Positions 1-46,349 of a stretch of 46,349 nucleotides of DNA are shown one piece after another. Location: positions 1 to 46,349 of the forward strand of contig CALUVS010000015.1 of NCBI GenBank assembly GCA_944324265.1, in the 5' to 3' direction. This DNA comes from an uncultured Traorella sp. Lineage in GTDB: Bacteria; Bacillota_I; Bacilli_A; Erysipelotrichales; Erysipelotrichaceae. Below the pieces are notes generated by a model that was not told the origin of the DNA, did no database searches, and saw only the letters and a list, made by a program, of their open reading frames with translations. The position numbers were made by a program, and so were the translations under genes. How positions within the stretch are numbered: the stretch's first letter is position 1; each line of letters begins with the position of its first letter.

Positions 1-26
1 GGGTTTTTGACCACTTTTGATAAAGT

Positions 27-431
27 TTAGCGCTTGCTGAACTGCGGAGCGCGACGGGCAGCCTTGAGGCCATATTTCTTACGTTCTTTAGCACGTGGGT
101 CACGAGTTAAGAATCCAGCTGCTTTTAAAGCAGGTCTGTAATCAGCGCTTGCTTCAAGTAAAGCTCTGGCAACACCATGACGCATTGCACCAGCCTGTCC
201 AGTGTATCCTCCACCCTGAACATTGATCTTGATATCGAACTGACCTAATGTACCAGTCAATTCAAGTGGTGACTTAACAACCATAATTAAAGTTTCCAAA
301 GGCAAATATTCTTCCAATGTTTTACCATTAACAGTGATATTTCCTTTACCAGGAGTCATGAAGACACGAGCAACAGAAGTTTTACGACGTCCTGTACCAA
401 TGTATGTTACGTTTGTTTTCTTAGTAGCCAT
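27..431 (-). CDS. rpsI: 30S ribosomal protein S9
   Basis: Small-subunit protein S9, whose C-terminal tail reaches the P-site tRNA. The 134-residue product has the conserved Gly-rich core ([20 protein letters not shown]) and ends in the family's basic Lys-Arg tail (APQFSKR). It lies 11 bp behind rplM with its own GGAGG site, so the two form the usual L13-S9 pair. I see no convincing terminator in the 26 bases left before the window edge. Confidence 0.98.
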
Positions 432-442
432 ATCCTATCCTC

Positions 443-877
443 CTATCCCTTAATTTCCAATGCAACTGGTTTCTGAGCTGCATGAGGGTGTTCAGCACCC
501 TTGTAAACAAATAAGTGTTTACGCTGTTGGTCACCTAAACGGTTGTGTGGCAGCATACCATGAATTGCCAATTCAACCCATTCAACAGTATAGCTTTCTT
601 TCATCACACGTGCACTACGTGTACGCAGACCTCCTCTATACTGAGAGTGGTTGTAATATTTCTTACCTTCCATATCACCAGTCATTACGATCTTATCAGC
701 ATTGATAACGATAACGTAATCACCGCAGTCAACGTTTGGTGTAAATGTTGGTTTGTGTTTTCCATGTAACACAGCTGCAACTTCAGTTGCTAGACGACCT
801 AATGTCAATCCTGCACCATCAACTACGTACCAAGTACGAGTCACTTCTGCAGGCTTTAAAAATGTTGTTTGGCGCAT
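443..877 (-). CDS. rplM: 50S ribosomal protein L13
   Basis: Large-subunit early-assembly protein L13. Length (144 aa) and the motifs TWYVVDGAGLTLGRLAT and GKHKPTFTPNVDCGDYVIVINA are typical. It is the first gene of rplM-rpsI. Unlike many Firmicutes, where it directly follows truA, it is separated here from truA by a PHP phosphatase gene and a carboxypeptidase gene, and has its own promoter and structured leader. Confidence 0.98.
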   Translation of the reverse strand: MRQTTFLKPAEVTRTWYVVDGAGLTLGRLATEVAAVLHGKHKPTFTPNVDCGDYVIVINADKIVMTGDMEGKKYYNHSQYRGGLRTRSARVMKESYTVEWVELAIHGMLPHNRLGDQQRKHLFVYKGAEHPHAAQKPVALEIKG

Positions 878-897
878 ATCTTTAATTTCCTTTCCTA

Positions 898-933
898 TGT
901 AGTTTCCGGGGCTACAAAGGCTAAAAGTGCCTT
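898..933 (-). ncRNA. Probable L13 leader: two hairpins upstream of rplM
   Basis: On the minus strand two stem-loops follow each other between the rplM promoter and its ribosome binding site: an AAGGC/GCCUU stem (917-933) and a UGUAG/CUACA stem (898-916). Two short hairpins before rplM resemble the L13 leader family known in Firmicutes, thought to let L13 repress its own mRNA. I judge this from position and folding only; I could not run the covariance model. Confidence 0.5.
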
Positions 934-938
934 CTTAT

Positions 939-966
939 ATTCTAGTATAAAATCGCGTAAAGTCAA
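939..966 (-). promoter_or_regulatory. Promoter of rplM-rpsI
   Basis: Minus-strand -35 TTGACT (961-966) and -10 TAGAAT (939-944) are 16 bases apart, a good SigA-type match. Transcription would start just before the two leader hairpins. Confidence 0.6.
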
Positions 967-1006
967 GCATTTATTGCGTTTTTTCATAATATTTTATGTA
1001 TGAAGA

Positions 1007-1034
1007 CTGATTTTAAACAAACCGTCAAAATCAG
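1007..1034. terminator. Hairpin between the VanY-type gene and the rplM promoter
   Basis: A perfect 8-bp stem (CTGATTTT/AAAATCAG) with a 12-base loop sits 56 bp past the carboxypeptidase stop codon. It lacks a clean U-run on the minus strand, so it is only a candidate terminator or 3'-end stabiliser. Confidence 0.35.
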
Positions 1035-1089
1035 CCCTCAAATTTACTTATTTTCAAAAGAAGTAATATGATTCAATATAATAGATTTT

Positions 1090-2250
1090 TTAATAAAAAC
1101 GATAAGAATTGCCATCCTCCATCGATTCAACTTGATAGTATTCCTCGAGTGTCAAATTGCTTTCTTTCAGTTTCATGGCCAGTTCTGCTCCAACATAACG
1201 ATAATGCCAAGCTTCAAAGCCATACTGAGTCGTTAAGACTTTATCTTCAGGATAACGCATGATAAATCCATACTTGGCAGCATTTTCATTCAGCCAAATA
1301 CCGGTAGCCGTATGATCCAAATTTTCATCCAGGTAATAGTTATCCCCTACATCAATAGCCAATCCCAGTTCATGCTCACTTCTTCTAGGCACAGCTGAAT
1401 AAACGGCTGCATATTCTTCACCCTGAGTATTAACATAATTCCAGAATAAGCCTTCCTGATAACTCTTCGTTCGATAAGCAGATAAAACATTCAAAACAAT
1501 GCCATCGGCATCTGCCTGAGCTTTCATTGCCGCATACTGCACGGCAGCTTCCTGGCGAAGCTGATAACCGCCTCCGATATCAACGAGATCACTTGGTGCA
1601 TAATCATCCGGCAATGCATTGAACTTATTGACCATGACTGTGATGCTGTCTGGATTTTCCACAATATGCGGTTCAACTGTCAGACCATTCACCACACCGC
1701 TGGCGTAGACTTCAATCCTCTCAGATGACTCTTCCACATTGATCTGAACTGTCGTCTGGGCTTCATTGCCGCTGCTGTCCTTCACACTGCACACCCGCGT
1801 CAATACTGTCGGTGCTGTGATGCTGGACACATCAATTGGATCACAGGTTACAGAACTGCTGATATCACCGTCATAATTATCCACAGCACTGATCTGCATA
1901 TAACTGTCTATTGCATTAAGTTCCTGTTCACTGATGGTAATATCCTGAGCACTCATTACCGGCGGCTCCTTATCTACAATCGTTACTTCAACTGTCAATT
2001 CCTGATCATTGTACTGATAAATAATCTTCTGTGTTCCCAATGCGTTCAGATCAATCTCATTGTATGAAATTTTTTCCATGTCATTGGCAGAAATTCCCAA
2101 ACTTTCCGGAGTATAAGAGAATTCCTCTCCATAAGCTACTTCCAAATGCAGATTTTTTTCATCGGCAATCGCCAAAGTATCTGTTTCACCGCAGCCGCTG
2201 ACCAAAAGACAAATACTTAAACAACCTACTGCTTCTTTTACCCTTTTCAT
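1090..2250 (-). CDS. VanY-type D-alanyl-D-alanine carboxypeptidase lipoprotein
   Basis: Predicted surface lipoprotein that trims the terminal D-Ala from peptidoglycan stem peptides. A signal peptide ends in the lipobox LVSGC (Cys20). Residues about 30-175 look like a beta-sandwich module with Ig-like/HYR-type features (DNYDGD, then VKDSSGNEA), probably a spacer or wall-binding part. The C-terminal half is the peptidase M15B/VanY domain: SAYRT near 257, SEHELGLAID at 291-300 (zinc ligands His293 and Asp300) and EAWHYRYVG at 346-354 (catalytic Glu346, ligand His349), so the active site looks intact. It has its own promoter inside the end of the upstream gene. The reaction is inferred from the family; no vancomycin-resistance partners (vanH/A/X/S/R) are nearby, so housekeeping wall remodelling is more likely. 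Confidence 0.88.
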   Translation of the reverse strand: MKRVKEAVGCLSICLLVSGCGETDTLAIADEKNLHLEVAYGEEFSYTPESLGISANDMEKISYNEIDLNALGTQKIIYQYNDQELTVEVTIVDKEPPVMSAQDITISEQELNAIDSYMQISAVDNYDGDISSSVTCDPIDVSSITAPTVLTRVCSVKDSSGNEAQTTVQINVEESSERIEVYASGVVNGLTVEPHIVENPDSITVMVNKFNALPDDYAPSDLVDIGGGYQLRQEAAVQYAAMKAQADADGIVLNVLSAYRTKSYQEGLFWNYVNTQGEEYAAVYSAVPRRSEHELGLAIDVGDNYYLDENLDHTATGIWLNENAAKYGFIMRYPEDKVLTTQYGFEAWHYRYVGAELAMKLKESNLTLEEYYQVESMEDGNSYRFY

Positions 2251-2266
2251 TTTTCCTCCAATGAAA

Positions 2267-2288
2267 AACCTTTTTGATCAAAAGGTTT
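2267..2288 (-). terminator. Intrinsic terminator between PHP phosphatase and VanY-type genes
   Basis: AAACCTTTT and AAAAGGTTT arms flank a GATC loop and are followed on the minus strand by a short U-run, then at once by the GGAGG of the next gene. It ends the ecf-truA-phosphatase transcript, but also lies downstream of the promoter at 2298-2327, so it could attenuate that transcript. Confidence 0.6.
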
Positions 2289-2297
2289 CTTTTCTCT

Positions 2298-2327
2298 ATT
2301 ATATTCTTTTTTATTTCAAAAAAGCAA
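2298..2327 (-). promoter_or_regulatory. Promoter of the VanY-type carboxypeptidase gene
   Basis: Minus-strand -35 TTGCTT (2322-2327) and perfect -10 TATAAT (2298-2303) with an 18-base spacer, the -35 lying in the last codons of the upstream gene. Confidence 0.5.
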
Positions 2328-3093
2328 TTGTTTCTGCAACTTCCAATCCTAAATCCGTCAAGGTTTTCTTTGCCTGTTCATACATCTGTGTATCTTCCAA
2401 GGCACTGTTTTCATGTGCATCTACTCCGACAATTGCTTTGCAGTGATACTGTGAAGCAATCTGCCAGAACTTTGGATGCGGATATAAATCTTGGTGAATC
2501 ATCTGCGACATTTTTAATCCGGCTAAATTATATTCCAAGATAAAATCATTTTCTTTTGCAGCCTGACAAATACGATGAGCCGCTTTCTCCGATAAATGAT
2601 CCCATTCTCTGGATCGGCAATACAAATCAGGATGTGCCAGATACGCATAAAGACCGGTTTTCATTCCTTCAATGCAAGTACGCACATAATCTTCCAGCAT
2701 ACTGTCTTTATCACACTGAGATCCATAATACATATGCAGTTCATCTGTTTCAAAATAATGATTTCCCAAAATAATATAATCCAATTTCTTTTCCTTGATG
2801 AATTGTTCCAGCCATGGCATATAACGGCGATAATATTCACATTCTAAGCCAATCTTAATGCTGATCTGATCTTTATACTTTTCTTTCAAAGCAGATATGC
2901 TCGCATAATAATTATCAAATTCTTCTAATTTCATGCGCATATTCGAAACAAAAGCAGTGTCATATTTCCAAGGAGAATGATCAGAAAAACCTAATTCTTG
3001 AAATCCTCCTTCAATCGCACTGATTACGTAAGACTCATCACTGCCGCTGGCATGATGACAGCGTGTCGTATGGGTATGATAATTGGCTTTCAT
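2311..3093 (-). CDS. PHP-domain phosphatase, histidinol-phosphatase (HisK/HisJ) family
   Basis: Metal-dependent PHP-superfamily phosphatase. The metal-binding signature NYHTHTTRCHHASG is at the N-terminus, GFSDHSPW near residue 38, a GLECEYY segment in the middle and a C-terminal VGVDAHE motif; about 260 aa is normal for HisJ-type proteins. I chose the ATG at 3093 because GGAG lies 8 bases upstream; the in-frame GTG at 3102 sits directly on that site. It follows truA with an overlapping ribosome binding site, so they are co-transcribed. No other histidine genes are present, so the true substrate may be another phosphate ester; the histidinol-phosphate assignment is family-level only. Confidence 0.8.
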   Translation of the reverse strand: MKANYHTHTTRCHHASGSDESYVISAIEGGFQELGFSDHSPWKYDTAFVSNMRMKLEEFDNYYASISALKEKYKDQISIKIGLECEYYRRYMPWLEQFIKEKKLDYIILGNHYFETDELHMYYGSQCDKDSMLEDYVRTCIEGMKTGLYAYLAHPDLYCRSREWDHLSEKAAHRICQAAKENDFILEYNLAGLKMSQMIHQDLYPHPKFWQIASQYHCKAIVGVDAHENSALEDTQMYEQAKKTLTDLGLEVAETIAFLK

Positions 3094-3098
3094 TTCAC

Positions 3099-3836
3099 TC
3101 ACTCCTTATAATCAACTGATACTAAATATAAACCGCATGGATCCGCTTTATAACGGCAGGCATGCTTATCACAGGCATCAAGCATATCTTTCACATCAGA
3201 GGCAGATAAACGGTGATGGCCCACCTCCAGCAAGGTCGCTGCCATCATGCGAATCTGATATCTTAAAAAGCCATCTCCTTCAAAAATCATCTGTAAATAT
3301 TTCTCATGTCGGACCATCTCACAGCGGGTAATATGACGCACTCTGTTTTTATCCTGATGAATTTTGGCCGAAGTAAAACTCGTAAAATCATGTACCCCTA
3401 AAAATACATCGGCAGCTTCCTGCATCGCTTCAATATCCAGTTCTCCGTGATCAATTGCCATATAATTCCGCACAAAAGGATTTTCTGTTTCAAAGCTGAC
3501 ATAATAATCATAACGCTTATGAACTGCATCAAAACGTGCATGAAAATCATCTGAAACAGCACTTGCGGAAACAATGCGGATATCTTTCGGCAAAAGACGA
3601 TTCAGAGCCGTTTTCCATTGATCCGGTGTCAAATCTCTGTCACTGACAAAGCTGAATACTTGTCCCAAAGCATGCACCTTCGTATCGGTTCTGCCTGAGC
3701 CGACAATTGAAATAGGATGATTCAAGATCATGGAAAGCACCCGCTCAATTTCTCCCTGAATCGTAGCTAAATGAGGCTGTACCTGCCATCCGCAGTATTG
3801 TGAGCCATCATAGCTGACAACACATTTTATAACCAT
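3099..3836 (-). CDS. truA: tRNA pseudouridine(38-40) synthase TruA
   Basis: Makes pseudouridine at positions 38-40 of the tRNA anticodon stem. The conserved VSYDGSQYCGWQ opening, the catalytic GRTDTKVHALGQV motif (nucleophile Asp) and the DFTSF and FLRYQIRMM segments are all present; 245 aa is standard. The start is ATG 3836, with AGGA 8 bases upstream inside the ecfT end; a longer reading from 3875 would add 13 residues that do not resemble the family. It overlaps ecfT by 10 bp, the common Firmicutes ecfA1-ecfA2-ecfT-truA order. Confidence 0.96.
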   Translation of the reverse strand: MVIKCVVSYDGSQYCGWQVQPHLATIQGEIERVLSMILNHPISIVGSGRTDTKVHALGQVFSFVSDRDLTPDQWKTALNRLLPKDIRIVSASAVSDDFHARFDAVHKRYDYYVSFETENPFVRNYMAIDHGELDIEAMQEAADVFLGVHDFTSFTSAKIHQDKNRVRHITRCEMVRHEKYLQMIFEGDGFLRYQIRMMAATLLEVGHHRLSASDVKDMLDACDKHACRYKADPCGLYLVSVDYKE

Positions 3837-4627
3837 ATCGCAATTCCTATGCTGATACCGATCACAATAGCACAAAGCAGCAGAACACAGACATCACGGA
3901 AATGAATATGCAGCTGTTTGTAGCGTGTTCTCTTGCGATCAGGAATATATCCTCTGGCTTCCATAGCATTGGCCAGATCTTCCGCTCTTTGATATGCAGA
4001 AACAAATAATGGAACAATTAAGGAAAGCACTGCCATGATCTTTTCCATGAGCTTCCCTTCCTGCAGATCCACACCTCGAGAAGATTGTGCTTTGATAATA
4101 CGCTGAGTTTCCTCAATCAATGTCGGAATAAAACGCAAGGCAATCGAAATGATCATTGCAATTTCATGAGCCGGTACATGCAGTTTTTTCAGCGGTACCA
4201 TCAAATCCTCCAGCCCCGTCGTCATATCCATCGGTTTAGTAGTTGCCGTTAACAATGTCGTAATCAAGATCATATAAATCAAACGAATCGCTATGTACAA
4301 TGTATGCATAATAGCGTTCGTATAAATAGTAAAGCCAAAAACCGTAAATAACGGATCTCCGCTTTTCACAACCAAAATATTAATGATCAGCAAAAACGTC
4401 AGCATAAAATAGATTGGTTTTAAGGCATTCCACATAAATCGTAAGGATAATTTAGATGCATAAATTGCCAATACAATGACCAATCCAATTGTAATATACC
4501 CAACAAAGCCTGCCGGAATAAAAATAGCGATCATCAATAAAAACATACTGACAATTTTCGCTCGCGGATCTAAAGTGTGCATAAATGAATCAATCGGCAT
4601 ATATCTTCCTAAGGTAAAATTTTTCAT
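3827..4627 (-). CDS. ecfT: ECF transporter transmembrane component EcfT
   Basis: Integral membrane coupling subunit of the energy-coupling-factor vitamin transporter; it links the two EcfA ATPases to exchangeable substrate-binding S components. The 266-residue protein is strongly hydrophobic and carries the two family Ala-Arg-Gly-type coupling motifs (SSRGVDL near 185 and MEARGY near 222). Its ATG overlaps the ecfA2 stop codon by 4 bp, implying translational coupling. The thiamine S component ThiT encoded at 23.5-24.1 kb is a plausible client. Confidence 0.95.
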   Translation of the reverse strand: MKNFTLGRYMPIDSFMHTLDPRAKIVSMFLLMIAIFIPAGFVGYITIGLVIVLAIYASKLSLRFMWNALKPIYFMLTFLLIINILVVKSGDPLFTVFGFTIYTNAIMHTLYIAIRLIYMILITTLLTATTKPMDMTTGLEDLMVPLKKLHVPAHEIAMIISIALRFIPTLIEETQRIIKAQSSRGVDLQEGKLMEKIMAVLSLIVPLFVSAYQRAEDLANAMEARGYIPDRKRTRYKQLHIHFRDVCVLLLCAIVIGISIGIAIWL

Positions 4628-5478
4628 GATCTCACCTCTTTCTTAATGCATGCCGCAACACTTTCCAAAGTCAAAGCATCATCATCAATTTGAAAACCTT
4701 TGGCACGCAAAGCATCTTTTAATTTTAAAATACTTGGCGGATCAATATTCAGCTGATAAAGCAAATCACTTTCCTTAAAAAATTCTTTGACTGAACAATC
4801 CTTTAAGATCTTTCCTTTATTTAAAACAATGACCCTGTCACAATAATTCATGACATGTTCCATATCATGTGACACCAGAATAATTGTTTTATGATATTTT
4901 TGATTCAGTTCACGGAACAGTTCCATCATATCCTTAGCACCCTTCGGATCCAAACCTGCTGTCGGTTCATCAAATACCAGAATATCTGGATCCATAGCTA
5001 AAATGCCGGCAATGGCAATTCTTCTTTTTTCCCCGCCGCTGCATTCAAATGGACTCTTTTCCAAATAACTTAAATCCAATCCGACGACTTGAATATATTT
5101 TGCCGCTAACTGATTGGCTTCTTCTTCACTGACACCGAAATTTTTCGGTCCGAAGGCAATATCCTTCAAAATTGTTTCTTCAAACAATTGATATTCAGGA
5201 AACTGAAATACCAGTCCTACTTTTTTGCGCAGGCTTTTCAGCTGTGTTGCTTTTTCATTCGCTCGAATAATACGATCGTCAATCTGCAATTCACCGCTTG
5301 TCGGCAGCAGCAAGGCATTCAAATGCTGAACAAAAGTACTTTTTCCGCTGCCTGTTTCCCCAATCAGCGCCAGCATTTCACCATCCTGAATACTCGTACT
5401 GATTTCATTCAGTGCTGCCATCTGAAGAGTGGTATCTTCATTATAAATATGAGACAATTTTCTTACTTCAATCGGCAT
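4624..5478 (-). CDS. ecfA2: ECF transporter ATPase EcfA2
   Basis: One of the two ABC ATPases powering group II ECF vitamin uptake. It shows Walker A (GETGSGKST), Q-loop (VFQFPEYQLFE), signature ECSGGEKRRIAIAG, Walker B (ILVFDEPTAGLDP) and the switch His (LVSHD). The signature reads CSGG rather than the textbook LSGG, a variation between the two EcfA paralogues. It overlaps ecfA1 by 16 bp and ecfT by 4 bp, so the three are made as a unit. Confidence 0.95.
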   Translation of the reverse strand: MPIEVRKLSHIYNEDTTLQMAALNEISTSIQDGEMLALIGETGSGKSTFVQHLNALLLPTSGELQIDDRIIRANEKATQLKSLRKKVGLVFQFPEYQLFEETILKDIAFGPKNFGVSEEEANQLAAKYIQVVGLDLSYLEKSPFECSGGEKRRIAIAGILAMDPDILVFDEPTAGLDPKGAKDMMELFRELNQKYHKTIILVSHDMEHVMNYCDRVIVLNKGKILKDCSVKEFFKESDLLYQLNIDPPSILKLKDALRAKGFQIDDDALTLESVAACIKKEVRS

Positions 5479-6281
5479 ATTTCTTCCACCAGCCCTTCAA
5501 TTGTTATTGTATCTTTGATTTGAATTCCTTGTTTTTTCAATTCATTGACTGCTTTTAATGCAAATGGGATATCTAATTTTAAATCAATCATTTCCTTTTG
5601 ATGCATTAAGACATCTTCCGGCTTTCCTGCCATGATTACTTTTCCATCATCTAATACAATGACATAATCACTCTTGACAGCCTCTTCAATATCATGCGTG
5701 ATAGAAAGAATCGTCAAATGATTCTTTTCATGCAGTTCATAAATTAATTCATTGATTTCTTTTTTTCCTTGAGGATCCAGCATAGAAGTCGCTTCATCAA
5801 AAATGATGATTTCCGGCTGCATCGCCAATATACCTGCAATTGCTACACGCTGTTTCTGTCCGCCGGAAAGACGTGTCGGTTCATGCGCCAAAAATTCAGA
5901 CATGCTGACACGTTTCGCGTATTCCTGAATGATCTCATCCATTTTCGATGGATCGACTTGATGATTTTCTAAGCCAAATGCAATATCATCGGCAACCGTA
6001 GCACCGATAAATTGATTATCCGGATTCTGAAAAACAATACCGATCTTATCGCGAATATCATATAAATTTTCTTCATTCAGTTCCATTCCATCAATACGAA
6101 TTGAACCGCTTTTCTTTTCCAATAAGCCAATCAGCAGCTTTGCAATGGTAGATTTACCGCTGCCATTATGCCCAATGATTGTTGTGTAAGACCCCTCCTG
6201 TACATCAAAAGAAATGCCTTTGACAGCATCTATTTTATCATCATAGGAAAATACACAATCTCTTACTTCTATTTTTGCCAT
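5463..6281 (-). CDS. ecfA1: ECF transporter ATPase EcfA1
   Basis: First ATPase of the ECF core. Walker A is GHNGSGKST, the Q-loop VFQNPDNQF, the signature LSGGQKQRVAIAG and Walker B IIIFDEATSMLDP. At 272 aa it has the usual C-terminal extension after the nucleotide-binding domain that contacts EcfA2. It leads the ecfA1-ecfA2-ecfT-truA-phosphatase operon and has its own promoter upstream at 6305-6333. Confidence 0.95.
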   Translation of the reverse strand: MAKIEVRDCVFSYDDKIDAVKGISFDVQEGSYTTIIGHNGSGKSTIAKLLIGLLEKKSGSIRIDGMELNEENLYDIRDKIGIVFQNPDNQFIGATVADDIAFGLENHQVDPSKMDEIIQEYAKRVSMSEFLAHEPTRLSGGQKQRVAIAGILAMQPEIIIFDEATSMLDPQGKKEINELIYELHEKNHLTILSITHDIEEAVKSDYVIVLDDGKVIMAGKPEDVLMHQKEMIDLKLDIPFALKAVNELKKQGIQIKDTITIEGLVEEICRLK

Positions 6282-6304
6282 GCAATCACCTCAAACGCCC
6301 TATT

Positions 6305-6333
6305 ATTATACTATTTTTCAAAACAATTCACAA
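6305..6333 (-). promoter_or_regulatory. Promoter of the ecfA1 operon
   Basis: -35 TTGTGA (6328-6333), 17-base spacer, perfect -10 TATAAT (6305-6310) on the minus strand. The ccdA-tlpA fusion promoter at 23.5 kb has the same -35 hexamer and spacing. Confidence 0.6.
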
Positions 6334-6343
6334 TGATTGAGCA

Positions 6344-6367
6344 TAAAAAAGGCGACAGTTGCCGCCT
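6344..6367 (-). terminator. Intrinsic terminator after the RraB-like gene
   Basis: A 7-bp GC-rich stem (AGGCGGC/GTCGCCT, one G-U pair) with loop AACT is followed by a run of six to seven U on the minus strand. It overlaps the stop codon of the preceding gene and insulates the ecfA1 promoter. Confidence 0.8.
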
Positions 6368-6965
6368 AATATGTAACTCTGGATTTCCAGCCCTTGTAAT
6401 TGCCGTTGTGACGCAATGCCTGATTGGCAATATAGTAAATATGTGATACTAATTTTGTACGATCTAATGGAGCAATATGTAATACTGTGATATCCAATGG
6501 ATTTTCACCGCTGGTCACTACATAGCCCTTTTCAATCATGTTTTTACGGAAAGCATTCAAGTCCTCTTCCGTTTTGAAGTCAACAAAGTGCTGAATCGGT
6601 CTTTCCTCATCCGCTTGATCTCCTTCATTGAGCAATTCGTGATACACATTTTCACTGGCAGTATCTATTTCAGTGCGTGTATCACTATCTAGAAAAGGGT
6701 ACTCATCACCGCCCGTTTCTTCATTCTTTTCTTCAGCCGGAGCTTCTGGCTCACTTGGAGCAGCAGGCGGAACGGGAGGTTCTTCTTCATTGGAAGCAGG
6801 TTCATTATCTTTTTTTGCTTCCTCTACACCTTCTGCAATTTCATCTTCCAAAAGATCTAATTCAAGATCCAGCATTTTCTTATGTTCTTCATCTTTTTTC
6901 AATTTATAGGCCACTGCTGCTGCAATACCGCCTAAAATAACAACACCGGTTAACAATTTTTTCAT
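6366..6965 (-). CDS. Membrane-anchored protein with an acidic linker and a C-terminal RraB-like domain
   Basis: Not a named family to me. The 199-residue protein starts with one membrane helix (about residues 4-20, GVVILGGIAAAVAY) and no lipobox cysteine, then a Glu/Pro-rich linker (about 35-90, PPVPPAAPSEPEAPAEE). The C-terminal part (about 123-197) reads HFVDFKTEEDLNAFRKNM, then KGYVV, then LDITVLHIAPLD and finally NGNYKGWK. That pattern resembles the RraB/DUF695-type ferredoxin-like fold, which ends in a Gly-x-Tyr-(D/K)-Gly-Trp motif. I chose the start at 6965 because GGTGAG lies just upstream and the hydrophobic helix then begins properly. It follows the methyltransferase gene by 36 bp, so they are probably co-transcribed. 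Domain assignment is tentative. Confidence 0.6.
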   Translation of the reverse strand: MKKLLTGVVILGGIAAAVAYKLKKDEEHKKMLDLELDLLEDEIAEGVEEAKKDNEPASNEEEPPVPPAAPSEPEAPAEEKNEETGGDEYPFLDSDTRTEIDTASENVYHELLNEGDQADEERPIQHFVDFKTEEDLNAFRKNMIEKGYVVTSGENPLDITVLHIAPLDRTKLVSHIYYIANQALRHNGNYKGWKSRVTY

Positions 6966-7001
6966 AGTCTCACCACTTTCTTTCTTGTATTGTAACATGT
7001 T

Positions 7002-7586
7002 CTAATGTTTTTTTCTACTGATTGCAATGCCATCACCTAATTTCACAAATTCTGTCTCAAATTCGTCATTATTTTCCAAAAAATCAATGTACTTTTTGAT
7101 TTTGCCTACCAGCTGACGCAAATTGCGGGACATCTGAAGTTCAGGATGCTCAACATAGCCATGAAAGCTCAGATTATCTGAAACAATTAATCCATCATTA
7201 TTAAGATTTTTCTTATACTTTTCAAAGAAACGAATGTATTGTGCTTTCGCCGCATCAATAAAGATACAATCAAACTGACCTTCAATTTCACATTCCAAGG
7301 CATCGGCCAAAACTAATTTTATCTGATCTCCACATTGGCTCTTCGCAACATTTTCGACAGCTCTTTGGTAGCGTTCTTCATCTCTTTCAATTGAAACAAT
7401 CTGAATTTCGGAATCTAAAGAAGCCAACTGGATTGCTGAATATCCAATGGCTGTGCCTATTTCCAATATCGATTTGATTTTGTATTTTTGAATTAATTGC
7501 TTAAAGAATTCAATTCCTTCTTTCTGCATAATGGGAATATCATTTTCCGCTGCATATATTTCCATTTCTTGTATCAAATCATTCAC
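7002..7586 (-). CDS. SAM-dependent O-methyltransferase, TrmR/YrrM family
   Basis: Class I Rossmann-fold methyltransferase of 194 aa. The SAM-binding motif I is SILEIGTAIGYSAIQLA (around residue 40), the acidic motif II reads VSIERDEER, and the DCIFIDAAKAQY segment holds metal- or substrate-binding residues typical of the catechol-O-methyltransferase-like family. In Bacillus the relative TrmR methylates 5-hydroxyuridine at tRNA wobble position 34; the same role is plausible here but unproven. It is the first gene of a small transcript inserted between the alpha operon and the ecf operon. Confidence 0.82.
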   Translation of the reverse strand: MNDLIQEMEIYAAENDIPIMQKEGIEFFKQLIQKYKIKSILEIGTAIGYSAIQLASLDSEIQIVSIERDEERYQRAVENVAKSQCGDQIKLVLADALECEIEGQFDCIFIDAAKAQYIRFFEKYKKNLNNDGLIVSDNLSFHGYVEHPELQMSRNLRQLVGKIKKYIDFLENNDEFETEFVKLGDGIAISRKKH

Positions 7587-7603
7587 AAAACCACCTCGAT
7601 ATT

Positions 7604-7632
7604 AGTATACCATGGTTTTAATCTTCCATAAA
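7604..7632 (-). promoter_or_regulatory. Possible promoter of the methyltransferase gene
   Basis: -10 TATACT (7604-7609) with a weak -35 TTTATG (7627-7632), spacer 17, just downstream of a terminator hairpin. Confidence 0.35.
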
Positions 7633-7663
7633 CAAAAAGAGAAAAGCATAAAACTTTCCTCTT
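7631..7663 (-). terminator. Intrinsic terminator upstream of the methyltransferase gene
   Basis: A 10-bp stem (arms 7637-7646 and 7654-7663, one G-U pair) with a 7-base loop, then five U on the minus strand. It is the second terminator after rplQ. Confidence 0.6.
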
Positions 7664-7700
7664 ATAAAGTTACTTATATCTCTTTTGCAGGATTATAATA

Positions 7701-7728
7701 CGAAAAGAGATGTGCTCAGCACATCTCT
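7701..7728 (-). terminator. Terminator of the S10-spc-alpha super-operon
   Basis: An 11-bp perfect stem (AGAGATGTGCT/AGCACATCTCT) with a single-base centre is followed by UUUUCG on the minus strand, 20 bp past the rplQ stop. Confidence 0.8.
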
Positions 7729-7747
7729 AATGTGAATATCTTATAAA

Positions 7748-8113
7748 TTAGTCAACTAATTTCAGGATAGCCATAGGAGCATTATCTCCACGGCGATTTC
7801 CTGTCTTGATTACACGAGTGTAACCACCATTGCGGTCTTTGTATTTAGGACCAATTTCGTTGAATAATTTTTGAACAGCTGTTTGACCTGTTTTTTCATC
7901 AACTACAACATCGCGAACATAAGCAGCAGCCTGACGACGTGCATGCAGATCGCCGCGTTTAGCTAAAGTGATCAATTCATCAACAACTGAACGTAAATCT
8001 TTAGCTTTCATTTCTGTAGTTTCAATAGATCCGTGAGCAATCACAGATGTAGCCATGTTGCGAAGCATAGCTCTACGGTGATCAGCTGTACGTCCAAATT
8101 TACGATTCCACAT
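7748..8113 (-). CDS. rplQ: 50S ribosomal protein L17
   Basis: Large-subunit protein L17, 121 aa, with the [18 protein letters not shown]-terminus and the closing [16 protein letters not shown]. It is the last gene of the super-operon, 23 bp behind rpoA and followed by a strong terminator. Confidence 0.98.
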
Positions 8114-8136
8114 AGGTTTATCCTCCTTTTACACCA

Positions 8137-9096
8137 TTATTCGCCTGATTTGAAGCTTAAGCCCAAATCATAAATTTTATCTTTAACTTCTTTCAGTGAT
8201 TTCTTACCTAAGTTTCTTACACGCATCATTTCATCTTCTGTCTTCTGTGTCAGTTCTTCCACTGTCTGGATACCGGCACGTTTCAAGCAGTTATATGAAC
8301 GAACGGATAAATCTAGATCTTCAATCATCATGACAAGTCCCTTATTGACTACATCACTTTGAGGTTCCTTCATCACAGAATCCATCTGATTAACTTCTTC
8401 ATGAACATTTGTCAGTAATTCTAAGTGATCGATCAAGATTTTTGCACCTAGTGCAATAGATTCCTGAGGAGTAATGGATCCATTGGTCCATACTTCAAAA
8501 ATGATCTTGTCAAATTTTGCATTTTGACCCACGCGTGTTGGTTCAACTGAGTAAGATACTCTTTCGATTGGTGTATAGATAGAGTCAGTGTAAATAGTAC
8601 CTAAAGGCTGATTTGGAGTCTGATACATTTGTTTATTTGCATCAGCGCTGTAATAGCCACGTCCCTTGTTTGCCTGCAGTTCCATTTCCAGAACTCCGCC
8701 TTCTTCCATTGTACAAATGTGTAAATCTGGATTTAATACAGTTACACCTTCTGGACACTGAATATCAGCTGCAGTTACTTCTCCTGGACCTTTTTTAGAA
8801 ATACGTAAAGTGTACACTTCATCGTTATCAATATCCAAAATCAGAGTTTTAATATTTAAAATAATCGCTGTTACATCTTCCACAACTCCTGGGATAGATG
8901 TAAATTCGTGGTAGATTCCGTCAACTTTAATTGAAAAAACGGCAGCTCCCGGTAATGAGGAGAGCAAAACACGTCTAAGTGCATTACCAATAGTCTGACC
9001 AAAGCCTCGTTCTAATGGTTCAATCACGAATTTTCCATAATTCTCAGAGTCTACGAACTCTTTTACTTCAAAATGTGCACGTTCGAATTTTTGCAT
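8137..9096 (-). CDS. rpoA: RNA polymerase alpha subunit
   Basis: Alpha subunit; its dimer scaffolds RNA polymerase assembly. The N-terminal domain (about 1-230) carries FVIEPLERGFGQTIGNALRR and LLSSLPGAAV. The C-terminal helix-hairpin-helix domain (about 250-319) holds DLSVRSYNCLKRAGI and RVRNLGKKSLKEVKDK, which bind UP-element DNA and activators. Length 319 aa is normal, and its place between rpsK and rplQ is standard. Confidence 0.99.
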   Translation of the reverse strand: MQKFERAHFEVKEFVDSENYGKFVIEPLERGFGQTIGNALRRVLLSSLPGAAVFSIKVDGIYHEFTSIPGVVEDVTAIILNIKTLILDIDNDEVYTLRISKKGPGEVTAADIQCPEGVTVLNPDLHICTMEEGGVLEMELQANKGRGYYSADANKQMYQTPNQPLGTIYTDSIYTPIERVSYSVEPTRVGQNAKFDKIIFEVWTNGSITPQESIALGAKILIDHLELLTNVHEEVNQMDSVMKEPQSDVVNKGLVMMIEDLDLSVRSYNCLKRAGIQTVEELTQKTEDEMMRVRNLGKKSLKEVKDKIYDLGLSFKSGE

Positions 9097-9123
9097 GCAA
9101 TTACCTCCTCAATTAAGTTAAAA

Positions 9124-9516
9124 TTAACCACGTGGTCGTTTTGGTGGACGACATCCGTTGTGTGGAATTGGAGTTACATCATTGATCAATGTAATTTCTA
9201 ATCCAGCCACCTGCAATGCTCTGACTGCAGCTTCACGTCCAGGTCCTGGACCTTTCACATTTACAGCCACACTCTTCATCCCGTTATCTACAGCGGCTTT
9301 TCCAGCTGCTTCTCCAGCCTGCTGAGCAGCAAAAGGAGTAGACTTACGAGAACCTTTATATCCTAAAGCACCTGCACTTGACCATGCAATTGCATTTCCG
9401 CTTTCATCAGTGATTGTAACGATTGTGTTATTGAATGTTGAGTGAATGTGTGCAACACCACGGGCAACATTCTTTCTGACACGGCGTTTACGAGCACCTG
9501 TTTTAACTTTTGCCAT
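9124..9516 (-). CDS. rpsK: 30S ribosomal protein S11
   Basis: Platform protein S11, 130 aa, with [16 protein letters not shown], the [13 protein letters not shown] loop and the conserved tail [18 protein letters not shown]. It lies between rpsM and rpoA. Confidence 0.98.
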
Positions 9517-9535
9517 AGTATTTCCCTCCTAAGTC

Positions 9536-9901
9536 CTATTTCTTTTTACCTGCAATCGCACGTGCTGGACCTTTGCGTGTACGAGCGTTTGTCTTAGTAC
9601 GTTGTCCTCTTACTGGCAACCCGCGTCTGTGGCGGATTCCGCGATAACAACCGATTTCCATTAAACGTTTGATGTTTAACTGAACTTCACGACGTAAATC
9701 ACCTTCAACTTTGATTCCGTCTACTTTTGAACGAATTGCGTTTTCCTGTTCTTCTGTCAAATCTTTTACACGGATATCTTCAGAGATACCACATTCTTTT
9801 AAAATTTTCTTAGATGTTGGTAAACCAATTCCATATACATATGTTAATGATACAACTACGCGTTTATCGCGTGGAATATCGATACCTGCAATACGAGCCA
9901 T
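9536..9901 (-). CDS. rpsM: 30S ribosomal protein S13
   Basis: Head protein S13, 121 aa, contacting the P-site tRNA and the intersubunit bridge. It starts [20 protein letters not shown] and has [13 protein letters not shown] plus a basic C-terminal tail (ARAIAGKKK). It follows rpmJ by 19 bp. Confidence 0.98.
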
Positions 9902-9920
9902 ATTTGTTTACACCTCCATT

Positions 9921-10034
9921 TTACCCTTGTCTTTGTTTGTGTTTAGGGTTTTCACAAATTACCATCACACGACCTTTACGTTTGATGATGCGGCACTTAT
10001 CGCATATTGGTTTGACTGATGGTCTTACTTTCAT
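9921..10034 (-). CDS. rpmJ: 50S ribosomal protein L36 (zinc-binding form)
   Basis: A 37-codon gene readable between infA and rpsM. It begins [20 protein letters not shown] and ends in [11 protein letters not shown]. Three cysteines plus a histidine (CDKC, C and H near residues 11-32) form the zinc-binding set, so this is the C+ form. The start has AGGGAGG upstream. L36 stabilises 23S rRNA near the peptidyl-transferase region. Confidence 0.96.
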
Positions 10035-10055
10035 GCGTGTTTCCTCCCTTAAGAC

Positions 10056-10274
10056 TTACTTATGTCTAAATGTAATGCGCCCACGTGTTAAATCATACGG
10101 TGAAATTTCTACAGTAACACGGTCCCCTGGTAAAATGCGAATGTAATGCATACGGATTTTACCAGAAACGTGAGCTAATATTTCGTGACCATTGGCTAAT
10201 TTCACCTTAAACATTGCGTTTGGAAGAGTATCTTCGACTACGCCGTCAATTTCAATAACGTCTTGTTTACCCAT
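10056..10274 (-). CDS. infA: Translation initiation factor IF-1
   Basis: 72-residue OB-fold factor binding the ribosomal A site during initiation. It starts [20 protein letters not shown] and contains [18 protein letters not shown]. Its start overlaps the end of map by 8 bp, and the AAGGAGG lies inside map with a long spacer, suggesting coupling to map translation. Confidence 0.97.
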
Positions 10275-11040
10275 TTTTTAGAAGTTCCTCCTTATTAAGT
10301 GTTGTTAGAATTTCATACCCATCTTTGCGTATGACAATCGTATGTTCATAATGTGCTGTCATTGATCCGTCCTTGGTGACAACACCCCATCCGTCCGCCA
10401 AAACGCGTGTCTGCGGTTTTCCTGCATGAACCATTGGTTCAACTGCAATTGTCATGCCTTCTTTAAGAATCACACCGCGTCCAGCTGGGCCAAAATTGGG
10501 AACATCAGGATCTTCATGTACCTGAGTACCGATCCCATGACCAGTATAATCTCTTGGTATTGAATAACCGTGCTGAAAGACATATTCTCCAATTGCATGG
10601 GATATGTCTGACAAATGGTTTCCAGCCTTGGCATATGACAAACCGACATACAAAGCTTCTTCTGTCACCTTCAATAAATCCAGTGTCTTTTCATCCACTT
10701 CGCCGACTGTATATGTCCAGGCTGAATCACCATGATAGCCGTGATAGCAGGCTCCAATATCGACCGAGATTACATCCCCATTCTTCAGTTGTGTATTGCT
10801 TGGAATACCATGAACCAAAGTAGAGTTGATTGAAGTACATACTGCTGCGGGAAAACCATACAATCCCTTAAAAGAGGGAGCTGCTCCATGAGCCAGTATC
10901 GTTTCCTCACAGATTTGATTGATCTGAGCTGTTGTCACTCCTGGCTTCATATATGGCTTGATTGCCTCATGAGCAAGCGCAACAATTCGCCCAGCTTCTC
11001 TCATATATTCAATCTCTCTTGGCGATTTGGTCGTAATCAT
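10267..11040 (-). CDS. map: Type I methionine aminopeptidase
   Basis: Removes the N-terminal methionine from new proteins. The pita-bread metal ligands are visible: [19 protein letters not shown] (two Asp), [12 protein letters not shown] (His), MTIAVEPMV (Glu) and YEHTIVI (final Glu). I chose ATG 11040 because GGAGG is 6 bases upstream; a longer reading from 11085 adds 15 residues that overlap adk and do not match the family. It is 258 aa long, between adk and infA as in Bacillus. Confidence 0.95.
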
Positions 11041-11041
11041 C

Positions 11042-11686
11042 TTAATCCTCCAAGGCTTTTTGTACATCAGCCCAAACATCGTCAATTGACTGATTGGCGT
11101 TGATAGTTACAAGATACCCCTTTTCTCGATAATAATCAAGTACTGGAGCAGTATTTTTTATATATTCCTGCACTCTTACGCTCAAACTTTCAATTGTATC
11201 GTCTTTTCTTTGGACCAATGGTTCTCCACAAACATCACAAATTCCTTCTTTTTTCGGCGGAGTATTTGTAATGTGGTAGATAGATTGGCATTTTTTACAA
11301 ATGCGTCGTCCTGTGACGCGGTCTGCCAGAACATCAAATGGAAGATCCAAAGCAATTACTTTGTCAATCTCCATTCTTGTTCCTTTGATCACTTCATTCA
11401 GGGCAACTGCTTGCGCAAGTGTTCTTGGATATCCGTCAAGCAGATATCCGCTGGCATGATGTGAATTCATCAAATAGCTTTTTACCATTGCATTTGTCAC
11501 ATCATCAGGAACAAGCATACCTTTATCGATATAGCTTTTTGCTAACAAGCCTAGTTCAGTTTTTGCATTCATTTCACTTCTGAAAATATCCCCAGTAGAA
11601 ATATGCAAAATACCATATTTTTTAATAATTTTTTCGGACATTGTGCCTTTTCCGGCACCAGGCCCGCCCATAATTAATATGTTCAT
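11042..11686 (-). CDS. adk: Adenylate kinase (zinc-lid form)
   Basis: Interconverts ATP + AMP and 2 ADP. The P-loop GGPGAGKGT is at the N-terminus, the AMP-binding segment ISTGDIFRSE and GYPRTLAQA are clear, and the LID holds four cysteines (CKKC and CDVC, near residues 130-153) that should bind a structural zinc, usual for Gram-positive enzymes. It sits between secY and map in the spc operon. Confidence 0.97.
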   Translation of the reverse strand: MNILIMGGPGAGKGTMSEKIIKKYGILHISTGDIFRSEMNAKTELGLLAKSYIDKGMLVPDDVTNAMVKSYLMNSHHASGYLLDGYPRTLAQAVALNEVIKGTRMEIDKVIALDLPFDVLADRVTGRRICKKCQSIYHITNTPPKKEGICDVCGEPLVQRKDDTIESLSVRVQEYIKNTAPVLDYYREKGYLVTINANQSIDDVWADVQKALED

Positions 11687-11711
11687 GGCAGTACCCCTCT
11701 AATAGCTAATC

Positions 11712-12998
11712 TTATTTACTGATAAAACCTTTATAAGTTTTCTGTGTTACCTGACTTGTCAATGACTTAACAGTTTCCAGAGCAACACCGACAACGATGA
11801 TGATACCTGTACCGCCTAATCCTACCTGTGTACCGGCAAATGCTGGAACAAGCAATGAAATTGCATATGGCAGAACAGCGATAAATGCTAATGAAATAGC
11901 ACCAACTACTGTGATACGATTCAATACCGTACTGATATAGTTCTTTGTATCTTCACCAGGACGGATGCCTGGGATATAGGTACCAGATTTCCCAAGATTT
12001 TCAGCAATCTTTTCTGGATCAACCTGCATTTCAGTATAGAAGAATGTGAAGATCAAAATCAAGATCACATAAATCAATAACCCATGCCAAGTTGTAAAGT
12101 TTAAAACATTCTGAATACTTGTAATAACTGAATTTGAAGAGAAGAAACTTGCGATTGTAACCGGAGCTATCATGATGCTTGATCCAAAGATAACTGGAAT
12201 TACACTTGCAGAGTTGATCTTCAAAGGCAGATATGTAAGATCATTTGTCTTAACTTTAATAGCAGCGCTTGATGTATATTGAATTGGAATACGGCGTGTT
12301 GCGCTGCTCATCAGTACAACCATAATGACGATTACCAGGAATACCAAGCAGTACAGGATAAATGAAGCCATACCAGCTGCATTTTCTCCTAATACTAATA
12401 ACTCATATGCCTGTCTGAACTGATTTGGAAGATTTGCAACGATACCTGTAAAGATAATCATTGAAACACCATTTCCAATTCCTTTTGCACTGATCTGGTC
12501 ACCCAGCCAGAGCAAGAACATTGTTCCTGCTGTCAATACAACAGCAGTGAAAATATAAGATGATAAACTGCTATCTAATAATAACTGATAGTTTTTATCG
12601 AATGCATAAGTCATGGTAGCTGATTGGAAAAAGCACAGTGCGACACCCAAATAACGTGTGTAGCGATCCAGCACTTTTCTGCCGACCTGACCCTGTTTTG
12701 CCAATTCAGAAAGTTGAGGAATTACATCCATTGACAACATCTGAATGATGATTGACGCAGTGATGTAAGGGCCAACCCCCATCGCAAATACAGAGAATTG
12801 CTCAAAGTTTCCTCCACCTAACAAATTCATAATTCCGAGCAGTGAATTATCAGTAGCTCCGGCAATCAACATTGAATTGTCGATGCCAGGTACTGTAATT
12901 TTAGCACCAAAACGGAAAATGAACAGCATTGCTAAAGTAAAGAGGATTTTCTTACGCATATCCTTATTCTTTAGAATGCTGGCGGCTGTGGCAAACAT
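11712..12998 (-). CDS. secY: Protein translocase subunit SecY
   Basis: Channel subunit of the SecYEG translocon, with ten predicted membrane segments in 428 aa. It has TVPGIDN in the first periplasmic region, the GVGPYITASIIIQML segment, and the cytoplasmic-loop motif PGIRPGEDT that engages SecA and the ribosome. It follows rplO with almost no gap. Confidence 0.98.
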   Translation of the reverse strand: MFATAASILKNKDMRKKILFTLAMLFIFRFGAKITVPGIDNSMLIAGATDNSLLGIMNLLGGGNFEQFSVFAMGVGPYITASIIIQMLSMDVIPQLSELAKQGQVGRKVLDRYTRYLGVALCFFQSATMTYAFDKNYQLLLDSSLSSYIFTAVVLTAGTMFLLWLGDQISAKGIGNGVSMIIFTGIVANLPNQFRQAYELLVLGENAAGMASFILYCLVFLVIVIMVVLMSSATRRIPIQYTSSAAIKVKTNDLTYLPLKINSASVIPVIFGSSIMIAPVTIASFFSSNSVITSIQNVLNFTTWHGLLIYVILILIFTFFYTEMQVDPEKIAENLGKSGTYIPGIRPGEDTKNYISTVLNRITVVGAISLAFIAVLPYAISLLVPAFAGTQVGLGGTGIIIVVGVALETVKSLTSQVTQKTYKGFISK

Positions 12999-13000
12999 AA

Positions 13001-13441
13001 TTAGATTACCTCAACTTTTCCGCCTGCTTGCTCAATCAATGTCTTAGCTGAGCCAGAGAATTTATTAGCTTGAACAGTTAATTTCTTTTCTAATTCACCC
13101 TGACCTAAGATTTTGATTCCATCTAATTCTTTCTTAACTAATCCGCTTTCGATCAGTAATTCAGGAGTTACTACTGTGTCATTTTCGAAAATATTTAAGC
13201 TTTCTACATTCACAATAGCATATTCCTTACGATTGAAGTTAGTGAAACCACGTTTTGGTAAACGACGAGCAAGTGGTGTCTGTCCACCTTCAAAACCTAA
13301 ACGAACTCCACCGCCGCTTCTAGCGTTTTGTCCTTTGTGTCCTTTCCCTGCTGTTTTACCATTTCCAGAACCATGTCCACGTCCGATACGTTTTCTGACG
13401 TGTCTAGCTCCTTCTGTATAACTCATTTCATGTAATTTCAT
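13001..13441 (-). CDS. rplO: 50S ribosomal protein L15
   Basis: L15, 146 aa, with its long Gly/Arg-rich N-terminal arm ([20 protein letters not shown]) and the [18 protein letters not shown] segment. Only 15 bp separate it from rpsE; the rpmD (L30) gene usually found at this point is absent. Confidence 0.98.
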
Positions 13442-13456
13442 GTTCGATTCCTCCCA

Positions 13457-13966
13457 CTAACGAATTTCCTGTGGTTTTTTACCACGGAGTTCGCATGTCT
13501 GTTCGATTGTCTTCAAGTTCTGAAGAGCATCAACCGTAGCACTTACTACGTTAACAGGTGTACGAGAACCTAAGCATTTAGAAAGAATATCTGTAATACC
13601 TGCAAGTTCTACAACTGCACGAACTGCACCACCAGCGATAACTCCAGTACCTTCTGCAGCTGGGCGAAGGATTACTTCACCAGCACCGAATGTTCCAACA
13701 ATTTCGTGTGGAATTGTACCATTGACCATAGGTACAGTGAATACATTTTTCTTAGCATCTTCGATAGCTTTCTTGATTGCATCAGGTACTTCGTTTGCTT
13801 TACCTGTACCGAATCCAACACGTCCCTTTTTATCACCGATAACTACAAGGGCAGCAAAGCGGAAACGACGTCCACCTTTAACAACCTTAGTAACACGGTT
13901 GATTCTAACGACGCGTTCTTCGAATTCTTTTTCGCGTTCACGATCTCTTCTTGGTTTGCGTTCCAT
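13457..13966 (-). CDS. rpsE: 30S ribosomal protein S5
   Basis: S5 contributes to decoding accuracy. The sequence has [20 protein letters not shown], the [14 protein letters not shown] loop and [11 protein letters not shown]. Two in-frame ATGs are close together; I prefer 13966 because GGAGG is then 8 bases away, whereas 13972 leaves only 2. Confidence 0.97.
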
Positions 13967-13978
13967 TCGCATGTCCTC

Positions 13979-14335
13979 CTAAAATTTAAGTCCGGCTTCA
14001 CGGGCTGCATCAGCCAATGCCTTAACACGTCCATGATAGATATATCCACCACGGTCAAATACTACATTTTCAATCTTCTTATCCTGTGCACGTTTTGCGA
14101 TTTCAGCACCAACAGCTTTTGCTGCAGCAATATTGCCGCCATTTTCCATCTTTAATTCCACACTGCTGCAAGAAACCAAAGTGTTACCTGTAGTATCATC
14201 AATGATCTGTGCATGAATGTGAGCATTAGAGCGGAATACGTTTAAGCGAGGGCATTCAGCAGTACCAGAGATTTTGGCACGAACACGTGCGTGACGACGT
14301 AAACGTTCATCGTTTTTTGAAACTTTCTTAAGCAT
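13979..14335 (-). CDS. rplR: 50S ribosomal protein L18
   Basis: 5S rRNA-binding protein L18, 118 aa. It shows the [21 protein letters not shown]-terminus and the closing [20 protein letters not shown]. Adjacent to rplF and rpsE as usual. Confidence 0.98.
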
Positions 14336-14356
14336 GTTACGATTGCTCCTTTCTCG

Positions 14357-14902
14357 CTATTTCTTACCTGCTGTTTTACCTTCCTTACGACGGATGTATT
14401 CACCTTTGTAGCGAATACCTTTGCCTTTGTAAGGTTCTGGTTTTCTGACAGCACGGACATTTGCGGCAAATTCACCAACTTTTTGTTTATCAATACCTGA
14501 TACAACAATTTCAGTAGGTGTAGCACATTCAACTTTTACATCATCCCACAAGTCGAATACGACTGGGTGAGAATAACCAACGTTCAATGTTAACTGTTTT
14601 CCTGAAATAGCAGAACGGAACCCGATACCTACTAATTCAAGTCTTTTTTCGAAACCTTCGCTTACACCAACAACCATGTTGTGTAATAATGCACGAGTAG
14701 TTCCGTGTAATTGTTTTGTCTGTTTTTTGTCGTCTGGACGAATAACATGACATTCTCCACCTTCAACATTAATTGTTAAGAATGGAGCAAACTGACGTGT
14801 CAAAGTTCCTTTAGGACCTTTAACAGTCACTTCATTCCCGTCAGCTACTGTAATTTCTACGCCAGCAGGAATGGTAATCGTTTTATTACCGATACGTGAC
14901 AT
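14357..14902 (-). CDS. rplF: 50S ribosomal protein L6
   Basis: L6, near the sarcin-ricin loop and factor-binding site, 181 aa. It has the duplicated fold and the conserved ending [20 protein letters not shown]. Confidence 0.98.
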
Positions 14903-14917
14903 TTTGTTCTCCTTTTA

Positions 14918-15310
14918 TTACCATACGTAGGCGATAATTTCGCCACCCATGTTCTTAGCTCTAGCATCTCTGTCAGTCATCATTCCAGCAGATGTTGAAA
15001 CGATAGCAATACCTAAGCCATTCAATACACGAGGCATTTTATCTACAGTTGTATAAACTCGTAAACCTGGTTTAGAGATACGTTTGATACCAGAAATAAC
15101 CTTTTCTTTATTTGGACCGTATTTTAAAGTAACAGTCATCACTTTTTTAACGTCTCCTTCAACTTTGAAGTCATTGATAAATCCTTCTTCTTTCAGGATA
15201 CGTGCAATTTCAATCTTTTCTCTACTAGCTGGAATTTCTACTACTTCGTGACGAGCCTGAAGACCGTTACGAATTCTAGTAAGCATATCAGCAATTGGAT
15301 CTGTCATCAT
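14918..15310 (-). CDS. rpsH: 30S ribosomal protein S8
   Basis: Primary 16S rRNA binder and, in other bacteria, the spc operon translational repressor. The [14 protein letters not shown] start and [21 protein letters not shown]-terminal part are clear. Two adjacent ATGs occur at the start; I kept the first, with GGAGG 9 bases upstream. Confidence 0.98.
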
Positions 15311-15328
15311 GACTGAATTCCTCCTATC

Positions 15329-15514
15329 TTACCAACTTGCCTTCTTTACTCCAGGAATCTGACCTTTGTAAGCCAGTTCACGGAAGCAAATACGGCACAG
15401 TTTGTATTTACGTAAAACTGAGTGAGGACGTCCACAACGTTCACATCTTGTATAGTTTCTTGATGAGAACTTTTGAGGGCGGTTTGCTTTAATAATCATC
15501 GCTTTTTTTGCCAT
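15329..15514 (-). CDS. rpsN: 30S ribosomal protein S14, zinc type
   Basis: The short 61-residue type Z form of S14, with the zinc knuckle formed by CERC and CRIC (about residues 24-43). This zinc form is the usual housekeeping S14 of Gram-positive bacteria; a zinc-free longer copy, if any, is not in this window. Confidence 0.97.
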
Positions 15515-15528
15515 TAAATTTGTCCTCC

Positions 15529-16068
15529 CTATTTAGCAAATGGCATACCGAGTTCTTCAAGTAATGCCTTAGCTTCTTCATTGGTCTTAGCAGTTGTAAC
15601 AATTACAACGTCCATACCACGAACTTTGTTAACTTTATCGAAGTTGATTTCTGGGAAAATGATCTGTTCTTTGATTCCCAATGTGTAGTTCCCGCGTCCG
15701 TCAAAAGCAGTCTTGCTTACACCGCGGAAGTCACGTACACGAGGCAAAGAGATGTTCATTAATTTATCTAAGAAATCGTACATCTTTTCACTACGTAAAG
15801 TTACCTTGCAACCAATTGGCATACCTTCACGCAATTTGAAGTTTGCAATTGATTTTTTTGCTTTTGTAATTACTGGTTTCTGTCCAGTAATCTGAGTCAA
15901 TTCAGCAACAGCGTCTTCAAGTGCTTTTGGATTAGCAATTGCATCACCGCAGCCCATGTTAATAACTACTTTTTCAATAGCAGGAACTTCCATGACAGAC
16001 TTGTAGCCAAATTTCTTTGTTAAGCTAGCAACAATTTCATTGTTGTATCTTTCTTCTAGGCGGTTCAT
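15529..16068 (-). CDS. rplE: 50S ribosomal protein L5
   Basis: 5S rRNA-binding protein L5, 179 aa. Conserved parts include [33 protein letters not shown] and the [20 protein letters not shown] ending. The start is ATG 16068 (GGAGG 9 bases upstream); a GTG one codon earlier is also possible. Confidence 0.97.
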
Positions 16069-16082
16069 CACTTCGTTCCTCC

Positions 16083-16391
16083 TTACTTAATTTCTGCGTC
16101 AGTCTTTTTGTTGACGCGAACTTTTTTACCATTAACTTCTTTATATCCAACACGTCCGGCTTTTTTAGCCTTGCTATCGTAAATCATTACGTTAGATACG
16201 TGAATTGGAGCTTCTTTTTCAATAATTTTTCCATCTGGATCAATCTGAGTTGGTTTCATGTGTTTTTTAATGATATTTACACCTTCCACAACAACTTTGT
16301 TTTCCTTAGGAATTACACGAGTTACTTCAGCTACTGTACCTTTGTAAGCACCTGTAATAACTTGAACTTTATCACCTTTTTTGATTTTCAC
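16083..16391 (-). CDS. rplX: 50S ribosomal protein L24
   Basis: Assembly-initiator protein L24, 102 aa, with the KOW motif at the start ([20 protein letters not shown]). Located between rplN and rplE. Confidence 0.98.
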
Positions 16392-16402
16392 AAAGCTACC
16401 TC

Positions 16403-16771
16403 CTAAAGTACTTCTGGTGCCAAAGAAACGATCTTCATGTAGTCTTTGTCACGCAGCTCTCTTGCCACAGGTCCGAAAATACGTGTACCACGTGGTGTCT
16501 TGTCATCTTTAATCAATACTACAGCGTTGTCATCAAATTTGATGTAAGTACCATTTTCTCTGCGGATACCGCGTTTAGTACGAACGATAACACCTTTAAC
16601 AACATCACCCTTTTTAACTGTTCCACCTGTAGATGCTTGTTTAACAGCACAAACAACTACATCACCGATGTTGGCAGTTTTTCTTACTGAACCGCCTAAG
16701 CATCTGATAACTAAAACTTCCTTAGCTCCAGTGTTGTCAGCTACTCGTAATCTACTTTCATTTTGAATCAT
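16403..16771 (-). CDS. rplN: 50S ribosomal protein L14
   Basis: L14, 122 aa, at the intersubunit interface. Typical motifs: [20 protein letters not shown] and [17 protein letters not shown]. Located between rpsQ and rplX. Confidence 0.98.
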
Positions 16772-16791
16772 GATTTAAACCCTCCTAGCGA

Positions 16792-17052
16792 CTAAAGAAC
16801 TTCAGCTTTTTTCAGAACTTTTACTAAGCGGCAGTGTTTTGTAGCAGACAATGGACGAGTTTCCATAATTTCTACAAAGTCACCAACATGTGCTTCGTTC
16901 AGTTCGTCATGAGCTTTAAATTTCTTTGAATATTTTACACGTTTCCCATACAAAGGGTGTGTTTTCTTAGTTTCAACAATAACAGTAATTGTTTTGTCCA
17001 TCTTGTCGGAAACAACTGTTCCACGGTAAGATTTACGGTTAGATCTTTCCAT
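16792..17052 (-). CDS. rpsQ: 30S ribosomal protein S17
   Basis: OB-fold protein S17, 86 aa, binding the lower body of 16S rRNA. Shows [21 protein letters not shown] and [18 protein letters not shown]. Confidence 0.98.
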
Positions 17053-17066
17053 TCTTCTGACCCTCC

Positions 17067-17267
17067 TTATTCTTGACCACTAAGCTCGCGCTCAGTCATC
17101 ACGGTTTTAATGCGGGCAATTGTCTTTCTAATGGCTTTCATACGAGCACCACTAGGATTCTGACCAGTTGCCTGTTGGAAACGAAGGTTAAAGAGTTCAG
17201 CTTTAAGTGTATCGATTTCAGTCAGCAATTCAGCATTGCTTTTTTCTCTAATTTCTTTTACTGTCAT
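17067..17267 (-). CDS. rpmC: 50S ribosomal protein L29
   Basis: Two-helix protein L29, 66 aa, at the polypeptide exit. It reads [20 protein letters not shown], then [19 protein letters not shown]. Three bases separate it from rplP. Confidence 0.98.
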
Positions 17268-17270
17268 GTT

Positions 17271-17687
17271 TTACTCCTCCTCACCTTTGCGTACAAATTT
17301 TGTCTTTACAGGAAGTTTGTGTGATGCCAAACGGAATGCTTCGCGAGCGATAGCTTCGTCTACACCAGCAATTTCAAACATGATGCGACCTGGCTGAACA
17401 ACGGCTACCCAACCTTCAGGAGCCCCTTTCCCAGATCCCATACGTACTTCCAATGGTTTCTTAGTGATTGCCAAGTGTGGGAAAATTTTGATCCATACTT
17501 GACCGCCACGTTTCATATAACGTGTCATGGCAACACGTGCTGCTTCAATCTGACGGTTACTTACATATCCACCAGTTTCAGCAACCAGACCGAATTCACC
17601 GAATGCTACTGTACGACCTGCTTTTGCACGTCCTTCATAGCTTAAGCGGTGAGGTCTTCTGTATTTTGTTCTGTTAGGCATTAACAT
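17271..17687 (-). CDS. rplP: 50S ribosomal protein L16
   Basis: L16, 138 aa, next to the A and P sites. Motifs: [29 protein letters not shown] and [15 protein letters not shown]. The first ATG has GGAGG 9 bases upstream and shares a base with the end of rpsC; an ATG two codons later is a possible alternative. Confidence 0.97.
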
Positions 17688-18484
17688 TATTTGTTACCTC
17701 CTTCAGTAGGAGCCGCTGTTTCAGGAGCTGCTTCTGTTTTTGGAGCAGCAGCGTTTGCACGAGGCTTGCGGTCATTGTTTGGACGGCGGCGATCATTTGA
17801 ACGACGTCTTCTGTCATTTGCAGGCATCTTAGGAGCTTCAGGTTCCTGTACCATCTGTCCTGGCAATACTTCACCGCGGCAGATCCAAACCTTAACACCT
17901 AAACGTCCATAAGTTGTACTTGCTTCTTCGTGTGCATAATCGATGTCAGCACGTAAAGTGTGCAGAGGAACAACCCCTTCAGAATAACCTTCTGTACGAG
18001 CCATATCAGCTCCGCCTAAACGGCCAGATACTGCAGTTTTGATACCTTTAGCACCAGCACGCATAGTTTTCTGAATCGCTCTTTTCTGAGCAGTTCTGAA
18101 TGAAGCACGCTGTTCCAGCTGATCAGCAATACTTCTTGCAACAATTCTTGCATCCAAATCAGGGTTAGCAATTTCTACAACCTTGATGAACACAGTTTTC
18201 TTAGTCATCTTTTCAAGTTTTTTCTTGATAACTTCAACATTTTCACCGTTCGTACCGATGATCACACCTGGACGAGCAGAGCGGATAATCACTTCCACAC
18301 GGTTTTTAGAACGTTCGATTTCAATTCTTGAAACTGAAGCAGCTTTAAGTTCAGCAAATAAGAATTCACGAATTTTAACATCTTCTAATAATAAATCGGC
18401 ATAATCTTTATCTGCATACCATCTTGATTCCCAATCACGGATGATACCGACACGCATTCCGATAGGGCTAACTTTTTGTCCCAT
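17687..18484 (-). CDS. rpsC: 30S ribosomal protein S3 with a long low-complexity C-terminal tail
   Basis: mRNA-entry protein S3. The N-terminal KH domain ([20 protein letters not shown]) and C-terminal domain ([20 protein letters not shown]) are normal. After about residue 215 the protein continues with a roughly 45-residue tail: first Asn/Asp/Arg repeats ([18 protein letters not shown]), then an Ala/Pro/Thr/Glu-rich end. At 265 aa it exceeds the usual 215-230. The tail would lie on the solvent side near the mRNA entry. Confidence 0.97.
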
Positions 18485-18494
18485 GAGCTACCTC

Positions 18495-18830
18495 CTAAGC
18501 ACGTTCACTAACCACTACTGTAATGTGGCTAGTACGTTTGTGGATCGCACTTGCTGATCCTTTCGCACGTGGCATAAATCTTTTTAAAGTAATACCTTCG
18601 TTTGCATAACAAGCTTTAACGTACAATTTAGATTCATCTAAACCATTGTTGTTTACAGCATTTGCAACAGCGCTTTTCAATACTTTAGCAGTTGCATCAG
18701 CAGCAAAGTTTGAAGTATATCTCAAGATTGCTGCAGCTTCTTCAACATCTTTTCCACGGATCAAATCCAACACCAAGCGAGCTTTTCTAGGTGGGATACG
18801 TAGAGTTTTTGCAGTTGCTTTTACTTCCAT
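18495..18830 (-). CDS. rplV: 50S ribosomal protein L22
   Basis: L22, 111 aa, lining the exit tunnel. Motifs: [20 protein letters not shown] and [20 protein letters not shown] chose the second of two tandem ATGs (7 bases from GGAGG rather than 4). Confidence 0.97.
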
Positions 18831-18841
18831 CATTGTTCCTC

Positions 18842-19120
18842 CTATTTCTTAGCTTTCTTGTCGTCACCAGCGTGACCAGTGTATTTACGTGTAGGTACAA
18901 ATTCACCTAATTTGTGACCAACCATATCTTCTGTTACATATACTGGAAGATGTTCTTTACCATTGTAAACGGCAAATGTGTGTTCAACGAATTGAGGGAA
19001 AATTGTAGAACGGCGTGACCAAGTTTTAATCACTTCTTTTTTACCAGACTCATTCAGCTTTTCAACTTTTTTCATTAAGTGTTCATCACAGAAAGGTCCT
19101 TTTTTCAAACTACGACTCAT
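18842..19120 (-). CDS. rpsS: 30S ribosomal protein S19
   Basis: Head protein S19, 92 aa: [18 protein letters not shown], then [20 protein letters not shown] and [16 protein letters not shown]. Between rplB and rplV. Confidence 0.98.
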
Positions 19121-19141
19121 TTGTACATTTCCTCCTTTCGC

Positions 19142-19975
19142 CTATTTACCATTGCGACGACGAACAATCAGTTTCGTAGAAGCTTTTTTGTTTTTACGAG
19201 TTTTAACACCCATAGCTTTCTTGCCCCAAGGAGTCATTGGAGACTTACGTCCAACAGGAGTACGTCCTTCCCCACCACCATGAGGGTGATCGTTAGGGTT
19301 CATAACAGAACCACGAACTGTAGGTCTGATACCTAACCAGCGAGAGCGACCAGCTTTACCAATATTTACTAATGAGTGGTCTTCGTTACCAACCTGTCCG
19401 ACTGTAGCACGGCAGTTACCTAAGATCTTGCGAACTTCACCAGATGCTAAACGAACAGTTACATATTTTTCTTCAATACCTAAAATCTGAGCACTAACAC
19501 CAGCAGAACGTGCTAACTGTCCACCTTTGCCAGGTTTCAGTTCAACATTGTGAATGAAAGTACCTTCAGGCATGTTTCTCATTTCCATGCAGTTACCAAC
19601 TTTGATGTCAGCAGTTGTACCAGAGACAACTTTTGCACCAACAGTTAAACCTTTTGGAGCTAAGATATAACGTTTTTCACCATCAACATAGTGCAGCAGC
19701 GCAATGTTTGCAGATCTGTTTGGATCGTATTCGATTGTTGCTACTGTTGCAGGAATATCATCTTTATTTCTCTTGAAGTCGATGATACGGTATTGACGTT
19801 TGTGTCCACCACCCTGGTGACGAGTAGTGATACGTCCGTTGTTATTACGTCCGCCTTTGCTTGTCAGCGGAGCCAATAGACTACGTTCTGGCTTTGTTGA
19901 AGTAATTTCATCAAATGTCAGCGTAGTCATATTACGACGACCATTTGTCGTTGGCTTATAAACCTTAATTGCCAT
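19142..19975 (-). CDS. rplB: 50S ribosomal protein L2
   Basis: L2, 277 aa, needed for peptidyl-transferase activity and subunit joining. The universally conserved histidine loop [20 protein letters not shown] is present. A 62-base gap holding small hairpins separates it from rplW, unusually wide for this operon, and its Shine-Dalgarno sequence (AAGGAAGG) is farther from the start than its neighbours'. Confidence 0.98.
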
Positions 19976-20006
19976 AATCTTCTTTTTCCTTCCTTACGCA
20001 CTTTTA

Positions 20007-20030
20007 CGTGAAATAGCGTGATTCTTCACG
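20007..20030 (-). other. Two mutually exclusive hairpins in the rplW-rplB gap
   Basis: Minus-strand CGTGA can pair with TCACG (20017-20030, 4-base loop), or a CGTGAA at the same place can pair with TTCACG (20007-20030). Both choices use 20025-20030. They lie about 30-50 bases before the rplB start and may affect its translation or mRNA processing; function unproven. Confidence 0.3.
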
Positions 20031-20037
20031 AAATCAA

Positions 20038-20325
20038 TTATTCACCGAATAAATTGATGTCTTGTCCTTCAGCAATCTTAACAACTGCTTTGCGGATTGC
20101 TTTTGTAGTACCAGTGTATTTTCCAACACGTTTTGCTTTTGGCTTTGTGTTAAGAATATTCACTTTTTCAACTTTTACACCGAAGATAGCTTCAACAGCT
20201 TGTTTTACTTCAGTTTTGTTAGTTCCTTTTGCAACTTCAAATGTTACTTTGTTATCGCGTTCCATCAATCCCATTGATTTTTCAGTGATGATTGGTCTGA
20301 TAATAATATCTCTGTAGTTATTCAT
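20038..20325 (-). CDS. rplW: 50S ribosomal protein L23
   Basis: L23, 95 aa, the docking site for trigger factor and SRP at the tunnel exit. Motifs: [17 protein letters not shown] and [19 protein letters not shown]. Its start overlaps the rplD stop by one base. Confidence 0.98.
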
Positions 20326-20954
20326 TATCCTAATACCTCCTCAACACATTTAACCGCTGCTTCAGTGAACACGATCTTGTTAGCATTGACAATGTCATAA
20401 ACATTGATCTTGTCAGCAGTCAGCATCATCATTGTATCGATGTTTCTTACTGAAAGATAAGCATTTTCGTAATCTTCTTCGCCAGAAACAACGAATAATG
20501 TCTTGTTTGTAGCTTTGATGTTGTCGATGATCTGAACCATATCCTTTGTTTTAGGAGCAGCCAATTCAAATTTATCCACAACGATCATGTCGTTAGAAAT
20601 AACTTTTTCTGATAAAACAGATTTTAAAGCTAAACGACGAACTTTTCTGTTTAATTTAGTTGCATAACTTCTTGGAGTAGGACCGAATACAATTCCTCCG
20701 CCTCTCCACTGAGGAGCTCTGGTTGAACCCTGACGAGCATTACCAGTTCCTTTTTGACGGTAAGGCTTGCGTCCACCGCCTGAAACTTCACGGCGATTTT
20801 TAACATCGTGAGTTCCCTGTCTCATTGATGCTCTTTGCATAACAATTGCATCAAAGATTACTTGCTGATTTGGCTCAATGCCAAATACTTCAGGGTTTAG
20901 AGAAATTTCATGTAACTCTTTACCTGCTTGGTTAAGTACGACCATATTAGGCAT
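20325..20954 (-). CDS. rplD: 50S ribosomal protein L4
   Basis: L4, 209 aa, whose loop enters the exit tunnel ([20 protein letters not shown] and [14 protein letters not shown]). In enterobacteria L4 represses the S10 operon; whether it acts on the structured leader here is unknown. Confidence 0.98.
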
Positions 20955-20957
20955 GAT

Positions 20958-21644
20958 TTATTCCTCCTCATTCTTCTTGCTGTAGTCAACTAACACTTTA
21001 GCTTCTACATCACCTTTGCTGCATTTAGCAGACTGGATCATAACTAATCCTCTTCTTGGTCCAGGAACGTTTCCTTTAATCAAGATGTAGTTCTTTTCAG
21101 CATCTACTTTGATAACTTCCAAGTTCTGGTTGGTAGTGCGTTCAACACCCCAGTGACCTGGCATTGTGAATCCTGGGTCAATCTTGTTAGTACCTAACCC
21201 TGTAGTCGCTGCAGAACCCATACCTCTGTGGTGGCCAGAACCATGGCTCTTAGGTCCGATTTTCTGATTGTGTCTTACAACAGCACCAGTGAATCCATGA
21301 CCTTTGCTTGTACCGATAACGTCAACCATTTCTCCAGCTGAGAAAATGTCAACCTTAACTTCAGCACCTAATTCGTAGCTCATCATTTCTTCTGAGCGGA
21401 TTTCTCTGATGTAACGTTTTGGAGCAGTGTTTACTTTTTTAGCGTGCCCGATAGCAGCTTTAGTAGCACGTGTTTCCTTTACATCTTCCAAACCTAACTG
21501 GATAGCAACGTATCCATCATTTTCGATTGTTTTCTTCTGTAAAACAATATTTGGGGTAGCCTCAACAACTGTAACCGGAATTAAAACTCCATCTTCAGTA
21601 AAGACTTGAGTCATACCAACCTTACGTCCTAATAAACCTTTCAT
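20958..21644 (-). CDS. rplC: 50S ribosomal protein L3
   Basis: L3, 228 aa, slightly longer than usual (about 209) because of a charged C-terminal tail ending in KKNEEE. Core motifs are KGLLGRKVGMTQVFTEDG, SKGHGFTGAV and the GSGHHRGMGSAATTG loop reaching the peptidyl-transferase centre. Confidence 0.98.
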   Translation of the reverse strand: MKGLLGRKVGMTQVFTEDGVLIPVTVVEATPNIVLQKKTIENDGYVAIQLGLEDVKETRATKAAIGHAKKVNTAPKRYIREIRSEEMMSYELGAEVKVDIFSAGEMVDVIGTSKGHGFTGAVVRHNQKIGPKSHGSGHHRGMGSAATTGLGTNKIDPGFTMPGHWGVERTTNQNLEVIKVDAEKNYILIKGNVPGPRRGLVMIQSAKCSKGDVEAKVLVDYSKKNEEE

Positions 21645-21659
21645 GTTGTCACCTCCGAA

Positions 21660-21971
21660 TTACAGTTTGATTTCGATGTCAACACCGCTAGGCAGTTCCA
21701 AACGACTTAATGCGTCGATAGTTTCTGCTGTAGGTCCAACAATTTCAATCAAACGTTTGTGAGTTCTCAATTCAAACTGTTCACGAGAATCTTTGTATTT
21801 ATGTACCGCACGCAAGATAGTTACAACTTGCTTTTCAGTTGGCAGTGGTACAGGACCAACGATTTTTTTAGCACCGTGTGCTTGGGCAGCTGTTACGATT
21901 TTTTCAGCACTAGAATCAAGGATTCTGTGTTCGTAAGCTTTTAAGCGAATTCTTACGCTATTTTTTGCCAT
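21660..21971 (-). CDS. rpsJ: 30S ribosomal protein S10
   Basis: S10 (NusE), 103 aa, also a component of transcription antitermination complexes. It reads [20 protein letters not shown], then [17 protein letters not shown] and [13 protein letters not shown]. It is the first gene of the super-operon and sits directly behind a structured leader. Confidence 0.98.
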
Positions 21972-22096
21972 GTATATCTCCTTCCGCCTGTTCTTGACAG
22001 GCTCAACCGCTCACTACGAATTCCCCGGCTCTACACCTTCTTGACAACGTGTCTCAGTGTGTCGGCAACCTCGCATGTCAACGCGGCAACGCAAGT
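21972..22096 (-). promoter_or_regulatory. Structured 5' leader of the S10 operon
   Basis: About 115-120 transcribed bases precede rpsJ. A 6-bp hairpin (GCCUGU/ACAGGC, 21986-22002) ends just before the GGAAGGAG Shine-Dalgarno sequence. Two short direct repeats lie in the leader: GUUGCCG and UGUCAAGAA, the latter also forming the loop of the hairpin. This suggests ribosomal-protein control, but I cannot match it to a known leader family by eye. Confidence 0.4.
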
Positions 22097-22125
22097 ATTA
22101 TAACAAACTATATTGCGTAAAACAA
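22097..22125 (-). promoter_or_regulatory. Promoter of the S10 operon
   Basis: Minus-strand -10 TATAAT (22097-22102), 17-base spacer and -35 TTGTTT (22120-22125). From here to the gene at 22253 the DNA is T/A-rich with no other clear feature. Confidence 0.65.
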
Positions 22126-22240
22126 GCCTTTTTTTGCACTTTTTTTAACTTTTTTTCTGTTTGGCTCTCTTGGGTCCTTTTACCTTTATTTTCACCTATA
22201 AGAAACCGTTTTCATCATTGATTTTCATGCAAATTGATAA

Positions 22241-22269
22241 AAAAAAGAGAAACTATTGATTCGTTTCTC
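22241..22269 (-). terminator. Terminator of the ccdA-tlpA fusion gene
   Basis: A GAGAAAC/GTTTCTC stem (22247-22253 and 22263-22269) with a 9-base loop is followed by eight U on the minus strand. The upstream arm lies in the last codons of the gene. Confidence 0.75.
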
Positions 22270-23470
22270 CTCCTTCAATCGGTTCCATGACACCTTTTTT
22301 TGTCATCTCAATGATTTCATCCATAATTTCTTTATTGACAGCCCCTTCCAGATAACCAAAGATGCTGCCGTCAGCATTGATCATAAAGGTTGTCGGGAAA
22401 GAAGTAACCCCATATTGATAAAACCATGCTCCTGTTTCATCATATAAAACCGGGAATGTCAATTCATTGCTTTCCATAAATTCTCTGGCACTCTCTGTAC
22501 CGCTTTCGCGATAAGCACCGTTAATCAATGTCAAGACAGCCACTTCATCACTATCCTGATATTGCTCGTATAACGCCTGCAGACTGTCCAATTCACTTTG
22601 ACAGGCCGGACACCATGTTCCCCAGAAATTCAAATAAACAATTTTTCCCTGATAATCACTCAGCGATACCTCATTGCCGTATAAATCATTGAGTGTAATA
22701 TCCGGTGCCATGATGACATCATCGGCATTATTTTCTTCCGTAATTTCCTCTTCAGCCATTTCAGCTGGCACCTGCACTGTGTTCACAGTAGAGCCGATGA
22801 GCCATACCCCCATCAAGATCATCAGCACCGCTCCGATCTTGACAGCAGCATTCATGTATTTTTTATAGCTCTGCAGTTTTGTAAGCAATGTGTCAGTAAA
22901 TATCCCCACCAAAAGAAACGGCAATGTTAAGCCTAGCGCATATAGACAAGCCAGCAATACGCCATTCACCCATGATGAAGCATTCGCAGATAAAACTAAG
23001 ATGCTAGTCATCGCCGGCCCGATGCAGGGCGTCCAGGCAAAGCTGAAAGTAAATCCCATCACGAAAGCAATGAGCACGTTCATCGAACCTTTGCTTACCG
23101 GGGATTGCAGCTGAAAGGTTTGATTCAATTTCCCGAATCTGAATACACCTAATTGATGCAGTCCAAGCAGAATGATAATGATACCGCCGATTCTGGCCAT
23201 CCATTCTCTTTGATCCAAAAAGAAACCGGCAAAAGCAGAAAACGTCATATGCACAAGCAATATGCCGGCAAAAATTCCTGCAATAAAACAAATGGTAAAT
23301 AACAATAATCTTATACGGCGTTTTTTCGTTTCCTCTGATGTATAGGTGCCGCTAAGATATCCTATATAGATAGGAAGCATCGGCAAGACGCAAGGAGAGA
23401 AAAACGAAAGTAATCCCTCAATGAAAACAACAATAAAACTGATATTGGTCATTGCTTCACTTGTAATCAT
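22253..23470 (-). CDS. CcdA-TlpA fusion: thiol:disulfide electron carrier with an extracytoplasmic thioredoxin domain
   Basis: Membrane protein that should carry reducing power from cytoplasmic thioredoxin across the membrane to an attached thioredoxin domain. The CcdA/DsbD-like part (about 10-225) has the paired membrane cysteines in SFFSPCVLPMLP (Cys27) and FAWTPCIGPAM (Cys149). After an acidic linker (235-250), a TlpA/ResA-like domain (about 252-395) carries the active site FWGTWCPACQ (Cys287, Cys290) and the cis-Pro segment TSFPTTFMI. A single-chain fusion removes the need for a separate partner. Probable roles are cytochrome c-type reduction or repair of exported proteins such as lipoproteins; no cytochrome genes are nearby. 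Start 23470 has GAGG 6 bases before it. Confidence 0.88.
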   Translation of the reverse strand: MITSEAMTNISFIVVFIEGLLSFFSPCVLPMLPIYIGYLSGTYTSEETKKRRIRLLLFTICFIAGIFAGILLVHMTFSAFAGFFLDQREWMARIGGIIIILLGLHQLGVFRFGKLNQTFQLQSPVSKGSMNVLIAFVMGFTFSFAWTPCIGPAMTSILVLSANASSWVNGVLLACLYALGLTLPFLLVGIFTDTLLTKLQSYKKYMNAAVKIGAVLMILMGVWLIGSTVNTVQVPAEMAEEEITEENNADDVIMAPDITLNDLYGNEVSLSDYQGKIVYLNFWGTWCPACQSELDSLQALYEQYQDSDEVAVLTLINGAYRESGTESAREFMESNELTFPVLYDETGAWFYQYGVTSFPTTFMINADGSIFGYLEGAVNKEIMDEIIEMTKKGVMEPIEGGETNQ

Positions 23471-23487
23471 AATCCACCTCGCTAATG

Positions 23488-23516
23488 ATTATAGCGAATT
23501 AATCGGTTTCTCACAA
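23488..23516 (-). promoter_or_regulatory. Promoter of the ccdA-tlpA fusion gene
   Basis: -35 TTGTGA (23511-23516), 17-base spacer, perfect -10 TATAAT (23488-23493), minus strand. Confidence 0.6.
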
Positions 23517-23523
23517 GGGAATT

Positions 23524-23549
23524 AATAAAAGCAGACATGACGCCTGCTT
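23524..23549 (-). terminator. Terminator of thiT
   Basis: AAGCAG/CTGCTT arms with a short loop then UUUUAUU on the minus strand, overlapping the thiT stop codon. Confidence 0.5.
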
Positions 23550-24117
23550 ATTCTTTGATTCCTTCAAATGGTACATTTTTTGCTTTGCGGATAGCATTGA
23601 TCAGCAATGGCACTAAGATAACAGCCGCAATCAATGTAGGAACACAATACCAAGCATTGTATCCCAATGAGAATGACCAGCTGGCCCAGCTGCCGGCAGC
23701 TTCACTTTCTTCCACCCACAAATAAGCTCCTGAAATGACATGAGAAGCATATTTTAAGATCATACCGCCGATCACTCCCGGAATAATATTGTTCTTACCG
23801 ATCTTAGGGAAAATAGCTCCGATTCCGCAAGCCAGCAATGGGAATACATAATCACATAAAATGACTGGAATTGAAATCAAGTAAGAGTTCATTCCTAAAA
23901 TTGATTCCACAAGGAAAGCAAGAATCGCTACAGCACCGCCTTTTTTCCATCCCAAATGGAATGAAGCAACAAACAATGCAATAACATGCAATTCCAATTT
24001 ACCCCCGTTAGGCATTTCAAAAGGAATCATTTTGCTGACAAGTTCCAAAGCTAACGCCAGCGCTACATAAAAAGCAATAAATACAATATCTCTGATTAGT
24101 TTTCTATTTTTGTCCAT
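23548..24117 (-). CDS. thiT: Thiamine-specific ECF transporter S component ThiT
   Basis: Small integral membrane protein (189 aa, about six helices) that binds thiamine and docks on the shared EcfA1-EcfA2-EcfT core. Typical ThiT features are the N-terminal IAFYVALALALE segment, IPFEMPNGGKLELHVIALF with the Pro-Asn-Gly-Gly pocket, and the aromatic WVEES and YNAWY segments near the C-terminus that line the thiamine site in known structures. A TPP riboswitch directly upstream independently supports the substrate. The matching energising core lies at 3.8-6.3 kb in this window. Confidence 0.93.
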   Translation of the reverse strand: MDKNRKLIRDIVFIAFYVALALALELVSKMIPFEMPNGGKLELHVIALFVASFHLGWKKGGAVAILAFLVESILGMNSYLISIPVILCDYVFPLLACGIGAIFPKIGKNNIIPGVIGGMILKYASHVISGAYLWVEESEAAGSWASWSFSLGYNAWYCVPTLIAAVILVPLLINAIRKAKNVPFEGIKE

Positions 24118-24125
24118 AAAAAAAC

Positions 24126-24146
24126 ACCTCCGAATTTGAGGCGTAG
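24126..24146 (-). promoter_or_regulatory. Expression platform of the thiT riboswitch (Shine-Dalgarno sequestering stem)
   Basis: GCCUC (24138-24142) can pair with GAGGU (24126-24130), burying the GGAGG that serves thiT in a 5-bp hairpin with a 7-base loop. The overlapping CUACGC (24141-24146) is complementary to GCGUAG inside the aptamer's 3' part (24170-24175). The two pairings exclude each other, as expected for a switch acting on translation. No U-run follows, so a terminator is unlikely. Confidence 0.65.
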
Positions 24147-24162
24147 AAACATCAAAAAAACT

Positions 24163-24232
24163 TGACTCCCTACGCTAGTACTAACTAGATCAGGTCATAA
24201 GGGACTCTCTCAGCCGTTCGGCACCCCTGTCT
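24163..24232 (-). promoter_or_regulatory. TPP (thiamin pyrophosphate) riboswitch aptamer
   Basis: The minus strand carries the THI-box hallmarks in order: GGGGTGCC, then GGCTGAGAGAG, then ACCTGATCTAGTTAGTAC, then GCGTAGGGAG. This is the classical TPP aptamer and it precedes thiT. High TPP should reduce thiamine-transporter synthesis. Confidence 0.95.
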
Positions 24233-24242
24233 TGACAAAAGT

Positions 24243-24248
24243 ATTATA
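24243..24248 (-). promoter_or_regulatory. Probable -10 box of the thiT riboswitch transcript
   Basis: A perfect TATAAT stands about 10 bases before the aptamer. The -35 region falls in the U-run of the preceding terminator and is a poor match, so the promoter call rests mainly on the -10. Confidence 0.45.
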
Positions 24249-24259
24249 AAGCAGAACAT

Positions 24260-24288
24260 TAAAAAAGGAAAGCAAATTTTGCTTTCCT
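24260..24288 (-). terminator. Terminator of the small lipoprotein gene
   Basis: An 11-bp stem (AGGAAAGCAAA/TTTGCTTTCCT) with a very small loop is followed by six U on the minus strand, just after the stop codon. Confidence 0.8.
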
Positions 24289-24294
24289 AAAGTT

Positions 24295-24789
24295 TTATTC
24301 AGCTGTTTCTTCGTCTACTACTTCAGTTGGAGCCATTGATTCGAATGCTTCAGACACTGAATCAAAGCTGTCAGATGATAAAGTATAGTTTGTGAATGAG
24401 TCCTTATTAGAAATTGCTAATGTTCCATCACCGTAAACAACAAAACGCATGAAGTTGTCATCCAATGGTCCATTCAATTCGATAAAATAATAAGGGTTGC
24501 CGTAAACTTTTTCCTGACTGGCTGCTGTTTCAGCATTAACTCCTTCTACAATTCCTGTAATTGTTTCCATCATGCCTTCAGTATCTGCTTTCATATCTAC
24601 AGCAGCAGTTTCACGAGAAGCTTCTGTAGTTACATAAACACGTACATCAGCAGCATCTGTCTGAGATAATTGTTCTGCGAATGAAGCAGCATCCAATGTA
24701 GTCCCCGTTGTTTCAGCCGGTGCATCTGCAGAAGTAGAGCATCCTGTCAAAATAAAGGCAGCAGCTAATGCCATAAATAATTTTTTCAT
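24295..24789 (-). CDS. Small predicted lipoprotein of unknown function
   Basis: I do not recognise a family. The 164-residue product begins with a clear lipoprotein signal (MKKLFMALAAAFILTGC, Cys17), followed by a Ser/Thr/Ala-rich stretch, a segment with many Ala, Thr and Glu residues and a compact part (YGNPYYFIELNGPLDDNFMRF) that may be a beta-rich fold. The start is ATG 24789, with GGGAGG 10 bases upstream; an ATG at 24807 overlaps that site and is rejected. It stands alone, with its own promoter and terminator, between pyrG and thiT. Confidence 0.75.
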   Translation of the reverse strand: MKKLFMALAAAFILTGCSTSADAPAETTGTTLDAASFAEQLSQTDAADVRVYVTTEASRETAAVDMKADTEGMMETITGIVEGVNAETAASQEKVYGNPYYFIELNGPLDDNFMRFVVYGDGTLAISNKDSFTNYTLSSDSFDSVSEAFESMAPTEVVDEETAE

Positions 24790-24832
24790 TTTTATACTTC
24801 CTCCCAATTATGTACAAAAAGCGTACTCATAC

Positions 24833-24861
24833 ATGATAGCACTTTTTCTAGCAATTTCCAA
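24833..24861 (-). promoter_or_regulatory. Promoter of the small lipoprotein gene
   Basis: -35 TTGGAA (24856-24861), 17-base spacer, -10 TATCAT (24833-24838), minus strand. The 24862-24951 stretch up to the pyrG stop is A/T-rich; I see no convincing terminator for pyrG there. Confidence 0.5.
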
Positions 24862-24951
24862 TAAAATATTATGCTAATTTCATCAATTTTTAGTGTAATT
24901 TTATTTTATTGTGATTGCTGGGCAGGTTTTCATAAAAAAATCAGTTTTTGG

Positions 24952-26562
<1,611 letters not shown>

Positions 26563-28095
26563 TTACTCCCATTCTACTGTTCCTGGAGGTTTAGAAGTAA
26601 TATCATACACTACGCGGGTAATGCCCATGATTTCATTCGTAATACGGCTGCTGGCCTTTTCTAAGACTTCATATGGCAGTCGAGTCCATTCAGCCGTCAT
26701 AAAGTCATCTGTGGTCACAGCTCTTAAAGCGACTGTGTAGCCATAAGTTCTGGCATCGCCTTTAACTCCGACAGAGCGCAGATCAGTCAATACTGCAAAA
26801 TACTGATTTGTGAAGTTTTCTAAATGAGCGTTGGCAATTTCTTCACGGAAGATCGCATCTGCTTCTCTTAATACATCCAATCTCTCTTTCGTAATTTCAC
26901 CAATGATACGGACAGCTAAGCCAGGTCCTGGGAATGGCTGACGCCAAACAAGTTCATGAGGAATGTTCAGCTGAGTCCCTGCTTCACGCACTTCATCTTT
27001 GAATAAATCCTTTAATGGTTCTACGATTTCATCAAAGGCAATAACATCCGGCAATCCGCCGACATTGTGGTGACTCTTGATAACGGCAGAATCCCCTTTA
27101 CCGCTTTCAATCACATCCGGATAAATCGTTCCCTGTACCAATACATCGATCTTACCCAGTTTTTTTGCTTCATCTTCAAAGACACGGATAAATTCTTCAC
27201 CGATGATCTTGCGTTTCTGTTCAGGATCTGTCACATGAGCTAATTTGCTTAAGAAACGATCTTCCGCATTAACACGAATCAAATTGATTCCAAACTGTTT
27301 GCCGAATGTATTTTCAACAAAATCACCTTCATCCTTGCGCAGCAATCCATGATCCACAAAGACACAAGTCAGATTTGTTCCGATAGCTTTGTGCAGCAAT
27401 ACAGCTGCGACAGAAGAATCGACACCGCCGGATAATGCCAGCAATACTTTCTTGCCAGCCAGCTCTTTTTTGTACTTAGCAATGGAGCTGTCGACAAAGT
27501 TTTCCATTTTCCATTCTGCTGCACATCCGCATACTTTGAAAATAAAATTGTGCAGCATTTGTTTTCCATAAGCTGTGTGAGTCACTTCTGGGTGGAATTG
27601 AACTCCATAAAGCTTTCTTGATTCATCACACATAGCAGCACAAGGACATTTATCTGTGTGAGCAATAATTTCAAAGCCCTTTGGTGCTTCTTTGACATAA
27701 TCCGTGTGGCTCATCCAGCAAATACTTTTTTCCGGTACATCATCAAATAATACATTCTTTTTAACATATACTTCTGTTTTACCGTATTCACTGCTGTTTT
27801 CAGCGGATGTAATTTCACCATCAGCCATATAAGCCATCAATTGTTCCCCATAACAAATCCCTAATACCGGAATTCCAAGATCTAAAACAGCTGGATCATA
27901 GTGCGGAGATTTTTCATCATAAACACTGTTGGGTCCACCTGTAAAGATAATTCCTTTATATCCGATTTCTTGGATTTCCTGAGGTGTAATTTTATTATAA
28001 GGCTTAATTTCTGCATAAACATGTTCTGAACGAACTCTGCGGGCAATCAATTGATTATACTGTCCGCCAAAATCTAATACTAGTATCTTATCCAT
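26563..28095 (-). CDS. guaA: GMP synthase (glutamine-hydrolysing)
   Basis: Amination of XMP to GMP. Domains in order: class I glutamine amidotransferase ([19 protein letters not shown], nucleophile in [16 protein letters not shown]), ATP pyrophosphatase with PP-loop [16 protein letters not shown], and C-terminal dimerisation domain ending PPGTVEWE. 510 aa, full length. It lies 17 bp behind purB with GAGG upstream. Confidence 0.98.
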
Positions 28096-28112
28096 TCACT
28101 CAACCTCTTTTC

Positions 28113-29528
28113 TTATAAATTTATTTCTGCATCGACTGCCTGCACATTTTCAAGCAATGGCGCAATTTTTTCCACAAAGGCTTCTACCTGGTGCACACAG
28201 CGTCCGATATAAGAAGAAGCATCCAATAATTGTTCCATTTCTTCTTCACTTAAGCCAAATTCTTTTTCTGCGGCTAATCGTTTCAATAAGTCACAGTCTT
28301 CTCCGTTTTTCATCTTAGCTGTAGCTTCCATTGAACATTTACGAATGATCTCATGAAGCTGCTGGCGATCGCCGCCTTTCTTAACAGCTTCCATCATCAA
28401 GTTTTCTGTGGCAATAAAAGGCAAATATTCTTTGACAGCTTTTTCAATGATCTTTTCATTGACATGCAGTCCATCAGTAATATTTTGGGCCAAACGCAAA
28501 ATGGCATCCGCACATAAGAATCCTTCCGGCATAGAAATACGGCGATTGGCAGAATCATCCAATGTTCTTTCCATCCATTGCACAGAGGCCGTCATCGGTG
28601 CATTCATCGCATCAGCCATTAAATAGCGAGCCAAAGAACAAATACGTTCACTTCTCATTGGATTACGTTTATAGGCCATTGCAGAGGAACCAATCTGATT
28701 TTTTTCAAATGGTTCTTCAATCTGACGGTCATGCTGAAGCAGACGAATATCATTGGCCATGCGATAACAGCTTTGAGCAATAGAAGACAATGCATTTAAG
28801 ATTCTGCTGTCTACTTTTCTTGGATATGTCTGTCCGGCAACATCAAAGCATTCTTCAAAGCCGAAATCCTGAACAATCATGCGATTCATCTCATCAATCT
28901 TTGCTTCATCGCCTTCAAACAGATCCATAAAGCTTGCTTCTGTTCCGGTTGTTCCGCGGCATCCTAAGAATTTGATATTTTCAATAGCAAAATCAATTTC
29001 CTTTAAATCAGAAACAAAGTCCTGCATCCATAATGTTGCACGTTTCCCTACCGTCACAAGCTGTGCTGGCTGATAATGTGTGTAGCCAAGTGTCGGCAGA
29101 TCTTTGTACTGAAGCGCAAAGGCAGAAAGATTCGCCAAGACTGCGCATACTTCCTGACGCAGATAGCGCAGGGCATCACGATAGAGAATCAGATCTGCAT
29201 TGTCGGTGACATAGCAGCTGGTTGCTCCCAAGTGAATAATACCGGCAGCTTTCGGTGCCGCTTTCCCATAAGCATATACATGAGCCATGACATCATGACG
29301 TACTTCCTTTTCTCTTTGGCTGACACATTCATAATCAATATCCTCAATGTGAGCCTTTAATTCATTGACTTGTTCTTCTGTGATCGGAAGACCTAATTTC
29401 CTTTCTGCATCGGCCAATGAAACCCAAAGCTTACGCCATGTCTGATAACGTGTATCAGCTGAGAAAAGGTGAAGCATATACTTAGAAGCATAGCGGGAAG
29501 ATAAAGGGGATTCATATTTATCTGTCAT
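28113..29528 (-). CDS. purB: Adenylosuccinate lyase
   Basis: Fumarase-superfamily enzyme that releases fumarate from adenylosuccinate and from SAICAR, thus acting after both PurA and PurC of this operon. The signature GSSAMAYKRNPMRSE and LGATSCYVTDNADL are clear. The start is ATG 29528 (6 bases after GGAGG); a TTG two codons earlier abuts the ribosome binding site and is unlikely. At 471 aa it resembles the longer, eukaryote-like PurB branch rather than the roughly 430-aa Bacillus form. Confidence 0.96.
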   Translation of the reverse strand: MTDKYESPLSSRYASKYMLHLFSADTRYQTWRKLWVSLADAERKLGLPITEEQVNELKAHIEDIDYECVSQREKEVRHDVMAHVYAYGKAAPKAAGIIHLGATSCYVTDNADLILYRDALRYLRQEVCAVLANLSAFALQYKDLPTLGYTHYQPAQLVTVGKRATLWMQDFVSDLKEIDFAIENIKFLGCRGTTGTEASFMDLFEGDEAKIDEMNRMIVQDFGFEECFDVAGQTYPRKVDSRILNALSSIAQSCYRMANDIRLLQHDRQIEEPFEKNQIGSSAMAYKRNPMRSERICSLARYLMADAMNAPMTASVQWMERTLDDSANRRISMPEGFLCADAILRLAQNITDGLHVNEKIIEKAVKEYLPFIATENLMMEAVKKGGDRQQLHEIIRKCSMEATAKMKNGEDCDLLKRLAAEKEFGLSEEEMEQLLDASSYIGRCVHQVEAFVEKIAPLLENVQAVDAEINL

Positions 29529-29538
29529 ATTCAACCTC

Positions 29539-30813
29539 CTATTTGCGGATGATGCTGTCGCGATCTGCCCCTACTGAAATATAAGTGATAGGACAGCCGA
29601 TAGCCTTTTCAATATATAGGATATATTGCTGAGCTTCTTTTGGCAAGTCTTCAAAGCGGCGAACTTGTGAAATATCACATTTCCATCCATCAAAATATTC
29701 CACTACCGGTTCTGCGTCTTCCAAAGCCAGCGGGAATGGAAACTCATCAATTTGTTCATGATTCAATAAATAGTGAGTACATACCGGAATTTTATCCATA
29801 TAACTTAATACATCCAACTTTGTTAAAGCAATCGCAGTCGCACCTTGCACCTGCACTCCATAACGTGTCGCAACGATATCAATAGGTCCTACTCTTCGAG
29901 GACGTCCAGTTTTAGCACCATATTCTGCCCCATATTGACGCAGCTGTTCTGCTTCTTCTCCAAACATTTCACAGACAAATGGTCCTTCTCCTACACAAGT
30001 AGAATAAGCTTTCACCACTCCAATCACATCATGAATCTGTGCATTTGGAAGACCAGATCCAATCGGTGCATACGCTGCAATGGTATTGGAAGAAGTTGTA
30101 TATGGATAAATACCGAAGTCAAGATCTCTTAAAGAGCCTAATTGAGCTTCAAATAAAATATTTTTTCCTTCTGCCTGTGCTTTTCTTAAATAAGAGGATG
30201 TATCCGCAATATAAGGCTTAATTTTTTCACAGTAATCATTCAGCCACGCATCCAGCATTTCCATTGTATAAGGTTCTGCTCCATAGATTTTTGTCAATGT
30301 CAGATTTTTCCATTCCATTAAATCTGTCAAATGAGCTCTTAGCTTTTCAGGATAGAATAACTCTCCGGCCAAAATTGTTTTCTTTTGATATTTATCAGAA
30401 TAGAAAGGTGCAATTCCTTGTTTGGTAGAACCATATTTTTTATCTTTCAGACGATTTTCTTCCAAAGCATCACAATCACGATGCCATGGCAGAAGCAATG
30501 AAGCACGATTGCTGATCATCAGATTTTCCGGTGTTAATGATACCCCTTTATTCATGATATCTTCCATTTCAATCCAAAGATTTTCCGGATCTAATGCTAC
30601 ACCGTTGCCTAAAATATTGACAACATTTTTTCTGAATATTCCGGATGGCAGTAAATGTAAAGCAAATTCACCTAATTCATTGATAACTGTGTGACCGGCA
30701 TTTCCTCCGCCTTGATAGCGCACAACCACATCGTAGTTCTCAGTCAAGAGATCTACCATTCTGCCTTTTCCTTCATCACCCCAGTTAATTCCTACAATTG
30801 CACAATTAGCCAT
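29539..30813 (-). CDS. purA: Adenylosuccinate synthetase
   Basis: GTP-dependent joining of aspartate to IMP. The N-terminal catalytic motif reads WGDEGKGRMVD (an Arg replaces the usual Lys at the end of the GDEGKGK loop), followed by GGGNAGHTV with the catalytic His. TTSSNT, GRPRRVGPIDIVATRY and TKLDVL are also present. 424 aa, complete. Gap to purC is 11 bp. Confidence 0.97.
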   Translation of the reverse strand: MANCAIVGINWGDEGKGRMVDLLTENYDVVVRYQGGGNAGHTVINELGEFALHLLPSGIFRKNVVNILGNGVALDPENLWIEMEDIMNKGVSLTPENLMISNRASLLLPWHRDCDALEENRLKDKKYGSTKQGIAPFYSDKYQKKTILAGELFYPEKLRAHLTDLMEWKNLTLTKIYGAEPYTMEMLDAWLNDYCEKIKPYIADTSSYLRKAQAEGKNILFEAQLGSLRDLDFGIYPYTTSSNTIAAYAPIGSGLPNAQIHDVIGVVKAYSTCVGEGPFVCEMFGEEAEQLRQYGAEYGAKTGRPRRVGPIDIVATRYGVQVQGATAIALTKLDVLSYMDKIPVCTHYLLNHEQIDEFPFPLALEDAEPVVEYFDGWKCDISQVRRFEDLPKEAQQYILYIEKAIGCPITYISVGADRDSIIRK

Positions 30814-30824
30814 GTTTTTTCCTC

Positions 30825-31538
30825 CTATATATGTTGTTTTAAACGGTTCATGATCTGTTGGTAGGCTTCTTCCACACCGCCGAGATCCTGACGGAATCTG
30901 TCTTTATCCAACTTTTCTTTGGTCTGGCTGTCCCATAATCGACAAGTATCCGGACTGATCTCATCAGCCAAAATAATCTGATGATTGACATCACGGCCAA
31001 ATTCAAGCTTAAAGTCCACTAATATTATACCGCATTCCTGCCAGAATGCTCTTAATTGTTCATTAACTGCAAAAGCATATTTTTTAATTGTTTCTAATTC
31101 TTCTTTTGTTGCCAGTTTTAAAGCAATGGCATGAGTTTCATTCATCAACGGATCATTTAATGCATCATTTTTATAAGAAATTTCAAAAGTCGGTTCATCA
31201 AAAACAATGCCTTCTTCTACCCCATAGCGTTTGGCAAAAGAACCTGCTGAAATATTACGAATAATTACTTCCAAAGGCACAATAGATACTTTTTTAACTA
31301 AAGTTTCTCGTTCAGATAATTCCTCTACATAATGTGTCGGAATACCGGCTTTTTCAAGTCTTTGCATCAAATAATTGCTCATTTGATTATTGATGATTCC
31401 TTTTTGATCAATACGTCCCTTTTTTTGACCATTGAATGCAGTGGCATCATCCTTATAAGAAACAATAAGAAGATTTGGATCTTCACAAGTAAATACTTTT
31501 TTGGCTTTTCCTTCATAAAGCAGTTCTTTTTTGATCAT
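30825..31538 (-). CDS. purC: SAICAR synthetase (PurC)
   Basis: Phosphoribosylaminoimidazole-succinocarboxamide synthase, which adds aspartate in the eighth purine step. Motifs: LLYEGKAKKVF, VVPLEVIIRNISAGSFAKRYG-type region (here IVPLEVIIRN) and ISPDTCRLWD. 237 aa, typical. It leads the purC-purA-purB-guaA-pyrG operon. Its leader contains a promoter, a terminator and an alternative hairpin, listed separately, so entry into the whole operon appears to be gated by attenuation. Confidence 0.97.
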   Translation of the reverse strand: MIKKELLYEGKAKKVFTCEDPNLLIVSYKDDATAFNGQKKGRIDQKGIINNQMSNYLMQRLEKAGIPTHYVEELSERETLVKKVSIVPLEVIIRNISAGSFAKRYGVEEGIVFDEPTFEISYKNDALNDPLMNETHAIALKLATKEELETIKKYAFAVNEQLRAFWQECGIILVDFKLEFGRDVNHQIILADEISPDTCRLWDSQTKEKLDKDRFRQDLGGVEEAYQQIMNRLKQHI

Positions 31539-31560
31539 GTCATTTCCTCCGTCTTAAAAC

Positions 31561-31608
31561 AAAAAATGCAATGGCTTCTTCATGATGTTTCATCAAAGAC
31601 TCCATTGC
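31561..31608 (-). terminator. Intrinsic terminator in the purC leader
   Basis: A 7-bp GCAAUGG/CCAUUGC stem (31602-31608 with 31568-31574) encloses an inner GAUG/CAUC hairpin and is followed by AUUUUUU on the minus strand. It lies between the purC promoter and the purC ribosome binding site, and also downstream of the asnB stop. It can therefore both end the asnB transcript and attenuate purC. Confidence 0.85.
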
Positions 31609-31612
31609 CTTT
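31595..31612 (-). promoter_or_regulatory. Candidate antiterminator hairpin in the purC leader (ANTAR-type hexaloop)
   Basis: The RNA AAAGGC, loop AAUGGA, GUCUUU folds into a 6-bp stem (one G-U) closing a hexaloop with A at position 1 and G at position 4. It uses the 5' arm of the terminator, so the two folds exclude each other. The same element is found before gdhA. A1/G4 hexaloops are the known recognition feature of ANTAR proteins. Confidence 0.6.
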
Positions 31613-31624
31613 TTTTACGTGGTT

Positions 31625-31653
31625 ATTATGCCCTTTTTTAGTATTTTTGTCAA
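31625..31653 (-). promoter_or_regulatory. Promoter of the purC operon
   Basis: Perfect -35 TTGACA (31648-31653), 17-base spacer, -10 CATAAT (31625-31630) on the minus strand. The start point should fall about five bases before the candidate antiterminator hairpin. Confidence 0.75.
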
Positions 31654-31666
31654 TATCTTTATGATT

Positions 31667-33250
31667 TTATTTCCCAGAGTCTCCATAATTCGATAAGACT
31701 CGGGCAGAAGGGTCATTTACCTGGCAGCCTTGCCATGATTGATTCGGCATCCAGAAGCCTTGAATCATCTGAGATTGATTTGGGTAATATTTTTCAAAGA
31801 TTTCTCGATAAAGCAATGATTCCTTGGTAAAAGGAGCGGCATGATCATATTTTTGACTCTTTTCAATGAATTCTTCCTGACTGTACAGCTGTTCGGCATA
31901 AGCCTTCAGATCATCAACCATGGAATGACCGACAGCGTCGGAGAAAGCAGCTTTTTCTCGCCACAGTATCTCATGAGGAAGCAGTCCGTCATTTTCAAAA
32001 GCATTACGCAGCATATATTTTCCGATGCCATGATGATTCATCAGCAATTCAGGATTCAGCGACATGACATATTTGACAAAGGCCAGATCGCCGAAAGGAA
32101 CACGAGCTTCCAGTGAATTGACGGAGATGCAGCGATCCGCTCTTAAAACATCATACATATGAAGTTCTCGCAGACGTTTTTGGGCTTCTTCGTGAAAAGC
32201 CTGAGCTGAAGGTGCAAAATCTGTATATTTGTAGCCAAATAGTTCATCGGATATTTCTCCGCTCAGCAATACTTTGATGCTGCTATGTTCATGAATGGCT
32301 TTGCATAGCAAATACATGCCGATGCTTGCACGAATGGTTGTGATATCATAAGTTCCTAAGATCTTGATGACCTCATCCAATGCATCAATCACATCTTCTC
32401 GGCTCATATAAAATTCATGATGTTCGCTGCCAATGAATTCGGCTGTCTGTCGAGCATATTTCAAATCAATAGGATCTTTTTCCATGCCGATGGCAAAGGT
32501 TTGAATCGGTTTTTGACTTTTTTTGGCTGCAATGGCACACACCAAGGATGAATCCAATCCGCCGGATAAAAGGAAACCGACTTGGGCATCAGATACAAGA
32601 CGCTTTTCCACACCGGCAATCAGAAGATCATGAATCTTATGACAGGCTGTTTCCTGTTCATCTAAGCAAAGAGTACTTGTTTCAGCAATATCGCAATAAC
32701 AGATAAATTGACCTTTCTGATAATAGTGGCCGCATGGAAAAGGAAAAATCTTGTCACACAGGCCCACAAGATTTTTTGGTTCACTGGCAAATACAATTGC
32801 ACCGTTTTGATCATAGCCATAATACAAGGGACGAATACCGATGGGATCTCTTGCAGCAATAAATTCATGATTTTCAGCATCGTAGATAATGCAGGCAAAT
32901 TCTGCATCCAGCATAGCAAACATAGCTGTTCCGTACTCCTGATACAGCGGAAGCAGTATTTCACAATCACTGCCGCTTTGAAAAGAATATCCTTTTTGTT
33001 TCAGTTCTTCTTTTATTTTATCAAATCCGTATATTTCACCGTTGCAGACAACATAACTGCCATTCAACTCAAAAGGCTGCATGCCCGCATCACTGAGTTC
33101 CATGATAGCTAAGCGATGAAAGCCCAATAGACCTTCTTCTGTTTCAATGATGCGCTTATCATCCGGTCCTCTGGAGATTGTTCTCATAAAGCCTTTCATA
33201 AAAGCATCTTTGTTGATATTTTTTGTGCAGTAACCCATGATTGAACACAT
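31667..33250 (-). CDS. asnB: Asparagine synthetase B (glutamine-hydrolysing)
   Basis: Makes asparagine from aspartate, ATP and glutamine. The N-terminal Ntn amidotransferase domain starts at Cys2 (MCSIMG) and has SRGPDD, GFHRLAIMELSDAG and NGEIYG; the synthetase domain has the PP-loop LLSGGLDSSLV near 230 and SGEISDELFGYKY. 527 aa, close to the E. coli AsnB type. It follows the glnN fragment by 18 bp with GGAGG upstream, so it belongs to the gdhA-glnN-asnB transcript. Confidence 0.96.
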   Translation of the reverse strand: MCSIMGYCTKNINKDAFMKGFMRTISRGPDDKRIIETEEGLLGFHRLAIMELSDAGMQPFELNGSYVVCNGEIYGFDKIKEELKQKGYSFQSGSDCEILLPLYQEYGTAMFAMLDAEFACIIYDAENHEFIAARDPIGIRPLYYGYDQNGAIVFASEPKNLVGLCDKIFPFPCGHYYQKGQFICYCDIAETSTLCLDEQETACHKIHDLLIAGVEKRLVSDAQVGFLLSGGLDSSLVCAIAAKKSQKPIQTFAIGMEKDPIDLKYARQTAEFIGSEHHEFYMSREDVIDALDEVIKILGTYDITTIRASIGMYLLCKAIHEHSSIKVLLSGEISDELFGYKYTDFAPSAQAFHEEAQKRLRELHMYDVLRADRCISVNSLEARVPFGDLAFVKYVMSLNPELLMNHHGIGKYMLRNAFENDGLLPHEILWREKAAFSDAVGHSMVDDLKAYAEQLYSQEEFIEKSQKYDHAAPFTKESLLYREIFEKYYPNQSQMIQGFWMPNQSWQGCQVNDPSARVLSNYGDSGK

Positions 33251-33268
33251 ATTCTTTCCTCCAATAAA

Positions 33269-33892
33269 TTATTTAATGCTGAAAAGCAAATCAGCGTAAG
33301 TCGGGAATGGCCAATAGTTTTTCGCCGTTATCGTTTCAGCCTCATCACAAGCTTTTCTGAGATCTTGCATCATCGGCAAAAGCGTATCACGAATTTGATC
33401 TGCTTGTTCCATGATATTCGGATATTGCTGCAATAAAGCAGCTTCTGATGCTAATGCCTCTTTTTTATCGGCGATTTCATCTGTCAAACAGGAAAGTCTG
33501 CTGACGGTATTGATTTCATAGCGGCATGCGATGTTTTCATTCAATTGCTTCTTTTTCAAAGTATTGCGAGCCAAGTCAGAAGCGTATTTTTCAATCGTCG
33601 GAAGTATCTGTTTCTGTACCATATCAATCATGGTATTGGCTTCAATGATAATATTATGACAATAGTTTTCCAGCATGATCTCACACCTGGATTTCAGTTC
33701 AGCTTCACTGAATACATGATGTGATGTCAGCATATCCACATTCTTTTTATCCAGAATATGCGGCATACAGTCCGCGGTTGTCGGATAATTGTTCAGATGA
33801 CGTACTTCCACGGCTTCTTTGATCCAATGTTCATCATAACCATTGCCGTTAAAGATAATGCGTTTATGCACCGTAATCGTATCTTTGATCAA
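33269..33892 (-). CDS. glnN: C-terminal part of frameshifted type III glutamine synthetase
   Basis: This 207-codon frame starts at a TTG without a ribosome binding site, but it continues the upstream gene in the -1 frame. It holds the type III C-terminal region: [18 protein letters not shown], a long helical part ([20 protein letters not shown]) and the terminal [11 protein letters not shown]. Reading the same frame upstream past 33892 gives a [13 protein letters not shown]-like sequence that fits the family, so the break is one base at 33923-33926 and not a real second gene. Confidence 0.85.
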
Positions 33893-35364
33893 TTTCTGCA
33901 GTGCATCTTGAAAATCTTTGGCTTTTCCAGCTGATCCGCATAAATCTTCAATGATTCCGCAACAGCACTGTTAAGCATAATATTGGCACAGGCAATGCTG
34001 TCAGAGGAACCGACCATTCGGAATTCAAATTTATTGCCGGTAAAGGCAAAAGGAGAAGTACGGTTGCGGTCTGTGGTATCACGGCTGAATTTAGGCAGAA
34101 CGTCCACTCCCAGCTTCATTTTGATTTTTTCTGTACCTTTATAAGGTGTATCATTTTCTATTGCTTCCAAAACGGCATTCAATTCATCGCCCAAGAAGAT
34201 GGAAACAATGGCCGGCGGAGCTTCATTGGCACCTAAACGGTGATCATTACCGGCAGTTGCGACTGAAAGCCGCAATAAATCTGAATAATCATCCACGGCT
34301 TGTATAACGGCACATAGAAACAATAAGAATTGTGCATTTTCATAAGGCGTATCCCCCGGCGACAATAAGTTTTGTCCGCTGTCTGTAGCCAATGACCAGT
34401 TGTTGTGTTTGCCGCTGCCGTTGACACCCGCAAAAGGTTTTTCATGCAATAAACAAACCAATCCGTGACGGCCGGCAATTTTCTGCATCATTTCCATTGT
34501 CAGCTGATTTTGATCGCAGGCCACATTGACACTTGTATAAATAGGAGCCAGTTCATGCTGAGAAGGAGCTACTTCATTATGTTTGGTTTTGGCATAGATG
34601 CCTAATTTCCATAATTCTTCATCCAATTCTTCCATGAAAGCCGCTACTCGCGGCTTAATGACACCGAAATAATGGTCATCCATTTCCTGCCCTTTCGGTG
34701 CTTTCGCACCGAACAATGTTCGTCCGCAGAAAATCAAATCGGGACGCTGTTCATACATTTCTTTGGTAATCAAGAAATATTCTTGTTCCGGACCGACATA
34801 AGGACGCACGCACTGTACATGATCATTGCCGAACAGGCACAGGATGCGCAGTGCCTGCTTATTCAAAGCTTCCATAGAGCGAAGCAGCGGCGTTTTCTTA
34901 TCCAAGGCATTGCCGTCATAAGAACAGAATGCTGTCGGAATGCATAAAGTCTTATCTTTGATAAAGGCATAAGAAGTCGGATCCCATGCGGTATATCCTC
35001 TTGCTTCAAAAGTAGCGCGAAGTCCGCCGTTAGGGAAAGAAGAAGCATCAGGTTCTCCTTTGATAAGTTCTTTGCCGCTGAATTCCATGATCACACCGCC
35101 ATCCAGAGAAGGAGTGATAAAACTTTCATGTTTTTCTGCCGTAATGCCGGTTAGCGGCTGAAACCAATGAGTAAAATGGGTAGCACCTTTGCTGATGGCC
35201 CACTCTTTCATGGCTTGCGCAACTGCATTGGCTACACTGAGATCAATTTGTGTCTGACAGTTAATTGTCTTTTTTAATGATTTGTACGCTTTGGCTGTTA
35301 AACGTGATTTCATTTCTCGTTCATCAAAAACCATGCTTCCGAAATATTCAGGTATTGTTTTCAT
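33889..35364 (-). CDS. glnN: Type III glutamine synthetase GlnN, N-terminal part (gene frameshifted)
   Basis: Large dodecameric GSIII found in Bacteroidetes, cyanobacteria and gut Firmicutes; it joins ammonia to glutamate. The frame holds the GSIII signatures: [45 protein letters not shown], the KHNNWS segment and [15 protein letters not shown]. It ends prematurely after 491 codons with an unrelated tail, while the rest of the protein is in the next frame. The two parts sum to about 698 residues, normal for GSIII. Everything else is conserved, so this is a recent inactivation, a sequence error, or programmed slippage. It lies between gdhA and asnB. Confidence 0.9.
33923..33926 (-). other. Frameshift site in glnN
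   Basis: On the minus strand the frame changes at CTG GAA AAG CCA. One extra A in the AAAA run would give Leu-Glu-Lys-Ala-Lys-Asp-Phe and join the two halves of GlnN. Four A's is short for a sequencing homopolymer error and too short for the classic A AAA AAG slippery heptamer, though an A AAG slip is conceivable. Confidence 0.75.
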
Positions 35365-35389
35365 ATTCTATTTTCTCCTTTAAAGAATT

Positions 35390-35417
35390 AAGACAAAGAT
35401 GTCAGCACCTTTGTCTT
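35390..35417 (-). other. Hairpin between gdhA and glnN
   Basis: A perfect 9-bp stem (AAGACAAAG/CTTTGTCTT) with a 10-base loop lies between the gdhA stop and the glnN ribosome binding site. There is no clean U-run after it, so it could be a leaky terminator or a processing/stability element that sets gdhA above glnN. Confidence 0.5.
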
Positions 35418-35426
35418 TGATTTTGA

Positions 35427-36826
<1,400 letters not shown>

Positions 36827-36835
36827 ATGCATTGC

Positions 36836-36864
36836 ATTTTACACATTATCTTATTACTTGTCAA
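36836..36864 (-). promoter_or_regulatory. Promoter of gdhA-glnN-asnB
   Basis: Perfect -35 TTGACA (36859-36864), 17-base spacer, -10 TAAAAT (36836-36841), minus strand. Transcription should begin about three bases before the candidate antiterminator hairpin. Confidence 0.75.
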
Positions 36865-36939
36865 CCTTTTTCTTTCATCATTTTCATAAAAATATGAAAA
36901 TCTTTCAATTTTCAATAGCAAATTACCTTAAGTTGTGTT

Positions 36940-36945
36940 TATAAT
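36940..36945 (+). promoter_or_regulatory. Probable -10 box of glnA-ANTAR transcript
   Basis: A perfect TATAAT precedes glnA by about 30 bases. The sequence 17 bases further upstream (AGCAAA) is a poor -35, which may indicate an activator or simply a weak promoter. No terminator-like hairpin follows, unlike in the divergent gdhA leader. Confidence 0.45.
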
Positions 36946-36974
36946 AGAGTATTAGTTATGAAAGGATGAGATTT

Positions 36975-38186
36975 GTGAAATATTCAAAAGAAGAAGTAAT
37001 GCAATATGTATCGGAAGAAGATGTGAAATTCATTCGTCTTGCTTTCTGCGATGTGTTCGGCAGACAGAAAAATATCTCCATCATGCCGAATGAATTGGCA
37101 CGTGCTTTTGAATATGGAATTGCTTTTGATGCCTCTGCTGTCAAAGGTTTCGGCGATGAAACGCACTCAGATCTGCTGCTTGTGCCAGATCCGGAAACAT
37201 TATCTTTATTGCCATGGCGTCCTGAACACGGAAAGGTCGTGCGCATGTATGCAGATATATTGACTCCTTGCGGCAATCCTTATGAATGTGATACGCGGCG
37301 ATTGATAAAAAAAGCCATGAAAGAGGCTGAAGAAAAAGGCTATCATTTTGCTTTTGGAGCAGAACAAGAATTTTATTTGTTTCAATTGGATGAACACGGA
37401 AAACCGACCAAGATTCCTTATGATCAGGCCTCCTATATGGATATTGCCCCAGAGGATCGAGGAGAAAATGTTCGCCGTGAAATATGTCTGACATTGGAAC
37501 AAATGGGAATTTTGCCTGAAAGTTCTCATCATGAAGAAGGCCCCGGACAAAACGAAATTGATTTCCGTTATTCCGATGCACTGACTGCCGCCGATAATGC
37601 AGTCACTTTTCAGGCTGTCGTCAAAACAATTGCTCATCGCAACGGATTATTTGCTGATTTCAGCGCCAAACCATTAAAAAAATTTCCTGGCAATGGTTTC
37701 CATATCAATATTTCTCTTCACTCTGAGAAGAAAGAAGATTGTCTGCCTTTTGTTATTGCCGGCATTCTGAACCGCATTGATCAATGTACGCTTTTCTTAA
37801 ATCCGACGGAAAATTCTTATGAGCGCTTTGGTTCTCATAAAGCACCGGCTTATATTTCTTGGTCCAATGAAAACCGTTCACAACTTGTCCGTGTGCCTGC
37901 CGCAATCGGTGAATATCGTCGGGCAGAGCTCCGCAGTGCCGATCCGAGCGCTAATCCTTATCTTGCATTTGCTTTGATCATTTATGCAGTGCTGGAAGCC
38001 ATTGAAAAGAAAATCGAATTGCCGAAACCGGCAGATTTCAATTTATTTAAAGCCGATAAAGAAGTTTTAAAGCAGCTGAAACATCTTCCGGGTACATATC
38101 AGGAAGCTTATAAGGCTGCTGCAGAGAGTGATTTTATCAAAAAATATATTCCATCATCAATCTTAGATATTTATCGCAATTCATGA
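36975..38186 (+). CDS. glnA: Type I glutamine synthetase, short form
   Basis: ATP-dependent glutamine formation. Metal and substrate residues are intact: FGAEQEFYLF (two Glu), HHEEGPGQNEID (two Glu), GNGFHIN (His), NRSQLVRVP and RAELRSADPSANPYL (Glu, Arg). At about 403 aa it is roughly 40 shorter than standard GlnA, lacking the segment after GNGFHIN and much of the C-terminal end, including the usual adenylylation-loop tyrosine motif. I prefer GTG 36975, with AAAGGA 8 bases upstream; ATG 36966 overlaps that site. It is co-transcribed with an ANTAR regulator 18 bp downstream. With a broken glnN nearby, this may be the only working synthetase in this region. Confidence 0.93.
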   Translation: MKYSKEEVMQYVSEEDVKFIRLAFCDVFGRQKNISIMPNELARAFEYGIAFDASAVKGFGDETHSDLLLVPDPETLSLLPWRPEHGKVVRMYADILTPCGNPYECDTRRLIKKAMKEAEEKGYHFAFGAEQEFYLFQLDEHGKPTKIPYDQASYMDIAPEDRGENVRREICLTLEQMGILPESSHHEEGPGQNEIDFRYSDALTAADNAVTFQAVVKTIAHRNGLFADFSAKPLKKFPGNGFHINISLHSEKKEDCLPFVIAGILNRIDQCTLFLNPTENSYERFGSHKAPAYISWSNENRSQLVRVPAAIGEYRRAELRSADPSANPYLAFALIIYAVLEAIEKKIELPKPADFNLFKADKEVLKQLKHLPGTYQEAYKAAAESDFIKKYIPSSILDIYRNS

Positions 38187-38204
38187 TCAAAGGAGGGGAG
38201 CAGA

Positions 38205-38789
38205 ATGAGTTTGAAAGAACGGATCAGCAGTGTTCTTGTTGTATCAGCTGCCGGTAACTTCATTCAGACCTTATATGAATATTTGCCGGAAGAAAAATAT
38301 TCCCCTATTTATACTGTATCAAATATCAGTGCTGCCAAAAGGGCAGTATGCGAACAATCCTTTGATTTTGTGATCATCAATTCTCCTTTGCCCGATGATG
38401 CAGGCATTCGCTTTGCTATTGATGCCAGTACGATACGCCATGCCGTTGTATTGCTGCTGGTTCGTTCGGAATTATATGAAGCTGTTTTTGATAAAGTGAT
38501 GGAACAGGGTATTTTTGTTTTGTCAAAGCCAACTTCTCGTTCATTTCTTATGCATGCTTTGGATTGGATGGAAGTGGTCAAAGAAAGAGAACGACTTCAT
38601 GAGAAAAAAACACATTCATTGGAAGATAAGATGGCAGAAATCAAATTAGTCAATCGGGCAAAAATAATATTGATGGAACAATCCTTGATGGATGAAGCGC
38701 AGGCACATCGCTGCATTGAAAAACAAGCGATGGATCGCTGTGTCAGCAAGCGCGTCATCGCAGAAGAAATCATTAAGAAACATTCCTAA
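38205..38789 (+). CDS. ANTAR-domain antiterminator with a degenerate receiver domain
   Basis: RNA-binding antitermination regulator, 194 aa. Residues about 8-120 resemble a response-regulator receiver (VLVVSAAGN, DFVIINSPLPDDAG, VLSKPTSRS), but the acidic pocket is missing and the phosphoacceptor position is Asn59, so aspartyl phosphorylation looks impossible. A charged coiled-coil (about 120-140) leads to the three-helix ANTAR domain (about 140-192: KLVNRAKIILMEQ, then EAQAHRCIEKQAMDR and VIAEEIIKK). ANTAR proteins bind hexaloop hairpins and prevent terminator formation. It sits behind glnA with a strong GGAGGGG site. Likely targets are the hairpins before gdhA and purC (inference). Confidence 0.87.
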   Translation: MSLKERISSVLVVSAAGNFIQTLYEYLPEEKYSPIYTVSNISAAKRAVCEQSFDFVIINSPLPDDAGIRFAIDASTIRHAVVLLLVRSELYEAVFDKVMEQGIFVLSKPTSRSFLMHALDWMEVVKERERLHEKKTHSLEDKMAEIKLVNRAKIILMEQSLMDEAQAHRCIEKQAMDRCVSKRVIAEEIIKKHS

Positions 38790-38791
38790 AG

Positions 38792-38822
38792 AAAAAGCGT
38801 ATGACTAAGTCATACGCTTTTA
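38792..38822. terminator. Bidirectional terminator between the ANTAR gene and tuf
   Basis: A 13-bp inverted repeat (AAAAGCGTATGAC and its complement around a 3-base loop) ends in U-runs on both strands, serving the convergent glnA-ANTAR and str operons. Confidence 0.85.
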
Positions 38823-38837
38823 GAGTTGAAAATTTAA

Positions 38838-40022
38838 TTAACCTTCGATTGCAGTAACGTTACCTGCACCTACAGTACGTCCACCTTCACGGATAGTGAA
38901 TTTAGTACCCTGTTCAACAGCGATTGGGTGAATTAATTCAACTTCCATTTCTACGTTGTCACCTGGCATAACTAATTCTACACCTTCTGGCAGATTGATT
39001 ACACCTGTAACGTCAGTTGTACGGAAGTAGAACTGAGGACGGTAGTTAGAAACGAATGGAGTGTGACGTCCACCTTCTTCTTTAGTCAATACGTAAACCT
39101 GAGCTTTGAATTTGCTGTGTGGTTTAACTGAACCTGGTTTACATAATACCTGTCCACGCTGAACTTCATCACGGTTGATACCACGTAACAATGCACCGAT
39201 GTTGTCACCTGCTTCAGCGAAGTCAAGTAATTTACGGAACATTTCGATACCTGTAACAACTGTTTTCTTAGTATCTTTGATACCAACGATTTCAACTTCT
39301 TCAGATAATTTCAAGATACCACGTTCAACACGTCCAGTAGCAACTGTACCACGACCAGTGATTGTAAATACGTCTTCTACAGCCATTAAGAATGGTTTGT
39401 CAGTTTCACGAGCTGGTTCAGGGATGTAAGAGTCAACAGCATCCATTAATTCATCGATAGCTGGAGTCCATTTTGGATCACCCTGTAATGCTTGGTAAGC
39501 AGAACCACGGATAACTGGAGCGTTGTCACCGTCGAATCCGTATTCGCTTAATAATTCACGAACTTCCATTTCAACTAAGTCGATTAATTCTTCATCATCA
39601 ACAAGGTCGCATTTGTTTAAGAATACAACGATTTTTTCTACACCTACCTGACGAGCTAACAGGATGTGTTCACGAGTCTGAGGCATAGGACCATCTGTAG
39701 CAGCTACTACCAGGATAGCACCATCCATCTGAGCAGCACCAGTAATCATGTTCTTAACGTAGTCAGCGTGACCTGGGCAGTCTACGTGAGCGTAGTGACG
39801 AGTTGCAGTCTGGTATTCAACGTGTGCAGTATTGATAGTAATACCACGTTCTTTTTCTTCAGGTGCACCGTCGATTGCATCGTAAGCTTTAAATTCAGCC
39901 TGTCCTTTCTTTGAAAGAACACTTGTAATAGCCGCAGTTAATGTAGTTTTACCGTGGTCAACGTGACCGATTGTACCGATATTAACATGCGTTTTGGATC
40001 TGTCAAACTTTTCTTTTGCCAT
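38838..40022 (-). CDS. tuf: Elongation factor Tu
   Basis: GTPase carrying aminoacyl-tRNA to the ribosome, 394 aa. G1 is [10 protein letters not shown]3 [10 protein letters not shown]4 NKCDLVD; the kirromycin-site and domain 2/3 motifs are normal. It is the last gene of the str operon, 75 bp from fusA, a gap that may hold its own promoter. Confidence 0.99.
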
Positions 40023-40056
40023 TGTAATTTCCTCCTAATGTTAATTTACCAAATCT

Positions 40057-40085
40057 ATTTTAATTCAAATCTTTTATAAAAGCAA
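40057..40085 (-). promoter_or_regulatory. Possible internal promoter for tuf
   Basis: -35 TTGCTT (40080-40085), 17-base spacer, -10 TAAAAT (40057-40062) in the fusA-tuf gap. It would give extra tuf expression. Confidence 0.4.
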
Positions 40086-40097
40086 CATTTATATTAA

Positions 40098-42188
40098 TTA
40101 ACCATTGCTTTTAACTACTTTTTCTGCAATTGACTTAGGTACTTCAGCGTAGTGGTCCATCTTCATAGAGTAGTTACCACGTCCCTGAGTAAATGAACGT
40201 AAGTCAGTTACATAACCGAACATTTCAGAAAGTGGGATATATGCACGAACCATTGTAGCATTTCCTCTTTCTTCCTGATCATTGATCTGCCCGCGGCGAG
40301 ATGAGATATCTCCCATGACTGAACCTACATATTCAGTTGGTGCAGTTACATCAACTAACATGATTGGTTCAAGCAGAACAGGTTTACATTTCTTAGCAGC
40401 TTCTCTTAATGCCATAGAAGCAGCGATCTTATAAGCCATTTCACTTGAATCGACATCGTGGTAAGAACCATCAAACAATGTAGCTTTGATATCGATAACT
40501 GGATAACCGGCAATTAAACCGTTAGCCAATGCAGCTTCAGTACCTTCAGCGATAGCCTTGATGTATTCTTTTGGTACAGATCCACCGACAGTAGCATCTG
40601 TAAATTCGAATCCAGCACCTTCTTCATTTGGTTCAAATCTGATCCAAACGTGACCGTACTGACCACGACCACCTGATTGCTTAATGTATTTACCTTCACA
40701 GTCAGCAGCCTGACGGATTGTTTCACGGTAAGCAATCTGAGGAGCACCTGTGTTAGCTTCTACTTTAAATTCACGTCTTAAACGGTCAACGATGATGTCA
40801 AGGTGAAGTTCCCCAACACCGGCAATAATTGTCTGACCAGATTCTGGATCAGTATAAGTCTTGAATGTAGGGTCTTCTTCAGCAAGTTTCTGAAGACCTA
40901 AAGTCATCTTATCCTGGTCACCTTTAGATTTAGGTTCTACTGAAATCTGAATAACTGGTTCAGGGAATACCATTGATTCAAGGATGATGTGAGCATCTTC
41001 AGCACACAATGTGTCCCCAGTAGTTGTATCTTTCAGACCAACACCGGCAGCGATGTCACCTGCATATACCTGATCAATTTCTTTACGAGAATTCGCATGC
41101 ATCTGTACGATACGTCCGAATCTTTCACGTTTTCCTTTTGTAGCGTTCAGCACATAGCTTCCTGCTTTGCATGTACCTGAGTAAACACGGAAGTAAGTTA
41201 ACTTACCGATGAATGGGTCAGTCATGATCTTGAATGCTAATGCTGAGAATGGTTCGTTGTCATCTGCGTGACGAGCAACTTCTGTACCATCTTCCAATGT
41301 ACCTACGATAGCAGGGATATCAACTGGAGAAGGCAAGTATTCAACAACACCGTCAAGCATTAACTGAACACCTTTGTTTTTATAAGCAGAACCGCAGAAT
41401 ACTGGGAAGAATTCACCAGTCAATACGGCTTTACGGATAGCAGCTTTGATTTGAGGAATTGTAGGTTCTTCACCTTCAAGTACCATCATCATCAAGTCAT
41501 CATCGAAATCAGCTACTGCTTCAATCAATTCCTGACGTTTTGCTTCCATTTTATCTTTCAGGTTTTCTGGCACTGGAATTTCAACGATATTCACGCCGTA
41601 ATCACCTTCGAAGTCATATGCTTTTCTTTCCAACAAGTCAATGATACCGCTGAAATCAGATTCAGCACCGATTGGCAGCTGTACAGCAGCCATCTTAGCA
41701 TCCAAACGAGTTTTGATTGTATTGCAGCTCATGTCAAAGTCTGCCCCAGTTGCATCCATCTTGTTGACGAATACAATACGAGGTACACCATAAGCAGAAG
41801 CCTGACGCCATACTGTTTCAGTCTGAGGTTCAACCCCAGCCTTAGCATCCAATACAGTTACGGCACCGTCAAGTACACGTAATGAACGTTCTACTTCAAC
41901 AGTAAAGTCTACGTGACCTGGAGTATCGATAATGTTGATACGGTGAGTCGCAAACTGTTTCTTGCTTCCTGCCCAGTGAGCAGTAGTTGCTGCAGAAGTA
42001 ATCGTAATACCACGTTCCTGTTCCTGAGCCATCCAGTCCATTGTAGAAGCACCATCGTGTGTTTCCCCAATTTTGTGGTTTACCCCAGTGTAGTACAGGA
42101 TACGTTCAGTTGTAGTTGTCTTACCGGCATCGATGTGAGCCATGATCCCGATATTACGAGTGTGTTCCAATGAATATTCACGTGCCAT
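40098..42188 (-). CDS. fusA: Elongation factor G
   Basis: Translocation GTPase, 696 aa. G1 [10 protein letters not shown]3 [10 protein letters not shown]4 NKMDATG, plus the domain IV segment [11 protein letters not shown] whose tip enters the decoding site. Between rpsG and tuf as in other str operons. Confidence 0.99.
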
Positions 42189-42200
42189 TGTCTACACCTC

Positions 42201-42671
42201 TTACCAACGATAGTGAGCAAACGCTTTGTTTGCTTCAGCCATCTTGTGAGTATCATCTTTCTTCTTAACAGAAGCACCAGTTCCGTTAGCAGCATCAATA
42301 ATTTCTGCAGCTAATCTTTGTTCCATTGTCTTTTCGTTTCTTAAACGAGAGTAGTTAACAAGCCATCTCAATCCAAGAGTTAATCTTCTTTCCTGAGATA
42401 CTTCTACTGGAACCTGGTAGTTAGCTCCACCAACACGGCGAACTTTTAATTCCAATACTGGCATAACGTTTTCCAATGCTTGTTCGAAAACTTCCATTGG
42501 CTGACGTCCAGTTTTCACTTCAATAATGTTAAATGCGTTGTAAAGGATAGTCTGAGCTACTCCTCTTTTACCATCGATCATGATTTTATTGATTAAACGA
42601 GTAATCAATTTAGAGTTGTAGATTGGGTCTACCAATACATCACGCTTAGCGATATGTCCTTTTCTAGGCAT
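42201..42671 (-). CDS. rpsG: 30S ribosomal protein S7
   Basis: Head assembly protein S7, 156 aa, starting [20 protein letters not shown] and ending in [14 protein letters not shown]. In E. coli S7 represses the str operon; the leader upstream of rpsL could play a similar role here. Confidence 0.98.
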
Positions 42672-42694
42672 ACTTATTTCCTCCTTTCACGATC

Positions 42695-43114
42695 TTATTT
42701 CTTAGCTTTAGGTTTTTTCGCACCATACAGTGAACGAGACTGATTACGGTTGTTAACACCGGCGCAGTCCAATGTTCCACGAATAATGTGGTAACGAACC
42801 CCTGGTAAATCCTTAACACGTCCTCCACGGATCAACACAACGCTGTGTTCCTGCAAGTTGTGTCCAATTCCTGGGATGTAAGCTGTAACTTCCATTCCGT
42901 TTGATAAACGAACACGTGCATATTTACGAAGTGCTGAGTTTGGTTTTTTAGGTGTCATTGTACCAACACGAGTACATACTCCACGTTTTTGTGGTGAAGT
43001 CAAGTTAGTAGGACGACGTTTCAGTGAGTGGTAAACTCTATTTAAAGCTGGTGACTTTGAAGCCCATACTTTATTTGTACGACCTTTACGTACTAATTGA
43101 TTAATTGTAGGCAT
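42695..43114 (-). CDS. rpsL: 30S ribosomal protein S12
   Basis: Decoding-centre protein S12, 139 aa, starting [15 protein letters not shown]. Lys residues in [21 protein letters not shown] and [12 protein letters not shown] sit at the classic streptomycin-resistance positions and appear wild type. I chose ATG 43114 (AGGAGG 6 bases upstream) over a longer in-frame start at 43159. Confidence 0.98.
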
Positions 43115-43137
43115 GAGTGTCCTCCTTTCATTTCTAA

Positions 43138-43196
43138 CACACATTTCCGGGTGTGCCATACTTTGCCATAAATCAGTGACTCATTTTCAGAGTCAC
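43138..43196 (-). promoter_or_regulatory. Structured leader of the str operon
   Basis: Two hairpins lie between promoter and rpsL: a perfect 7-bp GUGACUC/GAGUCAC stem (43176-43196) and a CACAC/GUGUG stem (43138-43155). They could be a site for S7- or S12-type feedback, but I cannot match them to a known leader family. Confidence 0.4.
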
Positions 43197-43215
43197 AGTT
43201 TACGCTAGCTCGTAT

Positions 43216-43245
43216 ATCTTAACACCCACCAACAATTTATGTCAA
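43216..43245 (-). promoter_or_regulatory. Promoter of the str operon
   Basis: Perfect -35 TTGACA (43240-43245), 18-base spacer, -10 TAAGAT (43216-43221), minus strand. Between 43246 and 43342 the DNA is T-rich with a weak CGCT/AGCG hairpin near 43325-43340 that may end the lipoprotein transcript. Confidence 0.65.
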
Positions 43246-43342
43246 TATTTTTTTCGCATATTTTTGGCAAAAAATGCATTTTTTTTATATTCTGCTTTTT
43301 TCTTGCCCAAAACCGCCTTTTTCTCGCTAATTTCAGCGTTTT

Positions 43343-44851
43343 TTATTCCATAATTAGGCTGACGGCATGGTCACGGAATCCATAGACTTTGACATAAACA
43401 TCCAGCACAAGTTTTCCTTCTTCATTCAGATGGAAGGAACTATTCACCAAACGATTTTCTTTCGCATCCAATCCTTCTCGGCTCCACTCCGCTTCAAAGC
43501 AGGCAGGAATATCTTTATTGGATTCATAATCACTGTACTGACAGACACTCATGCCCAACTGACTTTCAGCTTTATGGATGACCTGCTGCGGATCATTGTC
43601 AAAATATTGTTCTATGATCATTTCATCGCTCATCGATAATCCGCTGCTTTTATCAAACAGATATCCTTTATCTGAGCTATCCGGATCACTGATGCTGATG
43701 AGTTCCTCATTTTCCTCGATCACAGTGAGCTGATCATCTTCAATACTTCTTTCATTGAACATATATGCCTGCTTATTGTCGATCTGCCAAGAAACCCGTC
43801 CATTTTCATCCGATACAAAATCCTGACGATTCACTTCATGATCATAAAAATCACTTTCTTCTTGAATGACACGGGCAATTCTTTCTACCTGACCATCGAT
43901 CATTTGATTTTCAATCTGAATGAAGCAAGCATCTTGAGGGTGATAGATCAGCCAAACCATCATATTGTAAATATCTTCTTGACGTTCCATCATACTTTCA
44001 TAATTCAAACTATCATATCGCAGATAATAATCAATGACCTGATTTTCTGAAGTAGTCTTGCCGGCAATCTTCATCACCGTCGGTTCAATATAGATACCGT
44101 CCAGATGTGTCATTTCAATCGTTTGTGTTTCCATATCGTAATGCATTTGATCACCTAAATAAGATGCTTCCTCAAAAGGCACTTCCTGAATACTGCCGTC
44201 AATAATTCCTTCTGACATCAATTCCTGACGATATTGCGGCCAGTCCATGGAATAATCATGATAGTTTTTGATATAAAGGCGTGGATCCTGCATCATTTCA
44301 TTTTGCGTCATTTCATCTTGTACAAGTTCCGCTAAATTGTTATCAACCGGATTGCCTGCCGTATAATTATTCGGCGTATGCACCGCCAATACTTGCCATT
44401 CGTCAGCGGATTCCTTTGGATCCAGCTGTGTAATTTCATCATACATGGATTCTTCGACTTCCAATACAAATGAACCGGCATTCACCCCGATGTAATGATC
44501 TTGTCCATCCGATAATTCCTCCATGACCCAAATATTCCCTTCAACATCTTCAAACTGCAGGATCATTCGTGTGACCATTGAATCTGTTCGGGCGACCATA
44601 TAGGTTGGAGTCAGCGAAGCAATCTCTTGCATCACTTCTTCGGTATTCTGATCAATCTGAAAAATATCAGCACTTTGCATTCCAATGGTGTTATAGCCAA
44701 AATAAGTTACTTGAATGCTTACCGGATCGATTGCCTGATAGGAGGCAAACTGTGTATATAAATCACGATCGTCCATGTCAAAAGGCTTTTTTTCCGGTGC
44801 ACTGGAACAAGCACTAAGCATCAGAAGCAAACATAAAAGAATCTTTCTCAT
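43343..44851 (-). CDS. Predicted lipoprotein of unknown function (second of a pair)
   Basis: No recognised family. The 502-residue protein has a lipoprotein signal (LLMLSACSS, Cys15) and no other membrane segment, so it should be anchored outside the cell. It is acidic, rich in Asp, Glu, Gln, Met and Tyr, with no repeat I can see. Its ATG overlaps the upstream stop by 4 bp (ATGA), so the two lipoproteins are translated together and may act together. GGAAG 9 bases upstream supports the start. Confidence 0.75.
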   Translation of the reverse strand: MRKILLCLLLMLSACSSAPEKKPFDMDDRDLYTQFASYQAIDPVSIQVTYFGYNTIGMQSADIFQIDQNTEEVMQEIASLTPTYMVARTDSMVTRMILQFEDVEGNIWVMEELSDGQDHYIGVNAGSFVLEVEESMYDEITQLDPKESADEWQVLAVHTPNNYTAGNPVDNNLAELVQDEMTQNEMMQDPRLYIKNYHDYSMDWPQYRQELMSEGIIDGSIQEVPFEEASYLGDQMHYDMETQTIEMTHLDGIYIEPTVMKIAGKTTSENQVIDYYLRYDSLNYESMMERQEDIYNMMVWLIYHPQDACFIQIENQMIDGQVERIARVIQEESDFYDHEVNRQDFVSDENGRVSWQIDNKQAYMFNERSIEDDQLTVIEENEELISISDPDSSDKGYLFDKSSGLSMSDEMIIEQYFDNDPQQVIHKAESQLGMSVCQYSDYESNKDIPACFEAEWSREGLDAKENRLVNSSFHLNEEGKLVLDVYVKVYGFRDHAVSLIME

Positions 44852-46212
44852 GCGGCTTCACTTCCTTCCTGTTCTTCCTGCACTTCATTCTCTTCATCTA
44901 TTATTGGTTCAGGTTCTTCATTATCGATTTCTTCCTCGACTTCTTCCGGTACAATAGCATGGATTGTCTCAAAGGAAACAAATTGAATACCTGTTTCTGT
45001 TTCCTGCAGAACGACATGAGCCTGCCGGAATTGATCCTCATTGCCTTCAATCTGATCAAAGACATCGCCGTTTTCATTCATATAGCGTACAGTAAAATCC
45101 GCTCCTGTATCACTCATTTCATAGCTCGGCATATAGAAGAGCACATCATATTCTCTGACGTTGTCATGTTCGATGAGATGCAGGATTCGTGCACTTTCTG
45201 CTTGGGGAAACATGACCTCATAAGGTTCAATGATCTCAATCAGTTTTTGATCTTGATTGTAATTGGCACCAAAAAGAATCCCATCCTTCAAAACGCCGCT
45301 TTCCATTTCAGGAAATACAAAATCTTCACCCAATATTTCTTTTCCCTTGCATTCTGTCAAATACTCATTGACTAATGTAGAGGCAATCGGATGTATACCG
45401 CCGACATCCTGAAAAGCAATTTCACTTTTATCATGATAAGGACCGATCGTTCCTGCATAAACTTCATAACCTTTTTCTCTGCATAATACAGCTAATCCCG
45501 CCGTTAATTCACGCCACTGCGTTATTTCATGATAATCACTGAAATCTTCTTCGATGTAGAAAATCAAACGCAGTACCTTTTGCCATTCATCATCTGCCTC
45601 TGAAGGAAAAATATTGATCCTGTTTTCATTGTCTGTTTCCGGAATTTCTTCATTTGGTTCAATGCTTTCTATTGTATCTGCCCAGCTTTGAAAATTCGAT
45701 GTTGTTTCATTGAAATTCAAAGCTATGACTTCTTGTGCATTTTCCTGATAAGAAGAAAGTTTTTCATACAAGGAAAGCGGTTCTTGAAAAGCTAAATATT
45801 CTTTTTCTGTATAAAATAATCCTTCATCGGTACATTTTAAGATGATTGGCTCTTTATCTGAAAAAGATATTTCAATAGCCATACGATTGTCTGCTTCAAT
45901 TTCTTTTTCTTCTGTCAGTATTGTATTGCTTAATATTTGTTTAATTTCATTGATTTTATCACTCTCATCAATAATAAAGTCATAAGCAGCACTGTCATCT
46001 TCCTTATCCATAACAATATGAAGTGACTGCCATTCTTCTTTCAATACATTTGCCAATCGATTTTCTAAGAGATTGGTATAATACATATCCTGCAATTGTC
46101 CTTCTTTATGAAAGATTTCTGATATTTCCAGTTTTTCTTCTGCCGGCATTTCTTCTGTCTGTGCACTGCATCCGACAAGCAGACACAGCAATAAAATCAT
46201 TCCCTTTTTCAT
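44848..46212 (-). CDS. Predicted lipoprotein of unknown function (first of a pair)
   Basis: No recognised family. The 454-residue product starts MKKGMILLLCLLVGCSAQ (lipobox Cys15). I preferred ATG 46212 because GAGG lies 8 bases upstream; an earlier in-frame ATG at 46263 would add 17 residues. The middle has alternating acidic and hydrophobic segments. The C-terminus is strongly acidic (EEVEEEIDNEEPEPIIDEEN and on to the end). A TATAAT at 46229-46234 is too close to the start to be a sure promoter. It is coupled to the next lipoprotein. Confidence 0.75.
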   Translation of the reverse strand: MKKGMILLLCLLVGCSAQTEEMPAEEKLEISEIFHKEGQLQDMYYTNLLENRLANVLKEEWQSLHIVMDKEDDSAAYDFIIDESDKINEIKQILSNTILTEEKEIEADNRMAIEISFSDKEPIILKCTDEGLFYTEKEYLAFQEPLSLYEKLSSYQENAQEVIALNFNETTSNFQSWADTIESIEPNEEIPETDNENRINIFPSEADDEWQKVLRLIFYIEEDFSDYHEITQWRELTAGLAVLCREKGYEVYAGTIGPYHDKSEIAFQDVGGIHPIASTLVNEYLTECKGKEILGEDFVFPEMESGVLKDGILFGANYNQDQKLIEIIEPYEVMFPQAESARILHLIEHDNVREYDVLFYMPSYEMSDTGADFTVRYMNENGDVFDQIEGNEDQFRQAHVVLQETETGIQFVSFETIHAIVPEEVEEEIDNEEPEPIIDEENEVQEEQEGSEAA

Positions 46213-46273
46213 TAATATCACCTCTTTCATTATAGCTGATTTAAGGATAAACAAAAAGGGCATTAAAGCTCAT

Positions 46274-46295
46274 AAAAAAATGACGCAATGCGTCA
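46274..46295 (-). terminator. Terminator of a gene beyond the right edge
   Basis: A TGACGCA/TGCGTCA inverted repeat (46281-46295) followed by seven U on the minus strand. It should end a minus-strand transcript entering from the right; 46296-46349 shows no gene. Confidence 0.75.
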
Positions 46296-46349
46296 TAAAT
46301 AAAACTTAAAACAGGGATATCTCTCCGCTCTTATATTTGATAAAATATT

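Follow-up and report, generated by a model that had tools for sequence, protein, structure and literature searches.

AmiR and NasT are ANTAR proteins that are held by a partner protein (AmiC and NasS, respectively), and in clostridia, the REC-ANTAR gene encoding NitR is found behind glnA. To our knowledge, neither a single-hexaloop leader motif nor nucleotide-synthesis targets are on record for clostridial NitR. The RNA targets of ANTAR proteins are defined by A1 and G4 of a hexaloop (PMC3369931), and those of firmicutes, proteobacteria, and actinobacteria have been described as dual, although single sites in the supplementary tables are possible. Deletion of the first hairpin impairs control by EutV (PMC3369931). 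Previous work showed that EutV engages a single hexaloop at any one time, which defines the minimal site, and raised the prospect that single-hexaloop targets may exist; the authors nevertheless held that both hexaloops are needed in turn for antitermination, and they urged further work on single-hexaloop motifs (Walshe et al. 2022, PMC8934654). A literature search combining ANTAR with "single hexaloop" returned that study alone.

The leaders described here resemble the EutV/eut, NasR/nasF, and AmiR/amiE systems (Ramesh et al. 2012, PMC3369931) in that an A1/G4 hexaloop overlaps a terminator in the 5' leader, the genes are nitrogen related, and a cognate ANTAR protein is encoded in the genome. 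They differ from those targets in having one hexaloop, which lies at the very start of the transcript, 10-21 nt past the -10 box, in the added AANGRN loop consensus and invariant C-G pair, and in a regulon that includes nucleotide-biosynthesis genes. Compared with the single-hexaloop binding of EutV (PMC8934654), there is here a whole regulon with one hexaloop at predicted antitermination sites. As in AmiC-AmiR and NasS-NasT, a receiver-like ANTAR protein is encoded beside its likely signal partner, but this neighbor is a glutamine synthetase (glnA) rather than a ligand-binding sensor, and the partnership is a putative one. We regard it as very likely that the purC leader attenuates transcription under the control of a NitR-like ANTAR protein that is predicted to bind it. 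The window, meaning the whole 46,349-nucleotide stretch of DNA that was analyzed, contains the following genes:

24952..31538, minus strand: purC-purA-purB-guaA-pyrG, the operon under the purC leader (gene calls)
31667..36776, minus strand: gdhA-glnN (frameshifted)-asnB, the operon upstream of purC (gene calls)
36966..38186, plus strand: glnA, type I glutamine synthetase, upstream partner of nitR (gene call)
38205..38789, plus strand: NitR-like protein with a degenerate receiver and an ANTAR domain (Pfam and alignments)

On the minus strand, gdhA-glnN-asnB is followed by purC-purA-purB-guaA-pyrG, with glnA and the REC-ANTAR gene oppositely oriented. The first-pass annotation of this DNA had named asnB, purC, purA, purB, guaA, pyrG, gdhA, and glnN correctly, with glnN, which encodes a type III glutamine synthetase (window 33269-35364, minus strand), lying in two frames owing to a frameshift at ~33920, near codon 480. 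Its homolog in Lachnospiraceae bacterium 28-4 is one uninterrupted 698-aa frame, and the break in the window would be either that of a pseudogene or an assembly error. Between the cluster at 31667-38789 and the same bacterium, GlnN is 85% and NitR 62% identical, while identities to the examined genomes of its own order are 63-74% and 27-38%, respectively; horizontal transfer of this nitrogen cluster is possible. PurA is encoded once in the genome, so that the adenylate branch would fall under the purC-leader switch, and a distant second PurC (37% identity) is found at G000:C49:14276-14902. Outside these operons, a TPP riboswitch (24150-24238, minus strand) precedes a gene for a ThiT/YuaJ thiamine transporter. 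The purC leader has the following features:

31667, minus strand: asnB stop
31625..31653, minus strand: purC promoter, sigma-A-type, TTGACA-17-CATAAT (motif match)
31595..31612, minus strand: single ANTAR-type hexaloop hairpin AAAGGC-[AAUGGA]-GUCUUU, putative antiterminator (match to model R1, 47.1 bits)
31561..31608, minus strand: intrinsic terminator GCAAUGG...CCAUUGC-U6 (folding)
31550, minus strand: purC ribosome-binding site GGAGG (sequence)
31538, minus strand: purC ATG (sequence)

The -35 box TTGACA (31653-31648) and the -10 box CATAAT (31630-31625) are separated by a 17-nt spacer on the minus strand, and the promoter scores 11/12, placing it among the two best promoter matches in a 15-kb stretch. 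From the position of the -10 box, transcription is predicted to start at ~31618. The terminator lies within 60 nt of the promoter; GCAATGG (31608-31602) pairs with CCATTGC (31574-31568), followed by T6 (31566-31561). The first-pass annotation had placed this terminator after asnB and the purC promoter and before the purC ribosome-binding site, and the coordinates bear this out. The leader folds with -22.3 kcal/mol compared to a mean of -11.9 for shuffled sequences (z -3.7), and none of 200 shuffles was equally stable. The 5' arm of the terminator doubles as part of a hairpin that presents an AAUGGA loop on six pairs, with the A1 and G4 of the ANTAR-target signature, and the two folds are mutually exclusive. 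Computing both folds, as the annotation had proposed, gave -20.8 kcal/mol for the terminator and -8.5 kcal/mol with the hexaloop forced. The earlier description of an attenuator with antitermination as the likely mode is supported; what that description overlooked is the alternative ANTAR-type hexaloop formed with the terminator 5' arm. A second copy of the element is found upstream of gdhA:

36836..36864, minus strand: gdhA promoter TTGACA-17-TAAAAT (motif match)
36810..36825, minus strand: hexaloop hairpin AAGGC-[AAAGGC]-GUCUU (match to model R1, 44.9 bits)
36779..36820, minus strand: intrinsic terminator of the gdhA leader, overlapping the hexaloop (folding)

Here, the AAAGGC loop is carried on five pairs, and the terminator fold has -21.8 kcal/mol versus -7.9 for the hexaloop fold. 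Because the terminator fold is favored in both leaders, termination would be the default, and the hexaloop would persist only with a protein bound to it. Fourteen fixed bases are common to the purC and gdhA leaders, and their exact pattern occurs at only these two places in the 2.2-Mb genome; having been derived from the two leaders themselves, the pattern shows that they share it and that it is absent elsewhere in the genome. With model R1, the next best score in this genome after the two leaders is 26.7 bits. The gdhA-glnN gap (35431-35385, minus strand) contains TATAAT, 13 nt, CAAAGGTGCTG, and then a 9-bp hairpin, and CAAAGGTGCTG is also present in the glnN leader of G151 (L102). With its broken hexaloop stem and weak U-tract, this gap element looks like a decayed glnN attenuator.

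The element is not confined to the window. Twenty stretches of 7-20 kb, nearly all around nitR homologs, and 23 later loci were scanned for an A1/G4 hexaloop overlapping a terminator. Where 29 such elements were found, a Markov control gave 3.4, close to the tally of evidently false ones. In NitR-bearing relatives and the window together, single-hexaloop leaders total 55, with a few sites entered under two loci, and precede glnN (23), glnA (10), amt (7), pyrG (5), a class-II amidotransferase (5; Pfam GATase_2), and purC (2), as well as gdhA, purA, and guaA. Terminator overlap was found automatically in 44 of the 55, and the AAUGGA loop of purC is a less common variant, present in two. Direct comparison of purC leaders from close relatives was mostly uninformative, as purC is in other operons there, and an exact-pattern search across the order gave few matches; through one of them, the amt leader of G104 was found. 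The second purC leader with the element (G151, L102 17079-17026) lies in a different gene context and is equipped with its own promoter and attenuator. An Oscillospiraceae metagenome genome carries the element before both guaA and pyrG (L190 2978, minus strand, and 5018, plus strand), which indicates that nucleotide-synthesis genes are targets outside the window as well. Tandem arrangements of two or three units, each with a terminator, precede amt in G104 and G037 and glnN in Lachnospiraceae bacterium 28-4, the last with three single-hexaloop attenuators (L188 4480-4800, minus strand).

The hexaloop stem covaries, with 33 both-side changes versus 12.1 in shuffled alignments and a score of 0.619 versus 0.301 that was reached in none of 500 shuffles. 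Four of the five pairs change on both sides, and shifting the partner abolishes the covariation. In 24 aligned hairpins, the closing C-G pair, A1, A2, and G4 are invariant, and the loop conforms to AANGRN. These data bear on one alternative, that a plain terminator of the asnB operon sits beside an unregulated purC promoter and the hexaloop arises incidentally from the stem sequence. The terminator is indeed the only intrinsic one in the asnB-purC gap (31608-31561, minus strand), and the hexaloop hairpin is weak alone (-3.5 kcal/mol), but the terminator is located downstream of the purC promoter, and the covarying stem and fixed loop recur in the 55 leaders and track the distribution of NitR, which makes this alternative very unlikely.

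For the distribution itself, model R1 was built from promoter plus hairpin using 25 training sequences from NitR genomes; as it includes the promoter, the geometry of the latter accounts for some of its specificity. Among 148 genomes of the order, R1 matched 22, all of them within the 32 that have a NitR match and none of the 116 that do not (Fisher 7e-19). Since the training sequences come from NitR genomes, the fair count is that outside the training set, where 5/11 NitR genomes were matched versus 0/116 (p 1.8e-6). Ten of the 32 genomes with a NitR match had no R1 match at threshold. At the untrained sites that were inspected, every downstream gene was glnA, glnN, amt, or an amidotransferase. 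In a sample of 392 genomes of the phylum, R1 matched ten, nine of which have an ANTAR protein; the tenth match was rejected as a chance one that falls on a ribosome-binding site.

The genome encodes only one ANTAR protein, the NitR-like protein directly behind glnA, 7 kb from the purC leader. Its ANTAR domain was identified with PF03861 (E 1.9e-15; 56.8 bits, cut-off 27.3), and its receiver falls just under the Pfam cut-off. Used as a single query, it matched four named or metagenomic relatives; it aligns alone with Rv1626 (1s8n) and AmiR (1qo0), and a profile of the protein and its relatives aligns also with EutV (6wsh) and NasR (4akk). The receiver lacks the phospho-acceptor Asp, with Asn59 where 1s8n has Asp in the alignment, and in 18 homologs, Asp occupies this column in a minority. 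As we read the alignment, the acidic pocket appears lost. Given a receiver of this kind, a partner protein likely carries the signal, and GlnA may be the most plausible one; at 18 of the 19 ANTAR loci that were inspected in relatives, glnA immediately precedes the ANTAR gene. The order is inverted in other families of the class, with an ANTAR gene directly upstream of a glutamine-synthetase-like gene whose product has 37-41% identity to GlnA (L169, L176-L179), and at these loci, single-hexaloop leaders were mostly not found.

It may be asked whether the hexaloop is bound by some other RNA-binding protein that occurs together with NitR, as binding by NitR is a prediction from sequence. Among the RNA-touching residues listed for EutV (PMC8934654), Met172 appears kept in NitR, while our reading of the alignment places His at Tyr164 and Glu at Arg168. 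However, AmiR too has His at the Tyr164 position, the loop bears the ANTAR-target A1/G4 signature, and NitR is the sole ANTAR protein and belongs to the same gene cluster. We consequently see only a slight chance that a different protein is the binder.

The purC and gdhA elements have several attributes of ANTAR targets, namely an A1/G4 hexaloop on a stem of at least three pairs, overlap with a terminator, and an ANTAR protein in the genome, while a P1 to go with P2 across a short linker was no more frequent than by chance in 41 leaders. By these sequence features, the element is a variant of the ANTAR-target kind that stands outside the dual-hexaloop family. By analogy with the described systems, a single hexaloop may be insufficient, or the binder may be a different protein. 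Where a promoter is recognizable (47 leaders), 10-21 nt separate the end of the -10 box from the loop; with a start ~7 nt past the -10 box, just 3-14 nt of RNA, mostly stem, precede the loop, leaving no room for a recruitment hairpin (P1). Of 41 leaders, one has a second A1/G4 hairpin within 50 nt upstream and two have one within 40 nt downstream, compared with shuffling expectations of 1.6 and 1.8, respectively. As known ANTAR antitermination sites are dual, P1 might be supplied by a longer transcript starting upstream, for instance by read-through from asnB, but a second hairpin being no commoner than by chance on either side, together with a promoter so close ahead of the loop, renders a dual target of this type extremely improbable.

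In searches with Rfam covariance models, none, the purine riboswitch included, matched the purC leader or the hexaloop elements of the window at the gathering score, permissive thresholds gave only unrelated chance matches, and no PurR box was found near purC. This agrees with the earlier claim, in which control follows nitrogen and involves neither a purine riboswitch nor a PurR box. A 21-codon open reading frame that starts from AUGG overlaps the leader, with no properly spaced ribosome site. Although a short, terminator-bearing leader before a purine operon is the usual site for a metabolite riboswitch, T-box, or leader peptide sensing purines, CTP, or glutamine, such protein-free attenuation is scarcely credible in view of these negative searches, the lack of a proper ribosome site for the AUGG frame, the size of the conserved RNA 5' of the terminator (a hairpin of 3-8 bp, too small for a known aptamer), and the presence of the element before amt and glnA as well. 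A lone exact PurR-box-like sequence, ATAACCGAACATT, lies inside the elongation factor G gene (40212-40224, plus strand) and is probably there by chance.

The preferred reading, attenuation under the control of NitR, draws on sequence and comparison, which have shown the mutually exclusive folds, the covariation of the stem, the invariant C-G pair and AANG loop, the position beside the promoter, the co-occurrence with NitR, and the gene content; from these, we infer NitR binding, its direction (antitermination), and the signal. By default, a polymerase that starts at the purC promoter would make the terminator (~+10 to +57) and stop. Active NitR would catch the hexaloop within the first ~25 nt as the RNA leaves the polymerase and hold the hairpin, tying up loop and 3'-arm bases needed by the terminator, so that purC-purA-purB-guaA-pyrG would be transcribed. 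The gdhA leader would work likewise, and both operons would switch with nitrogen assimilation. A site at the very 5' end may dispense with the recruitment hairpin, and the signal would perhaps arrive via a partner protein, for which the co-encoded GlnA is the most plausible candidate.

With a single terminator between asnB and purC, polymerases arriving from gdhA would run into this switch too; a joint 11.8-kb transcript is physically possible, and read-through from gdhA-glnN-asnB into purC, as the first-pass annotation suggested, is possible. Apart from any such read-through, purC has its own strong promoter. In none of the relatives examined was asnB found next to purC, and the purC of G151 has a promoter and attenuator of its own, which argues that read-through is at most a local consequence rather than a conserved role.

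At a broader level, we think it likely that there are widespread single-hexaloop ANTAR attenuators, lying within the first ~20 nt of the RNA, through which a phosphorylation-independent NitR linked to glutamine synthetase controls nitrogen assimilation and the amino-group steps of purine and CTP synthesis, and that no recruitment hairpin is needed, as the target is exposed at the onset of transcription. Whether single-hexaloop targets operate naturally is a question that the structural analysis of EutV did not answer (PMC8934654), and the regulon described here, with dozens of natural single-hexaloop sites at terminators, lets that question be tested directly. Models with two hairpins are not expected to detect these elements. 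The data also suggest that an RNA-binding antiterminator may have glutamine synthetase for a partner. GdhA, GlnN, and AsnB act in ammonia fixation or amide nitrogen transfer, while PurC, PurA, GuaA, and PyrG catalyze amino-group-adding steps of nucleotide synthesis and PurB is the lyase that serves PurC and PurA. If our reading is true, one RNA switch would serve both nitrogen assimilation and the steps that insert nitrogen during nucleotide synthesis (PurC, PurA, PurB, GuaA, and PyrG).

Follow-up and report, generated by a model that had tools for sequence, protein, structure and literature searches.

Locus and gene content

The window analysed here, that is, the whole 46,349-nucleotide stretch of DNA from an uncultured Traorella sp., carries on its plus strand a gene for a putative receiver-ANTAR antiterminator preceded by a gene for a glutamine synthetase-like protein (GlnA), with further glutamine-related genes on the minus strand:

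24952..31538, minus strand: purC-purA-purB-guaA-pyrG cluster, from open reading frames and their translations
31667..33250, minus strand: asnB, glutamine-hydrolysing asparagine synthase
33269..35364, minus strand: type III glutamine synthetase (GSIII) gene, with a frameshift near 33890 that leaves 491 + 207 aa
35427..36776, minus strand: gdhA, NADP-type glutamate dehydrogenase
36966..38186, plus strand: GlnA (GSI-like) partner, with metal and substrate residues retained, Lys292 in place of the flap Glu and Asp64 in place of the Arg62 equivalent
38205..38789, plus strand: putative receiver-ANTAR antiterminator, 194 aa, with Asn59 and RNA-contact residues Lys153, Glu164, His168 and Met176

These genes form an unbroken glutamine-related block (24952-38789), in which guaA and pyrG are glutamine amidotransferases, and which is flanked by ribosomal-protein genes further out on one side and by tuf-fusA on the other. 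Within the cluster, purC was assigned by family match, and purA, purB, guaA and pyrG were named from their translations alone. The frameshift in GSIII is either a sequencing error or real decay, and an intact second GSIII copy lies elsewhere (G000:C48:3569). As originally predicted, the operon partner of the ANTAR gene is a short GlnA: glnA stops 18 nt upstream of the ANTAR open reading frame on the same strand, and its product (406 aa as called, ~403 aa from the likely start, probably the GTG at 36975) is short because it lacks loops present in GSI. Scanning the window against Rfam returned only a TPP riboswitch (24150-24238, minus strand), upstream of a transporter-type membrane protein.

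Conservation and origin of the glnA-ANTAR pair

Conservation of the pair as a unit across related genomes had been set beforehand as a test of the original prediction, and the pair passed it. Our family sample comprised 195 genomes, ~39 of them with a full-length ANTAR homologue, and yielded 40 loci from relatives that, with the window and L002-L005, made up 45 loci. GlnA precedes ANTAR in 42 of these 45; the other three comprise one locus at a contig edge (L059) and two ANTARs that stand alone (L074, L078). Among Clostridia, 92 of 291 genomes possessed the ANTAR protein, and GlnA lies beside ANTAR in 28 of the 30 best loci (L173 being a repeat of L005). GSIII, often with asnB, is the divergent neighbour of the pair in about half of the loci. 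The solo ANTARs of L074 and L078 are flanked by pyrG and purA and have a hexaloop hairpin close upstream, and those of the Clostridia loci L192 and L198 lie between gltB and carA with no adjoining GlnA, so in some lineages GlnA is dispensable.

On the tree, the window pair clusters with Clostridia (L002, 62% identity), apart from its congeners L063 and L066, which belong to a broken-GlnA lineage elsewhere on the tree, and this suggests that the pair was replaced by horizontal transfer. Base composition did not differ between the gene cluster and its flanks, so transfer is argued from the tree only, and a plasmid search gave no close match.

Repeated loss of catalytic residues in the GlnA partners

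Grading the GlnA partners at 11 catalytic positions revealed three states, namely intact proteins, proteins with the flap Glu replaced (mostly by Lys, the window protein included), and broken proteins that have lost metal ligands or the substrate Arg. The window GlnA possesses all metal and most substrate residues, with the flap Glu (E327 in Salmonella and E304 in Bacillus numbering) as the sole loss among the scored positions; it scores 336.9 bits against an NCBIfam GlnA cut-off of 429, and judging by its residues it may still be an enzyme. The original prediction had drawn on Bacillus, where glutamine synthetase serves as a nitrogen sensor for GlnR and TnrA by a route that relies on the feedback-inhibited enzyme and in which Arg62 and flap Glu304 are important. 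That precedent does not transfer as stated, since the window GlnA has Asp64 and Lys292 at these positions and, because both residues are lost, may have no feedback-inhibited state of the Bacillus type.

Broken partners include L068/L069 (E220V, H269R, E357M/T) and L062/L065 (E129K, H269G/A), with further examples at L081/L083, L063/L066 and L186-L188. On a quick ANTAR tree whose root was not inferred, the broken state requires at least 8 changes. For pairs of broken GlnAs that allowed an estimate of dS, dN/dS was about 0.07-0.16, much as for the accompanying ANTARs; the broken proteins are thus under purifying selection, which argues for a retained role outside catalysis.

It could be argued that GlnA serves only as an assimilatory enzyme, under common regulation with an ANTAR that senses alone, for example through a small molecule in its pseudo-receiver, such that adjacency reflects no more than a shared pathway. 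Such an arrangement would fit the glnA-less ANTAR genes inside other glutamine gene clusters and the largely retained catalytic residues of the window GlnA, but it sits poorly with repeated changes between intact and broken GlnAs that stay next to ANTAR under purifying selection, and with the presence of GSIII, a further glutamine synthetase, in 40 of 41 of these genomes, none of which had another GSI-type gene. We therefore regard a purely assimilatory GlnA as unlikely, if still the most serious competitor. That catalytic residues were lost repeatedly while purifying selection persisted provides strong indirect support for GlnA acting as a regulator, beyond an enzyme alone.

Leader elements with a single hexaloop

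Two leader elements were found in the window, each upstream of genes of the block:

36807..36864, minus strand: leader element before gdhA, with promoter TTGACA-17-TAAAAT and hairpin AAGGC-AAAGGC-GUCUU near +1
36779..36822, minus strand: intrinsic terminator in the gdhA leader, which takes in the hexaloop hairpin's loop and 3' arm
31593..31653, minus strand: second leader element, before purC, with hairpin AAAGGC-AAUGGA-GUCUUU and then a terminator (from folding)

The gdhA leader and the GSIII leaders of relatives have a common promoter-hairpin-terminator layout, which in its general form reads TTGACA-17-TATAAT, 4-16 nt, and a hairpin (loop AA[AGT]G[GA]N) that also supplies an intrinsic terminator with its 5' arm (for gdhA, -20.7 kcal/mol for the terminator versus -2.9 for the hexaloop hairpin). 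Across leaders, 86.5% of cells were paired and 57 two-sided changes were counted, as compared to 18.7 after shuffling and no more than 22 in slid controls, with the inner three closing pairs, but not the two outer ones, having been a selection criterion. A covariance model trained mostly at ANTAR loci (R1) found two convincing sites in the whole 2.2-Mb genome, both in the window (gdhA, E 1.2e-6; purC, E 5.8e-5), and a second model built without the window and L002 sequences (R2) recovered both (gdhA, E 4e-7; purC, E 9e-6, in 59 kb). Weaker R1 matches in the same genome (C23 at E 0.01, C2, C18, and one at 41362 within fusA) were set aside as chance, having no terminator or lying at unrelated genes.

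Known ANTAR targets are hexaloops with A1 and G4 that overlap a terminator (PMC3369931, PMC8934654), and the window leaders are likewise A1/G4 hexaloop hairpins overlapping intrinsic terminators. They do not carry the two hexaloops (P1 + P2) of such targets: upstream there is no room for a second, and downstream one occurs in 6 of 37 leaders versus 3.9 expected, which is no enrichment. This points to a one-hexaloop design; by its sequence the leader represents a variant of the dual-hexaloop ANTAR target in which one hexaloop stands by itself. Work on the EutV-RNA structure published in 2022 redefined the minimal motif as a single hexaloop and left open the extent of single-site use (PMC8934654). 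Other arrangements were also seen, including a hairpin in the gdhA-GSIII gap (35365-35426, minus strand; GACAAAGGTGCTGACATCTTTGTC) that resembles a decayed leader copy, three hexaloop-terminator units in series before GSIII in L002 (541-797, minus strand), and seemingly tandem leaders in L128 and L139.

Leader targets and co-occurrence with ANTAR

Evaluating the genes behind the leaders revealed nitrogen or glutamine genes downstream of 35 of 40 distinct matches (E <= 4e-4), many of them on other contigs. Family matches precede GSIII, amtB, a gltB-type amidotransferase gene, gdhA, carA, purC, purF, purA, guaA, pyrG, an amino-acid binding protein gene and glnA-ANTAR itself, and Clostridia matches also precede glmS and asnA (named by reading). 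The remaining five matches lie in L137 (two), L143, L149 (membrane protein) and L144 (binding protein). Those at L137 (2403-2685, minus strand) and L143 (2449-2506, minus strand) are strong and have no nitrogen gene directly downstream; it is possible that they are small RNAs titrating ANTAR.

Leaders (E <= 1e-3) were present in 31 of 190 family genomes, and ANTAR is encoded in 30 of these; the one left over, G110, is a 78% complete genome with a congener possessing both. Only ~1 in 150 ANTAR-less family genomes had a leader match, and the association gave a Fisher p of ~1e-25, with counts approximate, as the two samples are five genomes apart. GSIII was present in 17 of 27 ANTAR-less relatives tested, so the absence of leaders there is not gene absence. 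In a chosen Clostridia sample, leaders occurred in 17 of 22 genomes with ANTAR versus 3 of 18 without; the leaders of these three lie before purF or amtB, and the genomes may hold a more distant ANTAR.

These patterns bear on whether the element might instead be the DNA operator of a DNA-binding repressor, with no ANTAR RNA target at all. Its arms do form an inverted repeat at the transcription start, as an operator would, but they vary by compensation, G-U pairs included, around a loop that stays AA.G, the element overlaps a terminator, and its presence tracks ANTAR, all of which leave an operator very improbable. An antitermination regulon under ANTAR, by comparison, appears well supported by these genomic patterns.

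A receiver domain without phosphorylation chemistry

The window protein is the sole ANTAR protein of its genome, with the ANTAR domain at residues 139-190 (Pfam PF03861, E 1.9e-15) and a receiver domain that scores marginally below the Pfam cut-off (29.8 versus 30.2 bits). In EutV the RNA contacts are Lys149, Glu160, an aromatic residue at 164 and Met172 (PMC8934654); matched by hand via the AM motif, these correspond to Lys153, Glu164, His168 and Met176, which are invariant in 19 ANTAR sequences. The receiver had been predicted to lack its acidic pocket and to carry Asn59 at the phosphoacceptor position, and alignment to Rv1626 (1s8n) bore this out: Asn59 stands opposite the phosphoacceptor Asp of that protein, Ser-Ala (VLVVSAA) has taken the place of the acidic pair expected where beta-1 ends, and the beta-5 Lys (K108) is kept. 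The window ANTAR thus has neither the acidic pocket nor the phosphoacceptor Asp of a phosphorylated response regulator. Across the 19 homologues the phosphoacceptor position is unconserved (N/Q/D/L/K/G/M), so the family as a whole, beyond the window protein, seems to have left phosphorylation control.

The accompanying observation that no kinase is encoded nearby also held: no histidine kinase was found among the genes within ~13 kb upstream and 6 kb downstream (by reading their translations). Classical two-component control by an orphan histidine kinase would account for the still recognisable receiver fold and beta-5 Lys, but with Asn59, no acidic pocket, a site unconserved in the family and no kinase gene adjoining the pair, we give it hardly any credence.

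Proposed mechanism

Reading the gene pair, residue losses, leader anatomy and protein-leader co-occurrence directly from the genomes, we infer RNA binding, antitermination and GlnA sensing. We consider it fairly probable that glnA-ANTAR is a nitrogen/glutamine antitermination switch with the leader hairpin as its target and GlnA as its probable input. RNA polymerase leaving the strong promoter would at once transcribe the single AA[AGT]G hexaloop hairpin; ANTAR bound to this hairpin would block the overlapping terminator, such that gdhA-GSIII-asnB and purC-purA-purB-guaA-pyrG are read, and with ANTAR unbound transcription would terminate within ~60 nt. The input is presumably not phosphorylation and most likely the GlnA partner, whose glutamine synthetase pocket would bind a nitrogen metabolite (glutamine, glutamate or a nucleotide) and so hold or release ANTAR, as in AmiC-AmiR and NasS-NasT. 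Most probably, a shortage of glutamine would leave ANTAR free and active.

By analogy with such partner proteins, GlnA is likely the ligand-responsive sensor of the regulon. Glutamine is a possible ligand and a natural one given the regulon, with glutamate, AMP or ATP possible too. The fuller proposal, that a glutamine synthetase has turned metabolite sensor (and pseudo-enzyme in several lineages) to gate an ANTAR and a nitrogen/glutamine/nucleotide regulon via one 5'-end hexaloop, we hold to be slightly better than evenly balanced. If true, global nitrogen control in many gut Firmicutes would be explained by transcription antitermination, pseudo-glutamine-synthetases would be added as sensors, and natural single-hexaloop ANTAR targets, the extent of which was left open (PMC8934654), would be at hand.

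Comparison with known systems

The literature we searched on ANTAR with glutamine synthetase or hexaloop, which took in only a minority of subscription journals, described no such system, nor the pseudo-enzyme series, single-hexaloop leaders or regulon. ANTAR adjoining glutamine synthetase genes is already known in Clostridium (nitR): for NitR of solventogenic Clostridium, and for Clo1313_2030-2036 of C. thermocellum, an ANTAR protein encoded close to the genes for glutamine synthetase and GOGAT is proposed as an ammonia-responsive antiterminator (PMC4676874). The window pair resembles these in having ANTAR near glutamine synthetase genes; no pseudo-enzyme partner, single-hexaloop leader or regulon of such extent was found for them in the literature covered.

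GlnR and TnrA of Bacillus are MerR-type DNA-binding regulators, whereas the regulator here is an RNA-binding receiver-ANTAR protein, and its glutamine synthetase is without Arg62 and the flap Glu. In AmiC-AmiR and NasS-NasT, ANTAR is controlled by a ligand-binding partner with no kinase (PMC3369936, PMC3795266), and the partner-protein control proposed here is alike, although the partners there are small-ligand-binding proteins of another family and the partner here belongs to the glutamine synthetase family. EutV shares the A1/G4 hexaloop, the terminator overlap and the RNA-contact residues (PMC3369931, PMC8934654); it requires two hexaloops and phosphorylation, whereas the system described here possesses one hexaloop near +1 and no phosphoacceptor.
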